A DNA stretch of 64,000 nt from Agrobacterium vitis (GTDB lineage Bacteria > Pseudomonadota > Alphaproteobacteria > Rhizobiales > Rhizobiaceae), in the NCBI RefSeq assembly GCF_037039395.1, contig NZ_CP146242.1:434001-498000 (forward strand), given 5' to 3'. The notes under the pieces are model-generated. The model did not search any database and was not told where the DNA came from. It worked only from the letters and a program-made list of their open reading frames with translations. This document shows, piece by piece, positions 1-64,000 of this stretch. Both the position numbers and the translations under genes were made by a program. Positions within the stretch are counted from its first letter, which is position 1. The number at the start of each line of letters is the position of its first letter.

Positions 1-2
1 AA

Positions 3-722
3 CAGGCCGCCGCCCTTGAAGAGACGGCTGCCGCGCTGGAGGAAATCAGCGTGATTGCCAAGCAATCGGCGCTGCGCAGCCGCGAAGCCCAGACGGTGGC
101 CAGCGATGCCGCCGAGGCTGCTGGCAAATCCGCCGAGATCGTCGGCAATGCGGTCACGGCCATGAGCGCCATTGAGGAGAGTTCAAAGAAGATTTCTTCG
201 ATCATCAGCGTTATCGACGAAATTTCCTTCCAGACCAATCTGCTGGCGCTGAATGCCGGGGTGGAAGCAGCGCGGGCGGGCGAGGCAGGCAAGGGTTTCG
301 CGGTCGTGGCCCAGGAGGTGCGCGAACTGGCGCAGCGCTCCGCCAATGCCGCCAAGGAAATCAAGACGCTGATCGACCGCTCGTCGAAAGACGTCGCTAA
401 TGGCGTGGCCCTGGTCAACCAGACGGGCGACGTCTTGCGTACCATCAGCGATCAGGTTCGCGAAGTAGACGGTCACATTGTAGCAATAGCCCAGGCCGCC
501 CAGGAACAGGCGTCCGGCATGAGTGAAATCAATGCCGCGATTTCCAGCATGGACCAGTTGACCCAGCAGAATGCCTCGATGGTAGAGGAAACCAACGCCT
601 CCACCCATACGCTGCAAGGCGTATCAGACCATCTGGCGTCGCTGCTGGCTCGTTTCCAGACTCAAGGGACGAAGGCGCATGCACCCCGTTCCGGTGCTTA
701 TCATCAGAGCTATGCAGCCTGA
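3..722 (+). CDS. Methyl-accepting chemotaxis protein, C-terminal part (5' end outside window)
   Basis: The reading frame is open from the first bases, so the gene starts upstream of the window; 239 codons are visible. They encode the cytoplasmic signalling hairpin of a chemoreceptor. A Q/A/E-rich heptad stretch (AAALEETAAALEEI) leads to the highly conserved tip (NAGVEAARAGEAGKGFAVV, then VRELAQRSANAAKEIK), and a returning helix with possible methylation sites follows. The tip contacts CheA and CheW in polar receptor arrays. The sensor and membrane segments are not visible, so the ligand cannot be inferred. The short Ala/His-rich C-terminus (HQSYAA) carries no CheR/CheB-docking pentapeptide of the NWETF type. 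A hairpin terminator follows at 769-793. Confidence 0.93.
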   Translation, partial: QAAALEETAAALEEISVIAKQSALRSREAQTVASDAAEAAGKSAEIVGNAVTAMSAIEESSKKISSIISVIDEISFQTNLLALNAGVEAARAGEAGKGFAVVAQEVRELAQRSANAAKEIKTLIDRSSKDVANGVALVNQTGDVLRTISDQVREVDGHIVAIAQAAQEQASGMSEINAAISSMDQLTQQNASMVEETNASTHTLQGVSDHLASLLARFQTQGTKAHAPRSGAYHQSYAA

Positions 723-768
723 TGGCCGGATAAAATAAAACGGGTTATCCAGCCAAAACATTTTTGAG

Positions 769-793
769 AACGGGCATATCCATGCCCGTTTTT
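769..793 (+). terminator. Rho-independent terminator after the chemoreceptor gene
   Basis: A perfect 9-bp stem (aacgggcat / atgcccgtt) with a 4-nt loop is followed by a short T run. It lies between the chemoreceptor stop and the ada start. Confidence 0.7.
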
Positions 794-831
794 CGGCGGC
801 AGCATCCGGTAGAACGATGTAAAACCTGCTC

Positions 832-1890
832 ATGCTGTTCAAAAAACCTTCCGACGATACCCTCTACGCCGCACTGGTCGCCAAAGATGCATCCTATGAC
901 GGCTTCGCCTATGTCTGCGTCACCTCGACACGGATTTTCTGCCGGTTCACCTGCACGGCGCGCAAACCCAAGCCGGAAAACTGCCGGTTCACGGAGACCA
1001 TCGCCGCCTGCCTTGAAGGCGGCTTTCGTCCCTGCAAGCGCTGCCGCCCCCTTCTTGCCTATGGCCACGCCGATCCGCTGGTGCAATCCCTGCTGGATCT
1101 GTTGGAGGCCGATCCTGGCCGTCGCTGGCGGGAGGACGATGTGATCGCGCTTGGCCATGACCCGTCCACGGTACGGCGCGCGTTTAAACGCCGGTTCGGA
1201 GTGAGCTTTATCGAAATGGCACGGCTGCGCCGGATCAGCCTTGGCACCGAAATCCTCGCCGCGGGCGAAGCCGTGATCGAAGCGCAGATGGAGGCCGGAT
1301 ATGAATCCGGCAGCGGCTTTCGTGCCGCCATCACCCAAATGCTCGGTAATGCTCCTGCACGGATGAAGGATCTCGGCCTGCTCAAGGCTGACTGGATCGA
1401 CACACCAATCGGGCCGATGCTGGCGATCGCCGACGATCATGCGCTGCATCTGCTCGAATTTGCCGACCGGCCTGCCCTGCCAACGGAACTGAACCGTCTG
1501 AAGGCAAGACAGGGCTGCGGAGTAGCAATTGGGCGAACCGCCGTGACCGAACAGATCGCTGCCGAACTGGCGCGCTATTTCAGCGGCGATCCCAATGATT
1601 TCGAAACCCGGCTTGCCGGACATGGCACTCCATTCGAGCGCGATGTGTGGCAGGCACTGCGGCAAATCCCGGTGGGGGAGACCTGTAGCTATTCAGAGCT
1701 GGCGACATCACTTGACCGTCCAAGCGCCGTGCGGGCTGTGGCGCGGGCAAATGGAGCAAACCAGATCGCTATCGTCATACCATGCCACCGCGTCATCGGC
1801 GCGGATGGCAGCCTCACCGGCTATGGCGGCGGGCTTTGGCGCAAACAGTGGCTGCTCAATCACGAACGACGCATAAAACACAACTCATAA
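832..1890 (+). CDS. ada: Bifunctional Ada protein: methylphosphotriester/O6-methylguanine-DNA methyltransferase and AraC-type activator
   Basis: The 352-aa protein has the full Ada layout. An N-terminal zinc domain carries the four cysteines C37, C41 (FCRFTC) and C68, C71 (CKRC). C37 should be the acceptor of methyl groups from phosphotriesters, as Cys38 is in E. coli. An AraC-like helix-turn-helix spans roughly residues 80-180. The C-terminal methyltransferase domain has the suicide cysteine in IPCHRV (C318), followed by GYGGGLWRKQWLL. In the known system, self-methylation of the N-terminal cysteine turns the protein into an activator of the adaptive response to alkylating agents. The start is the ATG at 832; no clear ribosome-binding site is visible just upstream, so the start is likely but not certain. 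No alkA or alkB lies next to it. Confidence 0.93.
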   Translation: MLFKKPSDDTLYAALVAKDASYDGFAYVCVTSTRIFCRFTCTARKPKPENCRFTETIAACLEGGFRPCKRCRPLLAYGHADPLVQSLLDLLEADPGRRWREDDVIALGHDPSTVRRAFKRRFGVSFIEMARLRRISLGTEILAAGEAVIEAQMEAGYESGSGFRAAITQMLGNAPARMKDLGLLKADWIDTPIGPMLAIADDHALHLLEFADRPALPTELNRLKARQGCGVAIGRTAVTEQIAAELARYFSGDPNDFETRLAGHGTPFERDVWQALRQIPVGETCSYSELATSLDRPSAVRAVARANGANQIAIVIPCHRVIGADGSLTGYGGGLWRKQWLLNHERRIKHNS

Positions 1891-2122
1891 GCGTTGCTGA
1901 TCGTTGTCATTCAAAACATTCGCTGGACGATTTGACGCATCTCGGTCATTTTTCGCGCGTTCACTGGCAGCCAGACTATTTCCGGGAAAAGGGAAAATCT
2001 CCCTGTTTCCATGATGGATAACAAGGTTCTCGGTCTGCCACCTTTTCACCCCTCACCCATCGCTTGTCTGCGTCGTCGAGACGTAGGCTCCTGTCCTCGT
2101 GCCCGCTTGAAAGGAAAAGATC

Positions 2123-2401
2123 ATGCGCACGACAGATCCGACGAAAAACAGTGTTGTCCTGGCCCCCAGAGGCGGTTTCACCCGCCGCTTTGCGACGGCC
2201 TATCGCTGGATCGCTTCGGTTCTGGCGCGCTGTCTCTTGCGCCGGGGCGGGACAAGACCCAGCAATCATGTGGGAGATCTGAATGCGCATCAATTGCGCG
2301 ATATCGGTCTTGACCACTGGGAAGTCTCATCCCGGCAGGAACAGGAGCGGCACGCCCGGCTGGCGGCCTATGCTTTCCTGATGGGGATGCACGGGCGGTA
2401 A
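2123..2401 (+). CDS. DUF1127 (YjiS-like) small protein
   Basis: This is a 92-aa protein with a basic N-terminal part and a C-terminal motif LNAHQLRDIGLDHWEV, which matches the DUF1127 signature (L..hlLrDIGL). DUF1127 proteins are abundant in Rhizobiaceae. Some short members affect phosphate or RNA metabolism, but the role of this longer type is unknown. A good ribosome-binding site (aaggaaaagatc) precedes the ATG at 2123. The gene is monocistronic: 232 bp separate it from ada, and a repeat element lies directly downstream. Confidence 0.7.
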   Translation: MRTTDPTKNSVVLAPRGGFTRRFATAYRWIASVLARCLLRRGGTRPSNHVGDLNAHQLRDIGLDHWEVSSRQEQERHARLAAYAFLMGMHGR

Positions 2402-2417
2402 AACTCACGCCATATCT

Positions 2418-2549
2418 GTCAAAGCGCCGTACTAGAGTCTGTCAGGTTCAAATTGAACCAGACAGACTCTAGATTCTTTTGTTTTCGTTTGTCTTTTCGG
2501 GAAAACCGGGTTCCACTTTTCCCTGACAAACTCTACGCGGCGCTTTGAC
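2418..2549. repeat. Dispersed intergenic palindromic repeat, family 1, copy 1 (full-length)
   Basis: This 132-bp element is bounded by perfect 12-bp inverted ends (gtcaaagcgccg at 2418-2429, cggcgctttgac at 2538-2549). It contains an internal palindrome (agagtctgtc...gacagactct, 2435-2470) and then the block gttttcgtttgtcttttcgg plus ccacttttccctgacaaact. Related copies lie at 10641-10732, 39191-39290 and 50191-50288 (reverse). Here it separates the convergent DUF1127 and smpB genes. It encodes nothing obvious. Confidence 0.85.
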
Positions 2550-2563
2550 AACTCACACGCATC

Positions 2564-3040
2564 TCAGCCCGTCTTCAGCAACCGGCTTTTCTGGCGGTTC
2601 CAGTCGCGTTCCTTCTCGGTCTCGCGCTTGTCATGCAATTTCTTGCCCTTGGCCAAGGCCAATTCCAGCTTGGCGCGGCCTTTTTCGTTGAAATAGATCT
2701 TCAACGGCACCAGCGTCATGCCTTCGCGATTGATGGCAACGCGCAGCCGGTTGATCTCTCGCTTGTTGAGCAGCAATTTGCGGCGACGGCGCGGTTCATG
2801 GTTGAAACGGTTGGCCTGTAGATATTCCGGCAGATGCGAATTGATCAGCCAGATTTCCTCACCCTCGTCCGAAGCATAGGATTCGGCAATATTGGCCTTG
2901 CCTTCGCGCAGAGACTTGACCTCCGTGCCGGTCAGCATGATGCCAGCCTCGTAGGTGTCGATGATCTCATAGTTGAACCGCGCCTTGCGGTTTTCCGCAA
3001 CGATCTTGTTTACGGTGCGCTGGCTGCCTCTGGGTGCCAT
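2564..3040 (-). CDS. smpB: SsrA-binding protein SmpB
   Basis: SmpB binds tmRNA and brings it to stalled ribosomes for trans-translation. The 158-aa length is standard. The OB-fold core is recognisable ([19 protein letters not shown], then [14 protein letters not shown]). The basic C-terminal tail ([17 protein letters not shown]) is the part known to occupy the mRNA channel. Start is the ATG at 3040. It lies 152 bp downstream of dapA on the same strand, an arrangement I recall from related rhizobia; a weak hairpin lies between them. Confidence 0.97.
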
Positions 3041-3148
3041 GAACTCTGTCCAATCCGACCTATGCTTTTTGTTTTTTCTAAACGCCGGCGGGTCACTGCT
3101 CCGGTCTGTCAGGCCTTATGTAATACAGCAATACCAGTAATGGAAGAA

Positions 3149-3172
3149 GCCGGAGCCAATGTGCACTCCGGC
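3149..3172 (-). terminator. Hairpin between dapA and smpB, possible weak terminator or attenuator
   Basis: A 7-bp perfect stem (gccggag / ctccggc) with a 10-nt loop lies just downstream of the dapA stop. On the minus strand it is followed by ttcttcc, so termination would be partial at best. Confidence 0.4.
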
Positions 3173-3192
3173 CCAGCCGTCCATTGATGATC

Positions 3193-4077
3193 TCAGTTCA
3201 TCAGGCCCGCATGCTGAAGGGCTGCATCGATGGCCGCTTCGGTCGAGGCTTCCAGTGTCGATAGCAGCGGCAGCCGTGCGGTCCGGCCCATCCGACCAAG
3301 CCGAGACAGGGCGTATTTCGCTCCGCAAAGGCCCGGTTCCAGGAAGATCGCCTTATGCAGCGGCATCAGCCGATCCTGGTAATCAAGCGCCTTGGCGAAA
3401 TCCCCCGCCAGCGTTGCTGCCTGGAACTCGGCGCACAGGCGCGGCGCGACATTGGCCGTCACCGAGATGCAGCCAACACCGCCATGGGCGTTGAAGCCCA
3501 GCGCGGTAGCGTCCTCGCCGGACAGCTGGATGAACTCACGCCCACAGGTGATCCGCTGTTCGGAAACCCGCTCCAGCTTGCCGGTAGCGTCCTTGACGCC
3601 AACAATGGTCTTATGGGCCTGGGCCAGCTTGCCCATGGTTTCCGGGCTCATATCGATTACCGAGCGCGGCGGAATATTGTAGATGATGATCGGCAGGGAT
3701 ACGGCCTGGGCAATCGCCGAGAAATGCGCAATCAGCCCCTTTTGGGTCGGCTTGTTATAATAAGGTGTCACCACCAGCACGGCATCGGCCCCGGCCTTTT
3801 CGGCGTGTTGGGCGAGATCGATGGCTTCCATCGTATTGTTGGAGCCAGCACCGGCTATCACCGGAACCCGCTTGGCGACCACTTCGATGCACAGCTCCAC
3901 CACCCGTTTGTGCTCGGCATGGGTCAGGGTTGGCGATTCGCCTGTTGTGCCGACCGGCACCAGGCCGGAACTGCCTTCGGCGATCTGCCATTCGACATGA
4001 GCGGCAAAGGCTTTCTCGTCAATCGCCCCGGTTTCGGTGAATGGCGTGACGAGCGCGGGCATGGAACCCTGGAACAT
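3193..4077 (-). CDS. dapA: 4-hydroxy-tetrahydrodipicolinate synthase
   Basis: DapA condenses pyruvate with aspartate semialdehyde, the first committed step of lysine and diaminopimelate synthesis in the cytoplasm. With the start at 4077 the protein is 294 aa, the usual length. The frame is open for 22 more codons, but only this ATG is preceded by a ribosome-binding site (tgggggttctatgc) and gives the conserved start [13 protein letters not shown]. Catalytic landmarks are present: GTTGES (43-48), YYNKPTQ, the general-acid tyrosine Y133 (IIYNIPPR) and the Schiff-base lysine K162 (GVKDATG). It is divergent from the lytic transglycosylase gene. Confidence 0.97.
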
Positions 4078-4300
4078 GCATAGAACCCCCAACAGCCGCC
4101 AATCCCTGGTCAGCCGTAAATGTGCAATCAAACGCGGGCACATTACTGCTAGGCCCGCACTGGTACAAGCACGGTTCAGCGGGTTTTATGACAGTTTTTC
4201 AATGCGGAATTTTCGTCGCATTGACGCCATTTCATTAAGCATTCATTAATCGGCGTCAGAGTTAATGGGAGCTATGCGCATTTTCCGGACGAGTTTGCCG

Positions 4301-6385
4301 ATGAAACGGACCATTTTGCTCAAGCTTGCCCTGTCCATAGGTGTGGCAGCGCTGGCCCCTGCCGGTGTGTCCTGGTCCCAGCCGCTCCTGGGTGGCGGGG
4401 ATGTGCCAGCGCCGGCCAACCGTCCAGCGGCGCTTTCGGCCTCTTCCGCCTCCTCTGTTTCTGGCGACATTACCGGCTCCATCCCGGTTGTCGCGCCCAT
4501 GCCGGTCGAACGGTCGCCGCTGAAATCCGGCCTCGACGCCCTGTCGGACCGCAACGGAGCGCTGGCGCTGTCGATTCGCGATGCCATGCCCCAGGGGCTG
4601 GACCGGCATATGCTGACATGGTCGATAGCCATGTCGGGCCTTGCCGGCATTCCCTCCTCGGAAATTGCCAATGCCCAGCGCGAGCTGAAAGGCTGGCCGG
4701 GCCTTTCCGCCTTCCGCGCCAATTCGGAAAAGGCGCTGTTGCGCGAAAACCCGCCAGCCCCGGATGTATTGGCAGCCTTCGGAGAGACCAAGCCGGAAAC
4801 GGCAGAAGGCACGATCATCCTGACCCGCGCCCTGGTGGCAAGCGGCAATCGCAGCCGCGCCGTTTTTGTCCTGAAAGACCTGTGGCGCAGCCAGCCGCTG
4901 GAGATTGCCACCGAAGACCGCATCCTCAGCGAATTCGGCGGCTTGCTGACCCGCGCCGATCACAAGCTGCGGATGGATTACCTGATGTATCGCGGCCGCA
5001 CCGCCCAGGCCAAGCGATTCGCGTTGCTTGGCGATGCGCAGGCTCTTTATGCCGCCTGGATGGCCGTCAACAGCCGCTCGCCCAAGGCCGTGGCGCTGGT
5101 TCAGGCCGCCAGCGCACGATTTGGCAATGATCCTGCATTGCTGTTCGTCAAAATCGAGTATCAGCGCCGTCAGGACAATTACCAGGACGCGGCAAAGCTG
5201 CTGGCGCTTGTGCCCAGAGACGCGTCACGATTGGTCAATCCCGGCGAATGGTGGAACGAGCGGCGTATTGTGGCGCGCGGCCTTGCCGATGACGGCAAAT
5301 ACCGGCTGGCCTATCAGGTTGCCGCTGGCTATACCGCCACCGACCTGGTCGATATCGTCGATGCCGAGTTTCATGCGGGCTGGTATGCCCTGCGCGGCCT
5401 CAATGATCCCAAAACCGCAGCCCAGCATTTTCGCCGGATTGTCGAGGCGTCGCACCGGCCACTATCGGCATCACGCGCCTATTATTGGCTGGGGCGTGCC
5501 GATGAAGCGCAAGGCAATCCGACCGCCGCGAGGCAGGATTTTGTTCGGGCAGCCGATTATCCCGGCACATTCTATGGACAATTGGCAGGCGCCCGCCTGA
5601 AGCAGACACGGCTCGACATTCGCTACCCCACACCGACGGACGAAGACCGCCGCCGATTCGCAAGCCGGGAAGCCATTATTGCTATCGACCGCTACAAGGC
5701 CGCCGGCCACGAATGGCGCGGCGCAAGCCTTTACCGGGCCTTGGCCGAACAATTGCAAAGCCCTGGAGAACTGGCGCTTCTCGCCTCCAAGGCCGAGCGC
5801 GCCGGCAATCACCAATTGTCGTTGCAGGTGGGCAAGACCGCCTATGGCCGTGGTATAAACGTGCCGGCTTTGGCCTTTCCCATCGGCGTCATTCCCGCTT
5901 CCGCCAATATCGCCGGCTCCGGCAAGGCTCTGGCCTATGCCATTGCCCGCCAGGAAAGCGCATTCAACCCGGCAGCCGTGTCCGCCGCCAATGCCAAGGG
6001 CCTGCTGCAACTGATGCCGGCCACGGCAAAGGCCGTCGCCAAGCGTCATGACATGACATTTTCACCGGATCGGCTGACCCAGGACGCCGCTTATAATGCC
6101 ACGCTCGGCGCCCATTATCTGGGCGAACAGATCGACGCTTTTGGCGGCTCTTATATATTGACGTTCATTGCCTATAATGCGGGCCCGAAACGGGTACCGG
6201 AATGGATCAACCGCTACGGCGATCCACGCGGCATGCCAATCGATGACGTGGTGGACTGGATCGAGCGCATCCCCTTCCCTGAAACGCGTGGTTATGTGCA
6301 GCGCGTCATGGAAAACTACCAGATCTACAAGACCCGGCTGGGGCAGACCGCAGATATCGAGCACGATCTTCGTTACGGCCGCTAA
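4301..6385 (+). CDS. Soluble periplasmic lytic murein transglycosylase (Slt70 type)
   Basis: The protein cleaves the MurNAc-GlcNAc bond of peptidoglycan to leave 1,6-anhydro ends. The long N-terminal half is an alpha-helical, superhelical region as in Slt70. The C-terminal SLT domain holds the catalytic glutamate in ARQESAFNP, followed by AKGLLQLMPATA and AYNAGPKRV. From the ATG at 4301 (preceded by ggacgag) the protein has 694 aa and begins with a typical Sec signal peptide (MKRTILLKLALSIGVAALAPAG). In-frame ATGs at 4265 and 4274 are possible but have poorly spaced ribosome-binding sites. It is probably co-transcribed with the hydrolase gene 42 bp downstream. Confidence 0.93.
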   Translation: MKRTILLKLALSIGVAALAPAGVSWSQPLLGGGDVPAPANRPAALSASSASSVSGDITGSIPVVAPMPVERSPLKSGLDALSDRNGALALSIRDAMPQGLDRHMLTWSIAMSGLAGIPSSEIANAQRELKGWPGLSAFRANSEKALLRENPPAPDVLAAFGETKPETAEGTIILTRALVASGNRSRAVFVLKDLWRSQPLEIATEDRILSEFGGLLTRADHKLRMDYLMYRGRTAQAKRFALLGDAQALYAAWMAVNSRSPKAVALVQAASARFGNDPALLFVKIEYQRRQDNYQDAAKLLALVPRDASRLVNPGEWWNERRIVARGLADDGKYRLAYQVAAGYTATDLVDIVDAEFHAGWYALRGLNDPKTAAQHFRRIVEASHRPLSASRAYYWLGRADEAQGNPTAARQDFVRAADYPGTFYGQLAGARLKQTRLDIRYPTPTDEDRRRFASREAIIAIDRYKAAGHEWRGASLYRALAEQLQSPGELALLASKAERAGNHQLSLQVGKTAYGRGINVPALAFPIGVIPASANIAGSGKALAYAIARQESAFNPAAVSAANAKGLLQLMPATAKAVAKRHDMTFSPDRLTQDAAYNATLGAHYLGEQIDAFGGSYILTFIAYNAGPKRVPEWINRYGDPRGMPIDDVVDWIERIPFPETRGYVQRVMENYQIYKTRLGQTADIEHDLRYGR

Positions 6386-6427
6386 CGGCTGAGGGCGGAT
6401 CGGGCGACGACAACAGGAGTTCACGGC

Positions 6428-7315
6428 ATGCAACACCTGGAGAGTGGGACCTTTCAAGACCGGACGGTTACGGCCGCCGACGGCATCCAACTGTTCGTGC
6501 GCGATTACCAAGCCAGTGGCGATACTGATCTGGCTTCCCTGCCCCCAGTCGTCTGCCTGCCCGGCCTGACCCGCAATCACCGCGATTTCACGCAACTGGC
6601 ACGGCGGCTTTCTGCGGGCGGAAGACGGGTGATCTGCATCGATTCGCGCGGTCGTGGCGGCTCCGGGCGTGATCCGGACCCGAAGAACTACAATCTTTTG
6701 ACGGAAATGGCCGATGTGATCGCCATGCTGGATGAATTCGCCATTGCTCAGGCGGATTTTATCGGCACATCCAGAGGCGGACTTCTGCTGCATTTCCTGG
6801 CCGTCATGCATTCCAGCCGTATTCGCAGCGTGATTCTCAACGATGTGGGCCCGGTTCTGGAAAAAGAAGGCCTGATCGCTATCAGGGATTATCTGAGCGG
6901 CAATGGCGGACCAAAAACCTGGGCGGATTGCCCCGCCTATCTCAAATCCGTGCATGGTGCGACGTTTCCGGTGCTGGAACAGCAGGACTGGGAAGACATG
7001 GCACAGGCGCTCTACCGCGACGAAAACGGTATCCCCGTCGCCGACTACGATCCGGCGATTGCCGCACAAATCTCCAGCATCGATTTCAGCAAGCCCATCC
7101 CGGATTTATGGGTGCAATATGAGGCGCTGGCCCCCTTCCCTCTGCTGATCATTCGCGGGGAGCATTCCCAACTGCTATCCAGGCAGGCAAGCGAATCAAT
7201 GATCGCACGCCATCCCTCGGCCAGCTTGGTCATCGCCAAGGGCCAGGGCCACGCACCATTGCTGCATCTCATGCCGCTTGCTGCCGAGATCGAGCGATTC
7301 CTGAGTGGCAGGTAA
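6428..7315 (+). CDS. Alpha/beta-fold hydrolase
   Basis: This 295-aa single-domain hydrolase has the oxyanion region LPGLTRNHRDF, the nucleophile elbow GTSRGG (Ser as nucleophile), an acidic residue after the sixth strand (LLIIRGEHS) and a C-terminal catalytic His in GQGHAPLL. The overall pattern resembles esterases and haloperoxidase-like lactonases. The substrate cannot be read from sequence. A ribosome-binding site (caggag) lies 8 nt before the ATG, and the gene follows the transglycosylase by 42 bp, so both are likely in one transcript. There is no signal peptide, so it should be cytoplasmic. Confidence 0.88.
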   Translation: MQHLESGTFQDRTVTAADGIQLFVRDYQASGDTDLASLPPVVCLPGLTRNHRDFTQLARRLSAGGRRVICIDSRGRGGSGRDPDPKNYNLLTEMADVIAMLDEFAIAQADFIGTSRGGLLLHFLAVMHSSRIRSVILNDVGPVLEKEGLIAIRDYLSGNGGPKTWADCPAYLKSVHGATFPVLEQQDWEDMAQALYRDENGIPVADYDPAIAAQISSIDFSKPIPDLWVQYEALAPFPLLIIRGEHSQLLSRQASESMIARHPSASLVIAKGQGHAPLLHLMPLAAEIERFLSGR

Positions 7316-7387
7316 ACAATCAGGCTTTCAACGACAGCAGCGCGCCGTTGCGATTGTTATGACAGGGCTGAATGGAAGATTGTTTGA

Positions 7388-7477
7388 TGGCGGAGAGGAT
7401 GGGATTCGAACCCACGATACCATCTCTGGTATACTCCCTTAGCAGGGGAGCGCCTTCGACCACTCGGCCACCTCTCC
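7388..7477 (-). tRNA. tRNA-Ser (anticodon GCU)
   Basis: The reverse complement folds as a 90-nt class II tRNA: acceptor GGAGAGG/CCTCTCC, anticodon loop CTGCTAA with GCT at its centre, a long variable arm (agtataccagagatggta), T-loop GGTTCGAATCC and an encoded CCA end. It reads the AGC/AGU serine codons. Confidence 0.97.
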
Positions 7478-8242
7478 GGTGCGGTCTGATTATGTCGTCG
7501 TAGATTCGATTGCAAGCGCTTTTCGCCAACTTCCACGATAAAGGCGCCATTTCCTTATTGAGAACAAAGGAAACTCCGTATCGCTCTATTGGCTTGGGCA
7601 AATCCGGCACGTTCATTCGGGGCAACCCTGCTGCTCTGTCTCGTCTTGATTGCCCTTATAAGAAGACATGCGCGCACTCCCTTAACAATAGGACTGGATG
7701 CGCGAACCTCTCCGGGCAACGAACGACACGGCGATTGGATGAGAGAATCGCTACGGTCTAAAATAGAATCGCCACCGATTCTGGCTGTCCTCAGTCCGAT
7801 TTTGCTACACCGCGCGCCGGAGGGACTGGTGAAAACGTCGCCTCACCTTGAGGCGACTTTGCCTGAGATCGCCTCCAAACCGAGACTGGTGGGCATCGAA
7901 TCGCCCGAATTTGCCGCATTTCGGATGAGGTCCGAATTCAAGCCGGTTTTCAGTTGATTGGCGTTAGCCTTTGTTTTTCAAAGCGTTTCTTAATAAAGAG
8001 TAAACAAACGCCCCGGTTCGGCCATAGCTTTGTGTCCTTTCAGCAACATCAAACGGGGAAGGCTATGGCGAAACCGCCCCGTTTGCCGTTTGTCGATTGC
8101 AAGCGCAGCAGCGTTTTGTATTTTCAAATCCAGAAGCGAGGCGGTGGATCGTCCGTTTCATACGTTAACGGGAATGGGGGCAGAAAATGCTGTCCTTCAG
8201 CCAAACAGCCCAGACCCTAATGAAACTTGACTGGAGGTCATT
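7478..8242. other. 765-bp intergenic region upstream of the porins
   Basis: No convincing gene is visible here. The one open frame (7589-7957, 122 codons) has no family resemblance and no good ribosome-binding site. The stretch just before the porin holds a long imperfect inverted repeat (8005-8085), and the porin ribosome-binding site (ggaggtcatt) ends at 8242. A porin promoter with a long untranslated leader is the simplest reading. Confidence 0.5.
8005..8085 (+). promoter_or_regulatory. Imperfect long inverted repeat in the porin leader region
   Basis: The arms around caaacgccccggttcggccatagc (8005-8028) and its near-complement ending at 8085 (gctatggc...cccgtttg) can form a long stem. 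It lies about 160 bp before the porin start. It could be a transcribed leader structure, an sRNA or an attenuator; the sequence does not decide. Confidence 0.35.
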
Positions 8243-9289
8243 ATGAACATCAAGAGCCTTCTTCTCGGCTCCGCTGCGGCTCTCGCAGCAGTATCCGGCG
8301 CCCAGGCAGCTGACGCTATCGTTGCTGCTGCTCCGGAACCCGCTGAATACGTCCGCGTTTGCGACGCCTTCGGCACTGGCTACTTCTACATCCCCGGCAC
8401 CGAAACCTGCCTTCGCGTTAAGGGCTATGTCCGTTTCGAAGTTCAGGGCAACAGCAACGACAGCGAATCGTCCTGGTCGGGTAACCGCGACTGGAACGCT
8501 CGTACTCGTGGCCTCGTCACTTTCGACGCCAAGAACGACTCCGAGATCGGCACAATCGGCTCCACCATCACGGTCCGCACCTGGGCTGATGAAAGCGGCG
8601 GCAGCCTCGAACTCGACGAAGCCTTCATCACTGTTGCTGGCTTCCAGGTCGGTGAATTCTACAACTACTTCGATACGGGCCTGTCCGGCGAAACCGATGA
8701 CCTCGGCTCGAACCGTCTGAACTCGATCGCTTACAACTACAAGTCCGATACCTTCTTCGCTGGTATCGCTGTTGACGAACTGACCGGCTACTACAGCCGT
8801 ACACGTGACCTCAGCCAGACTGACGCTTACAGCCAGAACAAGCGCGTTGGCGTTGAAGGTCAGGTTGGCGGTTCTTTCGGTCCAGTAACAGCAACCCTGC
8901 TGGGTGGCTGGGACGCAGTTGCTAACGACGGCGCTGTTCGCCTGCTGGCAACCGCAAACCTCGGCCCTGGCGTTCTCGGCGTTGCTGGTCTGTACTCGAC
9001 CGGCGTATCCGCTTACTACGACAAGGCTGAGTGGACGATTGCTGCTGAATACGCAGCAAAGATCACCGACAAGCTGACCCTGACTCCTGGCGTTCAGTAC
9101 TTCGCTAACACCGAAGTTGACAGCAGCGGCGACTACACCGGCCGTGACATCTGGAAGGGTGGCTTGACACTGGACTATAAGCTGGCTGAAGGCTTGACCA
9201 CCAAGGTTTCCGCTCAGTACCAGGATCATGGCTGGACAAGCAGCGACGAAGTCTGGTCTGGTTTCGTTCGCTTGCAGCGTTCGTTCTAA
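8243..9289 (+). CDS. ropA: Outer-membrane porin, RopA family (first of tandem pair)
   Basis: This 348-aa trimeric-type general porin has a 22-residue signal peptide (MNIKSLLLGSAAALAAVSGAQA) and the rhizobial porin start CDAFGTGYFYIPGTETCL, with a conserved cysteine pair. Alternating beta strands run to a C-terminal aromatic residue (FVRLQRSF), the recognition signal for the BAM complex. It should form the 16-strand beta-barrel of the Porin_2 family and let small hydrophilic solutes cross the outer membrane. Strong ribosome-binding site (ggaggtcatt). It is followed by a hairpin and a closely related second porin; the two share long DNA blocks. The symbol follows the rhizobial RopA family by resemblance. 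Confidence 0.93.
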   Translation: MNIKSLLLGSAAALAAVSGAQAADAIVAAAPEPAEYVRVCDAFGTGYFYIPGTETCLRVKGYVRFEVQGNSNDSESSWSGNRDWNARTRGLVTFDAKNDSEIGTIGSTITVRTWADESGGSLELDEAFITVAGFQVGEFYNYFDTGLSGETDDLGSNRLNSIAYNYKSDTFFAGIAVDELTGYYSRTRDLSQTDAYSQNKRVGVEGQVGGSFGPVTATLLGGWDAVANDGAVRLLATANLGPGVLGVAGLYSTGVSAYYDKAEWTIAAEYAAKITDKLTLTPGVQYFANTEVDSSGDYTGRDIWKGGLTLDYKLAEGLTTKVSAQYQDHGWTSSDEVWSGFVRLQRSF

Positions 9290-9313
9290 TTATCTCTTAG
9301 GAGATAAGACTAA

Positions 9314-9345
9314 GACTAGGCCCCGTTGGAATACGGGGCCTAGTC
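9314..9345 (+). terminator. Perfect hairpin between the two porin genes
   Basis: A perfect 13-bp stem (gactaggccccgt / acggggcctagtc) with a 6-nt loop follows the first porin by 24 bp. There is no T tract after it. It may end most transcripts, protect the 3' end of the upstream mRNA, or allow read-through into the second porin. Confidence 0.6.
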
Positions 9346-9425
9346 AGTATGCCGGGGGGCAAACAACAAGAGCGGTTCATAGAGAGAATATCTCTATTTC
9401 CTAAACGACAAACTGGAGATCAAAA

Positions 9426-10460
9426 ATGAATATTAAGGGCCTTCTTCTCGGCTCCGCTGCGGCTCTCGCAGCAGTATCTGGCGCACAGGCTGCTGACGCT
9501 ATTGTTGCCGCTGCCCCCGAACCTGCTGAATATGTCCGCGTTTGCGATGCTTTCGGCACTGGCTACTTCTACATTCCTGGCACTGAAACCTGCTTGAAGA
9601 TGAGCGGCTACGTTCGTTTTGAAGTTCAGGGCGCAAGCAACAACAGCCTGGGCGATGATCGTAACTGGAATGCTCGTACGCGTGGCCTCGTCACTTTCGA
9701 CGCCAAGAACGACTCCGAGCTCGGCACGATCGGCTCCACCATCACGGTCCGCACCTGGGCTGATGAAGACGGCGGTAGCATCGAACTCGACGAAGCCTTC
9801 ATCACTGTTGCTGGCTTCCAGATTGGTTCCTTCTACAATCCTTGGGATAGCGATCTGTCCGGCGAAACCGACGATATCGGTTCGAACCGTTTGAACTCGA
9901 TCGCTTACAAGTACAAGGCCGACAACTTCTTCGTATACGGCTCCGTTGACGAACTGACCGGTTACTACAGCCGCACTCCGGCTTCTGGCTCTGATCCGTA
10001 CGGCAACAACGACCGCGTTGGTCTTGAAGCTCAGGTTGGCACCACCTACGGTCCTGTCACCGCGAACCTGCTCGGTTCCTGGGACTTCGCAACCAACAAC
10101 GGCGCTGTCCGTGGTTTGGCAACTGCTGAAGTTGGTCCTGGCGAATTCGGCATTGCCGCAATCTACTCGACCGGCGCCAGCGCTTACTACGACCTGGGCA
10201 AGTGGACTGTTGCTGCTCAGTACGCAGCAAAGATCACCGACAAGCTCAGCCTGACCCCTGGCATTCAGTACTGGAATGAAACCCAGGTTGACGCTTCTGG
10301 CGACTATTACGGCCGCGATATCTTGAAGGCTGGTCTGACGGTTGACTACAAGCTGGCTGAAGGCCTGACCACCAAGGTTTCGGCTCAGTACCAGGACCAC
10401 GACTGGGATGGCAACGACGACGTTTGGACGGGCTTTGTTCGTCTGGAACGCAAGTTCTGA
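9426..10460 (+). CDS. ropA: Outer-membrane porin, RopA family (second of tandem pair)
   Basis: This 344-aa paralogue of the preceding porin has the same signal peptide and CDAFGTGYFYIPGTETCL start, the same strands around LNARTRGLVTFDAKNDSE-like positions, and a C-terminal phenylalanine (FVRLERKF). Differences cluster in the segments expected to be surface loops (for example GASNNSLGDD and PASGSDPYGNNDR), which fits a duplication followed by loop divergence. The ribosome-binding site ggagat lies 7 nt before the ATG. It ends with its own strong terminator, so the two porins may be transcribed separately. Confidence 0.93.
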   Translation: MNIKGLLLGSAAALAAVSGAQAADAIVAAAPEPAEYVRVCDAFGTGYFYIPGTETCLKMSGYVRFEVQGASNNSLGDDRNWNARTRGLVTFDAKNDSELGTIGSTITVRTWADEDGGSIELDEAFITVAGFQIGSFYNPWDSDLSGETDDIGSNRLNSIAYKYKADNFFVYGSVDELTGYYSRTPASGSDPYGNNDRVGLEAQVGTTYGPVTANLLGSWDFATNNGAVRGLATAEVGPGEFGIAAIYSTGASAYYDLGKWTVAAQYAAKITDKLSLTPGIQYWNETQVDASGDYYGRDILKAGLTVDYKLAEGLTTKVSAQYQDHDWDGNDDVWTGFVRLERKF

Positions 10461-10489
10461 TCTGATTGTTGATCTTCAGTTGACAATAG

Positions 10490-10517
10490 CCTCCGGGTTT
10501 ACGCCCGGAGGTTTTTT
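10490..10517 (+). terminator. Rho-independent terminator after the second porin
   Basis: An 8-bp GC-rich stem (cctccggg / cccggagg), loop tttacg, then six T. This is a canonical intrinsic terminator. Confidence 0.92.
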
Positions 10518-10640
10518 ATTGCCTTATCGCAATGCGCGATGCCGCAAGCATGATTGGATATAATGTGCGATTGAGCCTATCCCCTGTTATCCTCTCTTAA
10601 AGAGGGCTGGGGTCGAAGGATTGAGACTCTAGGATCGCCT

Positions 10641-10732
10641 TGGGTCTTTGGTTTCGATCGAACCAGGCAAACTCTCGCGTCTTGTGTTGTCGTTTGTCTT
10701 CTTGGGAACCCGGGTTTCACTTTTCCCAAGGC
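10641..10732. repeat. Family 1 intergenic repeat, copy 2 (degenerate)
   Basis: The blocks ttggtttcgatcgaaccagg and gtcgtttgtcttcttggg, then tttcacttttccc, match the internal part of the element at 2418-2549. The inverted ends are lost. It fills most of the 425-bp gap between the second porin and the reductase gene; I see no gene in that gap. Confidence 0.65.
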
Positions 10733-10885
10733 CGCCTCTCACCTTGAAAGAGTTTGGCTGGCCTTCTATCAAGGCGCGAAGACGCTCACGCATTATCGCT
10801 TTGAACGAGACGCAGATGTCTGACATGCCTCAAGGGCTTGAGGCACTTCAAAATTACGCAGATCGCTATTTCGCCAGCGTTTGGA

Positions 10886-12103
10886 TCAGGCCAGCAACTG
10901 CTTTAGATCTTCCTGCGGATTGCCAATTATCGCCTTATCGGCGGACCGGCCGGCTTCCAGAAGCTTCTTGGCTGTGACATAGGCCTTGGCATCATTGATG
11001 GCATCGACCGCAAGGAAACGGTCCTGGCGATAATACCAGACAGAAAGGCTACCCTCGCGCATGCCCGGTCTGACAATCGTCTCGTCATAGCCCAGGTTAA
11101 GCCCGGCGATTTGCAGTTTCAGATCATATTGATCGGACCAGAACCAGGGTTTCGGCGCATAGGGCATTGTCCCACCCGCGAGCGTCATGGCAATGGCTTC
11201 CCCTTGATCGACGGCATTCTGAACCGATTCCAGCCGAACAGCCCCCTCACCCCAGGGAAGCAGAGCGCAGTCGCCTGCGGCGAAGATGTCATGATCGGAG
11301 GTCCGCGCATAGCTGTCGACAATAATGCCATTCTGTACATGCAGTCCGGCGTTGCGTGCCAATCCATCATTGGCGGTGGCGCCGATCCCGACGATCACCA
11401 GATCGACTTCGAGCCTGCTGCCATCTGAAAGCTCGGCTGCGGTCACGACATCATTCGTCCCAAGAAGGCGTTTCAAGCCCATACTTTCGCGAATCATCAC
11501 GCCATGGCCCTGGTGAACGGCACGAATGAAATCGGCGGTCTCTTTGGCGGCAACACGCGATAGAATGCGGTCGGCCATTTCGATCACCGTGACCTCAAGG
11601 CCGAGATGGCGCGCAACGGCTGCAGCCTCCAGTCCAATATAGCCGCCCCCTATGATCAACAGCCGCCGCCCTGGTTTCATCACCTCAGCCAGGCGGTCAG
11701 CATCCGCCTTATTGCGGATGGTGTAGACCCCAGCCAAGTTGCCGCCAATTTCCTGAGGCAATCCGCGCGGCGTCGAACCGGTGGCAAGCACGAGTTTATC
11801 ATAGGAAAGTGATGAACCGTCCTGAAGTCGAAGCAGCTTTTTCGATCGATCAATTTCCTCCACCCAACTGGAAAGGCGCAGGGTGATCGCATTTTCATCG
11901 TACCATTGGGCAGGCCGCAACAGCAGTCGATCAAAACTCATTTCGCCGATCAGATATTTTTTTGAAAGCGGTGGGCGCTGATAGGGCAATTCCGGCGCAA
12001 GGCCAATCATGGTGATCGGTCGTTGATCGTTCAGCGCCCGTAGTTTTGACGCAACAGAAAAACCGGCCTGCCCTGCACCGACAATCACCAATGAATTTTC
12101 CAC
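10886..12103 (-). CDS. Ferredoxin-NAD(P)H reductase-type FAD-dependent oxidoreductase
   Basis: This 405-aa flavoprotein resembles rhodocoxin/putidaredoxin reductases, which pass electrons from NAD(P)H to a [2Fe-2S] ferredoxin, often for a cytochrome P450 or oxygenase. It has an N-terminal FAD Rossmann motif (VIVGAGQAG), PYQRPPLSKKYL, a second dinucleotide motif for NAD(P)H (LIIGGGYIGLEAA) and the FAD-binding VFAAGDCALLP. The start is the GTG at 12103, preceded by tggagg at correct spacing. The frame is open 16 codons further upstream, but that extension has no ribosome-binding site. No ferredoxin or oxygenase gene is adjacent, so the partner is unknown. Confidence 0.88.
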   Translation of the reverse strand: MENSLVIVGAGQAGFSVASKLRALNDQRPITMIGLAPELPYQRPPLSKKYLIGEMSFDRLLLRPAQWYDENAITLRLSSWVEEIDRSKKLLRLQDGSSLSYDKLVLATGSTPRGLPQEIGGNLAGVYTIRNKADADRLAEVMKPGRRLLIIGGGYIGLEAAAVARHLGLEVTVIEMADRILSRVAAKETADFIRAVHQGHGVMIRESMGLKRLLGTNDVVTAAELSDGSRLEVDLVIVGIGATANDGLARNAGLHVQNGIIVDSYARTSDHDIFAAGDCALLPWGEGAVRLESVQNAVDQGEAIAMTLAGGTMPYAPKPWFWSDQYDLKLQIAGLNLGYDETIVRPGMREGSLSVWYYRQDRFLAVDAINDAKAYVTAKKLLEAGRSADKAIIGNPQEDLKQLLA

Positions 12104-12255
12104 GCCATGCCTCCAGAAAAATCGCGAACTCTCTGCCGGAAAATGCAGCAATCAGCGCGATAACCATTCTCATCAACGGGTAATTACCGGATGCCAACCC
12201 GTCAAGTTCGTCAGCCACGCCTGGATGTAATAATGCCAAGTTCCGTAGATGGTCC

Positions 12256-12336
12256 GCATCCTCGCCTTGAAGGCATTGAAAATATTTTAAATGCATCAGT
12301 GGCTTGAGACAAACGGAATACGAAGAGTCATCAGAA
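12256..12336. repeat. Family 2 intergenic repeat, copy 1 (partial)
   Basis: The sequence gcatcctcgccttgaaggca, aaatgcatcagtggcttgag and acggaatacgaag matches elements at 36304-36449, 54727-54830 and 56186-56415. It lies in the 342-bp gap between the reductase and the first PilZ gene and may also contain that gene's upstream region. Confidence 0.7.
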
Positions 12337-12445
12337 GAAATGTCGCAGTTCGTCAGGTTTGACAATTTTACCGATAGGATGACGCAAACAATTAGGAAAA
12401 CTGCGTTAAACTGGGATACCAAGAAGGAGAAGAAGGACCGGTGTC

Positions 12446-12799
12446 ATGCCGCTGCAGAACATTCTCGATGCAAAAAAGGACATTCCGCGGGACCTCGCCT
12501 ATAAGAAGTTCAGCATTGATCGACCTGGCAAGATCATCTTTGTCGGCCATCATCTGAGCACCAAAACCACCGTGCGCTGCCTGATCCGCAAAATCTCTCT
12601 GCAAGGCGCGGACCTTGAAGTCAGCCGCATGCTTCCCGTGCCGAAAAACTTCTTTCTGGAAATTCTAGGCATCCGCGATGAGATCGGCTGCACCTTGATG
12701 CGCCGGGAACAAGAGACGGCAGTGGTGAGCTTCAACATGCTGATCGATCCCGAATTCCTTCATCACGTCGTAAAGCTCTCATTCGAATTTGGGCCGTAA
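12446..12799 (+). CDS. PilZ-like domain protein (degenerate)
   Basis: This 117-aa protein is a small beta-barrel type. It keeps the second half of a PilZ domain (KISLQGADLEV, matching the xxSxxG motif, and FFLEILGIRDEIGCTL) but lacks the RxxxR arginines that clamp cyclic di-GMP in the first motif (KFSIDRPGKI). It may therefore not bind c-di-GMP itself. Strong purine-rich ribosome-binding site (aaggagaagaagga). Its neighbour at 12970 is a more complete PilZ protein with the same ILGI/VLGI...IGC pattern, so the two probably arose by duplication. Confidence 0.65.
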   Translation: MPLQNILDAKKDIPRDLAYKKFSIDRPGKIIFVGHHLSTKTTVRCLIRKISLQGADLEVSRMLPVPKNFFLEILGIRDEIGCTLMRREQETAVVSFNMLIDPEFLHHVVKLSFEFGP

Positions 12800-12969
12800 T
12801 GGCACAGACTAACACAGGTTGGACTTGAGATTGAGTTGTGTTTCTTTGCATATTCTCGTTTTGGTTTTAAAATTAGTCCAATCGCTCAAATTTGATCGAA
12901 TAGATTCAACGCTCTGAAATGCCATTGCGGCAAACTTCTCCTGACAACGAGCACAACCGAGGAGAGATC

Positions 12970-13383
12970 ATGCTGCAAGGAACCCATTTAGCGACCGTCA
13001 CTTCAGAAATGTATGAGCGGCGCTGGGACCGTTATCAGGTTCGCAGACCCGCTCGCATCATGGCGGTCCGGGCAGGTTTGAGCGGGGTGACCATGCGCAG
13101 CGCGACGGTGCTGGATATTTCCCGCGGTGGCGCCGGTCTCGAATTGGATACGGGTATCGGCCTTGGCAGCCATTACTATCTGGAGGTGCTAGGGATTGCT
13201 ACGCGCATTGGCTGTGCCGAAGCTTTTCGCAACGGCACAAGGGCTGGTGTCAAATTTCTGATGCCGATTTCAGAAGTCTTGTTGCAACGGATCATCCGTA
13301 CGGACTTCGTCATGAGTGCCGACCGCGCCAAAGACAATGCTGGAAAAACCGTTGCGCCGGGTACAGGCAGACTTGCCCGGTGA
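12970..13383 (+). CDS. PilZ domain protein (probable c-di-GMP receptor)
   Basis: This 137-aa protein contains both PilZ signature motifs: RYQVR within RRWDRYQVRRPAR (RxxxR) and DISRGGAGLEL (D/NxSxxG). It is a good candidate c-di-GMP binder; in rhizobia such single-domain PilZ proteins can influence motility, adhesion or polysaccharide production. The start is the ATG at 12970 with ribosome-binding site gaggagagatc. The frame remains open 17 codons upstream without such a site. It lies 170 bp after the degenerate PilZ gene. Confidence 0.8.
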   Translation: MLQGTHLATVTSEMYERRWDRYQVRRPARIMAVRAGLSGVTMRSATVLDISRGGAGLELDTGIGLGSHYYLEVLGIATRIGCAEAFRNGTRAGVKFLMPISEVLLQRIIRTDFVMSADRAKDNAGKTVAPGTGRLAR

Positions 13384-13539
13384 GCAGGCGCTCAAACCTC
13401 GTCGCGCACCATTTATTTTCAATCAACTGCCGTCCGCTGCAATAAAGAGGACTAGCCGCTGTTGTTTGATCTCATGCCCCTTGGCGGCTCCTTGCAGCCT
13501 TTCTATTCTCAGCGCACCGATTCGCCAGGAATAGCATTC

Positions 13540-14658
13540 ATGTCATCGTTTTCGCGGTTTACACCGCTTATCTCCCGCCTGCCCGCCACCGTTCCCTTTG
13601 TCGGCCCCGAGGCTATCGAGCGCCAGCGCAGTCTGCCGGTCAAGGCCAGGATCGGCGCCAATGAAAGCGGCTTCGGTCCCTCGCCCAACGTTCACCTGGC
13701 GTTGCAGGCCGCCTCATCCGAAATCTGGAAATATGCCGATCCCGAAAATTTCGATCTGAAGGCCGCCCTGGCTGGCCATTATGGCCTTGGCGCCGATAAT
13801 TTTGCGGTTGGCGAAGGCGTTGATGATCTTCTGGGGCTGACCGTGCGGCTGGTGATCGAGCAGGGTTTGCCAGTCGTCACTTCGCTTGGCGGTTATCCGA
13901 CCTTCAATTTTCACGTCAACGGGTTTGGTGGGCGACTGGTAACGGTGCCCTATCGGCAGGACCGCGAGGATCTTGACGGTCTTCTGGAGGCAGTGCGCCG
14001 CGAAAATGCGCCGCTGGCCTATCTCGCCAATCCCGACAACCCGATGGGAAGCTGGCACGAGAGCCGAGATGTGGTTGCCTTTGCCCGCGCTCTGCCGGAG
14101 ACATGCCTGCTTATTCTGGATGAGGCCTATAGCGAAACCGCCCCGGCTGGCAGCATCCCTGCGGTCGATGCGCTGATCGATCTGCCAAATGTGCTGCGGA
14201 TGCGGACATTTTCCAAGGCTTACGGCCTGGCTGGGGCGCGGATCGGCTATGCGATCGGCACGCCCGGAACGGTGTCTGCCTTTGACAAGATCCGCAATCA
14301 TTTCGGCATGGTGCGTACCTCCGTCGCCGCAGCTCTGGCCGCCCTCGCCGACCAGGACTATCTGACCGCAACCGTCACACGGATCATCGCAGCACGGGAG
14401 AGAATTTCCTTAATTGCCCGCCAGAATGGCCTGCAACCATTGGCCTCAGCGACCAATTTCGTGGCGGTGGATTGCGGCCGCGACGCGGCCTATGCCCGCG
14501 CTATTGTCAATGGATTGATGCAGCATGGCGTGTTTATCCGCATGCCGGGCGTCGCGCCGCTCAATCGATGTATCCGCATCAGCGCTGGCTTGCCAGAGGA
14601 TCTCGATTTGCTGGAGCAAGTGCTGCCGATGGTTTTGCGCGATCTCGAGTCGCGCTGA
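13540..14658 (+). CDS. HisC-like pyridoxal-phosphate aminotransferase (class I/II)
   Basis: This 372-aa fold-type I aminotransferase has GANESGFGPSP near the start, NPDNPMGSW (binding the cofactor ring), DEAYSE, and the Schiff-base lysine in TFSKAYGLAGARIGYAIG. The sequence is closest in style to histidinol-phosphate aminotransferases, but no other his gene is nearby. Rhizobia carry several HisC paralogues, some acting on aromatic amino acids. The start at the ATG at 13540 gives the usual HisC start; the frame is open a further 26 codons without support. The substrate is uncertain. Confidence 0.82.
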   Translation: MSSFSRFTPLISRLPATVPFVGPEAIERQRSLPVKARIGANESGFGPSPNVHLALQAASSEIWKYADPENFDLKAALAGHYGLGADNFAVGEGVDDLLGLTVRLVIEQGLPVVTSLGGYPTFNFHVNGFGGRLVTVPYRQDREDLDGLLEAVRRENAPLAYLANPDNPMGSWHESRDVVAFARALPETCLLILDEAYSETAPAGSIPAVDALIDLPNVLRMRTFSKAYGLAGARIGYAIGTPGTVSAFDKIRNHFGMVRTSVAAALAALADQDYLTATVTRIIAARERISLIARQNGLQPLASATNFVAVDCGRDAAYARAIVNGLMQHGVFIRMPGVAPLNRCIRISAGLPEDLDLLEQVLPMVLRDLESR

Positions 14659-14670
14659 CGGGACTACTTG

Positions 14671-14714
14671 GAAAACAAAAAACCGCGCCGGCCTTGTTCC
14701 TGCCGGTCGCGGTT
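14671..14714 (-). terminator. Intrinsic terminator for the Sel1-repeat gene
   Basis: On the minus strand a long, slightly imperfect GC stem (aaccgcgaccggc / gccggcgcggtt) is followed by ttttttgtttt. It sits between convergent genes and may also stop the aminotransferase transcript. Confidence 0.75.
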
Positions 14715-14767
14715 GAATGGTTTGGTATTACCCTGTTTCGTTGATGCCCTGTTTGGATGGCGGTGGA

Positions 14768-15034
14768 TCAGTGAGAGGTCATCCATTCACGGGCGTCACG
14801 GAGCGCTTCTGCCAGCTGGCTCTTGGTCATGGTGGAGGCCAGATCGGACCGGAGGCCGACAGAACGGTCACAGCCTTTAATCGCGGCGATATTCAGCCAT
14901 TTATGGGCAGACACCAGATCCTGCTCGCAGCCACGACCGGTGGCATACATCAGGCCCATGATACGAAAGATATCAGCCTGTGGCTGGCCACCAATCGTGG
15001 CCATATCGTCTGCCTGCATATCGAAACGTGCCAT
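14768..15034 (-). CDS. Small Sel1-repeat protein
   Basis: This 88-aa protein contains one clear Sel1-like (TPR-related) repeat, IFRIMGLMYATGRGCEQDLVSAHKWLNIAA, with the usual Gly, Ala and Trp positions. It has no signal peptide, so it should be cytoplasmic. Single-repeat proteins of this kind are conserved in Rhizobiaceae, but I know no function. Start is the ATG at 15034. Confidence 0.72.
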   Translation of the reverse strand: MARFDMQADDMATIGGQPQADIFRIMGLMYATGRGCEQDLVSAHKWLNIAAIKGCDRSVGLRSDLASTMTKSQLAEALRDAREWMTSH

Positions 15035-15564
15035 GGTCTAGTTCCTGTCCAATTTGGCTTCGGTTGGTCTTTTTTCAGTGTCATGGCGGGTTTCCGGCTT
15101 ATCATTGCGCCGGAATACCCCACCAAGCTAAGTCCCTGTTTTCATGTCTGAACCGTCAACATCCTGGCAATCTTACGTCGCTTTTCGGTGTTTGCGGTGC
15201 GGCAGGTTTTCCCTGCTCGTTTGATGGGTTCATTATGTCGGACGGGTTTCAAAATGCGCTTAAAATGCTTGCTTAACGGGTGGCAAACGGGCTCGAAACC
15301 CTTTGTCAACTTGTCTTTCCGTTAAGCATTACAGGGGCTGGTTTACCGGCAAATAGAGGTTAATTTTACTGATCTTTTACAGTTGTGATTTTACTCTTTG
15401 TTCAGCATGATCGAGAGAGATGCGGAAAGGCTTCGAAATTCGTCCCTTGCGATAGCGCCTTTCACATCGCATCAGAGGCCTATTTACGTTTACGTGCGCG
15501 TCATTTAATTTGACGGTCTTGTTACCCGAAACCATATCGGGGGCGGAGGATCGTGGAGGAAAGA
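15035..15564. other. 530-bp intergenic region between divergent genes
   Basis: No gene is supported here. It should contain the promoters of the Sel1 gene (minus) and the DUF2147 gene (plus). An ACGT-type half-palindromic site lies at 15489-15504. Confidence 0.5.
15489..15504. promoter_or_regulatory. ACGT-type palindromic site upstream of the DUF2147 gene
   Basis: The sequence tttacgtgcgcgtcat, preceded by ttacg, nearly matches the site at 44335-44350 between etfD and the SDR gene (tttacgtgcacgtcaa). Spaced ACGT elements of this kind resemble LiuR-type MerR-family operators. It lies 60 bp before the DUF2147 start. The match is suggestive only. Confidence 0.35.
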
Positions 15565-15903
15565 ATGAAAACTATTTTGCTAGCAGCCGGACTATTGGCC
15601 TTGAGCCTGACTAGTGTCAGCGCAGCGGAGCCGATCGAAGGCAAATGGAAGACGGCAAGCGGAGAAACCGCAGAGATCGCCAGCTGTGGCGCAGCCTTTT
15701 GCATCACCCTGAAGACGGGCAAGCATGCTGGCAAGCAAATCGGCAAGCTGAGTGGCTCAAGTGCCAGCTATACCGGCGAAGTCACCGATCCGGATAATGA
15801 CAAGACCTATTCCGGCTCGGCAAATGTTCAGGGCAAGTCCCTCAACTTGAAGGGCTGCGTGTTGGCCGTGCTGTGCAAGAGCCAGACCTGGACCCGGCTG
15901 TAA
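15565..15903 (+). CDS. DUF2147-like secreted small protein
   Basis: This 112-aa protein has a clear signal peptide (MKTILLAAGLLALSLTSVSAA) and a mature lipocalin-like core typical of DUF2147: PIEGKWKT at the start, a YTGEVTDPDNDKTYSGSANVQG middle and LNLKGCVLAVLCKSQTWTRL at the end. The cysteine pairs CGAAFC and CVLAVLC could form disulfides in the periplasm. Function unknown. The ATG at 15565 has an excellent ribosome-binding site (gtggaggaaaga). An earlier in-frame start at 15553 would overlap that site and is rejected. Confidence 0.82.
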   Translation: MKTILLAAGLLALSLTSVSAAEPIEGKWKTASGETAEIASCGAAFCITLKTGKHAGKQIGKLSGSSASYTGEVTDPDNDKTYSGSANVQGKSLNLKGCVLAVLCKSQTWTRL

Positions 15904-15910
15904 TATTTCG

Positions 15911-15934
15911 CCGCGCCGGATCGTCCCGGCGCGG
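15911..15934 (+). terminator. Hairpin terminator between the DUF2147 gene and the glutathione transferase gene
   Basis: A 9-bp perfect GC stem (ccgcgccgg / ccggcgcgg) with a 6-nt loop, between convergent genes. Only a short T-poor tail follows. Confidence 0.6.
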
Positions 15935-15960
15935 TATTGCCCGATTTTGAAGACGCCTGC

Positions 15961-16653
15961 TTATCGCGCCTTTTGGCCAAACAGGACTTTCTTGGCTTCC
16001 TCATCGGTGGCAACATTGCTACGCCGCTCGGCGCCAACAGCAATGCCTGCCTTGACCCCCGGACGTTCCATCATCGCCTCAAACCAGCGCTTCAGATGGG
16101 GGAAATCGTTGAGGTCCTGTCCCTGATTGGCATGGGGCACGACCCAGCCGACGCAGGCCATGTCGGCAATGGAATAATCGCCCGCCAGAAACTCCCGATC
16201 CGCCAGCCGCTTGTTCATCACGCCATAGAGACGGTTGACTTCATTGGTGTAGCGGTTGATGCCGTATTCGATCTTTTCCGGCGCATATTGGCGGAAATGA
16301 TGCGCTTGTCCGGCCATCGGACCGAGGCCGCCCATCTGCCAGAACAGCCACTGATCCACCTCGACGCGGGCCCGCTCGTCGGTGGGGTAGAATTTGCCGG
16401 TCTTGCGTCCCAGATATTGCAGGATGGCGCCAGATTCGAACACGGATATCGGCTCGCCGCCAGGACCATCCGGATCGATGATCGCCGGCATGCGGTTATT
16501 GGGCGAAATTTTCAGGAAATCCGGCGCGAATTGCTCGCCCTTGCCGATATTGATGTATTTCACCTCATAGGGCAGGCCGAGTTCTTCCAACAAAATGGAA
16601 ATCTTCCAGCCATTCGGCGTGGGCCAGTAATAAAGCTCGATAGGCGCTGTCAT
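15961..16653 (-). CDS. Glutathione S-transferase family protein (YfcG/YghU-like)
   Basis: This 230-aa protein has an N-terminal thioredoxin-like domain (IELYYWPTPNGWKISILLEELGLPYE, cis-Pro region NRMPAIIDPDGPGG, and the glutathione gamma-Glu contact motif FESGAILQYL) followed by an all-helical C-terminal domain (FLAGDYSIADMACVGWV). The TPNGWK start matches the Ure2p/YfcG subgroup, whose members bind glutathione disulfide and act as disulfide-bond reductases rather than classical transferases. It is transcribed alone, convergent with the DUF2147 gene. Confidence 0.9.
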   Translation of the reverse strand: MTAPIELYYWPTPNGWKISILLEELGLPYEVKYINIGKGEQFAPDFLKISPNNRMPAIIDPDGPGGEPISVFESGAILQYLGRKTGKFYPTDERARVEVDQWLFWQMGGLGPMAGQAHHFRQYAPEKIEYGINRYTNEVNRLYGVMNKRLADREFLAGDYSIADMACVGWVVPHANQGQDLNDFPHLKRWFEAMMERPGVKAGIAVGAERRSNVATDEEAKKVLFGQKAR

Positions 16654-16811
16654 GGGCTCTCTCCTTTACGGCATCGTATGTTTTATCAAACGCCGATGCT
16701 GTAGCACTTCAAATGATGCAGTCGCTGCCTGTCCTGAGGTAAATATCATGGCACCAAGTTCAAGGGACAGACGCGATAAAACAACAGCGTCAAAGGGGAT
16801 TCCAGCCTCGC

Positions 16812-16852
16812 GATAGCTTGATCGTTTCATATCAAAACCATCAAGCTATCGG
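16812..16852. promoter_or_regulatory. Perfect 12-bp inverted repeat before a small membrane ORF
   Basis: The arms cgatagcttgat (16812-16823) and atcaagctatcg (16841-16852) are exact complements, with a 17-nt spacer. The second arm runs directly into the ribosome-binding site gggggat, so an RNA stem would border or hide it. It could be a DNA operator or a leader hairpin. Confidence 0.5.
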
Positions 16853-16860
16853 GGGATATC

Positions 16861-17055
16861 ATGAGAGACATTACAATACGGCTGACGGCGGTAACGGTTA
16901 TCATGGCGGTGTTCGCAGCGCTGTTTTCCATACTGGTCGTCAATTCTGTCCGCATACCGCAAAATCTGCGCACGGGCCTGACGGGAGAGCGGCTCTATTC
17001 GCTGCAAAACGGGTCGTCGCTTGCCACTCAAAGCATCGCGGCGCGCAGGGGATAA
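16861..17055 (+). CDS. Small hypothetical membrane protein
   Basis: This is a 64-aa product with one hydrophobic helix near the N-terminus (LTAVTVIMAVFAALFSILVV) and a short polar C-terminus. I do not recognise a family. The case for it being real is the good ribosome-binding site (gggggatatc) directly before the ATG, and its place 59 bp upstream of amn on the same strand. The case against is its small size and lack of known relatives. Confidence 0.45.
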   Translation: MRDITIRLTAVTVIMAVFAALFSILVVNSVRIPQNLRTGLTGERLYSLQNGSSLATQSIAARRG

Positions 17056-17114
17056 AATCAGCGGAAATGCATGCCTGTCGTTTGCTTGTTATTCAGACCG
17101 ATATATAACGTCTC

Positions 17115-18629
17115 ATGAGCAATAGAATCGTCAATTCCATCCCTGGGCCCGTCCCTGTCACCATCATCAGCCCACCCGCTTACGAGGCAAGGCTGTTTGC
17201 CGACGCCAGCGAGGCGGTCGATGCGATTACAGAGATTTACGAGCGCAATACGGCGTTTCTCATCGATGCCTTTACCGCGCTTGCCAATGGCGCGCCGATA
17301 GAGGGCCGTTACCGGGCCTTTTATCCACAGGTCAGCATCGAAACCAACAGTTTCGGCCATCTCGACACCCGGCTTTCCTATGGGCATGTCACCTCGCCGG
17401 GCATCTATACGACCACGCTGACCAATCCGAAATTGTTTCGCCACTATCTGAAGGAACAGCTGTCCCTGCTGATGCGCAACCATCAGGTGCCGGTCAAGGT
17501 CAGTGAATCGACCACGCCGATCCCGCTGCATTTCGCTTTTGGCGAAGGTGCGCATGTGGAGGCTTCGGCCAGCGGCCTTTCCGATATTCAGCTCCGCGAT
17601 ATTTTCGACACGCCTGACCTGTCGACCACGGACGATGAAATCGCCAATGGCGAATATGAGCCGCCAGCCGGTGAGCCATTTCCCCTGGCGCCGTTTACAG
17701 CGCAGCGGATCGATTATTCGCTGGCGCGGCTGTCGCATTATACGGCGACCAGCGCCAAGCATTTCCAGAACTTCGTACTGTTCACCAATTACCAGTTTTA
17801 TGTCGATGAATTCTGCGCCTATGCCCGCACCCTGATGGCCAATGGCGGCGAAGGCTATACGGCCTTTGTCGAGCCGGGCAATATCACCACGCTGGCCGGT
17901 GAAAATGCGCCCTCCTCCGGCGCGCCGCTTGGCCGCCTGCCGCAAATGCCGGCCTATCATCTGAAAATGAAAGGGCATGCCGGTATTACCATGGTCAATA
18001 TCGGCGTTGGCCCGTCCAACGCCAAGACCATTACCGACCACGTGGCCGTGCTACGTCCGCATGCCTGGCTGATGCTTGGCCACTGCGCCGGTCTGCGCAA
18101 CAGCCAGCGGCTGGGCGATTATGTGTTGGCCCATGCCTATATGCGCGAAGACCATGTGCTGGACGACGACCTGCCCGTCTGGGTGCCGATCCCGGCCCTG
18201 GCCGAAGTACAGCTGGCACTGGAAGATGCGGTCGAGGAAATCACCGGTTATGAAGGCTTCGAGCTGAAGCGCATCATGCGCACCGGCACAGTGGCGACCA
18301 TCGACAACCGCAACTGGGAACTGCGTGACCAGCGCGGCCCGGTGAAGCGCCTGTCGCAGGCGCGCGCCATTGCGCTCGATATGGAATCCGCGACGATTGC
18401 CGCCAATGGCTTCCGCTTCCGCGTGCCCTATGGCACGTTGCTCTGCGTGTCCGACAAGCCGCTGCATGGCGAATTGAAACTGCCGGGCATGGCGACGGCT
18501 TTCTACAAGACCCAGGTCAGCCAGCATTTGCAGATCGGCATCCGGGCCTTGCAGAAGCTCGGTGCCATGCCGACGGAAAAACTGCATTCGCGCAAGCTGA
18601 GAAGCTTTTTCGAGACGGCCTTCCAGTAA
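17115..18629 (+). CDS. amn: AMP nucleosidase
   Basis: The enzyme hydrolyses AMP to adenine and ribose 5-phosphate, balancing adenylate pools. The 504-aa length is near that of bacterial Amn. The N-terminal Amn-specific domain (roughly 1-190) precedes a nucleoside-phosphorylase-like catalytic domain (MVNIGVGPSNAKTITDHVAVLRPHAWLMLGHCAGLR) that ends with ALDMESATIAANGFRFRVPYGTLLCVSDKPLHGELKLPG. The start at 17115 gives MSNRIVNSIPGP. Its only possible operon partner is the small membrane ORF upstream. Confidence 0.95.
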   Translation: MSNRIVNSIPGPVPVTIISPPAYEARLFADASEAVDAITEIYERNTAFLIDAFTALANGAPIEGRYRAFYPQVSIETNSFGHLDTRLSYGHVTSPGIYTTTLTNPKLFRHYLKEQLSLLMRNHQVPVKVSESTTPIPLHFAFGEGAHVEASASGLSDIQLRDIFDTPDLSTTDDEIANGEYEPPAGEPFPLAPFTAQRIDYSLARLSHYTATSAKHFQNFVLFTNYQFYVDEFCAYARTLMANGGEGYTAFVEPGNITTLAGENAPSSGAPLGRLPQMPAYHLKMKGHAGITMVNIGVGPSNAKTITDHVAVLRPHAWLMLGHCAGLRNSQRLGDYVLAHAYMREDHVLDDDLPVWVPIPALAEVQLALEDAVEEITGYEGFELKRIMRTGTVATIDNRNWELRDQRGPVKRLSQARAIALDMESATIAANGFRFRVPYGTLLCVSDKPLHGELKLPGMATAFYKTQVSQHLQIGIRALQKLGAMPTEKLHSRKLRSFFETAFQ

Positions 18630-18658
18630 CAGCAAGGCACCTTCGGTGCCTTGCTGTT
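18628..18658. terminator. Bidirectional hairpin terminator after amn
   Basis: A 14-bp perfect stem (aacagcaaggcacc / ggtgccttgctgtt) closed by a 3-nt loop lies between convergent amn and the membrane protein gene. The A/T flanks at both ends fit use in both directions. Confidence 0.75.
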
Positions 18659-19645
18659 TCAGGGCTTTCGCGCGGGCGAAGGGAAAACCGCGTGCAGCGC
18701 CAGCGAGAGCGCTGCACTGAGCAAAGCTGAGACGATGACGATCAGATGCAGGTTGACGGCGGCCTTGGCCAAACCGTCCATATTCTGCACTCCCGCTCCA
18801 AGAGCAGCCGCGCCCGCAACAATGCCAGCCGGATAGGTGCCGACCCCCGCCGGTGCATGAAAGGGCAGGACGGAGGAAAGCTCTCCGCCCAGTGCTCCGC
18901 CAAAAGCCGCCGATAGCGGCGTTACCTGCATCAAGCTCAACACCCAGGCAAATACCAGAACCTTGGTGCCCCAGGTGACGATGGTCATCGCCCAGGCCCG
19001 GAAAAAGGCCGCCTTATGCGCAGGCAGGCCTGCCTCCACTCCTTCGACCATCTTCAGCACCCTGCCAGAGAAACGCGCCTTGGCAAACAGGATTGCCGGG
19101 CGTTTCAACGCAAAGCCGATCAGCGGCAGGACCAGAAACAGCAGCCACGCCATTACCCAGCCCGCGAACGCCCAGCCCCAAGGCTGCGGCTTTCCCAGCA
19201 CCAGGCCAAGACCAGCGGCGGCCAGAAGCGCATGCAGATCCAGGAGCCGCATCACCAGCAGCGCCGAAGTGCCTGACAATAGCGGCACGGAAAATTCCGA
19301 GCGCATCAGCAGCGGAAAGCTGGTTTCACCGCTTCGAAACGGCAGAAGAATATTGAGGAGATTATGGACCTGCGCCAGATGAAACAGCGCGGTAAACCGG
19401 CCCGAGGTTTGGCGTGGGAAATAATCGTAAATCCGCCAGGCCCGCACCAGAGAGGTGGAAACCAACAAGCCCAGCGCTAAGAGCACCGTTGAAAGGCCCA
19501 GCGCCTGCCACTCTCGCAGCACCATGCCCCAGCCCCAGACGGCTTCGACAAAAACCACGTAAGCGGCAATGGCGATAAAGGCGATGAGTGAAACGCCATG
19601 GCGCTTTATCCACGATTTGCGTTCACTTTGATCGATTGAGGTCAT
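18659..19645 (-). CDS. Lysylphosphatidylglycerol-synthase-type / UPF0104 integral membrane protein (flippase-like)
   Basis: With the start at 19645 this is a 328-aa polytopic membrane protein with about seven to eight hydrophobic helices. It carries the UPF0104 / LPG_synthase_TM signatures (a FRSGETSFPLLMRSEF segment and PFHAPAGVGTYPAGIVAGAA). Members are proposed to flip or modify lipids; some lie beside polyprenyl-glycan genes, as here. The frame is open to 19789, but that extension would run into the divergent glycosyltransferase gene. The ATG at 19645 has a cagggca ribosome-binding site. The context (divergent GtrB-like and ArnT-like genes) suggests a shared envelope-glycan function. Confidence 0.78.
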   Translation of the reverse strand: MTSIDQSERKSWIKRHGVSLIAFIAIAAYVVFVEAVWGWGMVLREWQALGLSTVLLALGLLVSTSLVRAWRIYDYFPRQTSGRFTALFHLAQVHNLLNILLPFRSGETSFPLLMRSEFSVPLLSGTSALLVMRLLDLHALLAAAGLGLVLGKPQPWGWAFAGWVMAWLLFLVLPLIGFALKRPAILFAKARFSGRVLKMVEGVEAGLPAHKAAFFRAWAMTIVTWGTKVLVFAWVLSLMQVTPLSAAFGGALGGELSSVLPFHAPAGVGTYPAGIVAGAAALGAGVQNMDGLAKAAVNLHLIVIVSALLSAALSLALHAVFPSPARKP

Positions 19646-19731
19646 TGCCCTGACAGTTCCGAATTGCGTGGCCGCGCCGGTTCCTATAACACCCGGACTT
19701 ATAAAGGCCAGCAATTTTCGGAGTTCCTCCC

Positions 19732-20757
19732 TTGCCGACAGACCGTTTCGCCGCCGTGACCGGCCATGCTTCCTCCGATAATGCCACATCTGCGATCGAA
19801 CTGTCGGTCGTCGTTCCCTTCATGAACGAGGAAGACAATATCGGGCGGATGATCGAACGGGTGATGGAAGCGCTGAAGGATTTCGGCAAGCCCTGGGAAC
19901 TGATCGTCATCGATGACGGCTCCACCGACCGGACATTGAGCCGCGCACAGGCCTATATCGGCCGTGAAGGCCTGGACCTGAAAATCATCGAATTCCAGCG
20001 CAATTTCGGCCAGGCAGCAGGCCTTCAGGCCGGTTTCGACGCCGCACGCGGACGGCTGATCGCCTCGCTGGATGGCGACCTGCAAAACGACCCGCACGAC
20101 ATTCCCGGCATGATCGCCGAGCTGGAAAGCCGCGATCTCGATCTGCTCTGCGGCTGGCGCAAGGCCAGGCAGGATGCACTGGTGCTGCGCAAGATCCCCT
20201 CCTGGTGCGCCAACCGGCTGATCGGCAAGGTGACCGGCGTGCGCATCCACGATTACGGCTGCGGGCTGAAGCTTTACCGCGCCCAGATTATCAAGCAGAT
20301 CAGCATCATGGGCGGCATGCACCGCTTCATCCCGGCCTGGGTCGCCAGCGTCATTCCATCGTCGCGGATCGGCGAGACTGTCGTCAATCACCATGCCCGC
20401 CAGTTCGGCACCTCGAAATACGGTATTTCCCGCACCGCCCGTGTTGTGCTCGATCTGCTGGCTGTGCTGTTCTTCATGCGCTTTCGCCAGAGGCCCGGCC
20501 ATTTCTTCGGGATGATCGGCTTCTTCATCGGCACGCTCAGCGCGCTGATCCTGTTCTATCTGTTCGTCATCAAGCTGATGGGCGGGGATATCGGCACACG
20601 GCCGCTGCTGCTGGTCGGCGTCATGCTGTTTTTAGCCTCGATCCAGATGATCACCACCGGCATTGTCGCGGAAATGCTGACCCGTTCCTACGATACGCCG
20701 CGTGCCTACGTGATCCGCAAAACCTACGACCAAGCACCGGATACCAAGGACATCTGA
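19732..20757 (+). CDS. GT2 glycosyltransferase, polyprenyl-phosphate sugar synthase type (GtrB/ArnC/DPM-like)
   Basis: This 341-aa enzyme has an N-terminal GT-A domain (SVVVPFMNEEDNIG, VIDDGSTDRT, SLDGDLQNDPHDIP with the metal-binding Asp residues, and HDYGCGLKLYR). Two C-terminal transmembrane helices follow (FGMIGFFIGTLSALILFYLFV and a later one). The family moves a sugar from a nucleotide donor to undecaprenyl phosphate at the inner membrane. The start appears to be a TTG at 19732: a ggag site lies 8 nt before it, and the next in-frame ATG would delete part of the catalytic domain. The gene ends 1 nt before the next start, so they are translationally coupled. Confidence 0.9.
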   Translation: MPTDRFAAVTGHASSDNATSAIELSVVVPFMNEEDNIGRMIERVMEALKDFGKPWELIVIDDGSTDRTLSRAQAYIGREGLDLKIIEFQRNFGQAAGLQAGFDAARGRLIASLDGDLQNDPHDIPGMIAELESRDLDLLCGWRKARQDALVLRKIPSWCANRLIGKVTGVRIHDYGCGLKLYRAQIIKQISIMGGMHRFIPAWVASVIPSSRIGETVVNHHARQFGTSKYGISRTARVVLDLLAVLFFMRFRQRPGHFFGMIGFFIGTLSALILFYLFVIKLMGGDIGTRPLLLVGVMLFLASIQMITTGIVAEMLTRSYDTPRAYVIRKTYDQAPDTKDI

Positions 20758-20758
20758 G

Positions 20759-22285
20759 ATGATTTCGACGCTCCGGCAGAAGCCCGCTTCGCTCTTCCTT
20801 CTCCTGGGCCTCTATTTTCTCGTACAGGTGCTGGTGCGTCTGGCCCTGCCCGCGTCATTGGAACTCGATGAAGGCCAGCAACTCTATTATGCGCAATGGC
20901 TTTCAATCGGCTACGACAGCCAGCCGCCGTTCTACAACTGGATTCAGTATGGCGTGGTGGAACTGCTCGGCCCCAACCGGCTGGCGCTGGCGCTGTTGAA
21001 AAACCTGATGCTGTTTGCCAGCTACGTGTTGATTGCGCTGGCCGCAGCACAGGTTCTGAAAAGCCGTGATCTCGTCATTATCGCCTGCCTCAGCCTGTTG
21101 ACCATGCCGCAGATCAGCTTTGAGGCACAGCGAGACCTGACCCATACCGTCGCGCTGATTTTCTGCACCGCGCTGTTGTTGTTCGGCGTGTTGCGGACCC
21201 TGAAATCGCCCAGCATCTGGAGCTATGCCCTGACCGGGGCCGCCATTGGCTGTGGGTTTATTTCCAAATACAACTTCGTTCTGTTGGTCAGCGCCGCTTT
21301 CATCGCCATCCTGGCGGAGCCGAAGTTTCGCCGGCGTGTACTGGACTGGCGCATCCTGCTGACGGCTGGCGTGGCATTGGCGATCTTGCTGCCGCATGCC
21401 CTGTGGTTTTTCCAGCATATGCAGGAAGCGACCCGCAATACGCTGGGTAAAATGACCGATGACAATATTACCAGCCTGCCACAGCAGATCTTCAAGGGTC
21501 TGACATCGCTCAGCACTGCGGTTCTGGCCAGCGCGGCCCCCACCATGGCGCTGCTGCTCATCCCTTTTGCCCGCACCCTGCCCTTCCCTCACCTGCCGCG
21601 TCCAGCCGCCTCCGTTTTGTCCGCCAGCAATGAATGGACCCGGCTGCTGGGTCGGATGATGCTGCTGGTGGTCGCCGTTCTGGCGCTGATGGTAATCTTC
21701 GGCGGTGTCAGCGCCATCAAGGACCGCTGGCTTGCGCCCTGTTTCCTGATGCTGCCGCTCTATCTCTGCCTGAAAGTCGAAGCGGCGGGCCTGGGCGAAG
21801 AAGGACAGTTGCGCCGCTTTCTGGTCGTAGCGCTTACCATCATGGTGCTTGTGCCGGTGATCCTCTATGGCCGCGTGATCGGGGCCGGTTATATCGGCCA
21901 TTACCAGAAGCAGAATGTACCCTATGGCCAGGCCGTTGCCACGGCGCTCTCCTCTGCGCCAAGCCGCCCGGTCCTGGTGCTGACCAGCGATCAGCAGATG
22001 GCCGGCAACATCCGCCTGCATGCGCCCGATATTGCTGTCACCGTCCCGCCGACAAGCGGCGTGCCCGTACCGGCGCATTTCGATGCACAGCATCCGCTGC
22101 TGGTAATCTGGCGCAATTTCGGCAGGCCCAATCCAGACATGCCGAAGGCGGTGAAGGACTGGATTGCCACCTATCCTGGCATGCAGGCACAATCGGTCGG
22201 CGAGATTGCGCTACCCTTCCTGCATGGACGGCCGCATTCACTTTATTCCTTTGGCTACGCCGTCTATTATTCCACCACACCCTGA
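20759..22285 (+). CDS. GT39/ArnT-like membrane glycosyltransferase
   Basis: This 508-aa polytopic membrane protein has the GT39 (PMT_2/ArnT) pattern: an acidic motif in the first periplasmic loop (LELDEGQQLYYAQWLSIGYDSQPPFYNW), followed by about ten hydrophobic helices and a C-terminal periplasmic domain. GT39 enzymes take a sugar from a polyprenyl-phosphate carrier and attach it to lipid A, protein or glycan on the outer face of the inner membrane. Coupled directly to the GtrB-like gene, it probably uses that enzyme's product. The acceptor is unknown. Confidence 0.88.
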   Translation: MISTLRQKPASLFLLLGLYFLVQVLVRLALPASLELDEGQQLYYAQWLSIGYDSQPPFYNWIQYGVVELLGPNRLALALLKNLMLFASYVLIALAAAQVLKSRDLVIIACLSLLTMPQISFEAQRDLTHTVALIFCTALLLFGVLRTLKSPSIWSYALTGAAIGCGFISKYNFVLLVSAAFIAILAEPKFRRRVLDWRILLTAGVALAILLPHALWFFQHMQEATRNTLGKMTDDNITSLPQQIFKGLTSLSTAVLASAAPTMALLLIPFARTLPFPHLPRPAASVLSASNEWTRLLGRMMLLVVAVLALMVIFGGVSAIKDRWLAPCFLMLPLYLCLKVEAAGLGEEGQLRRFLVVALTIMVLVPVILYGRVIGAGYIGHYQKQNVPYGQAVATALSSAPSRPVLVLTSDQQMAGNIRLHAPDIAVTVPPTSGVPVPAHFDAQHPLLVIWRNFGRPNPDMPKAVKDWIATYPGMQAQSVGEIALPFLHGRPHSLYSFGYAVYYSTTP

Positions 22286-22348
22286 TATTTGGCACGCCCT
22301 GAAATTTCGATTTGGCAAAAAAATCGCAATGCCTCTTGATAGATTTTA

Positions 22349-22366
22349 TCTAAGATATATCTTAGA
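22349..22366. promoter_or_regulatory. Perfect 18-bp palindrome, candidate PadR operator
   Basis: The sequence tctaagatatatcttaga is a perfect palindrome, 28 bp before the ATG of the PadR-type gene and in an AT-rich promoter-like stretch. PadR regulators commonly repress their own operon through such sites, so autoregulation is likely. This is inferred from position only. Confidence 0.65.
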
Positions 22367-22393
22367 CCTATAAAAACCTATCGGAGATACACA

Positions 22394-23002
22394 ATGCGAT
22401 TTTCTCATTCACACGAATACCAGGGCGACCATGGTGGCAGACACGGTCATCCGCTTGCCGACCTGATGCACGCGATGCGTGGCGGTCCCTTTGGACATAA
22501 AGGGCCGGACGGCAAACATGGGCGCGGACGCGATGGCGAACGCCGCCGGATGTTTGAGACCGGTGAGTTGCGACTGGTGCTATTGAAGCTGATTTCGGAA
22601 CTGCCGCGCCATGGCTATGACCTGATCCGCGAAATCGAGCGGCTGTCGGGCGGTGCCTATGCGCCCAGCCCCGGCGTGATCTATCCGACCATGACCCTAT
22701 TGCTGGATATGGGCCTGGCCGAGGAACAACAGACCGAGGGCGCCCGCAAATTGCTGGGCATTACCGAGGCTGGAAAAATCCACCTCGACGACAATGCAGA
22801 AGCGGTAGAGATTGCCATCGCCCGGCTGACCGCCCTTGCCAAATTGACCGAGCGCACTGACACCGGACCGGTGCGCCGGGCAATCCATAATTTGCGCGCC
22901 GTGATCCATGACCGGCTCGCCCAGGACGACGTGTCGCGCGAGACGCAATTGGACGTCGCCCGCATTCTCGATGAAGCAGCCAGCAAGATTGAAAGGCTTT
23001 GA
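22394..23002 (+). CDS. PadR-family regulator with His-rich N-terminus (YqjI-like)
   Basis: This 202-aa protein opens with a ~45-residue His/Gly-rich tail (MRFSHSHEYQGDHGGRHGH) and then the PadR winged helix (FETGELRLVLLKLISELPRHGYDLIREIE, APSPGVIYPTMTLL) and a C-terminal dimerisation helix. The closest relative I recognise is E. coli YqjI, a nickel-responsive repressor of the ferric-siderophore reductase YqjH, whose N-terminal tail is likewise His-rich. That link is by resemblance only. The palindrome at 22349-22366 is the likely operator. The downstream DUF2218 gene begins 2 nt after its stop. Confidence 0.87.
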   Translation: MRFSHSHEYQGDHGGRHGHPLADLMHAMRGGPFGHKGPDGKHGRGRDGERRRMFETGELRLVLLKLISELPRHGYDLIREIERLSGGAYAPSPGVIYPTMTLLLDMGLAEEQQTEGARKLLGITEAGKIHLDDNAEAVEIAIARLTALAKLTERTDTGPVRRAIHNLRAVIHDRLAQDDVSRETQLDVARILDEAASKIERL

Positions 23003-23004
23003 CC

Positions 23005-23292
23005 ATGCCCAAAACCATTGCCACCATCCCGACCCAAAACGGCTGGAAATATGTCCAGCAACTCTGCAAGCATTGGAGCCACAAGCTGACCGTCGAGCTT
23101 GGCGACAACCAGGGTACAGTGACCTTCGACACGGCCACCGCCGTGATGACCTGCGACGAGGCAGGACTGACGGTCACCATCGAGGCAGAAAACGACGAGT
23201 TGCTGGAGCGCTACAAAGGCGTGGTCTCCAGCCATCTCGACCGCTTCGCCTTCCGCGAAGCGCCCCTGCCCTTCGACTGGAAGCCTGCGTGA
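23005..23292 (+). CDS. DUF2218 domain protein
   Basis: This 95-aa protein consists of a single DUF2218 domain (IPTQNGWKYVQQLCKHWSHK, GTVTFDTATAVMTC, LLERYKGVVSSHLDRFAFRE). The domain occurs alone or fused to siderophore-interacting FAD reductases in many proteobacteria. It starts 2 nt after the PadR gene, so the two form one operon. Taken with the YqjI-like regulator, this points to metal- or siderophore-related chemistry, though no reductase is present here. A TTG six nt earlier, overlapping the PadR stop, is a less likely start. Confidence 0.82.
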   Translation: MPKTIATIPTQNGWKYVQQLCKHWSHKLTVELGDNQGTVTFDTATAVMTCDEAGLTVTIEAENDELLERYKGVVSSHLDRFAFREAPLPFDWKPA

Positions 23293-23299
23293 ACCAAAC

Positions 23300-24670
23300 T
23301 TATTCGCGATAGTGATCGCGCAGCCAATCCAGCGCCTTGCCCAAAACCTCCACCGCCTGATCGACCTCGGCACGGGAGATAATAAACGGTGGCGAAAACA
23401 GCATGCGGTCGCCGGTGGCGCGGACAATCACGCCACCCGCGACGCAATGATTGCGCACTTGCGCGCCGACATCATCGGGCTTGGCGAAGCGACGGCGCGA
23501 TGCCTTGTCCGCTGTCAGTTGCACTGCGCCGATCAGCCCAAGGCTGACCACTTCCCCCACCATCTGATGATCGGCAAGCGAAGCCAGCGCCGTCGCGAAA
23601 TACGGGCCGATATCGTCGCGCACCCGCTCCACCAGCTTTTCCTCTTCCAGGATGCGGATATTTTCCAATGCCGCCGCCGCGCAGACTGGATGGCCGGAAT
23701 AGGTGTAGCCGTGATTGAAATCGCCGACCTCATTGATCAGCACTTCGGCCACCCGATCCGAGACCAGCACGCCACCGACCGGCAGGTAGCCTGACGATAG
23801 GCCCTTGGCAATCGGAGCCAGATCCGGCTCAAAACCGAAATGCTGATAGCCGAACCAGCTACCCAACCGGCCAAAGCCGCAGATCACTTCATCCGAGACC
23901 AAGAGAACGTCATAGTGCTTGCAGATCCGGACAATCTCCGGCCAATAGGTCTGCGGCGGAATGATCACGCCGCCCGCTCCTTGCACCGGCTCGGCCACGA
24001 AAGCCGCAACGTTTTCGGCACCCAATTCCAGAATTTTCGCTTCCAACTCCTGCGCGGCCTTCAAGCCAAACTCGTCAGGCGACAGGGTGCCGCCCTCACC
24101 ATACCAATAGGGCTGGTTGATGTGGTGAATGCCCTCGATCGGCAGATTGCCCTGTTCATGCATATATTTCATGCCGCCTAGCGAAGCGCCCGCAACGGTC
24201 GAGCCGTGATAGCCATTCTTACGGGCGATCACCTGGGTCTTGCTGGGGTGGCCGAGCGCCTTCCAATAGACCCGCGCCAGGCGAAACCATGTATCGGTTG
24301 CCTCGGAGCCCGAATTTGTGAAGAACACATGGTTCATCTGCGGCCCAGCCAGGCTGGTCACCTTCTGCGCCAGCAACGTCGCCGGTGGCGTGGTGGAGCC
24401 GAAAAACGTGTTGTAATACGGCAATTCCTGCATTTGCACATAGGCGGCATCGGCAATCGACTTGCGACCGTAGCCGACATTGACGCACCACAGCCCGCCA
24501 AACGCATCCAGATATTTCTTGCCCGTCGCATCCCATATATGGACGCCTTCGGCTCGCTCAATAATGCGGACACCCGCTTCATTCAGTTTTTTGGTGTCGT
24601 TGAACGGGTGCAGATGATGGGCGGCATCGATGGCGGCAAGATTGGAAAGGGCGGCGGGTTTCTCGTTCAT
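23300..24670 (-). CDS. Class III (omega-type) aminotransferase
   Basis: This 456-aa pyridoxal-phosphate enzyme is of the aspartate-aminotransferase-like class III group (putrescine or beta-alanine:pyruvate type). Visible motifs are HLHPFNDTKKL at the start, the cofactor region FTNSGSEATDTWFRLAR, VQGAGGVIIPP, LLVSDEVICGFGRLG and the Schiff-base lysine in APIAKGLSSGYLPVGG. The start at 24670 has an aggaag ribosome-binding site. The frame is open ten more codons upstream. It is divergent from a glutamine-synthetase-family gene 125 bp away, a pairing seen in polyamine (putrescine) catabolism, where the synthetase glutamylates the amine and a transaminase follows. Confidence 0.88.
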   Translation of the reverse strand: MNEKPAALSNLAAIDAAHHLHPFNDTKKLNEAGVRIIERAEGVHIWDATGKKYLDAFGGLWCVNVGYGRKSIADAAYVQMQELPYYNTFFGSTTPPATLLAQKVTSLAGPQMNHVFFTNSGSEATDTWFRLARVYWKALGHPSKTQVIARKNGYHGSTVAGASLGGMKYMHEQGNLPIEGIHHINQPYWYGEGGTLSPDEFGLKAAQELEAKILELGAENVAAFVAEPVQGAGGVIIPPQTYWPEIVRICKHYDVLLVSDEVICGFGRLGSWFGYQHFGFEPDLAPIAKGLSSGYLPVGGVLVSDRVAEVLINEVGDFNHGYTYSGHPVCAAAALENIRILEEEKLVERVRDDIGPYFATALASLADHQMVGEVVSLGLIGAVQLTADKASRRRFAKPDDVGAQVRNHCVAGGVIVRATGDRMLFSPPFIISRAEVDQAVEVLGKALDWLRDHYRE

Positions 24671-24795
24671 GGCAGGCTTCCTGTGGCGGCGGTGTCGCAT
24701 TGAAAGGCGGCAATTTATCCGCTACGACCATGACGATATGCCCCAGCTTTGGCAAGAACCGCCAAGGGCTGGCAGACCTCTTTCGAAAGCCCGCC

Positions 24796-26151
24796 ATGAC
24801 CCAGATCGACGCCTCCACCAGCACCGCTTCCGACCCGCAGGCCCGGATCGAAATCCTGCTGGTTGGCATGAATGGCGACCTGCGCGGCAAGATGATCCCG
24901 CTCAATGCCGAGGATAAGGTCTGGAAAAACAGCGTCCGCCTGCCCGCGTCTACGCAGTCGCTGGATATCTGGGGCGATGATAATGACGACCTGACCGGCA
25001 TTTCGCTGACGCTGGGCGATCCCGATGGCCTGTGCATTCCCGACAAGCGTTCGCTTAGCCCCATGCCCTGGGCGCCGGCAGGCTCCAGACAGGTGCTGGC
25101 CACCATGCATACACTTCAGGGCCAGCCGCATTTCGTCTGCCCGCGCGCCATTCTGGCCCGGGTGCTGGAGCGGTTTACGGCATTGGGTCTCACGCCCGTC
25201 GTGGCGACCGAGCTGGAATTTTACGTGATGGAAGATGATTGGCGCGAGACCGGTCGGCCAATGCCGCCCAAGGCGCTGACCTATCGCGGCGAGCCGAACG
25301 GCTTTCAGCTGTATGACATGCGGGCAACCGGAGCGATGGAGGATTATCTGGCCACCGTACGCGCCTATGCCGACGCCATGGGCCTGCCCGCCGATGCAAC
25401 GACGGCGGAATTCGGCCCTGGCCAGTTCGAGGTCAATCTTCTGCACCGGCCCGACGCCATGGCTGCGGCGGATGACTGCATCTACCTGAAGCGCGTCGCC
25501 GAATTTGCCGCCCGCCGCCATGGGCTGAAATCCACCTGCATGGCCAAGCCCTATGGCGATCAGGCAGGCTCCGGCCTGCATGTGCATGTCAGCATTATCG
25601 ATACGCAAGGCCACAATATTCTCGATGCCAAGGGCGGCGAACCGGTCAAGCTGAAATCGGTGACGGCGGGCCTGTTGCAGACCATGCGGGAAGCACAGCT
25701 GATTTTTGCGCCTTTTGCCAATTCCTATCGCCGTTTCCAGCCCGGCTCCTTTGCGCCCGACCGGATCGACTGGGGTTTCGGCCATCGCGGCACCGCGATC
25801 CGCATTCCGGATAAAGACGGCCCGGCAGCACGGATCGAGCACCGGGTGGCAGGCGCCGACGCCAATCCGCATCTGTTGCTAGCCGCCATTCTCGGCGGCA
25901 TGTTGCAGGGGCTGGAGGCCGACCTCGATCCCGGCCCAGTCACCACGCCGGATGCGCCAGCCACCAGCCCGGACCTGTTGACCCACGACTTCCTGACCGC
26001 CGTCGATGCCTTCCGCACCTCGGATTTCATCGCCGATATTTTCGGTCGCCAATATCGCCAGCTCTATGGCGACACCAAGCGCAAGGAAGCGATCACCTAT
26101 CTGCGTACCGTGTCGGATTTCGATTACAGGACCTATCTGCCACGCCTGTAA
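24796..26151 (+). CDS. Glutamine synthetase family protein (PuuA/GlnT-like)
   Basis: This 451-aa protein has the GS fold: a short beta-grasp N-terminus (ILLVGMNGDLRGKMIPL) and the catalytic barrel with EFGPGQFEVNLLH, GSGLHVHVS (ATP and metal site), RRFQPGSFAPDRIDWGFGHRGTAIRIP and RIEHRVAGADANPHLLLAA. It lacks the adenylylation Tyr segment of GlnA and is typical of gamma-glutamyl-amine synthetases. With the divergent class III aminotransferase it suggests amine or polyamine use as nitrogen source; the exact amine is unknown. The ATG at 24796 gives the family's usual length. Earlier in-frame starts at 24700 and 24730 would overlap the divergent promoter. Confidence 0.87.
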   Translation: MTQIDASTSTASDPQARIEILLVGMNGDLRGKMIPLNAEDKVWKNSVRLPASTQSLDIWGDDNDDLTGISLTLGDPDGLCIPDKRSLSPMPWAPAGSRQVLATMHTLQGQPHFVCPRAILARVLERFTALGLTPVVATELEFYVMEDDWRETGRPMPPKALTYRGEPNGFQLYDMRATGAMEDYLATVRAYADAMGLPADATTAEFGPGQFEVNLLHRPDAMAAADDCIYLKRVAEFAARRHGLKSTCMAKPYGDQAGSGLHVHVSIIDTQGHNILDAKGGEPVKLKSVTAGLLQTMREAQLIFAPFANSYRRFQPGSFAPDRIDWGFGHRGTAIRIPDKDGPAARIEHRVAGADANPHLLLAAILGGMLQGLEADLDPGPVTTPDAPATSPDLLTHDFLTAVDAFRTSDFIADIFGRQYRQLYGDTKRKEAITYLRTVSDFDYRTYLPRL

Positions 26152-26458
26152 AAGGCGCGGCCCGTCCTCTTTGGACTTCGCGCCAGCAGAATCGCTCCGC
26201 GAAATGTGATCCCACCGAGATCGCAATCCCTATAATAAAATACTAAAATAATGCTAACACACAGAATGCAGCACCAACTTCCCCCTGAAATCGTGGGGAG
26301 GCCAGGCCAGACTGTGGAAAACATTTTGCCTTCTGCGGACAAAGCCCCTGTTGTCAGAAACCGACAATGTTTTTTTGAAGGCAGGGCTTGTTTTTTGGGC
26401 AGTTTTACCATTTGGTCAACAACCGAACGAATTCCCTACGGGCGCGGAGACAACAAGA
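26152..26458. other. 307-bp intergenic region upstream of the peptide transporter
   Basis: No gene is visible. An AT-rich stretch around 26230-26260 (tataataaaatactaaaata) could hold the promoter of the transporter operon. A short pair of complementary tracts (cttccccctga / tcgtggggag) is too weak to call. Confidence 0.4.
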
Positions 26459-28057
26459 ATGACCCAGATGAAAATCAGATTGGCAACGGCAGTGCTGGCA
26501 GGTTCCCTGCTGTTTGGTGCAAGCAGTGCATTGGCGGAAGCGGTGCTTCGGCGCGGCAACGCTGCAGAGCCCAAGTCGCTCGATCCAGCCCATATCTCGA
26601 TCGACATCGAAGGTCATATCATGCAGGACCTTTACGAAGGTCTCGTGGTGTTTGACAATGCCGGTAAGATTCAGCCAGGCGCTGCTGAAAGCTGGAAAAT
26701 CTCTGCGGATGGCACGGTCTACACATTCAACCTCCGCAAGGATGCCAAGTGGTCTGATGGCTCGCCTCTGACGGCAGGCGACTTCGTCTTCTCCCTTCAA
26801 CGTGAGGAAAATCCGAAGACAGCCGCCGAATATGCCAATATTCTTTATCCGATCAAAAATGCCCAGAAGGTCAACAAGGGTGAATTGCCCCCCGAACAGC
26901 TTGGTGTGAAGGCTGTGGATGACCACACGCTGGAAATCACCCTGGAACAGGCAACGCCATTCTTTCTGCAATTGATGACCCATTATACCTCCTTGCCGAT
27001 CAGCAAGGCCAATTATGAAAAATTCGGCGACCAATTCGTCAAGCCGGGCAACATGGTGTCCAACGGCGCCTTCAAGCTGCAAGCCCATGTGCCGAATGAC
27101 AGCCTGACCGTCATCAAGAATGAAAATTACTGGGATGCGAAAAACGTCAAGCTCGACAAGGTGATCTTTTACCCGATCGACGATCAGGCCGCTGCCCAGC
27201 GCCGCTATGAAGCCAAGGAACTGGATGTCAGCTACGGTCTGCCGCTTGACCAATTGAAGCGCCTCAAGGCTGCATTTGGCGCGCAAGTCCATGCCACACC
27301 GTCACTTGCAACCGAATATTACGCTTTCGACACCCGCGAAGCGCCCTATAGCGACGTGCGGGTCCGCCAGGCTCTGTCCATGGCAGTCGACCGCGATTTC
27401 GTCGCCAATGACATTCGCTCTGGCGCGGTGATCCCGGCCTATAGCTTTGTGCCGCCGGGCATGGAAGGCTATGGCACCGGCCCGCAGCCTGAATTCGCCA
27501 AGCTTTCGCAGATCGACCGCGAGGACAAGGCTGTTGAACTGATGAAAGAGGCCGGTTACGGCCAAGGCGGCAAGCCGCTGAACATCGAAATCCGCTATAA
27601 CACCAATGCCGACCACGAACGGCTGGCGACCGCCATTGCCGACATGTGGAAGACAACCTTTGGTGCCACGGTCAAGCTGACCAATCTCGATGTAGCCTCG
27701 CATTACTCCTACCTGCAGGAAGGCGGCAAGTTCAACGTTGCCCGTGCGGCCTGGGCTGCCGACTATGCCGACCCGGAAAACTTCCTGGCGCTGCAAATCA
27801 GCGACAACAAGACCTTCAATTATCCCCATTGGAATAACCCGGAATTCGACGCGCTGATGGCGAAATCCTATAAGGAAACAGATCCGGCCAAGCGCATGGA
27901 GCTGATGAAACAGGCTGAAGCCATTCAGGTGAAGGAACAGCCGATCATGCCGCTTTATTTCCGGTCCAATCTGTGGATGGTCTCTGAAAACGTGCAGGGC
28001 TGGGGCGACAGTGGCGTTGATTGGCACCTCTCCAAGTATCTGAGCCTGTCCAAGTAA
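26459..28057 (+). CDS. Oligopeptide ABC transporter, periplasmic substrate-binding protein (OppA/DppA type)
   Basis: This 532-aa SBP family 5 protein has a signal peptide (MTQMKIRLATAVLAGSLLFGASSALA). The mature start is AVLRRGNAAEPKSLDPAHISIDIEGHIMQDLYEGLV, and the family signatures WSDGSPLTAGDFVFSLQR, YYAFDTREAPYSDVRVRQALSMAVDR and a C-terminal QPIMPLYFRSN segment follow. The start at 26459 is chosen because it begins the signal peptide and has a ggaga site; the frame is open to 26351. It is first gene of a five-protein-domain transporter operon (binding protein, two permeases, fused ATPases). Peptides are the likely cargo. Confidence 0.93.
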   Translation: MTQMKIRLATAVLAGSLLFGASSALAEAVLRRGNAAEPKSLDPAHISIDIEGHIMQDLYEGLVVFDNAGKIQPGAAESWKISADGTVYTFNLRKDAKWSDGSPLTAGDFVFSLQREENPKTAAEYANILYPIKNAQKVNKGELPPEQLGVKAVDDHTLEITLEQATPFFLQLMTHYTSLPISKANYEKFGDQFVKPGNMVSNGAFKLQAHVPNDSLTVIKNENYWDAKNVKLDKVIFYPIDDQAAAQRRYEAKELDVSYGLPLDQLKRLKAAFGAQVHATPSLATEYYAFDTREAPYSDVRVRQALSMAVDRDFVANDIRSGAVIPAYSFVPPGMEGYGTGPQPEFAKLSQIDREDKAVELMKEAGYGQGGKPLNIEIRYNTNADHERLATAIADMWKTTFGATVKLTNLDVASHYSYLQEGGKFNVARAAWAADYADPENFLALQISDNKTFNYPHWNNPEFDALMAKSYKETDPAKRMELMKQAEAIQVKEQPIMPLYFRSNLWMVSENVQGWGDSGVDWHLSKYLSLSK

Positions 28058-28117
28058 CCTCAAAGGAGAGCGACGCGCGGGGACCGAAAGGTCTGACCGC
28101 GCGTCTGCTATTTGACC

Positions 28118-29041
28118 ATGATCAACTTTGTTCTGCGCCGACTAATGAGCGCGATACCGACGATCTTTATCGTCGTGACCATTTCATTTTTCCTGATGCG
28201 CTTTGCGCCGGGTGGACCGTTCAGCCTCGAACGGCCATTGCCGCCGCAAACCATGGAAAACATCATCGCGACATTTCACCTCAACGATCCTTTGTGGAAG
28301 CAATATCTACATTATCTCGCCAATGCCTTCCAAGGAGATTTTGGTCCGAGCTTCGTCTACAAGGACAATACCGTTGCCCAGTTGATTTCGCAGGCGCTTC
28401 CCTATTCCATCAAGCTTGGCGGCACCGCGCTGATTATCGCGCTGATTTTAGGCGTCATTCTGGGAACAATCGCAGCGCTTCGTCAAAACGGCTGGATCGA
28501 TTTTACCGTCATGTCTTTTGCGACGATTGGCATTACCGTGCCGAATTTCGTAGTCGGGCCGGTATTGACGTTGATTTTCGCCTTGATGCTGTCATGGCTT
28601 CCTGCCGGTGGCTGGGGTGATGGCTCGCTCTATTATCTGGCACTGCCGATTACCGTGCTGGCCCTGCCCCAGGTCGCCATTATCGCCCGCCTCACCCGCG
28701 GCTCGATGATCGAAGCCTTGCATACCGACCATATCCGCACGGCCCGCGCCTATGGCCTGCCTTCGCGGACGGTCATCATAACCCATGCCATGCGTGGAGC
28801 GCTGCTGCCGGTTATTTCCTATCTCGCTCCGGCAGCTGCGGCTCTTTTGACCGGCTCTGCCGTGGTCGAGAGCATTTTCACCATTCCAGGCGTCGGACGC
28901 TTCTTTGTCATCGGCGCCCTGAACCGGGACTACCCGCTGGTGATGGCAACAGTTCTGCTGGTTTCGATCTTCGTGATCGTCTTCAATCTGCTTGTCGACA
29001 TCGCCTACGGCCTGCTCGATCCGAGGGTCCGCCATGACTGA
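28118..29041 (+). CDS. Oligopeptide ABC transporter permease (OppB type)
   Basis: This 307-aa inner-membrane permease has six predicted helices. It opens with the OppB signature MINFVLRRLMSAIPTIFIVVTISFFLMRFAPGGPF and has the EAA loop (IRTARAYGLPSRTVIITHAMRGALLPVISYLAP) that contacts the ATPase. It follows the binding protein by 60 bp. Its last codons overlap the start of the second permease. Confidence 0.94.
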   Translation: MINFVLRRLMSAIPTIFIVVTISFFLMRFAPGGPFSLERPLPPQTMENIIATFHLNDPLWKQYLHYLANAFQGDFGPSFVYKDNTVAQLISQALPYSIKLGGTALIIALILGVILGTIAALRQNGWIDFTVMSFATIGITVPNFVVGPVLTLIFALMLSWLPAGGWGDGSLYYLALPITVLALPQVAIIARLTRGSMIEALHTDHIRTARAYGLPSRTVIITHAMRGALLPVISYLAPAAAALLTGSAVVESIFTIPGVGRFFVIGALNRDYPLVMATVLLVSIFVIVFNLLVDIAYGLLDPRVRHD

Positions 29042-30155
29042 TACCACCATCACCTCCCCTTCGATTGAAGGCCGCAGCCTGGGCCAATTGGCGCTCCTGC
29101 GGTTCCGCCGGAACAAGGCAGCCATGGGCGGCTGTGTGATCCTGCTGCTCATTGCCCTGTTCTCTTTTGCCGGGCCTTTGTTCAGCAGCCACAGCTATGA
29201 TCAGGTTTTTTCCTCCTATGTTTCTGTCCCGCCGAGCTTGAAACCCTTTCCTGACCCTGCTTCTCTTCAACAGGTTGCGGAAAGTGCTGCCACACGGGCG
29301 CGGCTGAAACTGGACAGTTTTACGGTGGAAAGCGGCACGTTTACCGCCAAGATTTCCTCTGACAAGCCTGTCGATCCACGGACAATCCGCTATTTCGACC
29401 GGGTCAATGAGTTTCATGACACCCGAGTCACTGAGACCACGCCCGACCAGCTTTCGATGACGTTGAGCGGACGTGTCAGCCAAGAATATTTCTTTTTCGG
29501 CACCGACAGCAATGGCCGCGACCTGATGGTTCGTGTCATGCTGGGCGGACAGATCTCGATTGCCGTCGGCATTGCCGCCAGCCTCGTCTCGCTCGGCATC
29601 GGGGTGATCTATGGGGCAACCTCCGGCTATCTTGGCGGACGGGTCGACAATGTGATGATGCGCATCGTCGAAATCCTTTATTCGCTGCCCTTCGTGTTCC
29701 TGGTTGTGGTCATGGTGGTGTTTTTCGGCCGCTCTATCCTGCTGATGTTCCTGGTGATCGGGGCCGTACAATGGTTGGAAATGGCCCGGATCGTCCGCGG
29801 TCAGACCCTGTCGTTGAAGCGCCGTGAATTTGTCGGCGCGGCAGAGGCCTTGGGCTTGACGGATTGGCAGATCATTCGCCGCCATATCATTCCCAACACC
29901 ATTGGCCCGGTCATCGTCTTCGTCACCGTCGTGGTGCCGCAGGTGATCCTCACCGAAAGCTTCCTCTCCTTCCTCGGTCTTGGCGTACAGGCGCCACTGG
30001 CCAGTTGGGGAACATTGATTTCGGATGGCGCGCAAAACATTCAAAACACGCCATGGCTGCTGATCTTCCCGGCAATTTTCTTCGTCGTCACCCTGTTTTC
30101 GCTCAATTTCGTGGGCGACGGGCTGCGCGATGCGCTTGATCCCAAGGACCGATAA
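29034..30155 (+). CDS. Oligopeptide ABC transporter permease (OppC type)
   Basis: This 373-aa permease has the OppC N-terminal domain (LALLRFRRNKAAMGGCVILLLIALFSFAGPLF) and a long periplasmic insert (~50-160) containing FFGTDSNGRDLMVRVMLGGQISIAVG. The EAA loop (FVGAAEALGLTDWQIIRRHIIPNTIGPVIV) is near the C-terminus. It is about 70 aa longer than E. coli OppC because of the periplasmic insert. The start at 29034 overlaps the oppB-type stop by 8 nt, which supports coupling; a longer upstream frame is rejected. Confidence 0.94.
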   Translation: MTDTTITSPSIEGRSLGQLALLRFRRNKAAMGGCVILLLIALFSFAGPLFSSHSYDQVFSSYVSVPPSLKPFPDPASLQQVAESAATRARLKLDSFTVESGTFTAKISSDKPVDPRTIRYFDRVNEFHDTRVTETTPDQLSMTLSGRVSQEYFFFGTDSNGRDLMVRVMLGGQISIAVGIAASLVSLGIGVIYGATSGYLGGRVDNVMMRIVEILYSLPFVFLVVVMVVFFGRSILLMFLVIGAVQWLEMARIVRGQTLSLKRREFVGAAEALGLTDWQIIRRHIIPNTIGPVIVFVTVVVPQVILTESFLSFLGLGVQAPLASWGTLISDGAQNIQNTPWLLIFPAIFFVVTLFSLNFVGDGLRDALDPKDR

Positions 30156-30157
30156 GC

Positions 30158-31762
<1,605 letters not shown>

Positions 31763-31805
31763 ACGGCCTCCAAACCGCTCCTTATGCAGCAATGCCCTGA
31801 ATACA

Positions 31806-31832
31806 AAAACGCCCGGCTCGACCGGGCGTTTT
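31806..31832. terminator. Bidirectional terminator after the peptide transporter operon
   Basis: An 11-bp stem (aaaacgcccgg / ccgggcgtttt) with a 5-nt loop lies between convergent genes. The A and T flanks make it functional in both directions. Confidence 0.88.
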
Positions 31833-31854
31833 CATGACATGCTCTATCCTGGCC

Positions 31855-32766
31855 CTATGCTGGAAAGAGGGGTGGTGCCAAGACCTTCAGTTCCCCGGGA
31901 TGGATTTTGATCTCTACATCGCGAGGCATGTGCAACAGTTCACCATCGATCACGCAGGCGACGCCGTGACGGTGTTTTGGGAAATGCAGCTTGACGATTT
32001 GTGAGGTGGCCGATGTGACAGCCTGGTTTTCCGTGAGTTTGCCGCGCAAAATATCAATCGCCAACCCCACCATTCCAACCGAATCGAGGGGTGCAGCAAG
32101 ATAAATCCCAAGTTGTCCGGTGGTAATATCATCGGCATAAAACAACGGATTTGTTCCAACCGGGTTGTTGCAAACCGAAACGGCGGACACTTCCTTGCTA
32201 TCCTGGCGTCCATCGGCGTCGATATCGAAGACGACGTCGAAGCGAGGCGGATTGAACATCACGCTAATCGCCGCGCTGGTACTGGCCCGCATTTTGCCAA
32301 AGCGCGACGCATAGTCCATCCGGTTGCGCAGGCGGACCATGCGGGCGTGCAGGCCAGCGGAGAACTGGTGTACATACGGCTGGCCATTGGCAGTGGCGAT
32401 GTCGACGGATTGGACCTCCGCCGATGCCAGCACCTCCAGAACCTGCCAGATATCGAGCGGCAGTTTCAGTGAGCGTGCAAACAGGTTCATTGTCCCGGCG
32501 GGTACGACGCCGAGCGGCAGACCGGTTTTCCAGGCAATGCCCGCCGCCGCCGATATGGTCCCGTCGCCACCACCGGCGATCAGCGCGTCATAGCCCTGCT
32601 GTGCAGCAGCCTCAAGGGTCTTGACGATGTCACGGCCAGCAACGGCCATGGTTTCGATCTCATGACCGGCATCGCGGAAGATTTGCTCGGCGCGTGCGCA
32701 ATAGGCATCCATGTCGGTGGTGCGAAAGGTTCCGCCCTCCCGGTTGAAAACGGCCTTGATTTTCAT
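31855..32766 (-). CDS. Diacylglycerol kinase-family lipid kinase (YegS/DagK-like)
   Basis: This 303-aa protein has the DAGK catalytic core: the nucleotide-binding GGGDGTISAAAG, then GVVPAGTMNLFARSLKLP, and the C-terminal beta domain ending CVIDGELLHMPRDVEIKIHPGELKVLAP. Such enzymes phosphorylate diacylglycerol, phosphatidylglycerol or sphingoid lipids at the cytoplasmic face of the membrane. The exact lipid is unknown. Start is the ATG at 32766 (MKIKAVFNREGGTF). Confidence 0.9.
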   Translation of the reverse strand: MKIKAVFNREGGTFRTTDMDAYCARAEQIFRDAGHEIETMAVAGRDIVKTLEAAAQQGYDALIAGGGDGTISAAAGIAWKTGLPLGVVPAGTMNLFARSLKLPLDIWQVLEVLASAEVQSVDIATANGQPYVHQFSAGLHARMVRLRNRMDYASRFGKMRASTSAAISVMFNPPRFDVVFDIDADGRQDSKEVSAVSVCNNPVGTNPLFYADDITTGQLGIYLAAPLDSVGMVGLAIDILRGKLTENQAVTSATSQIVKLHFPKHRHGVACVIDGELLHMPRDVEIKIHPGELKVLAPPLFPA

Positions 32767-33155
32767 TCCCGCGCTGCTCCTTTTGACCGCCGCCCAGTTC
32801 CAGACTGGTGTGTCTTACGTTGAAACCGCACGACAACGCATTTTAACGATCCGCCGCCAATTATGTTGCATGCGTCTGCTGCAAATCGGGTTTGCAGCCG
32901 AAAAGATCAAGATCACCATTATCGTTCTACCGCAACGCACACATGCATGCTAAGGGTAGCGGCATCACGTTTGACCATCCCACCGGCAAGTTTGCGACCT
33001 CGACTGTCTTGCCTTGTGCATGACCGCCGCATGGTTAGCGGCTGGATGATGGATGCGCCAAATGGGTTATTTTGCGATTCAGCTGCCTCGAGCAGTCCTC
33101 CCTGCTGCCTTTCTATTGAACAGCACCAGCCTTGCTCCGGTGCCGGGATGATTTT
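32767..33155. other. 389-bp divergent intergenic region
   Basis: No gene or clear signal is seen. It should carry the promoters of the lipid kinase (minus) and the MFS transporter (plus). Part of it is AT-richer than its surroundings. Confidence 0.4.
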
Positions 33156-34385
33156 ATGAACGATACGATCCGCTTTGCACCCTCAGCTGTCAGACCAGGT
33201 CCAGACCGGACCGAAGCCGCCCTATCACCGCGCACGGTTCTGTTGATTGAATTTGCGCTGGCCGTCGGTGGGTTTGGTATCGGCACCGGCGAATTCGCCA
33301 TCATGGGCCTCCTGCCGGAGGTGGCGCAGACCTATTCCGTCAGCGTACCCGAAGCAGGCCGGGTGATCAGCGCTTATGCGTTGGGCGTGGTCGTCGGAGC
33401 GCCGATCATCGCCGCGCTGGCGGCAAAGCTGCCACGCAAGACATTACTGCTGATGCTGATGGGCCTGTTTGCTCTTGGCAATATCACCAGCGCAATGGCC
33501 CCTAGCTTTCTGAGTTTCACAATCCTGCGCTTCATCACCGGCCTGCCGCACGGCGCTTATTTCGGCGTTGCCGCCCTGGTGGCCGCATCGATGGTCGAGC
33601 CGCATAAGCGGGCCCGCGCCGTTGGCCGCGTCATGCTGGGCCTGACCATTGCCACGCTGATCGGCACGCCATTTGCCACCTTCCTTGGCCAGATGATGAG
33701 CTGGCGGGCCGCCTTCATGCTGGTCGGGGCAATTGCGGCGCTGACGGCGGTGCTGATCGCGTTCAACCTGCGCAAGGACACGGTAGCGGAAGGCGCCAGT
33801 ATTCGCCGCGAACTCGGCGCTTTCGGCCGGTTGCAGGTGTGGTTGACGCTTGCCGTCGCCGCGGTCGGCTTTGGCGGCATGTTCTCGATCTTCAGCTATA
33901 TCGCCAAAACCACCACGGACACCGCCGGACTACCCGCCTCGATGATTGCCGTGGTGCTGGCGCTGTTCGGCATCGGCATGAATGTCGGTAACGTCGTTGG
34001 CTCACGCATGGCCGATTACTCGCTAAACGGCACAATCGGCGGCATGCTGGCCTTCAACGTCGTGCTGATGACGATCTTTTCGCTGACTGCCGCCAATCCG
34101 GTCATGCTGTGCATTTGCGTCTTCCTGACCGGCTGCGGTTTTGCCGCCTGTCCCGCCGTGCAGACGAGACTGATGGATGTTGCCGCCGACGCACAGACGC
34201 TGGCGGCAGCATCGAACCACTCAGCCTTCAACATCGCCAATGCCCTTGGCGCCTGGCTGGGTGGCATGGTCATTTCCGCCGGTTATGGTTATGGCGCCAC
34301 TGGCTATGTGGGCGCGGTTCTGTCTTTCTTCGGCCTGATCGTCTTTCTCATCTCGGTGGCGCTACAGCGCCGATCAGCATCCTGA
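33156..34385 (+). CDS. MFS transporter, DHA1 drug/purine/arabinose-efflux type
   Basis: This 409-aa protein has twelve predicted helices and the DHA1 signatures: a GTGEFAIMGLLPEVAQTYSVS start, RFITGLPHGAYFGVAALVAASMV, and TPFATFLGQMMSWRAAFMLVG. It resembles YdhP/AraJ-type exporters, which expel drugs, nucleobases or sugars through the inner membrane by proton antiport. The start at 33156 (cggga before it) gives MNDTIRFAPSA; a TTG 24 nt earlier also keeps the frame. The substrate is unknown. Confidence 0.9.
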   Translation: MNDTIRFAPSAVRPGPDRTEAALSPRTVLLIEFALAVGGFGIGTGEFAIMGLLPEVAQTYSVSVPEAGRVISAYALGVVVGAPIIAALAAKLPRKTLLLMLMGLFALGNITSAMAPSFLSFTILRFITGLPHGAYFGVAALVAASMVEPHKRARAVGRVMLGLTIATLIGTPFATFLGQMMSWRAAFMLVGAIAALTAVLIAFNLRKDTVAEGASIRRELGAFGRLQVWLTLAVAAVGFGGMFSIFSYIAKTTTDTAGLPASMIAVVLALFGIGMNVGNVVGSRMADYSLNGTIGGMLAFNVVLMTIFSLTAANPVMLCICVFLTGCGFAACPAVQTRLMDVAADAQTLAAASNHSAFNIANALGAWLGGMVISAGYGYGATGYVGAVLSFFGLIVFLISVALQRRSAS

Positions 34386-34882
34386 CCGGTCCTTAAAAAG
34401 CCCGCTACCGGCCCGCGCCAGCAGCGGGGCTTGAGCGTGTTCTGTGTGCATGGTTAACTGAGCGTGAGTGCTGCGCCCACCGGTTTTCCCTTTCGAAGGC
34501 TTAGCAAGCCACGGTGAAATTTATTGAGCAAGTCCTTGCACCATCTCGGAAATTTCCGCGTGCGCCGCCCAACACGATAGCGGAATAAACCTCGAGATGA
34601 GGCCTATATCCAGACAGTACAGGCAATCACCGATTTGTGTAGTGCGCCGCACGCTTTCACCCCGGTTTGAGCCGTTATCCCCCTCTTGACTTTGCGCAGA
34701 CAGAGGCGCAGCTAATATGAACGGGCGGGAGCTTTCCGCACGGATTTCAACGGAGTCATCGATAAGATGCCAAGCGACAGTAGCAGTCGATTGTCCATGC
34801 CGTACGCGGTCGCCCTGCTCTGACGGTTCCGTCAGCTTGCTGGTCGGTTGCGCTACGGCGGATCGACGGAAAGGCAAGCACA
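34386..34882. other. 497-bp region upstream of mgtE with structured leader
   Basis: No ORF is supported. A possible -35 (ttgact, 34685) with a taatat some 21 bp on would start a leader of about 170 nt before mgtE. That leader contains several short stems, including ctgacg/cgtcag near 34821 and gcttgc/gcaagc close to the start codon. A magnesium-sensing leader is an attractive idea for mgtE, but I cannot match it to the known M-box by eye. Confidence 0.35.
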
Positions 34883-36259
34883 ATGAATATCCAACGCCTT
34901 CCTCTGCGGGCCGGTTATGCTGCCCGACACCTTCTAAACGACAGCCTCAATGTCGTCACCGTTACGGACCGGATCGAACAGCTGAATGCGCTGGACGTTT
35001 CCGAGGCCGCCGCCATGCTGGCTAGCCTGCCGCAGCCAAAGGCGCTGCGCGTCATTGCCCGCCCCGAACTGGTGCATGCTGCCGACATCATCGCGGCGTT
35101 GCCGGTCGATACAGCCGTACGCCTGCTGAAAGCCACTGCCCACGACCGGGTCGCCGACATTTTCCAGGCGATGGACGACCGCAGCCGCATGGTGATCTTC
35201 TCGCGGCTCGATGCGGCCACGGCCCATGCCGTCGAACATCTGATGGCCTATCCGCAGCGCACCGCCGGATCGATCATGACGACGGAATTCGTCAGCGTGC
35301 CCGATGATTTTACGGTGGCCGAAACGCTGGCCCATGTGCGGATGGTGGAAAATGCCAGCGAGACCGTCTATGCGATTTATGTGCTGGATCGTATCACCCG
35401 GACGCTCATTGCCGTGGTCACGCTGCGGCGGCTGATCACCGTGGAGCCCGAGGCCTCCATTCTGTCGGTCGCCCAATGTCACGGTGTCGTGCATGCAGGC
35501 CCGCTGATGACGCAGGAAGAAGTGGCTCGCTTGATCCGCCGCAACAATCTGCTGGCCCTGCCCGTTACCAACGATGCTGGTCAAATGCTGGGCATTGTCA
35601 CTGTCGATGACGTGATCGACACGATGATTGCCGACACGACCGAAGACGCCCAGAAATTCGGCGGCATGGAAGCACTCGGCAAGCCCTATATGCAGATCGG
35701 CTTTGCCGGAATGATCAAAAAACGTGCCGGCTGGCTCGCCGCCCTGTTCCTTGGCGAAATGCTGACGGCCAGCGCCATGCAATATTTCGAAGGCGAGCTG
35801 GAAAAGGCCGTGGTGCTGACCCTGTTCATCCCGCTGATCATGAGCTCGGGCGGCAATTCCGGCTCACAAGCAACATCGCTGATCATCCGGGCTCTGGCGG
35901 TGGGAGAATTGAAGCTTTCCGACTGGTGGCGCGTTGCCATCCGTGAATTGCCCACGGGCATGACGCTGGGGACCATTCTTGGCCTGGTTGGTTTCGTTCG
36001 CATTGCGCTGTGGCAGCACATGGGTCTCTATAATTATGGCGACCATTGGCTGCTGGTTGGCTTCACCGTGTTTGCCGCCCTGATCGGCATCGTCACATTC
36101 GGCTCGATGGCGGGCTCAATGCTACCTTTCCTGCTGCAACGCCTGCGGCTCGACCCCGCCAGCGCCTCGGCCCCGGCTGTGGCAACCCTGGTCGATGTCA
36201 GCGGCCTGGTGATCTATTTCACCGTCGCGCTTGTGATTTTGAGCGGGACGCTGCTGTAG
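34883..36259 (+). CDS. mgtE: Magnesium transporter MgtE
   Basis: This 458-aa Mg2+ channel has an N-terminal helical domain (residues ~1-130), a CBS-pair domain (around RTAGSIMTTEFVSVPDDFTVAE and LLALPVTNDAGQMLGIVTVDDVIDTM) and a C-terminal five-helix pore domain (ALFLGEMLTASAMQYFE, PLIMSSGGNSGSQATSLIIRALAVGEL). Cytoplasmic Mg2+ bound between the N and CBS domains closes the channel in characterised MgtE. The gene is monocistronic with a long leader upstream and a repeat element downstream. Confidence 0.95.
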   Translation: MNIQRLPLRAGYAARHLLNDSLNVVTVTDRIEQLNALDVSEAAAMLASLPQPKALRVIARPELVHAADIIAALPVDTAVRLLKATAHDRVADIFQAMDDRSRMVIFSRLDAATAHAVEHLMAYPQRTAGSIMTTEFVSVPDDFTVAETLAHVRMVENASETVYAIYVLDRITRTLIAVVTLRRLITVEPEASILSVAQCHGVVHAGPLMTQEEVARLIRRNNLLALPVTNDAGQMLGIVTVDDVIDTMIADTTEDAQKFGGMEALGKPYMQIGFAGMIKKRAGWLAALFLGEMLTASAMQYFEGELEKAVVLTLFIPLIMSSGGNSGSQATSLIIRALAVGELKLSDWWRVAIRELPTGMTLGTILGLVGFVRIALWQHMGLYNYGDHWLLVGFTVFAALIGIVTFGSMAGSMLPFLLQRLRLDPASASAPAVATLVDVSGLVIYFTVALVILSGTLL

Positions 36260-36303
36260 GCTTGGGATTGAGCGAGTAGCGGCTTGAATGACGCACTCGC
36301 TTA

Positions 36304-36449
36304 CACTGTAATGTCTTATACGAAGGGTCATTTTCAATGACACTTCGTATTCCGTTTTCGAATATCTCAAGCCCTTCATGCATTTGAGATATTCGAAATC
36401 TCTTCAAAGCGAGGATGCGTCAGCATCTTCGAGCTTTGGTATTACAGTG
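36304..36449. repeat. Family 2 intergenic repeat, copy 2 (full-length)
   Basis: This 146-bp element is bounded by perfect 9-bp inverted ends (cactgtaat at 36304, attacagtg at 36441). Its centre is a palindrome: gaatatctcaag...ttgagatattc. The stretch aggatgcgtcagcatcttcg links it to the other copies. It lies in the 338-bp gap between mgtE and the toxin gene. Confidence 0.85.
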
Positions 36450-36597
36450 GACATGGCTCTGTTGCGATTGAACGGAACATGAGTTCGATTGGTCAACATT
36501 GGGTCTCCTGCAACCTTATGGCTTATCCCTTGCCGGGGTTGCAAAATTCCACGGAAAATGAAACCTTCCCGACAATGGAATGTTTGGGAGGTTATCC

Positions 36598-37467
36598 ATG
36601 CCAACAGAAAATGAAAGCAATGCTCCGATAGACGGGGGATTGGTTATCGCAGTATCTGCCGTTCAGTTGGCGGCGGTCCTTGAAGGGGAAACGGTCGAAC
36701 AAGGCGGAACGCTGGGCAACAGGGTCATAGGCGGATTACGCTTGCTCGGCTGCGCTGCGGAAGGCCTGACGGCCGGAGCACTTCTTGCCACACCAGAACC
36801 GACAATGTTGACCAAGGTCGGTGGAGGAGCTTTAGCGCTTCATGCCGCAGATCAATGCACCACAGGCGGACGGCAATTATGGACGGGGCAAAACGAACGC
36901 TCCTGGACGGAGAAAGGCACGTCGTCCCTCGCGAAATCTCTTGGTGCATCGCCCCAGGCAGCAGACAACATCGGCATGGCGATGGACTTTGTGGTGCCAA
37001 TCGGTGGGGCTGCAATGGCTGGCGCAGTTCGCGCAGCCGCCATCAGATCCGGCCGTATCTCTTTGATGCAGCATGAAGCGCAGGCGGGAAGCCGCCTTGG
37101 CGGCCATACGATAGAGAGGCATATTGCCAAGGATGAAGCATTCCTACGCCAACGGATTGCACAAACAGCAACCAATCGCGCGCCCCCTCCCGTTATCTCG
37201 TCCTTCAGCAGTCTGCGCATCGCTGAAGATCAAATTTCCAGAGCATTGAGGTTGAACCAAGCACGGATCATGCAATGGTCACAGAATGCCGCCATTGGCT
37301 CCAAGCTGGAACCACCCATTGTGTTCGATGCAGGACGGGTGATCGGACAAGGTGTCGTCCGAGCATCAGGGCAAGTTCAACAAATGACGAGGCTCCGGAT
37401 TATTTTAAAGAAAGAGACTTATAATGGCATGACCCATTATATTCTCACCTCCTATCCCGTTCCGTAA
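36598..37467 (+). CDS. RNase A-like (CdiA-CT type) polymorphic toxin
   Basis: This is a 289-aa protein. The C-terminal ~120 residues match the bacterial RNase A-like CdiA C-terminal toxin domain: GGHTIERHI (168-176), SSFSSLRIAEDQISRALRLNQARIMQW (201-227), VIGQGV and the ending THYILTSYP (279-287). Conserved His170/His175 and Thr284/Tyr286 are plausible catalytic residues; characterised relatives degrade RNA in target cells. The N-terminal 150 residues are Gly/Ala-rich with hydrophobic, glycine-zipper-like stretches and match no delivery domain I know. Start is the ATG at 36598, preceded by ggagg. Followed after 15 bp by its likely immunity gene. No cdiB, VgrG, PAAR or T6SS gene is in the window. 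GC is lower than in the neighbours. Confidence 0.82.
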   Translation: MPTENESNAPIDGGLVIAVSAVQLAAVLEGETVEQGGTLGNRVIGGLRLLGCAAEGLTAGALLATPEPTMLTKVGGGALALHAADQCTTGGRQLWTGQNERSWTEKGTSSLAKSLGASPQAADNIGMAMDFVVPIGGAAMAGAVRAAAIRSGRISLMQHEAQAGSRLGGHTIERHIAKDEAFLRQRIAQTATNRAPPPVISSFSSLRIAEDQISRALRLNQARIMQWSQNAAIGSKLEPPIVFDAGRVIGQGVVRASGQVQQMTRLRIILKKETYNGMTHYILTSYPVP

Positions 37468-37482
37468 GAGTAACGATTGACC

Positions 37483-37812
37483 ATGCCAACAATGACTGAC
37501 GATTTCGACGCACTTTCAGGCCTGATTGGCAGCTATCTTCATCAGGATATGGATTTGGAATATCAAAGCGTACCCGAAGCGATTGCTGGCTATGCCCGAT
37601 TGACCGAGGACACCAGAAAGCAACAATTAGTGCAAGAAATGCACGAGTTCTTGCACCGTTACCACAATGACATCGAAGGCGAATTTTCCAAACGCTACTG
37701 GTTTGATTTTTCACCCCAGACACTGGGCCAGACAGTTCCCGAATTCTTTGATATGGTGCGCGACATCCTCACCGACCCCGATAGCTATCACCGATTCCTG
37801 CCGACGAACTGA
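37483..37812 (+). CDS. CDI-type immunity protein (CdiI family)
   Basis: This 109-aa acidic protein matches the contact-dependent-inhibition immunity family (CdiI_2-like): LSGLIGSYLHQDMDLEYQSVPEAIAGY near the N-terminus, then a helical middle and RYWFDFSPQTLG. It should bind the upstream RNase A-like toxin in the cytoplasm and protect the producing cell. It starts 15 bp after the toxin stop and has the same AT-richer composition. Start choice between the ATGs at 37483 and 37492 is uncertain; a TTG at 37477 is unlikely. It is convergent with cfa with only 12 bp between. Confidence 0.83.
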   Translation: MPTMTDDFDALSGLIGSYLHQDMDLEYQSVPEAIAGYARLTEDTRKQQLVQEMHEFLHRYHNDIEGEFSKRYWFDFSPQTLGQTVPEFFDMVRDILTDPDSYHRFLPTN

Positions 37813-37824
37813 TCGTCGTGCGCC

Positions 37825-39126
37825 TTATACGGCGGCGACATGCTTTTCGTGATCGGTCAGAATATAATCCCGCGTCAGTGGCAGGACGTTGTTTTTCTTG
37901 GCTATCTGGATCTGAAAGACGACAAGATCCTCGTGATAGAAGGCGGCTTCGGCGGTGGAGAGATAATAGTCCCACATCCGGCAGAAGCGTTCATCGTAGA
38001 GGGCGGCTGCGTCTGCCCATCGGGCGGTGAAGCGGTCGTGCCAGTGGCGCAAGGTTTTGGCATAATGGATGCGCAACACCTCGACATCAGTGATCGTCAG
38101 GCCAGCCTTTTCAATTTCAGGAACGATCTCGGACAGTGCCGGAATATAGCCGCCGGGGAAGATATATTTGTCGAGCCATGGCGTGGTGAAGCCCGGCGTT
38201 GCGGAACAGCCGATTGTGTGCAGCACCATCACGCCATCATTGGCCAGCAGTGTGCTGCATTTGCTGAAAAACGTCCTGTAAGCCGCAAGACCGACATGCT
38301 CGAACATGCCGACCGAGACGATACGGTCGAATGTGCCTTCCAGACTGCGATAATCCATCAGCCGGAAATCGACATTGGCCGCCTCAGTCTCAGGCTTGCG
38401 GGGCCGCTTGAGCGCATAGGCTAGCTGCTCTTCTGACAAGGTGACGCCCAGCACCTCTCCGCCGACAGCCCTATCGGCCAGATGAAGCGCGAGACCGCCC
38501 CAGCCGCAGCCGATATCCAGCACACGGTTTCCCGGCTTGAGGCGCAGCTTGGCGGCAAGATGGTCTTTCTTGGCGCGCTGGGCGTCGTCCAGGCTCTGAT
38601 CGTCACGCTCGAAATAGGCGCAGGAATACTGCCGATCTTCATCCAGAAACAGTTCGTAAAGCCGTGCATCCAGATCGTAATGGTGCGCGACATTCTGCTT
38701 GGATCTGGCGGGAAGATTGCGGTGGCGAAAGATCCTGAACCGGGTCCTTACATCGTCGATAATCCGGGCGATCAGCGGATGGGTGGCATTTTGCGCCTCC
38801 CGTAGCACCATGGAAACGAAATCGAACATGGTTCCCTGATCAACGAAGAACCGCTCATCCATATAGAGATCGCCCAGCCGCATATCGGCATCGATCAGAA
38901 ACGCCCATTGCGCGCGCGTATCAGCGAAGCGAACGGTGACAGGCTCACCCGTACGGTCACCAAATGACAGCGTCTTGCCGCTGGCTGTCACAATATCCAG
39001 ACAACCGATGGTGACGATGCGCGACAGTGCCGAGGCCAGGGCCCAATCCGAAATAGTGTTAAAAATGGATCTTGGTGGTTGTTTCAAGCGGTCTGCATTT
39101 CCGGGATGCAATGCCATGATCTTCAA
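37825..39126 (-). CDS. cfa: Cyclopropane-fatty-acyl-phospholipid synthase
   Basis: The enzyme transfers a methylene from S-adenosylmethionine to unsaturated acyl chains of membrane lipids, hardening them against acid and stationary-phase stress. The 433-aa protein has the N-terminal lipid-binding region (LASALSRIVTIGCLDIV) and the class I methyltransferase domain (VAHHYDLDARLYELFLDEDRQYSCAYF, SAM motif LDIGCGWGGLA, RIVSVGMFEHVG). Late motifs are FPGGYIPALSEI and CRMWDYYLSTAEAAFYHEDLVVFQIQ. The start could be the ATG at 39126 or 39117. A family 1 repeat lies upstream. Confidence 0.95.
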   Translation of the reverse strand: MKIMALHPGNADRLKQPPRSIFNTISDWALASALSRIVTIGCLDIVTASGKTLSFGDRTGEPVTVRFADTRAQWAFLIDADMRLGDLYMDERFFVDQGTMFDFVSMVLREAQNATHPLIARIIDDVRTRFRIFRHRNLPARSKQNVAHHYDLDARLYELFLDEDRQYSCAYFERDDQSLDDAQRAKKDHLAAKLRLKPGNRVLDIGCGWGGLALHLADRAVGGEVLGVTLSEEQLAYALKRPRKPETEAANVDFRLMDYRSLEGTFDRIVSVGMFEHVGLAAYRTFFSKCSTLLANDGVMVLHTIGCSATPGFTTPWLDKYIFPGGYIPALSEIVPEIEKAGLTITDVEVLRIHYAKTLRHWHDRFTARWADAAALYDERFCRMWDYYLSTAEAAFYHEDLVVFQIQIAKKNNVLPLTRDYILTDHEKHVAAV

Positions 39127-39585
39127 CAGCCTCTGGAGTGGAACTGAGAAAAGGGGTCCGGCGATACGGCTGCATGATACCTTCCTTAAAGTCAGTCAGG
39201 TTCAGACTGAACCACACTGACCCCAAGATCTGTTTGTTTCGTTTGTCTTTTCGGAAAAATCGGTTTCCACTTTTCTCTGACAAACTATAGAACGCCTTGA
39301 TTTAAGTAGGATATCACCCAGCAAATTCGAAGTTCTACCGCAGCTTATGCGGTTGACGAAGCGAACGAGGCTAAAACGAAAGTCTCGGAGTTTGACATCG
39401 TCTCAGCACCAGCCCAGCAGATCCCAATCAACCGGCTAATCATGGTGTAAAAAAGGATCATGCAAAAAATAGGAAGAGCCAGGCGCATGAGGACCTATAA
39501 CACCCAAAAAAGGACGACCCTCATAGGTTGAATTTTTATTACACAATACCTAGAATTGAGTCCATCTATTTTAGAAAGGCTCAAT
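39127..39585. other. 459-bp divergent intergenic region cfa / tyrosinase
   Basis: It holds a family 1 repeat (39191-39290) and, after that, AT-rich sequence that probably contains the tyrosinase promoter. No gene is supported. Confidence 0.45.
39191..39290. repeat. Family 1 intergenic repeat, copy 3
   Basis: The internal palindrome gtcaggttcagactgaacc and the block gtttgtttcgtttgtctttt, then tttctctgacaaactat, match the elements at 2418-2549 and 50191-50288. The terminal inverted gtcaaagcgccg ends are absent. It lies just upstream of cfa. Confidence 0.75.
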
Positions 39586-41112
39586 ATGATCGACCGCAGA
39601 ACTCTTCTCCTCACCTCCATGTCGGCTGCAATCGCCTCTCTGATTGCACCCAAGGGTAGCCGTGCCGCCAATTATGTCCGGTATAATGTCGCGTCGGACA
39701 AGGGCAAGGAGATGCTCAAAATCTATACGAGTGCCGTCCAGGAGATGAAAAGCTGGAAGGATTCAGATCCCCGCTCCTGGACATTCCAATGGTATATCCA
39801 TGCCAGCCCGGCGAGCAAAGACACCGAAATCAAAAAGGTGTTCGGCACATCGTCCTCCAAGGAAAAGGCCTTGGCCGAGGCCAGCTGGTATACCTGCCAG
39901 CCCCACGCCCCTCAGGCAAATGGCACGAAGACGCAGCCGGACTATTTCCTGCCATGGCACCGGCTTTATGTTCTCCAACTTGAGAATATCGTCCGCCAGG
40001 TTACCCAGAACGACGCGTTCACCCTGCCATACTGGGACTATACCAACGCAAAATACTATGCCATTCCTGAGGAATTCAGGGACCCCAGCAGCCCTCTCTA
40101 CAAGCAAAACCGCAATATCAATAATGGAAAGGGCTATGCGAACGTTAATGGCGGGCAGCCGATCAACCAATATTATCTCGACAATAACTTGCCCAATCCA
40201 CTCGCACTGCCGGTCATGCAGGGAAATGAATACACGGATTTCTGTAGTACACTCAACGGGAACCTGCACAACCATGTCCATGACCTCACCGGCAATTCTA
40301 ACAATATGGGGTATGTGCCGACTGCCGCCGGAGATCCGGTTTTCTGGATGCATCACTGCAATATCGACCGGATCTGGTCCAACTGGAATGCCCTGGGCGG
40401 TGAAAACCCCAATAAGACGGTCGACCCCAAAACGAAGGAGGTGATAGACTGGTCTACCGTCAAATTCACCTTCGTCGCACCCGACGGAACCGCATTGGTG
40501 GCCGATCTCAGCTCGGTGTCCAACCCGGCGACCCTGCCCTATAGCTATGATTCTCTGCCGCAGCCGGTCAGCGCCAATGTGAAATTGGTCGCAGATTCGG
40601 CGGCTGCCGCAAGCCCCCTCACCTTGATGTCGTCAGCGCCCAGCCACAGCGAGCAGACGCAGGCAATGAAAATGGACAGCCACGCCCTAATCAAGCTCGG
40701 GCAGACAGCAACAACCGTGACGCTCACGTCGGCGGCGGCGAACAAGGCGGAAAACAAGAACCGGCGGACGGCGCTGAAAGCGGGTCCGCAAAAGGGGCGG
40801 ATTTACGTCGTGCTCAAGTCCGTTATGGTCGCCAGCAACCCCAACACGTCCTACATGATCAACCTGACGCTGGCGGGTCAGAAGGATAGGCGGTTTGTCG
40901 GCTACCTCAACTTCTTTGCCGCAACACATGCGGGGCCGGATGCGACCCATGGCGACAGCAGTGTGCTGTTCGACATCACCGACCTCGTGCCCAAGACGGA
41001 TCTGGACGGCCTGACGCTACAGGATGCCACAATCACGCTCGAACCGATCGGCGAGCCGGAAGCAGGCTCCGATCCAACGATCATGGGCGGCATCGAGTTG
41101 CAGATCCGCTGA
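39586..41112 (+). CDS. Tat-exported tyrosinase / polyphenol oxidase-like copper enzyme
   Basis: This 508-aa type 3 copper oxidase catalyses oxidation of phenols to quinones. A twin-arginine signal (MIDRRTLLLTSMSAAIASLI) exports the folded protein. Copper A ligands are likely H72, H107 and H125 (WYIHAS, CQPHAP, PWHRLYVLQLE). Copper B ligands are H228, H232 and H256 or H257 (HNHVHDL, DPVFWMHHCNIDRIWSNW). C104, three residues before H107, could form a Cys-His thioether. The C-terminal ~140 residues resemble the KFDV-type tail domain of plant polyphenol oxidases. The ATG at 39586 has aaagg before it; a TTG 30 nt earlier is rejected. Confidence 0.88.
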   Translation: MIDRRTLLLTSMSAAIASLIAPKGSRAANYVRYNVASDKGKEMLKIYTSAVQEMKSWKDSDPRSWTFQWYIHASPASKDTEIKKVFGTSSSKEKALAEASWYTCQPHAPQANGTKTQPDYFLPWHRLYVLQLENIVRQVTQNDAFTLPYWDYTNAKYYAIPEEFRDPSSPLYKQNRNINNGKGYANVNGGQPINQYYLDNNLPNPLALPVMQGNEYTDFCSTLNGNLHNHVHDLTGNSNNMGYVPTAAGDPVFWMHHCNIDRIWSNWNALGGENPNKTVDPKTKEVIDWSTVKFTFVAPDGTALVADLSSVSNPATLPYSYDSLPQPVSANVKLVADSAAAASPLTLMSSAPSHSEQTQAMKMDSHALIKLGQTATTVTLTSAAANKAENKNRRTALKAGPQKGRIYVVLKSVMVASNPNTSYMINLTLAGQKDRRFVGYLNFFAATHAGPDATHGDSSVLFDITDLVPKTDLDGLTLQDATITLEPIGEPEAGSDPTIMGGIELQIR

Positions 41113-41116
41113 AACA

Positions 41117-41148
41117 GAGCAAGGCCGGAATAGCTTCCGGCCTTGCTC
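41117..41148. terminator. Bidirectional terminator between tyrosinase and ilvE
   Basis: A perfect 14-bp stem (gagcaaggccggaa / ttccggccttgctc) with loop tagc, between convergent genes. Confidence 0.82.
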
Positions 41149-41179
41149 GCTTCTTCTGTCATCCTGGAATGACCGGCAA

Positions 41180-42283
41180 TCAGATCCCGTCGATCTGGCG
41201 GACCCAGCCATGCGGGTCATTGCTTTTGCCACGCTGAATATTGACCAATTGCTCGCGGATTTTCAACGTGGCCGAACCGGTTTCGCCATTGCCGATCACA
41301 AAGCCACCGTCGGTGAATTTGACCTCGCCGATCCCAGCCACCACAGCCGCCGTGCCGCAGGCGAAGGCTTCCTTCAGCTTGCCGCTTTTGGCATCCGCCT
41401 GCCATTCCTCGAAAGAATAGGGCCGTTCATGCACCGTCATGCCTTGGTCTTTGAGGAGCGAGATCAGCGAATTGCGGGTAATCCCTGGGAGGATGGTGCC
41501 CCCCAGAGGGGGCGTCACCAGCGAACCATCGTCCATGACGAAGAACACGTTCATGCCACCCAGCTCTTCCAGCCATTTGTGCTCGGCGGCATCCAGAAAG
41601 GCCACTTGATCGCAGCCGTGTTCGACCGCTTCCTGCTGAGCAATCAGGCTGGCCGCATAATTGCCGCCACATTTGGCGGCACCGGTGCCGCCGGGCGCGG
41701 CGCGGGTGTAGTTTTCCGAAACCCAGATCTTCACCGCCTTGGCACCGCCCTTGAAATAGGGGCCGACCGGTGAGGCTATGACGCAGAAAATATAGTCGCG
41801 CGCCGGGCGCACGCCCAGAAATGCTTCACTGGCGAACATGAAAGGCCGCAGATAAAGGCTGCCCTCACCCTCTGGAATCCACTTCGCATCGGCCTTGACC
41901 AATTTATCGATGGCTTCGAGAAACAGTTCCTCGGGAATTTCCGGCATCGCCATGCGCCGTGCAGACTCGTTGAAACGGCGGGCATTTTCGTCCGGGCGAA
42001 ACAGCACGACGCGACCTTCCGCCGTACGGTACGCCTTCATCCCCTCAAAAATTTCCTGGGCGTAATGCAGCACCGCGGCTGCCGGATCGATGGCAAATGG
42101 TCCGCGCGCGGTAATCTCCGCCGAATGCCAGCCCTTCACCACATTCCATTGGATCACCGCCATATGATCGCTGAACAGCGTGCCAAAGCCCAGGCTCTGG
42201 AAAGCCTCCAGGCGCTCTGCTTCCGGCATGGGGTTCGCATTCGGCTTGACGATGAATTCCGGCTTTGCGGTTGCGGCAGACAT
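41180..42283 (-). CDS. ilvE: Branched-chain amino acid aminotransferase
   Basis: This 367-aa fold-type IV aminotransferase interconverts Leu, Ile and Val with their 2-oxo acids. Motifs include YAQEIFEGMKAYRT, FRPDENARRFNESARR, YLRPFMFASEAFLGVRPA, the cofactor-lysine region GGTGAAKCGGNYAASL (preceded by VSENYTRAAPG), and ELGGMNVFFVMDDGSLVTPPL. The start at 42283 has a strong gaggag site; the open frame reaches 42310. The length and insert pattern fit the long 'type II' IlvE of rhizobia. Confidence 0.95.
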   Translation of the reverse strand: MSAATAKPEFIVKPNANPMPEAERLEAFQSLGFGTLFSDHMAVIQWNVVKGWHSAEITARGPFAIDPAAAVLHYAQEIFEGMKAYRTAEGRVVLFRPDENARRFNESARRMAMPEIPEELFLEAIDKLVKADAKWIPEGEGSLYLRPFMFASEAFLGVRPARDYIFCVIASPVGPYFKGGAKAVKIWVSENYTRAAPGGTGAAKCGGNYAASLIAQQEAVEHGCDQVAFLDAAEHKWLEELGGMNVFFVMDDGSLVTPPLGGTILPGITRNSLISLLKDQGMTVHERPYSFEEWQADAKSGKLKEAFACGTAAVVAGIGEVKFTDGGFVIGNGETGSATLKIREQLVNIQRGKSNDPHGWVRQIDGI

Positions 42284-42433
42284 GACAGGTGATCTCCTCA
42301 AATCAGTCAATAGGTCAATATTACTGACCTATTGACATTTCGTATAGACGATCACCAGCTTTCGCAAGTCATTTCAAGTGCAAACCGGTACGGTTGATAA
42401 AAATATCCAACCAACGGCCTGCTCCCCTTAAAG

Positions 42434-42498
42434 GAGGTCCGTGCGGGCCGCCTTACCCAAATATTACATATTCGGATAAACCGGTCCTTCGCCTCCTT
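42434..42498. repeat. Duplicated 3' end of etfD, downstream copy
   Basis: This 65-bp copy is highly similar to 42508-42572, which holds the etfD stop and last codons. Read on the minus strand it encodes GGEGPVYPNM and a stop, as in the true gene end. The two copies are offset by 74 bp. It is a tandem duplication and not a gene. Confidence 0.85.
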
Positions 42499-42507
42499 TC
42501 CCCAACA

Positions 42508-42572
42508 GAGGTCCGTGCGGACCGCCTCACCCAAACATTACATGTTTGGATAAACCGGTCCTTCGCCTCCTT
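42508..42572. repeat. Duplicated 3' end of etfD, gene-proximal copy
   Basis: This is the original copy of the 65-bp tandem duplication. It spans the last ~11 codons and stop of etfD and about 30 bp beyond. It differs from the copy at 42434-42498 at only a few positions. Confidence 0.85.
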
Positions 42573-44199
42573 GTGGCGGCACCCAGGTGATGTTCTGGTT
42601 CGGGTCCTTGATGTCGCAGGTCTTGCAGTGGACGCAGTTCTGGGCGTTGATGACGAAGCTCGGCTCGCCCTCCTTCTCCACCCATTCATAAACCCCGGCG
42701 GGACAGTAGCGGCTGGACGGACCGGCATAGACGCCAAGCTCGGAACTCTTCTGCAGGGCCATGTCCTTGACCTTGAGATGAACCGGCTGGTCTTCCTCGT
42801 GATTGGTGTTGGACAGAAATACCGAGGACAGGCGGTCGAAGGTCAGCACACCATCCGGCTTGGGATAATCGATCTTCTTATGCTTTGCAGCCGGTTCAAG
42901 GCTCTGGGCATCGGTCTTGCCATGCTTCAGCGTGCCGAATACGGACAAGCCGAGAAGCTGGTTGGTCCACATGTCCAGCCCGCCAAGTGCCACGCCGAGC
43001 ACCGTGCCGAGTTTCGACCATAGCGGCTTGACGTTTCGCACCCGCCGCAAATCCGTGCCGATTTCGCTGCCACGCCAGCTGTTTTCGATCTCGACCGGCT
43101 CATCATTGGCGCGGCCTGCGGCAATTGCCTCGGCAATCTTTTCCGCCGCCATCATGCCTGAGAGAACAGCATTATGGCTGCCCTTGATGCGCGGCACATT
43201 GACCATGCCCGCCGAACAGCCCAGCAGCGCTCCACCGGGGAAGGACAATTTCGGCACCGATTGATAGCCGCCTTCGGTAATCGCCCGCGCTCCATAGGAA
43301 ATCCGCTTGGCACCCTCGAAGGTTTCACGGATCGCCGGATGGGTCTTGAAGCGCTGGAATTCTTCAAACGGATAGAGATAGGGGTTCTTATAGTTCAGAT
43401 GGACGACAAAGCCGACCGCGACCTGATTGTCCTCCAGATGATAGAGGAAGGAGCCACCGCCGGTTTTCATGTCCAGCGGCCAGCCGAACGAGTGTTGGAC
43501 CAGGCCGGGCTTATGGTGCTCAGGCTTGACCTGCCACAGTTCCTTGATGCCCAGGCCGAATTTCTGCACATCGCTGTCGCGGGACAGATCGAATTTGGCG
43601 ATCAACTGCTTGGCAAGCGAGCCACGCACCCCTTCGCCGATCAGCACATATTTGCCCAGCAATTCCATGCCGCGCGTGTAACTGGAGCCGGGTTCGCCGT
43701 TCTTTTCGATGCCCATATCACCGGTGGCAACACCGATCACTGCGCCAGCCTCATTATAAAGCAGCTCGGTTGCGGCAAAGCCCGGATAGATCTCGACACC
43801 GAGAGCCTCGGCATGGCCCGCCAGCCAGCGACAGACATTGCCGAGCGAGACGATGTAATTGCCATGATTGTTCATCAGCGGCGGCATCAGCGCGTTGGGC
43901 AGACGAATGGAGCCAGCCGGTCCGAGAAACAGAAAATGGTCGGCCGTGACTTCGGTCTTGAACGGATGATCGGCTTCCTTGCGCCAATCCGGCAGGAGCT
44001 TATCGACACCGACCGGATCAACCACGGCCCCGGAGAGAATATGGGCGCCGACTTCCGCGCCCTTTTCCAGAACCACAACCGTCAGATCAGGATTGACCTG
44101 CTTGAGGCGAATGGCCGCCGAAAGCCCCGCAGGCCCCGCACCCACAATCACCACGTCGAATTCCATGCTCTCGCGCTCGGGCAGCTCTTGTTCGCTCAT
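42538..44199 (-). CDS. etfD: Electron-transfer flavoprotein:ubiquinone oxidoreductase
   Basis: The enzyme takes electrons from reduced ETF and passes them to ubiquinone, linking fatty-acid and branched-chain amino-acid oxidation to respiration. The 553-aa protein opens with an FAD motif (VVIVGAGPAGLSAAIRL) and has GSTALL-type flavin and quinone segments. It ends with a 4Fe-4S cluster domain (YCPAGVYEW...NCVHCKTCDIKDPNQNITWVPPQGG). The last codons lie in a tandem duplication (42434-42572). It is divergent from the SDR gene, with an ACGT-type palindrome between them that might coordinate branched-chain catabolism. Confidence 0.95.
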   Translation of the reverse strand: MSEQELPERESMEFDVVIVGAGPAGLSAAIRLKQVNPDLTVVVLEKGAEVGAHILSGAVVDPVGVDKLLPDWRKEADHPFKTEVTADHFLFLGPAGSIRLPNALMPPLMNNHGNYIVSLGNVCRWLAGHAEALGVEIYPGFAATELLYNEAGAVIGVATGDMGIEKNGEPGSSYTRGMELLGKYVLIGEGVRGSLAKQLIAKFDLSRDSDVQKFGLGIKELWQVKPEHHKPGLVQHSFGWPLDMKTGGGSFLYHLEDNQVAVGFVVHLNYKNPYLYPFEEFQRFKTHPAIRETFEGAKRISYGARAITEGGYQSVPKLSFPGGALLGCSAGMVNVPRIKGSHNAVLSGMMAAEKIAEAIAAGRANDEPVEIENSWRGSEIGTDLRRVRNVKPLWSKLGTVLGVALGGLDMWTNQLLGLSVFGTLKHGKTDAQSLEPAAKHKKIDYPKPDGVLTFDRLSSVFLSNTNHEEDQPVHLKVKDMALQKSSELGVYAGPSSRYCPAGVYEWVEKEGEPSFVINAQNCVHCKTCDIKDPNQNITWVPPQGGEGPVYPNM

Positions 44200-44334
44200 C
44201 GTTTTTCTCCGCTCGGCTTTTTCCCCATATGGATATCTTCCTTGTCAAATCAAACCGGGCTTGTCGAGCCAGGTTGCGACAGGGCAAGGCGTGAAATCCC
44301 TGCGGGGTGCTATGAGGGCCAAGAATATCTTCCG

Positions 44335-44350
44335 TTTACGTGCACGTCAA
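44335..44350. promoter_or_regulatory. ACGT-type palindromic operator candidate between etfD and the SDR gene
   Basis: The sequence tttacgtgcacgtcaa is palindromic except one pair, with a perfect 10-bp core (acgtgcacgt). It sits 135 bp from the etfD start and 120 bp from the SDR start. MerR-family LiuR regulators of branched-chain and fatty-acid catabolism recognise spaced ACGT sites of this sort, and ETF-QO genes are typical targets. A sister site lies at 15489-15504. Confidence 0.5.
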
Positions 44351-44470
44351 TTACAGAGCGGCCGGGAAATGGATGATCGGACCTTATCGCTTTCTGCGCC
44401 TTTGATTTTGCATCCCCGCTTGTTAGGTTCGCGTGAAAATCGCATCGTCATTCACAAAAAGGAATTCACA

Positions 44471-45256
44471 ATGGATCTCGGCATTTCCGGCAAGCGGGCG
44501 GTTGTTCTCGCCGCATCCCGCGGACTTGGGCAAGGCATCGCCAATGCACTGGCCGCCGAAGGCGCACATGTGTTGATCTGCGGGCGCACGAAAGACAGGC
44601 TCGAGGCCAATTGCGCTGACATCGTCAAGGCTGGCGGCAAGGCGGATTACGTAGTGGCGGATCTTACCGACCCCGGTTTCGTCGCCACCCTCGTTGACGC
44701 CATCGCCGTAAAACTTGGTGGCATCGATATCCTCGTCAACAATACGGGCGGGCCGACACCAGGCACTGTAGAAGATATGGACGATGAAAAGCTCCATACC
44801 TTCTTTCAGTCCATGGTGGTGCGGATCATTACGCTGACCAACGCACTGGTTCCCCAGATGAAGGCGCAGGGCTTCGGACGCATTCTCACCGTTGCTTCGT
44901 CTGGCGTGATTGAGCCGATTGCCAATCTGGCGCTCTCCAACACATTGCGCGGCGCTTTGGTCGGCTGGAACAAGACACTGTCTTCCGAAATAGCCTCCTT
45001 CGGCGTCACCGCCAATCTTCTCCTGCCCGGAAGGATCCATACCGACCGGATCGATGAGCTGGACGGCGCCAATGCCAAACGCCAGGGCAAATCGCTGGAA
45101 GAGGTTCGCGAGAGCTCGATCAAGACCATCCCACTAGGACGGCTCGGAAAGGTGGAAGAATTTGCCGCCGCAGGTGCTTTTCTCTGCTCCGTCCCCGCCG
45201 CATATATCACCGGCACCATGCTGCGGGTCGATGGCGGCGCCGCCAAATCTCTTTAA
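44471..45256 (+). CDS. SDR-family protein with atypical active site
   Basis: This 261-aa Rossmann protein of the short-chain dehydrogenase family has a cofactor motif ASRGLGQGIA (14-24) and NTGGPTPG in place of NNAG (91-98). The catalytic Ser is present (VASSG, S143/S144), but at the Tyr and Lys positions of YxxxK it has S156 and R160 (LSNTLRG). Classical SDR chemistry is therefore doubtful. It has the C-terminal dimer motif ITGTMLRVDGG. Start is the ATG at 44471 with aaggaatt. It is divergent from etfD and may share regulation with it. Confidence 0.85.
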   Translation: MDLGISGKRAVVLAASRGLGQGIANALAAEGAHVLICGRTKDRLEANCADIVKAGGKADYVVADLTDPGFVATLVDAIAVKLGGIDILVNNTGGPTPGTVEDMDDEKLHTFFQSMVVRIITLTNALVPQMKAQGFGRILTVASSGVIEPIANLALSNTLRGALVGWNKTLSSEIASFGVTANLLLPGRIHTDRIDELDGANAKRQGKSLEEVRESSIKTIPLGRLGKVEEFAAAGAFLCSVPAAYITGTMLRVDGGAAKSL

Positions 45257-45273
45257 ATACAACAGCCCAAACC

Positions 45274-45317
45274 GTCGTATTTAGTGACGAACCAATACTA
45301 CTGTCACTAAATACGAC
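45274..45317. promoter_or_regulatory. Perfect 15-bp inverted repeat upstream of the RND operon
   Basis: The arms gtcgtatttagtgac and gtcactaaatacgac are exact complements, with a 14-nt spacer, followed by ttt. It lies 17 bp after the SDR stop and 130 bp before the RND operon start. It could be a terminator of the SDR gene or an operator for the efflux operon. Confidence 0.55.
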
Positions 45318-45447
45318 TTTATTACAAGAATTTAAGGATAACTCACCGCGAGTTGATCGATAGTGTGCTCCGCTGTTATTTTCGCGGTGCATTAATTCAA
45401 TAATGATAGGATGAACGACCAGCTCAAGCTTCATCAGGCCCTGACAC

Positions 45448-46767
45448 ATGAAAAAATTCTGGACCGCCTCCAGCATCATCGCAATCCTTGCCGTCGGCGG
45501 GTGGATATATCGCGACCAAATTCCTTATCTCGACAAGGTACCGTTTCTAAGCCAAACCAGCCAGACGGCGGGCCACAAAGCAGGTGCCGAACAGGCAACG
45601 GCCCAGACCAATGGGCAATCCTCAGGCCAATCGTCAGGACAGGAAGCCGGCAAATCGGCCAGCCAGGGCAGCGGCCAAGGTGGCGGCCAAGGTAGCGGAA
45701 AGAGTGGCGGTCGGCGTAATGGCGGACCGGCATCGGTCAAAACCGTTGCTGCCAGCATGGGCAATCTGCCGATGGATGCCACGGCAACAGGCTGGGCCGA
45801 AGCGGAAGATACCACGACACTGGCCGCCCTCCAGAGCGGTCTGCTTCAGGACGTGATCGCCAAGGACGGACAGGAAGTGAAAGCGGGAGATCTGATCGCC
45901 CGGCTGGACGACCGGATCGCCCAGGCGACCGTGGACAAGGACAAGGCCAATATCGTTGCCGACCAGGCCAGCCTGGCCGAATACGAGGCGGCCTTGACGC
46001 GTGCGGAAAGCCTGCTCAAGCAGAGTGCGCAATCGCAGCAGGCCTATGAACAGTCCAAGGCATCGCGGGATTCGGCTGCTGCCAAGGTTGATGCCGACAA
46101 GGCCACGCTGGCATCCGATATGGTCGATCTGGAGCATATGAAAATCCGGGCGCCCTTCGATGGTAGGCTCGGAAGTATCCAGCTCAGCATCGGCGCCTAT
46201 GTCAGCGCCGGAACCGCCATCGTCAGTATCACCCGCTACAATCCGATCTATGTGAAATTCCAGATGGCGGAACGCTACCTGCCACAATTGCATCAGGCGT
46301 TTTCAGGCAAGGACGTGGTGGTCGATGTCGATCCCGCCTCGACCGGCGGCGTGCCGGTTCAAGGCAAGCTGTCCTTCTTCGACAATAGCGTGGACACCAC
46401 CTCGGGGACTATTCTCGTCAAGGCGGAATTTCAAAACGACAAGGGCATTCTCTGGCCCGGCCAGAGCGCCAATGTCACAGTTCGCTTCCAGACCGAAGAC
46501 CGCAACATCCTCGTGCCAACCGTCGCGGTTCGCCCCGGTGCTGAAGGCTTCTTCGTCTATACGGTCAACAGCGACAGCAAGGTCAAGGCAACCAAGGTTT
46601 CCGTCCTGCGCGCCAATGGCGACATGACAGCGATTGCCTCAGGCCTCAAGGAAGGCGATCACGTCGTGGTGGAAGGCCAGGTGCAGCTTGCCGATGGCCA
46701 GACTGTTCTGGAACAGTTTGCCGGCCAGAAAGTGGCTGAAAACGAGCCGAAGGATATCACCCGATGA
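45448..46767 (+). CDS. RND efflux pump periplasmic adaptor (membrane fusion protein)
   Basis: This 439-aa protein is anchored by an N-terminal hydrophobic segment (FWTASSIIAILAVGGWIY). Residues ~40-95 are an unusual Gln/Ser/Gly-rich low-complexity linker. The lipoyl/hairpin/beta-barrel body follows (SGLLQDVIAKDGQEVKAGDLIARLDDR, ALTRAESLLKQSAQSQQAYEQSKA, MKIRAPFDGRLGSIQLSIGAYVSAG). The adaptor couples the inner-membrane pump to an outer-membrane channel. The next gene overlaps it by 4 nt (ATGA). No outer-membrane TolC-type gene is in the operon. Confidence 0.92.
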   Translation: MKKFWTASSIIAILAVGGWIYRDQIPYLDKVPFLSQTSQTAGHKAGAEQATAQTNGQSSGQSSGQEAGKSASQGSGQGGGQGSGKSGGRRNGGPASVKTVAASMGNLPMDATATGWAEAEDTTTLAALQSGLLQDVIAKDGQEVKAGDLIARLDDRIAQATVDKDKANIVADQASLAEYEAALTRAESLLKQSAQSQQAYEQSKASRDSAAAKVDADKATLASDMVDLEHMKIRAPFDGRLGSIQLSIGAYVSAGTAIVSITRYNPIYVKFQMAERYLPQLHQAFSGKDVVVDVDPASTGGVPVQGKLSFFDNSVDTTSGTILVKAEFQNDKGILWPGQSANVTVRFQTEDRNILVPTVAVRPGAEGFFVYTVNSDSKVKATKVSVLRANGDMTAIASGLKEGDHVVVEGQVQLADGQTVLEQFAGQKVAENEPKDITR

Positions 46768-49700
46768 TCCCTGCATTTTGCATCAATCGGCCTGTTGCCA
46801 CCATTCTGCTTGCCATCGGCCTGGTTCTGGCCGGGTTGGCCGGTTATCGGCTTTTGCCGGTGGCCGCTTTGCCCAAGGTGGATTTTCCAACCATCAACGT
46901 GACGGCGACCCTGTCCGGCGCCTCGCCGGAAACCATGGCGACGTCCGTTTCCACCCCGCTGATCAAACAGTTCGAGACCATCCCCGGGATCAGCGAAATC
47001 AGCGCGACCAACTCGCTGGGCAATTCCTCCGTCGTTCTCCAGTTCGACCTGAACCGTGATATCGATGCCGCCGCTGCTGACGTTCAGGCGGCGATTTCCC
47101 GCGCCAGCCGTCAGTTGCCCAGCAACATGACGTCCGATCCGAGCTACCGCAAGACCAATCCAGCCGACTCACCGGTGCTGCTCCTGGCCATCAACAGCGA
47201 TGAGATGCCGCGCAGTCAGGTGGATTCGATTGCCGAAAACATCATTTCGCCGCTGCTGTCGACGCTGAACGGCGTAGCGCAGGTCAGTATCTATGGTTCC
47301 CAGACCTACGCAGTGCGGATCGGCGTCGATCCCGCCAAGCTGCAAGCGCGCGGACTTGGCGTCGATACGCTGACCTCGGCGATTACCGGTGCCAATAGCC
47401 AGGTACCTATCGGCACCTTGCAGATGGCCAATCAGTCGCTGACCATCAATGCCAATACCCAGCGCACCAATGCCGAGGAATTCAAGTCGCTGGTGATTTC
47501 CACCAGCAATGGCGCACCAATCCACCTTTCCGATGTCGCCAATGTGCGCGACAGTGTCGACAATCTCGATGCCGGCAGTTGGTTCGATGGCAAACAGGCG
47601 ATCATCCTCGCCATCCAGCGCCAGCCCGACGCCAATACGGTCGAGGTGGTCGATGAGGTGATGGCAAAGCTGCCTGCCCTGCAAAAGCAGCTGCCCCCCT
47701 CGTTGAAGATCAATGTGATGAACGATTCATCGACCGCCATCCGCGAGGCGATCCACGACGTTCAGTTCACATTGTTCCTCACCATCGCGCTTGTCATCCT
47801 GGTCATCTATCTGTTCACCGGCCATCTGACCGCGACCCTCATTCCCGGTCTTGCCGTGCCGCTTTCGCTGATTGCCACCTTTGGCGGCATGTATGTGCTT
47901 GGCTACAGTATCGACAATATCTCGCTGCTCGGCCTGACGCTGGCGGTGGGTCTGGTGGTGGATGACGCCATCGTCATGCTGGAAAATATCCTGCGCCATG
48001 TCGAAGAAGGCATGCCGCCGCTTAAGGCCGCCCTTAAAGGTGCCGGTGAGGTCAGCTACACGATTATTTCCATGTCGATCTCACTCGTGGCAGTGTTCAT
48101 TCCCATCCTGTTGATGGGCGGTGTTGTCGGACGCCTGTTCAATGAGTTCGGCATGGTCGTCACCATGGCAATCCTGTCGTCTGCCCTGGTATCTCTGACG
48201 GTCACGCCAATGCTGGCAGCCCGGATTTCCTCCCACAGCAGCCGCCCACCGCTGATCGTACGCTGGTTCGACGCCGGTTTTGCCAAGACGCAGAGCGGCT
48301 ATGACAAGTCTGTCCGCTGGTGTCTCAACCACCGTTTTGTGGTGATGATGGTCTTTGTCGCCTCCATCGCAGGCTCCGGCTGGCTGTTCCACACGCTGCC
48401 ATCCAGCTTCTTCCCGCAGGAAGATATTGGCCGGTTGACGGTCAGCACCCAGGCCCGTGAGGATATTTCCTACGCGGCCATGCGCGATCTTCAGTCAAAG
48501 GTCGCTGAGGAACTGAAGACCAATCCTGCTGTAGATCATGTCACCTCCATCGTCGGTGGCTCAAGCCGCAGCCCGCTTAACAACGGCACGATCTTCGTTC
48601 AGTTGAAACCGAAGGACGACCGTCCGCCTCTTGCTCAAACCCTCAACGAGATGCGACAGAAGCTGTCGAAGATCGCCGGTATCCGCGGCTATATCACCCC
48701 GCAGCAGAACCTGCGCTTCGGCGGCCGCAGCACCGCCAGCCAGTATCAGTTGGTTGTCCAGGCGCTGAGCACGAAAGCCACGGACGAATGGTCATCGAAG
48801 ATCCAGGCCGCCATGCGCCAGGACCCATTGTTTACCGATGTGACCAGCGATGCGCAGAACAATGCCATCGCCGCCGATATCAATATCGACAACGGCAAGG
48901 CCGCCGCTTTCGGCATTACCAACGATCAGCTGCGCAAGACCCTGGAAATGGCGTTCAGCGGCTATAATGCCGCCCAGATCCAGTCGACCGGCGACAGCTA
49001 CGATGTCATCGTTGAGTTCGACCGGAACAAGCCGTGGGACGACGAGTTCCTGCGCGATATCCTGGTGCGTTCATCGTCCACGGGAACGCTGGTGCCGCTG
49101 TCGAACTTCGCCACGGTCAAGCGTCATACTGCCCCTGTCACTGTCAACCAAACCGGCCAGCTGGTTTCGACCACGGTGTCGTTCAACCTGCCTGACGGCA
49201 TATCGCTGAGCGACGCCACCGCCCGGATCGATCAGATCAAGACCGAGATTGGCATGCCCAATGACGTCTTCACCTCCTATGGCGGTACGGCGGCGATTTT
49301 CCAGCAGTCGCAAGGAAATACCGGTCTGCTGATCCTGGCCGCCGTGCTGACGATCTATGTGGTGCTGGGCGTGCTGTATGAGAGCTTCATCCATCCGCTC
49401 ACCATTCTTTCCGGCCTGCCGGCGGCGGCTTTCGGGGCGCTTCTGGCCCTGAAACTGCTGAATTTCGACATGTCGGTCATCGCTCTGATCGGCCTGCTGA
49501 TGCTGATCGGCATCGTCAAGAAAAACGCCATCATGATGATCGACGTGGCAGTGGAATTGATCCGCGAACATGGCGAAACACCGGCAAAGGCCATTCACGA
49601 GGCCTGTGTGCGGCGTTTCCGGCCGATCATGATGACCACTTTCTGCGCGCTTCTCGGAGCACTGCCCATTGCGCTAGGCCATGGCGCCAGTTCCGAACTG

Positions 49701-49895
49701 CGCCAGCCGCTCGGCATCGCCGTTGTCGGCGGCCTGATCGTCTCACAATTGCTCACACTGTTCATCACGCCAGTGATCTTCGTGGAAATGGACCGGTTCG
49801 GCAAATTCCTGACCAGGCTTGTTCGCCGAGACAAGGGGCATCACGCGGCAAACAGCGAAGATCGGCCATCCAAACCAGCCATGGCGGCTGAATAG
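46764..49895 (+). CDS. RND multidrug efflux transporter, inner-membrane pump
   Basis: This 1043-aa proton-driven pump of the AcrB/MdtB class has twelve helices and two large periplasmic loops. Landmarks include FCINRPVATILLAIGLVLAGLAGYRLLPVAALP at the start, the helix 4 acidic motif GLVVDDAIVMLENILRHVEEG, and the helix 10-11 region LIGLLMLIGIVKKNAIMMIDVAVELIREHG. The asparagines and aspartates of the proton relay are present. It overlaps the adaptor gene by 4 nt. The substrates are unknown; similarity to MdtB/C-type pumps suggests drugs or bile-salt-like compounds. Confidence 0.94.
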   Translation: MIPAFCINRPVATILLAIGLVLAGLAGYRLLPVAALPKVDFPTINVTATLSGASPETMATSVSTPLIKQFETIPGISEISATNSLGNSSVVLQFDLNRDIDAAAADVQAAISRASRQLPSNMTSDPSYRKTNPADSPVLLLAINSDEMPRSQVDSIAENIISPLLSTLNGVAQVSIYGSQTYAVRIGVDPAKLQARGLGVDTLTSAITGANSQVPIGTLQMANQSLTINANTQRTNAEEFKSLVISTSNGAPIHLSDVANVRDSVDNLDAGSWFDGKQAIILAIQRQPDANTVEVVDEVMAKLPALQKQLPPSLKINVMNDSSTAIREAIHDVQFTLFLTIALVILVIYLFTGHLTATLIPGLAVPLSLIATFGGMYVLGYSIDNISLLGLTLAVGLVVDDAIVMLENILRHVEEGMPPLKAALKGAGEVSYTIISMSISLVAVFIPILLMGGVVGRLFNEFGMVVTMAILSSALVSLTVTPMLAARISSHSSRPPLIVRWFDAGFAKTQSGYDKSVRWCLNHRFVVMMVFVASIAGSGWLFHTLPSSFFPQEDIGRLTVSTQAREDISYAAMRDLQSKVAEELKTNPAVDHVTSIVGGSSRSPLNNGTIFVQLKPKDDRPPLAQTLNEMRQKLSKIAGIRGYITPQQNLRFGGRSTASQYQLVVQALSTKATDEWSSKIQAAMRQDPLFTDVTSDAQNNAIAADINIDNGKAAAFGITNDQLRKTLEMAFSGYNAAQIQSTGDSYDVIVEFDRNKPWDDEFLRDILVRSSSTGTLVPLSNFATVKRHTAPVTVNQTGQLVSTTVSFNLPDGISLSDATARIDQIKTEIGMPNDVFTSYGGTAAIFQQSQGNTGLLILAAVLTIYVVLGVLYESFIHPLTILSGLPAAAFGALLALKLLNFDMSVIALIGLLMLIGIVKKNAIMMIDVAVELIREHGETPAKAIHEACVRRFRPIMMTTFCALLGALPIALGHGASSELRQPLGIAVVGGLIVSQLLTLFITPVIFVEMDRFGKFLTRLVRRDKGHHAANSEDRPSKPAMAAE

Positions 49896-49909
49896 CGGGA
49901 GCAAATCAA

Positions 49910-50113
49910 ATGATTGTCGTGCGTTGGGCTTTAACCATTGTCGGCTTACTGGCCATTGCCATGGGCATTCTGTGGATGGCGCAGGGTGCCGGGATTTTCC
50001 CCTACCCGCAATCCAGTTTCATGATCAACCAGACCCCTTGGATCATCTGGGGCGGCTTGCTGGCCCTGTTCGGTCTTGCACTGACCTGGGGGGCGGGCCG
50101 GGTTTTGCGATAA
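49910..50113 (+). CDS. Small two-helix membrane protein
   Basis: This 67-aa protein has two hydrophobic helices (RWALTIVGLLAIAMGILWMA and IIWGGLLALFGLALTWGA) separated by FPYPQSSFMINQTP. Its place 14 bp after the RND pump gene, on the same strand and before the operon terminator, suggests co-expression. Small membrane proteins can modulate RND pumps (AcrZ does so for AcrB), but no sequence link to AcrZ is seen. A purine-rich site (gcgggagcaaatca) precedes the ATG. Confidence 0.7.
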   Translation: MIVVRWALTIVGLLAIAMGILWMAQGAGIFPYPQSSFMINQTPWIIWGGLLALFGLALTWGAGRVLR

Positions 50114-50140
50114 CCTTGCGCAGTTCATGATTGTCACTTC

Positions 50141-50173
50141 AAAGCGCCGCGTTTGACCGAACGCGGCGCTTTT
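50141..50173 (+). terminator. Terminator of the RND operon
   Basis: A perfect 13-bp GC stem (aaagcgccgcgtt / aacgcggcgcttt) with a 6-nt loop, then tttt-containing tail. It lies 27 bp after the small membrane gene. The arm also resembles the ends of family 1 repeats. Confidence 0.85.
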
Positions 50174-50190
50174 ATCCGTCAAGCATCGGC

Positions 50191-50288
50191 TTTTGTCAGG
50201 GACAAAGTCGACCCGGTTTTCCCGATAGGACAAACGAAAACAGGAAATGCGGGAGTCTGTCTGGTTCAACCTGAACCAGACAGACTCT
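50191..50288. repeat. Family 1 intergenic repeat, copy 4 (reverse orientation)
   Basis: Reverse complement of the family: the palindrome agagtctgtctggttcaggt and gttttcgtttgtc block are present, next to ttttgtcaggg. It lies between the RND operon terminator and the Hsp70-like gene, in a 379-bp gap with no other visible gene. Confidence 0.8.
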
Positions 50289-50492
50289 GCTACAGCGAAC
50301 CTTTGCGCACCGTCCAGGGCGCACGGCGCTTTCGTGCGCTGGCAGCGGCTCTTTTCTGGAAATCGATCCTTGCATCCTGCCCCAGCCTGTGTCATCAGGC
50401 CCGCTCCTTAAGCAAAGCCCCTCTCAGGCAGAGGCGCGCCCGCAACCGTCCAATCATTCACGCCCATAGACAGGCATCAGGGAGCAGCAGCC

Positions 50493-51785
50493 ATGGCAAA
50501 CGCGCTTGGGCTTGATTTCGGCACGACCAACACGGTCCTGGCACAGAGCATCAATGAGAGCACCACCCATTCGGTGCAGTTCACCTCCATGGCCGGAACC
50601 ACCGACAGCATGCGCACGGCGCTATCCTTCATGAAGGATGCCCAGCTTGGCGCGCGTGCCCTGAAGGTAGAGGCCGGACAGGCTGCCATTCGCCAGTTCA
50701 TCGACAATCCCGGCGATTGCCGTTTCCTGCAATCGATCAAGACCTTTGCCGCCTCGGCGTTGTTTCAGGGCACGCTTGTCCATGCACGGCGGTTTCAGTT
50801 CGAAGACCTGATGGAAGTGTTCCTGAAACGGCTGGAAGCCTATGCTGGCGATGGCTGGCCTACGAATGCCAGCCGCATCGTTGCGGGCCGACCAGTGCAT
50901 TTTGCTGGCGCCTCGCCCGATCCCGAGCTTGCCATGCGCCGCTATAACGAGGCGCTGACCCGGCTCGGCTTTCCGGAAATCCATTATGTCTATGAGCCGG
51001 TGGCCGCGGCCTTCTATTTCGCCCAGCACCTGACGGCGGATGCCACAGTGCTGGTTGCCGACTTCGGCGGCGGCACCACCGACTATTCGCTGATCCGGTT
51101 CGAGCGCAAGGCAGGGGTGCTGTCGGCAGTGCCGGTCGGCTATTCCGGTGTCGGATTGGCTGGTGACCAGTTCGATGCGCGCATCATCGAGCATCTGGTG
51201 GCGCCTGAAATCGGCAAAGGCAGCCAGTTCAAGAGTTTCGACAAGATCCTGGATATTCCAAGCAATTATTACACCAGCTTTTCACGCTGGAACCAGTTGT
51301 CGGTGTTCAAATCCTCGAAGGAATTCGCCGATCTGAAGCAATTGGTGCGCCAGAGCCTCGCTCCCGACAAACTGGAACTGTTTATCGACCTGGTCGAGCA
51401 TGACGAAGGCTATCCGCTCTACCAGGCTGTGTCCTCCACCAAGATGGCGCTCTCTTCAGCGGATGAAGCGGAGTTCAATTTCTCGCCCCTGGGCGCGGCT
51501 GGCCGCAAGACCGTCAAGCGCCAGGATTTCGAGAGCTGGATTGCCGACGATCTCACACGCATCGAATCGGCACTCGACGATGTCTTGACCCGGACGAACA
51601 CCGAGGCAGGCGCCGTGGACAAGGTGTTTCTGACTGGCGGCACATCCTTCGTTCCGGCGGTGCGGCGGATCTTCACCGAGCGCTTCAGCCAGGACAGAAT
51701 CGAGAGCGGCGGCGAAATGGTATCGATTGCCCATGGACTGGCGCTGATTGGCGACCGCGACGATATTGCTCTTTGGACAGCATGA
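50493..51785 (+). CDS. Hsp70-family protein, YegD-like
   Basis: This 430-aa protein has only the actin-like ATPase domain of Hsp70: phosphate loop LGLDFGTTNTVLA, FGGGTTDYSLIRF (second phosphate motif) and VFLTGGTSFVPAVRRIF (adenosine motif). It lacks the substrate-binding domain and lid, as in E. coli YegD. The function is unknown; a chaperone role is assumed from the fold. There is no dnaJ or grpE next to it. Start is the ATG at 50493. Confidence 0.88.
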   Translation: MANALGLDFGTTNTVLAQSINESTTHSVQFTSMAGTTDSMRTALSFMKDAQLGARALKVEAGQAAIRQFIDNPGDCRFLQSIKTFAASALFQGTLVHARRFQFEDLMEVFLKRLEAYAGDGWPTNASRIVAGRPVHFAGASPDPELAMRRYNEALTRLGFPEIHYVYEPVAAAFYFAQHLTADATVLVADFGGGTTDYSLIRFERKAGVLSAVPVGYSGVGLAGDQFDARIIEHLVAPEIGKGSQFKSFDKILDIPSNYYTSFSRWNQLSVFKSSKEFADLKQLVRQSLAPDKLELFIDLVEHDEGYPLYQAVSSTKMALSSADEAEFNFSPLGAAGRKTVKRQDFESWIADDLTRIESALDDVLTRTNTEAGAVDKVFLTGGTSFVPAVRRIFTERFSQDRIESGGEMVSIAHGLALIGDRDDIALWTA

Positions 51786-51877
51786 CCTGGAGACAGCAGG
51801 ACCGGGGGGGACGGCATAACCGGAAGCAAATACGGTTTTCTGTTCCTTTCTGCGAATAGCTTGTCTAGAACAGAGCA

Positions 51878-52771
51878 ATGATTGCCGCTCAGGACATGAC
51901 TGCCGCCGAACTTGCCGCCCTTCTGGCTTTTCACGCCGAAGCCGGGGTGGATTGGCTTGTGGAAGATGCGCCTGTTGACCGGATCGCACAATTTGCAGCA
52001 GAACGGCAGGCGCGCACCAGGGTCACGCCACAACAGGCCCCGGTTCAGGCCCCAAGTCAGGCCAAGGATCAGCGGGCCGCGACCGCCCCTGTCGGTTCGC
52101 AGAATGGCCCTGCCCTCACCCGCGACCGCCCGGCCCCTCGGCCTGCTGCATCGACACCGCTTGCCATTCCCGATGAAACAGCAATCAACGACGCCCGGTT
52201 TGCAGCCGAAAGCGCTCGTTCGCTGGCCGAGTTGAAAACGGCTCTGGAAGGATTTTCCAGCTGCAATCTGAAGACCAGTGCCCGCTCCACAATCTTCGCC
52301 GAAGGCCCCGCCGAGGCAGGCATCATGGTGATCGGCCCCATTCCGTCAGCCGATGACGATCGCGAAGGTCTGGCCTTTTCCGGCCGAACCGGCGCACTGC
52401 TCGACCGGATGCTCGCCGCCATTGGCCTTGGTCGCGACGCGCTGCTGCTGACCACCGCCATTCCCTGGCGCGGCCCTGGCGACCGCATGCCAACCCCGGC
52501 CGAAGCCGCCATCTGCAGGCCCTTCATAGAGAGACAGATCGCCCTGGCCGAACCGAAAGCCGTTCTCCTGCTCGGCAATTTCACCGCCCGGTTCTTCTTC
52601 GGTGGAACGGCGACAATCCATTCGATGCGCGGAGAGTGGCGTGACGTGGCCGCAGGCGGTCATGGTGTTGCCGCCATGGCAACCTTTCATCCGCAGGAAT
52701 TGCTGCAAGCTCCCGCCACCAAGGCTCTGGCCTGGCAAGATCTTCTCGCCTTCCAGCAACGGCTTGTTTGA
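51878..52771 (+). CDS. Divergent uracil-DNA glycosylase-family protein (family 4/UdgX-like)
   Basis: This 297-aa protein has the UDG superfamily fold in residues ~120-297, after a Pro/Ala/Gln-rich linker (45-100). The family 4 motif GEAPG-AxEDREG appears as GPIPS-ADDDREGLAFSGRTGALLDRML (153-178), and the usual ITN...RPPGNR motif reads LTTAIPWRGPGDR, so the Glu and Asn residues are replaced. The late motif FHPQELLQAP (270-279) is kept. Only one cysteine (C129) is in the cluster region and one (C213) in ICRPF, so a complete 4Fe-4S site is doubtful. Base specificity cannot be assumed. Confidence 0.8.
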   Translation: MIAAQDMTAAELAALLAFHAEAGVDWLVEDAPVDRIAQFAAERQARTRVTPQQAPVQAPSQAKDQRAATAPVGSQNGPALTRDRPAPRPAASTPLAIPDETAINDARFAAESARSLAELKTALEGFSSCNLKTSARSTIFAEGPAEAGIMVIGPIPSADDDREGLAFSGRTGALLDRMLAAIGLGRDALLLTTAIPWRGPGDRMPTPAEAAICRPFIERQIALAEPKAVLLLGNFTARFFFGGTATIHSMRGEWRDVAAGGHGVAAMATFHPQELLQAPATKALAWQDLLAFQQRLV

Positions 52772-52865
52772 CACACGCCTTGCAATGATTGCCGATTGTT
52801 CGCTTGCTAAACGAACCCATGCGCAAACCGCATGGCAGTCATCATTTTAGAGCCATTGAATTTTC

Positions 52866-52884
52866 TATATTGCAGTGCAATATA
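52866..52884. promoter_or_regulatory. 19-bp palindrome upstream of the mini-ORF pair
   Basis: tatattgcagtgcaatata is a perfect palindrome around one central base. It is 84 bp before the first mini-ORF and resembles an operator. TGCA-rich palindromes are known for PhaR-type regulators of polyhydroxyalkanoate genes, but this link is weak. Confidence 0.5.
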
Positions 52885-52968
52885 TTCATTGTTGCAGGTG
52901 TGTGTCGGGCATGAATGGCCGGCAATCGCCGCACAGTCTTGGGAGGACCCTTTACAGGAACCAGGACG

Positions 52969-53133
52969 ATGAACCGGAAACGCATTACACGGCCAATCCA
53001 CAGCAAGTTCGAAACGGTGCGCGGGCAAATCCGTTCGCTTAAGGGCCTGCATAGCTATTACCGCATGGGCTATGTCGCCTGCGAACAATTGGCCTCCACG
53101 GCCTGGATACGATTGGAAAGAGACATTCGATGA
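52969..53133 (+). CDS. Small hypothetical protein (54 aa), first of an overlapping pair
   Basis: This is a basic 54-aa product (starts MNRKRITRPIHSKFETVRGQ, ends TAWIRLERDIR) of no family I recognise. An aggac site lies before the ATG. Its stop overlaps the start of the next mini-ORF as ATGA, the pattern of translational coupling, and a palindrome lies upstream. The frame is open 18 more codons upstream without a ribosome-binding site. Confidence 0.5.
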   Translation: MNRKRITRPIHSKFETVRGQIRSLKGLHSYYRMGYVACEQLASTAWIRLERDIR

Positions 53134-53291
53134 CCCACGGTTTCGACGCAACAAAGGCCAGACGCCTCGCCATCCGCCCAGTGCGGGCTTTTCAACAGAT
53201 CCACGCGGCAATCAGCGCATCGCGCGATTTCAGCCGTTCGGCCCGCGCCGACGGCGATGACACCGTGTTGCAGGCCGCCATTCCATTCTGA
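53130..53291 (+). CDS. Small hypothetical protein (53 aa), second of an overlapping pair
   Basis: This is a 53-aa, Ala/Arg-rich product (MTHGFDATKARRLAIRPVRA...QAAIPF) of no known family. Its ATG overlaps the stop of the preceding mini-ORF (ATGA), and gattggaaagaga precedes it. The coupling is the main support. Confidence 0.4.
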   Translation: MTHGFDATKARRLAIRPVRAFQQIHAAISASRDFSRSARADGDDTVLQAAIPF

Positions 53292-53372
53292 AATGATTCC
53301 GCTTCAAAACGGGACGGCAGTTTTCATCTGGAATGGATTTTGACTGCAACATCCTTGCTTGCGGCATCGCGT

Positions 53373-54323
53373 TCAGCACCCTCTGTTTGATGCCGAACGC
53401 GCTACCGTGACAGGTTCGTTTTGCGGATGCGCTTGCTGCGTTTCTCCTGCCAGTATCATCTCTTTTTCAAAGACCGCATCGAGAAAAGCTGATTTGCGCG
53501 CCAGCCAATCGCGATATTCCTGATAGAAGTCTGCCGCCAGCCAGATGTGGCTGGCGCGGCCAGATCCATTACGGCGAATGCAGCCGTGCTGTTCGGCCTT
53601 TCTCAAGGCTCTTTGCAGATGGGTGCGCGACATGACGAAGCGTTCCGCCATGGCCGGGATGTCAATGACTCCCAGATCGTAGAAGCCATCCTCAAGGACC
53701 GCATTGGGCGTGAGGGATATGAACCTGTCGACGACCAGGGCGCCACTTTCCGTCCACAGAAACAGGCCAATGCGCTCACCTGGATCGCGCCATTGCCCAT
53801 CATCGAGGCAAAGGCGGGCAAATTCCGGTTGAACCAGGAAGAGCAATTCGGGGCGCTGTCGGAAATGCTCCAATCTCTCGCCACCATCGACATGATCGAG
53901 TACGGCGAGATTGACGCTAAGCCATCGCTGCATTGCATCGATACTGGCCTCGCTCGCCTCAAAACTGCGCGGACGCTTGGCGCTGGCGGGGTGAAGGCGG
54001 ATGAAGCGATAGGACAGAAGTTGATCGACATAGGTCAGAACCGTATTGCGGCTGGCAATCCCGGTCTGGCAGATCCAGTCCGCCAAGCCGCTGGCCGTCA
54101 ATCCCGGACCGCTGATGCGTCCCGCCAGATGATCCGCATAGAGCGCAAAGGCGGCCTGGGTCATCATCCAGCGCTGGTGCGAAACAAGCGCACGCGCCAA
54201 TCTTGGCGTCTCATCGAACTGATCCCCGAACCGTGCCGCCATGACAGCTATCGCCTCGGCGAAGCGCCAGGAGGATGCAAGCGTTGCAACAGAAAGCGCC
54301 ATGGACAATCCCAAGTTCAGCAA
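53373..54323 (-). CDS. Hypothetical protein with two winged-helix-like regions
   Basis: This 316-aa protein is not assigned to a family by eye. Two segments look like winged helix-turn-helix DNA-binding units: LTASGLADWICQTGIASRNTVLTYVDQLLSYRFIRLHP (about 75-112) and IDIPAMAERFVMSRTHLQRALRKAEQHGCIRRNGSG (about 221-257). A DNA-binding regulatory role is inferred from these only. It may start at the ATG at 54323 or at 54299. An AT-rich stretch with a repeat lies upstream. Confidence 0.7.
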   Translation of the reverse strand: MLNLGLSMALSVATLASSWRFAEAIAVMAARFGDQFDETPRLARALVSHQRWMMTQAAFALYADHLAGRISGPGLTASGLADWICQTGIASRNTVLTYVDQLLSYRFIRLHPASAKRPRSFEASEASIDAMQRWLSVNLAVLDHVDGGERLEHFRQRPELLFLVQPEFARLCLDDGQWRDPGERIGLFLWTESGALVVDRFISLTPNAVLEDGFYDLGVIDIPAMAERFVMSRTHLQRALRKAEQHGCIRRNGSGRASHIWLAADFYQEYRDWLARKSAFLDAVFEKEMILAGETQQAHPQNEPVTVARSASNRGC

Positions 54324-54940
54324 TAAATGAATAAGGAAAGCAGCAAGAGCCTATACCCAGCGAGCCATCGCCACCTACATCGTTAATTTTTTATTGATTA
54401 TAACAACAAAACCCGTCGTATTGCCAATAAATTCTTGTGAGCCCTATCACAACAGACAGGAATACAAGGAGATGCTTAACCTAAAAATGATTCATACGGT
54501 CATACCGCATAAATTAATGTCATTTGCGCAAAATCAACATTATCCAAACTGCGCCATCCTGAGCCAGGCCGCGCGTATCCGCCATAGAAAGCGGCAGGTC
54601 GATATTATACCATGCCACAGTCGACTTTGGAGCATGTTTTCACTACAGCGTCCGTTAAGATCCCTATGGCAGGTGTTCCCACGTTTCGAGCGAGGACTTT
54701 TCCAGGATGCAGAATACGAGGAATATTGAAAATGACCCTTCGTATTCGATTTTTGAATATCTCAAGACTTCGGTGCGTTTGAGATATTCAAAATTCGTGC
54801 AAGGCCAGGATGCGTCAGTATCTTCGCCTTGATCTAGTAAACCTGCTGTCGCCTGTCATATCTGCGGCATAATTTTCGCCGTAAGTGGGTCCAGGTTACA
54901 GTCGCCCCAGTCGCAGCCTCATTCCTGTTCGGACCATGCC
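54324..54940. other. 617-bp intergenic region, AT-rich with a repeat
   Basis: The left part (54380-54550) is markedly AT-richer than the genes around it. A family 2 repeat occupies 54727-54830. The open frame at 54394-54729 has no family match, a poorly spaced ribosome-binding site, and runs into the repeat, so I do not call it. Confidence 0.5.
54727..54830. repeat. Family 2 intergenic repeat, copy 3
   Basis: It contains gaaaatgacccttcgtattc, the palindrome tttttgaatatctcaag...tttgagatattcaaaa and aggatgcgtcagtatcttcg, in the same orientation as copy 2 at 36304-36449. Confidence 0.8.
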
Positions 54941-56173
54941 ATGATTGCCAGTCTCGCCTCCATCGGCGCCCTCATGCTCTCAACCCTGCTGATGATGGCC
55001 GGATTCGGGCTGATGAATTACATGCTGCCGATCCGGGCGATTGCCGAGGGGTGGTCGACATTCACCATTTCGATCATCGCCACCGGTTATACCTTTGGCT
55101 TCACCACATCCTGCGTCGTCACGCCTCGACTGGTGCAGAAGGTGGGACATGTCCGGGTGTTTTCCGCCCTGATCACCCTCCTGACCATGTCCGTCCTGCT
55201 CTGCGCCATCGTTGTCGACTGGCGGGCCTGGACCCTGTTCCGGGGCATCGCCGGCTTTGCCATTGCCGGCAGCTACCTGATCATCGAAAGCTGGCTGAAT
55301 GAGCGCAGCAACAATGAAAACCGTGGCGGATTGTTTTCCATCTATATGATTTCCTGCCTGGTCGGCTCGATTGGCGGCCAGTATATCGTGCCGCTTGGCG
55401 ATCCAAGCCAGGTGACACTGTTCGTCGTCTGCGGATTGATTTTTTCCGCAGCACTCTTTCCAACCGCTCTGTCCACCGCCCAATCGCCCGCGCCGCTCGC
55501 CCAGGCACGGTTCGACCTGAAGAAACTCTATATCCGCTCGCCCATTGCTTTTGTCGGCTCGTTGCTGTCAGGCGCTTTGTCGGGAACCTGGAGCAGTCTC
55601 GGTGCGGTTTACAGCCAGCGGGTCGGTCTTTCGACGGCGGAAGGTGCTACCTTTCTGGCAGCCGTGCTGGCTGGAGGCGCCATCGCGCAGATGCCGTTAG
55701 GACGCCTATCCGATCGCATGGACCGCCGCCGCGTTATGGTCGGCGCTGGCTTGTTCGGGGTGTTTTGCTGCGCGGTGATGATCGTGCTGGGCGGAATTTC
55801 GCCATTGGCGCTCTATATCTGCGGCTTCTTTGTCGGCACCGTGCTTTATCCGGTTTATTCACTCAATGTCGCTCATGCCAATGACATGGCCGACCCCGAT
55901 GAATATGTGACGATCTCGAGCGCCATCATGATTCTCTACGGCTTCGGCACCGTCACCGGCCCGCTGGTGACAGGCGCCATCATGCAGGGCGTCGGCCCCA
56001 ACGGATTGCTGTTCAGCCTCGCCATCAGCTTTCTTCTCTACGCTGGCTATGCTGCCTGGCGGATGCGGCAGCGCAGCGCTATCCCTGACCAACCCGGCAA
56101 GACCGAGTTTCAGGCCTCCTCCATCCCGCTCCAGGGCACGGAAGCCGTCTCCAGCAAGATCACCGATCTCTGA
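54941..56173 (+). CDS. MFS transporter (YcaD-like)
   Basis: This 410-aa protein has twelve predicted helices. Features include LLMMAGFGLMNYMLPIRAIAEGWSTFTISIIATGYTFGFTTSC at the N-terminus, IIESWLNERSNNENRGGLFSIYMI after helix 4, and QMPLGRLSDRMDRRRVMVG before helix 8. The ESWLNE motif is characteristic of the YcaD group of putative transporters. The substrate is unknown. Start is the ATG at 54941. Confidence 0.9.
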   Translation: MIASLASIGALMLSTLLMMAGFGLMNYMLPIRAIAEGWSTFTISIIATGYTFGFTTSCVVTPRLVQKVGHVRVFSALITLLTMSVLLCAIVVDWRAWTLFRGIAGFAIAGSYLIIESWLNERSNNENRGGLFSIYMISCLVGSIGGQYIVPLGDPSQVTLFVVCGLIFSAALFPTALSTAQSPAPLAQARFDLKKLYIRSPIAFVGSLLSGALSGTWSSLGAVYSQRVGLSTAEGATFLAAVLAGGAIAQMPLGRLSDRMDRRRVMVGAGLFGVFCCAVMIVLGGISPLALYICGFFVGTVLYPVYSLNVAHANDMADPDEYVTISSAIMILYGFGTVTGPLVTGAIMQGVGPNGLLFSLAISFLLYAGYAAWRMRQRSAIPDQPGKTEFQASSIPLQGTEAVSSKITDL

Positions 56174-56185
56174 TCCAAGACACTC

Positions 56186-56415
56186 ATACCAAGCCTCGAA
56201 GATGCTGACGCATCCTCGTCTTGAAGGCATTGCAAATATCTCAAATGCATTACAGCGCCGTGCGTTTTATAAAACGCACAAAGGACGCCGTAACACTTTA
56301 AATCTGCTGCATAATTCTTCCCTTAAATCGATTCCGATTTAAGGAATTATGCAGTAGAGGCTTGAGATATTTGCAAAGGGAATAGCAAGGGCCATTGAAA
56401 ATGACCTTTGGTATC
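56186..56415. repeat. Family 2 intergenic repeat, copy 4, interrupted by another repeat
   Basis: The ends ataccaa (56186) and ttggtat (56409) are exact inverted repeats. The left half (aagatgctgacgcatcctcg, caaatatctcaaatgcat) and the right half (ggcttgagatatttg, attgaaaatgacc) match copy 2, but 107 bp of unrelated repeat lie between them. Its right end touches the stop codon of the DMT transporter gene. Confidence 0.85.
56251..56357. repeat. Second repeat type nested in the loop of the family 2 element
   Basis: It comprises two palindromic modules: a short one with tgcgttttataaaacgca, and a longer one (ctgcataattcttcccttaa ... ttaaggaattatgcag). It is absent from the other three family 2 copies at this point and looks like a separate repeat known widely in Rhizobiaceae. 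Confidence 0.75.
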
Positions 56416-57367
56416 AGGCGCCGGGCGTGGATGCCTTGCGCGCCGCGCGGCGCTCCAACCCCAATTGATGCTCGCGCAGGATAATGAAAATTCCGGCACC
56501 CGCCACTATCAGTGTGCCGACCAGGGTGTGAATGCTCGGAAGAGCATCGAACAGCAGATAGCCGATCAGCGAGCCAAACAGGATGGAGCTGTATTCGAAC
56601 GGCGCGATTGTCGAAATATCAGCATGGCGGTAACTTTCCGTCAGCAAAATCTGGGCGAGACCGCCGCAGATCCCCGCAAAAGCCAGGAGACCAAGCTGGC
56701 GGACGGAGAGATCGTTCCAGCCGAATGGCAGACTGACAAGCGATATCAGCGCCGCGATGATCGAGAAATACAATACGATCGTGGCGGTTTTTTCTTCACG
56801 AACGAGTTGGCGGACCTGCAACATCGCCGCTGCTCCAAGCGCGGCGGAGGCGAGAACTGCAAGCGTCCCCAAGCCAGCCTCGGAACCATAAAATCCGTCC
56901 TGTAACAGGGTCAGCTTCGGCCAGGAAATAATCACCACACCGACCAGGCCGATGGCAACGGCCGACCAGCGATAGAGCCTGACGGTCTCACCCAGGAAAA
57001 CCGCAGCAAACACCACGGCAATCAGCGGCATGGCATAACCGATGGCAATTGCATCCGGCATCGGCAGATGCACGAGGCCGTAAAAGCCACAGGCCATGGC
57101 AGCGATACCGATCAGCCCGCGCTTGACATGCCCAAACACATTGGCCGTCTTCAACCCGGTCCTGATCTGCCCCAGATAGGCGAGATAGGCCAGAATGGGG
57201 ATGAGCGCGAAGGCTGAGCGGTAGAAGGTGATCTGCCCCGCTGGCACGTCATCGCCTGCCAGTTTGATCGCTGTCTGCATGGCAACGAAGACCGTAACAG
57301 AGGCGACCTTGAACACAATGCCCCTGATCGGGCCTCCGATCGGACCCGCCGATACTTCACTGTTCAT
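56414..57367 (-). CDS. DMT-superfamily (EamA) transporter
   Basis: This 317-aa protein has ten predicted helices in two EamA domains. N-terminal signatures include TVFVAMQTAIKLAGDDVPAGQITFYRSAFALIPIL and the second half AGICGGLAQILLTESYRHADISTIAPFEYSSILFGSLIGYLLFDALP. EamA transporters export amino acids and other metabolites. The substrate is unknown. Its stop codon (56414-56416) abuts the family 2 repeat, so the repeat marks the exact 3' end. Confidence 0.9.
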   Translation of the reverse strand: MNSEVSAGPIGGPIRGIVFKVASVTVFVAMQTAIKLAGDDVPAGQITFYRSAFALIPILAYLAYLGQIRTGLKTANVFGHVKRGLIGIAAMACGFYGLVHLPMPDAIAIGYAMPLIAVVFAAVFLGETVRLYRWSAVAIGLVGVVIISWPKLTLLQDGFYGSEAGLGTLAVLASAALGAAAMLQVRQLVREEKTATIVLYFSIIAALISLVSLPFGWNDLSVRQLGLLAFAGICGGLAQILLTESYRHADISTIAPFEYSSILFGSLIGYLLFDALPSIHTLVGTLIVAGAGIFIILREHQLGLERRAARKASTPGA

Positions 57368-57790
57368 TACGCTGGACTCACAAGGCCGACTGATATGCGG
57401 GCCATGACATCAAGGGGACGACCGGCCATGGGTTTCAGCCAGCACGTCGGATAACCCGACCATTGCCGATTCGGACCGACCGCGCAAGAACAAGGTCAGC
57501 ATTCACGGACACTCCCGTGTCGCAAACAGGCGATGCGCAATGGGGTGGACAACCACAAATACTGTCGCAACCCTAAATAAATAATTACAAAATTACTATA
57601 TTTAAATCATACACTTATCCCCAAAACTCAAAAATCCTCGACCTATCCTCGATAAATAAATCGTACCCAAAAACAATAGATTTGAATTTATACTTACTTA
57701 ACCAAGTCATGCGTTAATTTACTGCAAAGCAATATATTATTTTTCTTCCCACTTTGGGTCATCGCGGCCCTGGCTTCAGGATTTATCGCC
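57368..57790. other. 423-bp divergent intergenic region, very AT-rich on the right
   Basis: 57580-57740 is strongly AT-rich (aataaataattacaaaattac and similar) and likely holds the promoter of the chemotaxis-like gene. No gene is seen. Confidence 0.45.
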
Positions 57791-58903
57791 ATGTCGAATT
57801 CTCCAGCACCGCTCCGCCAGAACCGGGTCGTGACTGCAACGCCTCGCTCCATGCGGCTGATTACGGAAAGCATTGGCGGCGATCTCGAAACGTTCAGCAT
57901 GAACAATACATTGGTGGTCAAGCAAATCCGCCTGCTGGCCATCAATGCCTTGATTGAAGCAGCGCGCGCCGGTGATACGGGCAAAGGTTTCGCGGTCGTT
58001 GCCAATGAAGTCCAGCGCCTGGCTCAAAGCGCGGCCGACATCGCCAAACAGTTCGAGGACAATGTACTGAGCCGCATAAAGCTTGGCCGGGCCATGGCTG
58101 ATGGTCTGGTTCAGGAAATGGAAGGCGTGCGGCTGACCGATCTCTGCCTGACCCTGGTGCAATTCATCGTCCGCAATCTGTTCGAACGCACCGCCGATGT
58201 TCGCTGGTGGGCAACGGACAATGCCCTGTGGTCGGCGCTACAAAATCCAACCACCGAAAGCTTCAACCACGCCTCGGAACGGCTCGGCGTCATCAACCGG
58301 TTCTATACGGTCTATCTCGACCTGGTGATGACGGATGCCAGTGGCCGTGTCGTCGCTTCTGCCAATCCACGCTACCGCAACAATCTTCAGAACAAGAATT
58401 TTGCCCAGGAAACATGGGTCAAGGCCGCCGGTCAAACGAAAAGCGGCGACGACTATATCGTTGACGAGGTCAAGAAAAGCCCTCTGCATGACAACCGCGA
58501 CACACTGGTCTATGCGACCGGAATTCGGGCGGGAGGCCGTTCTGACGGCGACCTGCTGGGAATGCTTGGCGTCTATTTCGACTGGCAGGCCCAGGGCCAG
58601 GCCATCGTCGAAAAAGAAGCCAACCTGCCGCCGCATCTCGTCGACAAGACCCAGGTCATGCTGCTCGATGGCTCGATGCGGGTGATTGCCAGCTCCCATC
58701 CGAGCCGGATTTACACCCATTTCCCACTGCACAATAGCCAAGCAAACCAAAAAGGCAGTTACTATGATGACAGCGGAAACATCATCGCCTTTGCCAAAAC
58801 GCTTGGTTACGAAGACTATGACGGCCTTGGGTGGTATGGCGTGATTATTCAACAAACCGAGGCGGATCAAGACATCCGCGCAAAGCTTGATATCGGTCTG
58901 TGA
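57791..58903 (+). CDS. Soluble chemotaxis-like protein: MCP signalling tip followed by Cache-like sensor domain
   Basis: This is a 370-aa protein without signal peptide or transmembrane helix. Residues ~25-95 hold the conserved MCP hairpin tip (IRLLAINALIEAARAGDTGKGFAVVANEVQRLAQSAADIAKQFED). Residues ~115-330 resemble a Cache-type sensor domain (FYTVYLDLVMTDASGRVVASANPRYR, NKNFAQETWVKAAGQ, VYATGIRAGGRSDGDLLGMLGVYFDWQ, SHPSRIYTHFPL). The order is the reverse of ordinary receptors, and the hairpin is too short for a full four-helix bundle. It may sense a cytoplasmic ligand and interact with the chemosensory array, but that is inference. The ATG at 57791 gives the full-length protein. Confidence 0.8.
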   Translation: MSNSPAPLRQNRVVTATPRSMRLITESIGGDLETFSMNNTLVVKQIRLLAINALIEAARAGDTGKGFAVVANEVQRLAQSAADIAKQFEDNVLSRIKLGRAMADGLVQEMEGVRLTDLCLTLVQFIVRNLFERTADVRWWATDNALWSALQNPTTESFNHASERLGVINRFYTVYLDLVMTDASGRVVASANPRYRNNLQNKNFAQETWVKAAGQTKSGDDYIVDEVKKSPLHDNRDTLVYATGIRAGGRSDGDLLGMLGVYFDWQAQGQAIVEKEANLPPHLVDKTQVMLLDGSMRVIASSHPSRIYTHFPLHNSQANQKGSYYDDSGNIIAFAKTLGYEDYDGLGWYGVIIQQTEADQDIRAKLDIGL

Positions 58904-58978
58904 GCCAGGGCAATATACCAGTGGCTCCCGCCGAGACCTGTCCGCACACCCAAAACCAGATCTCGAGCCAAAATATTT

Positions 58979-59050
58979 CTGGAGCATTTCCAACAAAAGT
59001 GCAAAGCGGTTTTGGCAATCGGAAATGTTTGAAAACAACGAGATAGCTCA
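58979..59050. repeat. Degenerate dispersed repeat (gagcatttcc type)
   Basis: The stretch ggagcatttccaacaaaagt, then cggttttggcaatcggaaat and caacgagatagctcat, resembles a common alphaproteobacterial intergenic repeat of the form gagcatttcc...ggaaat. It lies in the 324-bp gap between the chemotaxis-like gene and pepN; no gene is seen there. Confidence 0.5.
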
Positions 59051-59227
59051 TTTCCGTATGTTCGTGAGACAGGGAAATGATCTGGCGACATCAAGAATAG
59101 ACAATAATAGATCGGATTTTAGCAATCGTTCAGAAATTGATGTCATCATGCCCATGAATTGCGCTGGCCCGTTCCATCGAAACGCTCGCGTGTAGTCGAT
59201 TTGCAATAGGACGATCAGGATATATTG

Positions 59228-61906
59228 ATGCGTACAGAAACGGGCCAGGTTGTCAGCCTGGCGGATTATCGCCCGACCGAGTTTGTCCTGGAGCGAGTGG
59301 ACCTGACTTTCGAGCTTGATCCAACAGACACCAAGGTCGAGGCCCGCCTGATCTTCCATCGTCGTGAAGGTGCAGATGTCGCCGCACCGCTGGTGCTGGA
59401 TGGTGACGATCTGGTTCTCTCCAGTGTGCTGTTCGACCAAATCGAGCTGGAGCCGGAGCGTTACAGCGCAACCGCGCGCTCACTGACGATCCGCGATCTT
59501 CCTGCTGCCGAACCCTTTGAGATCACCATTACCACGCTGATCAATCCTGAGGCCAATACCCAGTTGATGGGGCTTTACCGCTCGAACGGCATCTATTGCA
59601 CCCAGTGCGAGGCCGAGGGCTTCCGCCGCATCACCTATTTCCCGGACAGGCCGGACGTATTGTCGGTCTATACCGTCAATATCATCGCTGACAAGCAAGC
59701 CAATCCGCTGCTGTTGTCGAACGGCAATTTCCTGGGTGGTGCGGGCTATGGCGAGGGCAAGCATTTCGCCGCCTGGTTCGATCCCCATCCCAAGCCCAGC
59801 TACCTGTTTGCACTGGTGGCAGGTGATCTCGGCCTGATCGAGGATACGTTCACCACGGTGTCCGGCCGCGAGGTGGCGCTGAAAATCTATGTGGAACACG
59901 GCAAGGAACCACGCGCCGCCTACGCGATGGATGCGCTGAAGCGCTCGATGAAATGGGATGAGGATGTGTTCGGGCGCGAATACGATCTGGATATTTTCAT
60001 GATCGTCGCCGTGTCGGATTTCAACATGGGGGCCATGGAAAACAAGGGCCTGAATGTCTTCAACGACAAATATGTGCTGGCCGACCCGCAAACCGCCACC
60101 GATGCCGACTATGCCAATATCGAGGCGATCATCGCCCACGAATATTTCCATAACTGGACCGGCAACCGCATCACCTGCCGCGACTGGTTCCAGCTCTGCC
60201 TGAAGGAAGGGCTGACGGTCTATCGCGATCACCAGTTTTCCGCCGATCAGCGCTCACGCGCCGTCAAGCGCATCGCCGAAGTCCGGCATTTGCGCGCTGA
60301 ACAGTTCGTTGAGGATTCCGGGCCGCTCGCGCATCCGGTACGCCCGAATACCTACAAGGAAATCAATAACTTCTATACGACCACCGTCTATGAAAAAGGC
60401 TCTGAAGTCACCGGGATGATCGCCACCATCCTCGGACCCGACCTGTTCAAGGCCGGCATGGATCTCTATTTCGAACGTCACGACGGCGATGCGGCAACGG
60501 TCGAAGATTTCGTTGCCTGCTTTGCGGAGGTCTCCGGGCGCGATCTTACCCAGTTCTCTCACTGGTATAATCAGGCCGGTACGCCGAATGTGACGGTATC
60601 CTGCGACTACGATACCGGCGCGAGCCTGTTTACCATCGAGTTGGAGCAGGTGATCCCGCCGACACCCGGCCAGCCAAACAAGCAGCCGATGCATATTCCG
60701 CTGCGCTTTGGGCTTCTGGCGGCAGATGGCGCGCCGCTTGACACAGCAACCGTGGGCGGCGGCGAAATCAGCGGCGACGTGCTGCATTTGACCGAACGTC
60801 GGCAGGTATTCCAATTTTCAGGCGTGAAGGAACGTCCAGTCCTGTCGCTCAACCGGGGCTTTTCGGCACCCGTCATCCTGCATTTCAGCCAGGCAAGTGC
60901 TGATCTTGCGCTGATCGCCCGCCACGATAGCGACTTGTTCTCCCGCTGGCAGGCCCTGACCGACCTCGCCTTGCCGGTTCTGTGTGACGGCGCACGCCAG
61001 CTCTCCACCAAGAGCGGCACGGCCAAGAGCGCTTCCGATAAAACATCCATCGCGGCAAGCGATGCCCTGAAACAAAGCCTGCTTGCCATCATCGCCGACG
61101 ATGCGCTTGAGCCCGCCTTCCGCGCCCAGGTGCTGGCGCTGCCGAGCGAAGCCGATATTGCCCGCGAACTGGGCAGCGACATCGATCCGGACGCCATCCA
61201 TCGGGCGCGCCAGGCGGTGCTGGCCGATATTGCCATCGATGGCGCGGATCTGTTTGCTCGCCTCTATGACGACATGGCGTCTGAGACCCCCTATAGCCCG
61301 GATGCTGCTGCGGCAGGCAAGAGAGCGCTGAAAAATGCAGCACTTGGCTATCTCGTTCAGGCCAAAGGCGAGCCAGCCAAGGCCGCCGAGGCCTATGGCA
61401 AAGCCGATAACATGACCGATCTGTCGCATGCGCTCGGTGTTCTCGCCTATCACTTCGGCGATACGGAAGAAGCGCAGGCAGCACTGGCCAATTTCCAGAC
61501 CCGTTTCGCCCAGAATGCATTGGTTCTGGACAAGTGGTTTTCCATCCAGGCCACCATTCCGGGACACGGTGCGTTGGAACGGATTCAGGCGCTCATGCAA
61601 AATCCGCTGTTCAACGCCAGCAATCCCAACCGCGTTCGTGCGTTGATCGGCAGCTTCGCCTTTTCAAATCCGACCGGCTTTCACCGCGCCGATGGCAAGG
61701 CCTACGATTTCCTTGCCGAGCAAATTCTGGCCATCGACAAGCGCAATCCGCAGCTTGCCGCCCGCCTGCTGACATCGATGCGGACCTGGCAAAAACTTGA
61801 GCCGATCCGCGCGGCCAAGGCCAAGGCGGCCCTTGCCCTTATCGAAAGCTCAAATGGGCTTTCCAACGATGTCCGCGATATCGTCGAGCGAATGCTGAAA
61901 GGCTGA
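59228..61906 (+). CDS. pepN: Aminopeptidase N
   Basis: This 892-aa M1-family zinc aminopeptidase cleaves N-terminal residues from peptides in the cytoplasm. The exopeptidase motif GAMENKGLN and the zinc site HEYFH (H304, E305, H308) with E327 (LKEG) are intact at the family's spacing. The domain order beta / catalytic / beta / helical is typical of PepN. Start is the ATG at 59228; a TTG directly before it also keeps the frame. A strong terminator follows. Confidence 0.96.
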   Translation: MRTETGQVVSLADYRPTEFVLERVDLTFELDPTDTKVEARLIFHRREGADVAAPLVLDGDDLVLSSVLFDQIELEPERYSATARSLTIRDLPAAEPFEITITTLINPEANTQLMGLYRSNGIYCTQCEAEGFRRITYFPDRPDVLSVYTVNIIADKQANPLLLSNGNFLGGAGYGEGKHFAAWFDPHPKPSYLFALVAGDLGLIEDTFTTVSGREVALKIYVEHGKEPRAAYAMDALKRSMKWDEDVFGREYDLDIFMIVAVSDFNMGAMENKGLNVFNDKYVLADPQTATDADYANIEAIIAHEYFHNWTGNRITCRDWFQLCLKEGLTVYRDHQFSADQRSRAVKRIAEVRHLRAEQFVEDSGPLAHPVRPNTYKEINNFYTTTVYEKGSEVTGMIATILGPDLFKAGMDLYFERHDGDAATVEDFVACFAEVSGRDLTQFSHWYNQAGTPNVTVSCDYDTGASLFTIELEQVIPPTPGQPNKQPMHIPLRFGLLAADGAPLDTATVGGGEISGDVLHLTERRQVFQFSGVKERPVLSLNRGFSAPVILHFSQASADLALIARHDSDLFSRWQALTDLALPVLCDGARQLSTKSGTAKSASDKTSIAASDALKQSLLAIIADDALEPAFRAQVLALPSEADIARELGSDIDPDAIHRARQAVLADIAIDGADLFARLYDDMASETPYSPDAAAAGKRALKNAALGYLVQAKGEPAKAAEAYGKADNMTDLSHALGVLAYHFGDTEEAQAALANFQTRFAQNALVLDKWFSIQATIPGHGALERIQALMQNPLFNASNPNRVRALIGSFAFSNPTGFHRADGKAYDFLAEQILAIDKRNPQLAARLLTSMRTWQKLEPIRAAKAKAALALIESSNGLSNDVRDIVERMLKG

Positions 61907-61930
61907 GCACCTCCAGTTTATGGTCTTCCC

Positions 61931-61964
61931 AAAGGGGCGGTCGCAAATGCGTCCGCCCCTTTTT
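61931..61964 (+). terminator. Rho-independent terminator after pepN
   Basis: A GC stem (aaaggggcgg / ccgccccttt) with a 12-nt loop, then ttttt. It ends the pepN transcript before the histidine kinase gene. Confidence 0.88.
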
Positions 61965-62190
61965 CTGCGCAAGCCTGGAGGGCATGCGCATGTGCTGGCG
62001 AAGCAAGCATGATTCGGTGCCTGATATGTGCGGCTGCAACAGGCGTGCGATCATGAAAAGCTGATTCTTCGCAAGAGGTTAACAAGTGGTTAGTTTTTTC
62101 GACTGGACAGGAAGAATCCCTGATGATTCATTAGGTTAGATTTGGAGCGAGCGGCGCGCCGAATCAGGACGAGGGATCAAGGCAGGGACA

Positions 62191-64000
62191 ATGGAAAACG
62201 TGCAGCGGGCGACCGCAGCCGATGATCGGTTGCGACCGGAATTTCCCGGATATCTGTCATTTCTGGATGCGGTCAAGAACCACGGAGGCGTTGCTTACGT
62301 CGTCCGAAACCTTTCGATTTCCAATACTGACGCGGCCCTTCGCCAAGTCATTCCTATTCTGGTGGTTGCTTTTCTAATCGTCATCGCCATGGCGCGTGGC
62401 ATGGGGCTTGTCTCGGAATATGCGCGAATGGAAAGCGCCATCCGCCATTCCACCGCGATGATGGCCTCTGCAGCGGCGGCGGCCTTATCTTCCGGCCCCG
62501 AGCTTCCGGCAGAACTTGGCCGGGACAAGGCCGAAGCGCTGATCAAGCGTTTTCTGCCGCCCAATCTTCTCGATGACGAAAGCTTCGTTCTCTTGCTCGA
62601 CCCCGAAGGCCGGGTGGTCGCCAGTTCCGGCAATGGCAGCAGTTTTGTCGGCATGCAGATCATGACGCTGTTTCCGCAGGTCGCGGTGCTCCGTAATTTC
62701 GGAGACCAGACCGGTGCGGTCGAAACCGACATCAACGGTTTTCGCCATATCGCCGTGCTGACCCCGACTGGCACGGACGGCGCGCTTGTTCTGGCGGCCC
62801 ATTCGCTGAAATCCGCCGCCGATTACTGGCGGGCGGAACTCGCTCTCAACGTCACGCTGTTTTCGGCCATCTCGCTGATCCTGATGGGCATTCTCTATGC
62901 CTATTTCGCCCAGGCAAAACGGGCGCGGGAAACCTCTGACGTGTTCGTCGATTCCAATCGCCGGGTCGAAACTGCCCTGTCGCGCGGTCGCTGCGGATTG
63001 TGGGATTTCGATCTCGCCAGCCGAAAACTGGTCTGGTCGCGCTCTATGTTCGACATTCTCGGCCTGCCGCCGTCTGGTGACCCGCTCGGCTTTGCCGACG
63101 CCGCCCGGCTGATGCACCCTGATGACGGCAATCTTTATGCGCTGGCCCGCACCATTGGCCGGGATGGGGACCGCCATATCGACCAGGTGTTTCGCATGCG
63201 TCACGCCAACGGCCATTATGTCTGGCTGCGCGCCCGCGCCCAGGTGATCCGCACCAGTTCCGGCAGCCCGCATGTGATCGGCATCGCCATGGACGTGACG
63301 GAGCAGCACCGGCTGGCGCAGCGCTATGCCGAGGCCGACCAGCGGCTGGCCGACGCCATCGAATGCACCTCGGAAGCCTTCGTGCTTTGGGACAAGAACG
63401 ACCGGCTGGTGATGTGCAATGCCCATTTTCAACACGTCTACGGCCTGCCCGACAGCGTGCTTGTGCCCGGCGTCGAGCGCGCTGTGGTGGATGCTGCCGC
63501 TGCCCGGCCCATCATTCAACGGCGCATTGCCGATCCCTCCGCCAAGGGAAGCTCGCGCACGACAGAGTTGCAGCTGGCCGACGAGCGCTGGCTGCAAATC
63601 AACGAGCGGCGCACCCGCGATGGCGGCCTGGTCTCTGTTGGCACCGATATTACTCTGCTGAAGCGCCATCAGGAACGGCTGCGCGAGCAGGAGCGCCGGC
63701 TGATGGCAACCATTGGCGACCTGTCTTCGTCGCAGAAAAAGCTGGAACGGCAAAAGGCGGAACTGTCGGAAGCCAACGAGAAATACCTGGCCGAAAAGCA
63801 GCGCGCCGAGGCCGCCAACAAGGCCAAGTCGGAATTCCTCGCCAACATGTCGCATGAGTTGCGCACGCCGCTCAACGCCATCCTCGGCTTTTCCGAAATC
63901 CTCTCCACCGGCATGTTCGGGCCGATCGGCTCACCGAAATACGGCGAATATGCTCGCGATATCCACGATAGCGGCAAGCATCTCCTCAACGTCATCAACG
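62191..64000 (+). CDS. pleC: PleC-like hybrid-free sensor histidine kinase, 5' part (3' end outside window)
   Basis: The first 603 codons are visible and the frame is still open at the window end. There are two hydrophobic segments (about 51-69, [21 protein letters not shown], and about 222-240, [21 protein letters not shown]) flanking a periplasmic domain. Two PAS-like regions follow (about 255-380 and 385-490), then a coiled coil (about 495-545). The phosphoacceptor helix [18 protein letters not shown] is near the end. The H-box sequence, the PAS pair and the position next to pepN fit PleC of the DivK/CtrA cell-cycle network in Rhizobiales. A PdhS paralogue cannot be excluded. Start is the ATG at 62191 (gggaca before it). 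Confidence 0.8.

Follow-up and report, generated by a model that had tools for sequence, protein, structure and literature searches.

A probable T6SS cargo effector family behind an orphan RNase A-like toxin and its CdiI_2-type immunity gene in Agrobacterium vitis

A toxin gene and an adjacent immunity gene in the window (the whole 64,000-nucleotide stretch of Agrobacterium vitis DNA analysed here) probably constitute an orphan T6SS cargo effector pair, with a predicted RNase as the toxin and a predicted cytoplasmic immunity protein as its partner. A sequence-only reading of this DNA had found no way for the toxin to leave the cell and had offered two, cargo of a distant T6SS or a new delivery domain. 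The first is well supported by the gene order in relatives and by a T6SS gene cluster on another contig of the same genome. What had appeared to be an undeliverable toxin would then belong to a probable T6SS cargo effector family ranging from Rhizobiaceae to Burkholderia, Variovorax and Pantoea. The features concerned are:

36598..37467, + strand: toxin (effector) gene, an ORF of 289 aa (30.3 kDa) with a DUF4225-related N-terminal region and an RNase A-like C-terminal domain
36706..37002, + strand: DUF4225-like helical region, toxin residues 37–135 (hhalign, AlphaFold2 model)
37102..37458, + strand: RNase A-like (CdiA-CT) domain, toxin residues 169–287
37483..37812, + strand: CdiI_2-type immunity gene, 109 aa (PF18593; AlphaFold2 model all-helical)
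36262..37852, no strand: segment absent at the same mgtE-CFA synthase junction in the same-genus genome G012 (locus comparison)
36315..36442, no strand: dispersed repeat adjoining the pair (own-genome search), a feature of the genome and not of the effector

The toxin, its immunity protein and their relatives

The toxin gene has GGGAGG six bases 5' of its ATG at 36598; an alternative in-frame ATG at 36580 would give a protein of 295 aa. The 289-aa product had been read as ending in an RNase A-like CdiA-CT domain, and the profile search bears this out: PF18431 matches residues 169–287 over its full length (profile positions 1–113; E = 1.5e-25; 90.6 bits against a curated cut-off of 27) and is the one Pfam domain in the protein. 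Also in keeping with the first reading, no CdiA filament, PAAR, VgrG or LXG/WXG family was matched in it by Pfam at E ≤ 1. The sole NCBIfam match was to an RNase A lipoprotein model, at 28 bits and below the cut-off of 200. The toxin model resembles the CdiA-CT chain of the solved complex 5E3E, and all four active-site residues are kept: H175, R186, T284 and Y286 align in sequence with the active site of 5e3e_B, given for Y. kristensenii CdiA-CT as His175, Arg186, Thr276 and Tyr278 (PMC9086364). By profile and alignment, the toxin is a member of the bacterial RNase A-like (PF18431) family, with RNase activity predicted.

The second gene starts 15 bp downstream of the first, and its product, which had been taken for a CdiI_2-like protein, matches PF18593 (CdiI_2) well above the curated cut-off (E = 4.2e-17; 63.1 against 26.7 bits). 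When its AlphaFold2 model was searched with Foldseek, the CdiI of 5e3e ranked first (probability 1.00, TM 0.71/0.81, rmsd 2.0, E 0.57); the two proteins share 15% identity, and no sequence match of the immunity protein to this CdiI was found. No signal peptide was seen in it by eye. The partner gene is assigned to the CdiI_2-type immunity proteins on its profile match, and protection of kin is predicted.

A whole-protein search, which scored just the 7999 candidates with the most shared words, returned at least 88 proteins, 87 of them with PF18431, whose named source organisms include Rhizobiaceae, Phyllobacterium, Aureimonas, Burkholderia, Paraburkholderia, Pantoea, Erwinia, Pseudomonas and others. 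The full protein, N-terminus included, is conserved across the alpha-, beta- and gammaproteobacteria. A scan of genome contigs yielded 195 relatives, the best 80 of which were kept and represent 79 loci; the closest, L003 and L004, are titled Agrobacterium vitis and are 98–99% identical. Four of the 79 loci, in which no one open frame spanned both landmarks used, were set aside; a CdiI_2-like ORF directly 3' of the toxin was found in 67 of the other 75, in some cases in arrays (profile built from hits; ORF start between −30 and +400 bases relative to the toxin stop; one toxin copy per locus).

Several further arrangements were observed among the relatives. 1) The Paraburkholderia loci L056, L063 and L025 contain four to eight CdiI_2-type immunity genes each, and L056 has three toxin copies too. 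2) One Paraburkholderia genome (G072) gave 9 family matches, pieces counted. 3) In four Rhizobiaceae genomes (L133–L136; for L133 and L136 Pfam confirmed the RNase domain) the RNase A domain is joined to another N-terminus, which includes a stretch like 'DPNQPR.P.G...GGQWTD'; the one at L136:2142-2825 (genome G378) adjoins a phage portal gene, which hints at a carrier of phage or GTA type. 4) In the same-genus genome G002, an RNase A-like match lies within a 544-aa open frame (C22:9530-9799; L083, L128).

As both domains, toxin and immunity, correspond to those in the CDI pair 5E3E, and orphan CdiA-CT/CdiI cassettes are known (PMC9086364), the pair might be the debris or the reservoir of a CDI system minus its filament. 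The toxin is not at the end of a large CdiA filament, as a member of a CdiBAI system would be. It has its own start and ribosome site, the conservation described above extends to its N-terminus, and relatives are embedded in T6SS clusters (see below), all of which makes this origin very improbable. Two genes with a small soluble partner could also represent an intracellular toxin-antitoxin or phage-defence pair that is not exported. This reading is hard to credit in view of the conserved N-terminus, the hcp-vgrG location in relatives and the extra immunity gene arrays, as in polymorphic toxins.

Relation of the N-terminal region to DUF4225

The N-terminal part of the toxin had been described as Gly/Ala-rich, glycine-zipper-like and of no known delivery class. 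The composition is as stated, but the zipper is not: the region has 2 GxxxG motifs where shuffling gives 3.4 on average, and 1 zipper pattern where it gives 2.7, i.e. no enrichment over composition of the kind by which a Tde1-type translocation domain is recognized. Hydropathy is moderate, with no strong transmembrane segment detected by this measure. In the AlphaFold2 model, residues 38–63 and 70–96 form two long helices separated by a PEPT turn at 66–69, and PEPT is invariant in the aligned rows (25 of 25 and 28 of 28).

As to the delivery class, the region was found to be related to DUF4225 (PF13988), by the following observations. 1) PF13988 matches 4 of 24 aligned family members in Pfam at E ≤ 1 (best E = 7.5e-6), and an unrelated phage holin family likewise gave matches to 4 of the 24 in that scan, weakly (best E = 0.0033); neither the window protein nor its N-terminus alone gave a PF13988 match at E ≤ 1. 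2) In hhalign, the alignment of the N-terminal family against that of DUF4225 scored 40.8 over 98 columns (probability 80.8%, E = 1.3e-5), a score reached by none of 100 column shuffles (≤ 20.8) and far above that of the reversed alignment (15.3). 3) The relative P0093 carries PF13988 in its precomputed annotation. 4) A model of the N-terminal region run over 398 genomes of the phylum found one further protein (E = 4e-6), and all 120 of its relatives, among the matches listed, have PF13988. At the family (superfamily) level, these comparisons place the N-terminus as a divergent DUF4225 relative and not a new class; for the window protein itself the putative link is weak.

The N-terminal region occurs once in the A. 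vitis genome (G000). With the N-terminus alone as the query, 41 of 45 matches (limited to proteins of about 159–505 aa) carry PF18431, and the region is thus not confined to non-toxin proteins. It was found as well in P0098, a protein called RHS repeat-associated by its source and having no Pfam match, and behind RHS repeats in an SpvB/TcaC-type protein.

In Vibrio, a DUF4225 protein encoded right after hcp is described as an antibacterial T6SS effector that lyses E. coli and whose toxicity is seen in the periplasm but not in the cytoplasm; three TM helices are predicted for its immunity protein, and DUF4225 is reported to occur with PAAR, VgrG, Hcp, Rhs, SpvB and other polymorphic toxins (PMC9765294). 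Since the N-terminus is related to a domain already tied in print to T6SS and polymorphic toxins, Rhs and SpvB among them, the suggestion of a new delivery domain is not supported.

Two roles can be considered for this region. Because the immunity protein is of the soluble CdiI_2 type, the poison would most simply be a cytoplasmic RNase and the helical region its way in; we give this membrane-entry step an even chance. Alternatively, the protein may be a bifunctional T6SS effector, in which the DUF4225-like N-terminus is an envelope toxin acting from the periplasm and the RNase a second toxin, with no translocation role for the former; this departs from the preferred explanation solely in the role of the N-terminus. 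Both the kinship to DUF4225, by Pfam on members and hhalign, and the lysis of E. coli from the periplasm by a DUF4225 protein (PMC9765294) are in its favour, but the immunity gene here encodes a soluble CdiI_2 and not a protein like the three-TM one predicted for DUF4225 in that report, and we consider bifunctionality unlikely. If entry is the role, this DUF4225 branch might be an inner-membrane entry module for T6SS cargo that works without glycine zipper, PAAR or adaptor and shuttles between T6SS, Rhs and SpvB-type toxins, a proposal that we make only tentatively and hold to be somewhat doubtful.

T6SS genes around the relatives and in the carrier genomes

T6SS linkage was examined by tblastn with T6SS proteins of Neorhizobium huautlense in up to 10 kb on each side of each locus. 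The queries matched 8 of the 79 loci, two of which (L017 and L040) had ClpV-like matches alone, probably housekeeping Clp. Six loci (L007, L009, L010, L011, L012, and L019) are embedded in T6SS genes, as are the copy in a plasmid record of R. tumorigenes and a broken copy in G229; no T6SS gene was found in up to 10 kb per side of the other 73 with these alphaproteobacterial queries, which distant VgrG/PAAR may escape. In N. huautlense (L007) the order is clpV, hcp, toxin, CdiI_2, vgrG, DUF2169 and Tox-PAAR-like, confirmed by Pfam from hcp on (L095, the same stretch). The R. tumorigenes plasmid is annotated tssE, tagJ, tssC, tssC, tssB, tssA, tssH, hcp, hypothetical, toxin, immunity and vgrG, with PAAR and DUF2169 further along. 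Hcp is upstream of the toxin in L007, L009, L010, L011 and L012 and unmatched in L019, and VgrG is downstream in L007, L009, L011 and R. tumorigenes and unmatched in L010, L012 and L019. Apart from L007, the hosts in which hcp precedes the toxin in these loci include Aureimonas, R. deserti, a Paracoccus MAG and a second N. huautlense. The G229 copy (L094:3659-4552) is frame-broken and lies near hcp and clpV, with the RNase part and the immunity domain in one frame.

In a midpoint-rooted tree of 77 proteins, the window copy belongs to a starred set of 12 rows that includes five T6SS-embedded copies; the sixth embedded copy (Paracoccus) is just outside this set, and, A. vitis aside, the window copy has the orphans L005, L006 and L008 as its nearest rows. 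At the window site no T6SS linkage was seen, the scanned neighbours being MgtE, a cyclopropane synthase-like protein and tyrosinase. A look elsewhere in the same genome (6.04 Mb, 5 contigs), as the first reading had advised, located a T6SS cluster on contig C4: two TssC (C4:130856-133192) surrounded by TssM, TssL, TssK, an FHA protein, TssG, TssF, TssB and TssA (Pfam), together with Hcp (85% identity to the N. huautlense protein) and TagJ by tblastn, and ClpV, seen just as an ORF. Three clear VgrG are on C2 and C3, all of them away from the window; one more match is weak. In the C4 cluster, hcp is followed by a 168-aa ORF without a Pfam match (L093:7773-8279), possibly an effector slot.

Among 297 Rhizobiaceae, the family model finds matches in 8 at E 1e-10. 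Four are full-length carriers (G000, G125, G247 and, frame-broken, G229), and all four have TssC, as compared with 69 of the 297 overall (Fisher one-sided p = 0.003, kinship not corrected). The other four (G112, G210, G217, and G378) have the RNase part alone, without this N-terminus, and TssC was found in one of them (G378); its absence from G217 is weak evidence because that genome is just 68% complete. In the Burkholderiaceae, 88 of 150 have TssC, including 6 of 7 carriers of the full-length protein against 82 of 143 others (p = 0.14); the carrier without a TssC match is G885 (completeness not given), and an eighth match, G813, is to the RNase part alone. Given these figures, the association of toxin and TssC is clear in the Rhizobiaceae and merely compatible in the Burkholderiaceae. 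Of the carrier genomes reached through the contig loci, 48 of 49 have TssC, the miss being an Acidobacteriaceae MAG (G092, completeness not given); this sample comes from 54 loci picked from the 79, with four MAG loci and one more left out, and overlaps some of the Rhizobiaceae genomes. In one effector carrier, Phyllobacterium sp. 628 (G065 C2:591621-592536), one TssC copy is interrupted.

Genomes with orphan copies might export the toxin by something other than a T6SS, such as an Rhs or a phage-like carrier. Most copies are distant from T6SS genes, G092 and G885 lack a TssC match, the N-terminal region is shared with P0098 and the SpvB/TcaC-type protein, and in G378 the RNase domain is on another N-terminus beside the phage portal gene. 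Against such a carrier stand the 48 of 49 genomes with TssC and the five T6SS-embedded copies in the set of 12 with the window copy, and we regard it as quite improbable. The position of related cassettes inside T6SS gene clusters suggests instead that the toxin would likely exit by a known T6SS and not by a new route.

According to the T6SS reading, the toxin would be loaded by the T6SS of its own genome, encoded on C4, probably in or on the Hcp tube or on VgrG and without a dedicated adaptor, and would be fired into a neighbouring bacterium. The DUF4225-related N-terminus would then engage the target inner membrane from the periplasm and the RNase A-like domain could reach the cytoplasm, where it may cleave RNA; in kin, cytoplasmic CdiI_2 would block the RNase. 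In A. vitis the cassette lies alone in a probably acquired segment of ~1.6 kb, away from the T6SS cluster.

The pair is probably a T6SS cargo effector with its immunity protein, familiar in kind but found in an unusual place, and it can be compared with four systems. 1) It is like Y. kristensenii CdiA-CT/CdiI (5E3E) in its RNase A-like fold, four active-site residues and, by model, immunity fold, but the domain in that CDI toxin has a different setting from the one here, which follows a 168-residue N-terminal part with the DUF4225-like region, and the immunity proteins have little identity (given above). 2) With the DUF4225 T6SS effector of Vibrio parahaemolyticus it shares a related helical region, an immunity gene next to the toxin and, in several relatives, the position directly after hcp, whereas the DUF4225 part is the toxin there, with a predicted three-TM immunity protein, and here precedes an RNase with a soluble partner (PMC9765294). 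3) If the entry step is right, it would resemble Agrobacterium tumefaciens Tde1/Tdi1, a T6SS nuclease that relies on its N-terminal part for entry of the toxin into the target cell, although Tde1 has glycine zippers and an Ntox15 DNase (PMC10240207), and the A. vitis protein an RNase A domain and no zipper enrichment. 4) Re78/Re79 of Rhizobium etli Mim1, a pair of another family reported to be T6SS-dependent, likewise occupies the hcp-vgrG slot of a rhizobial T6SS, but Re79 is periplasmic with a signal peptide and Re78 is reported to lack any of the described toxin domains (PMC10215855).

Members of this family are mostly distant from T6SS genes, and surveys starting at T6SS clusters would tend to miss them. 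They also pose the question of how T6SS nucleases cross the target inner membrane, as in Vibrio the related region is toxic in the periplasm, and here it precedes a cytoplasmic-type RNase.

Origin of the pair at this site

In the same-genus genome G012, mgtE and the CFA synthase gene are 44 bp apart, compared with about 1.59 kb in the window, with flanks 92–94% identical. At the same junction, G015 carries a DDE transposase along with a 306-aa ORF that gave no Pfam match, G011 has 0.9 kb of other sequence, and in A. vitis CG118 (L003) mgtE and the CFA synthase gene flank the pair. Within the genus, the mgtE-CFA synthase junction is a site of variable insertions, and acquisition of the pair, as a segment of about 1.6 kb, is supported. 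The sequence-only reading had inferred acquisition as well, from an AT-rich composition and a neighbouring mobile-type repeat; the empty site in G012 upholds that conclusion, and the repeat does not. The compositional difference is mild and partial: the G+C content of the pair is 53.6%, the mean of the 1.2-kb stretches of the window being 57.4% and 10.5% of them being lower, and it is the RNase part (50.7%) and the immunity gene (48.8%) that are AT-richer, not the N-terminal half of the toxin (59.1%). The repeat (~130 bp) is present as described, but it is an ordinary dispersed one with 57 matches in its own genome, among which are short fragments of a single copy, and many others across the genus; because the genome holds dozens of copies, it says nothing special of the pair. 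A second dispersed repeat, at about 39184-39290 (about 105 bp), is seen in several relatives in the genus.
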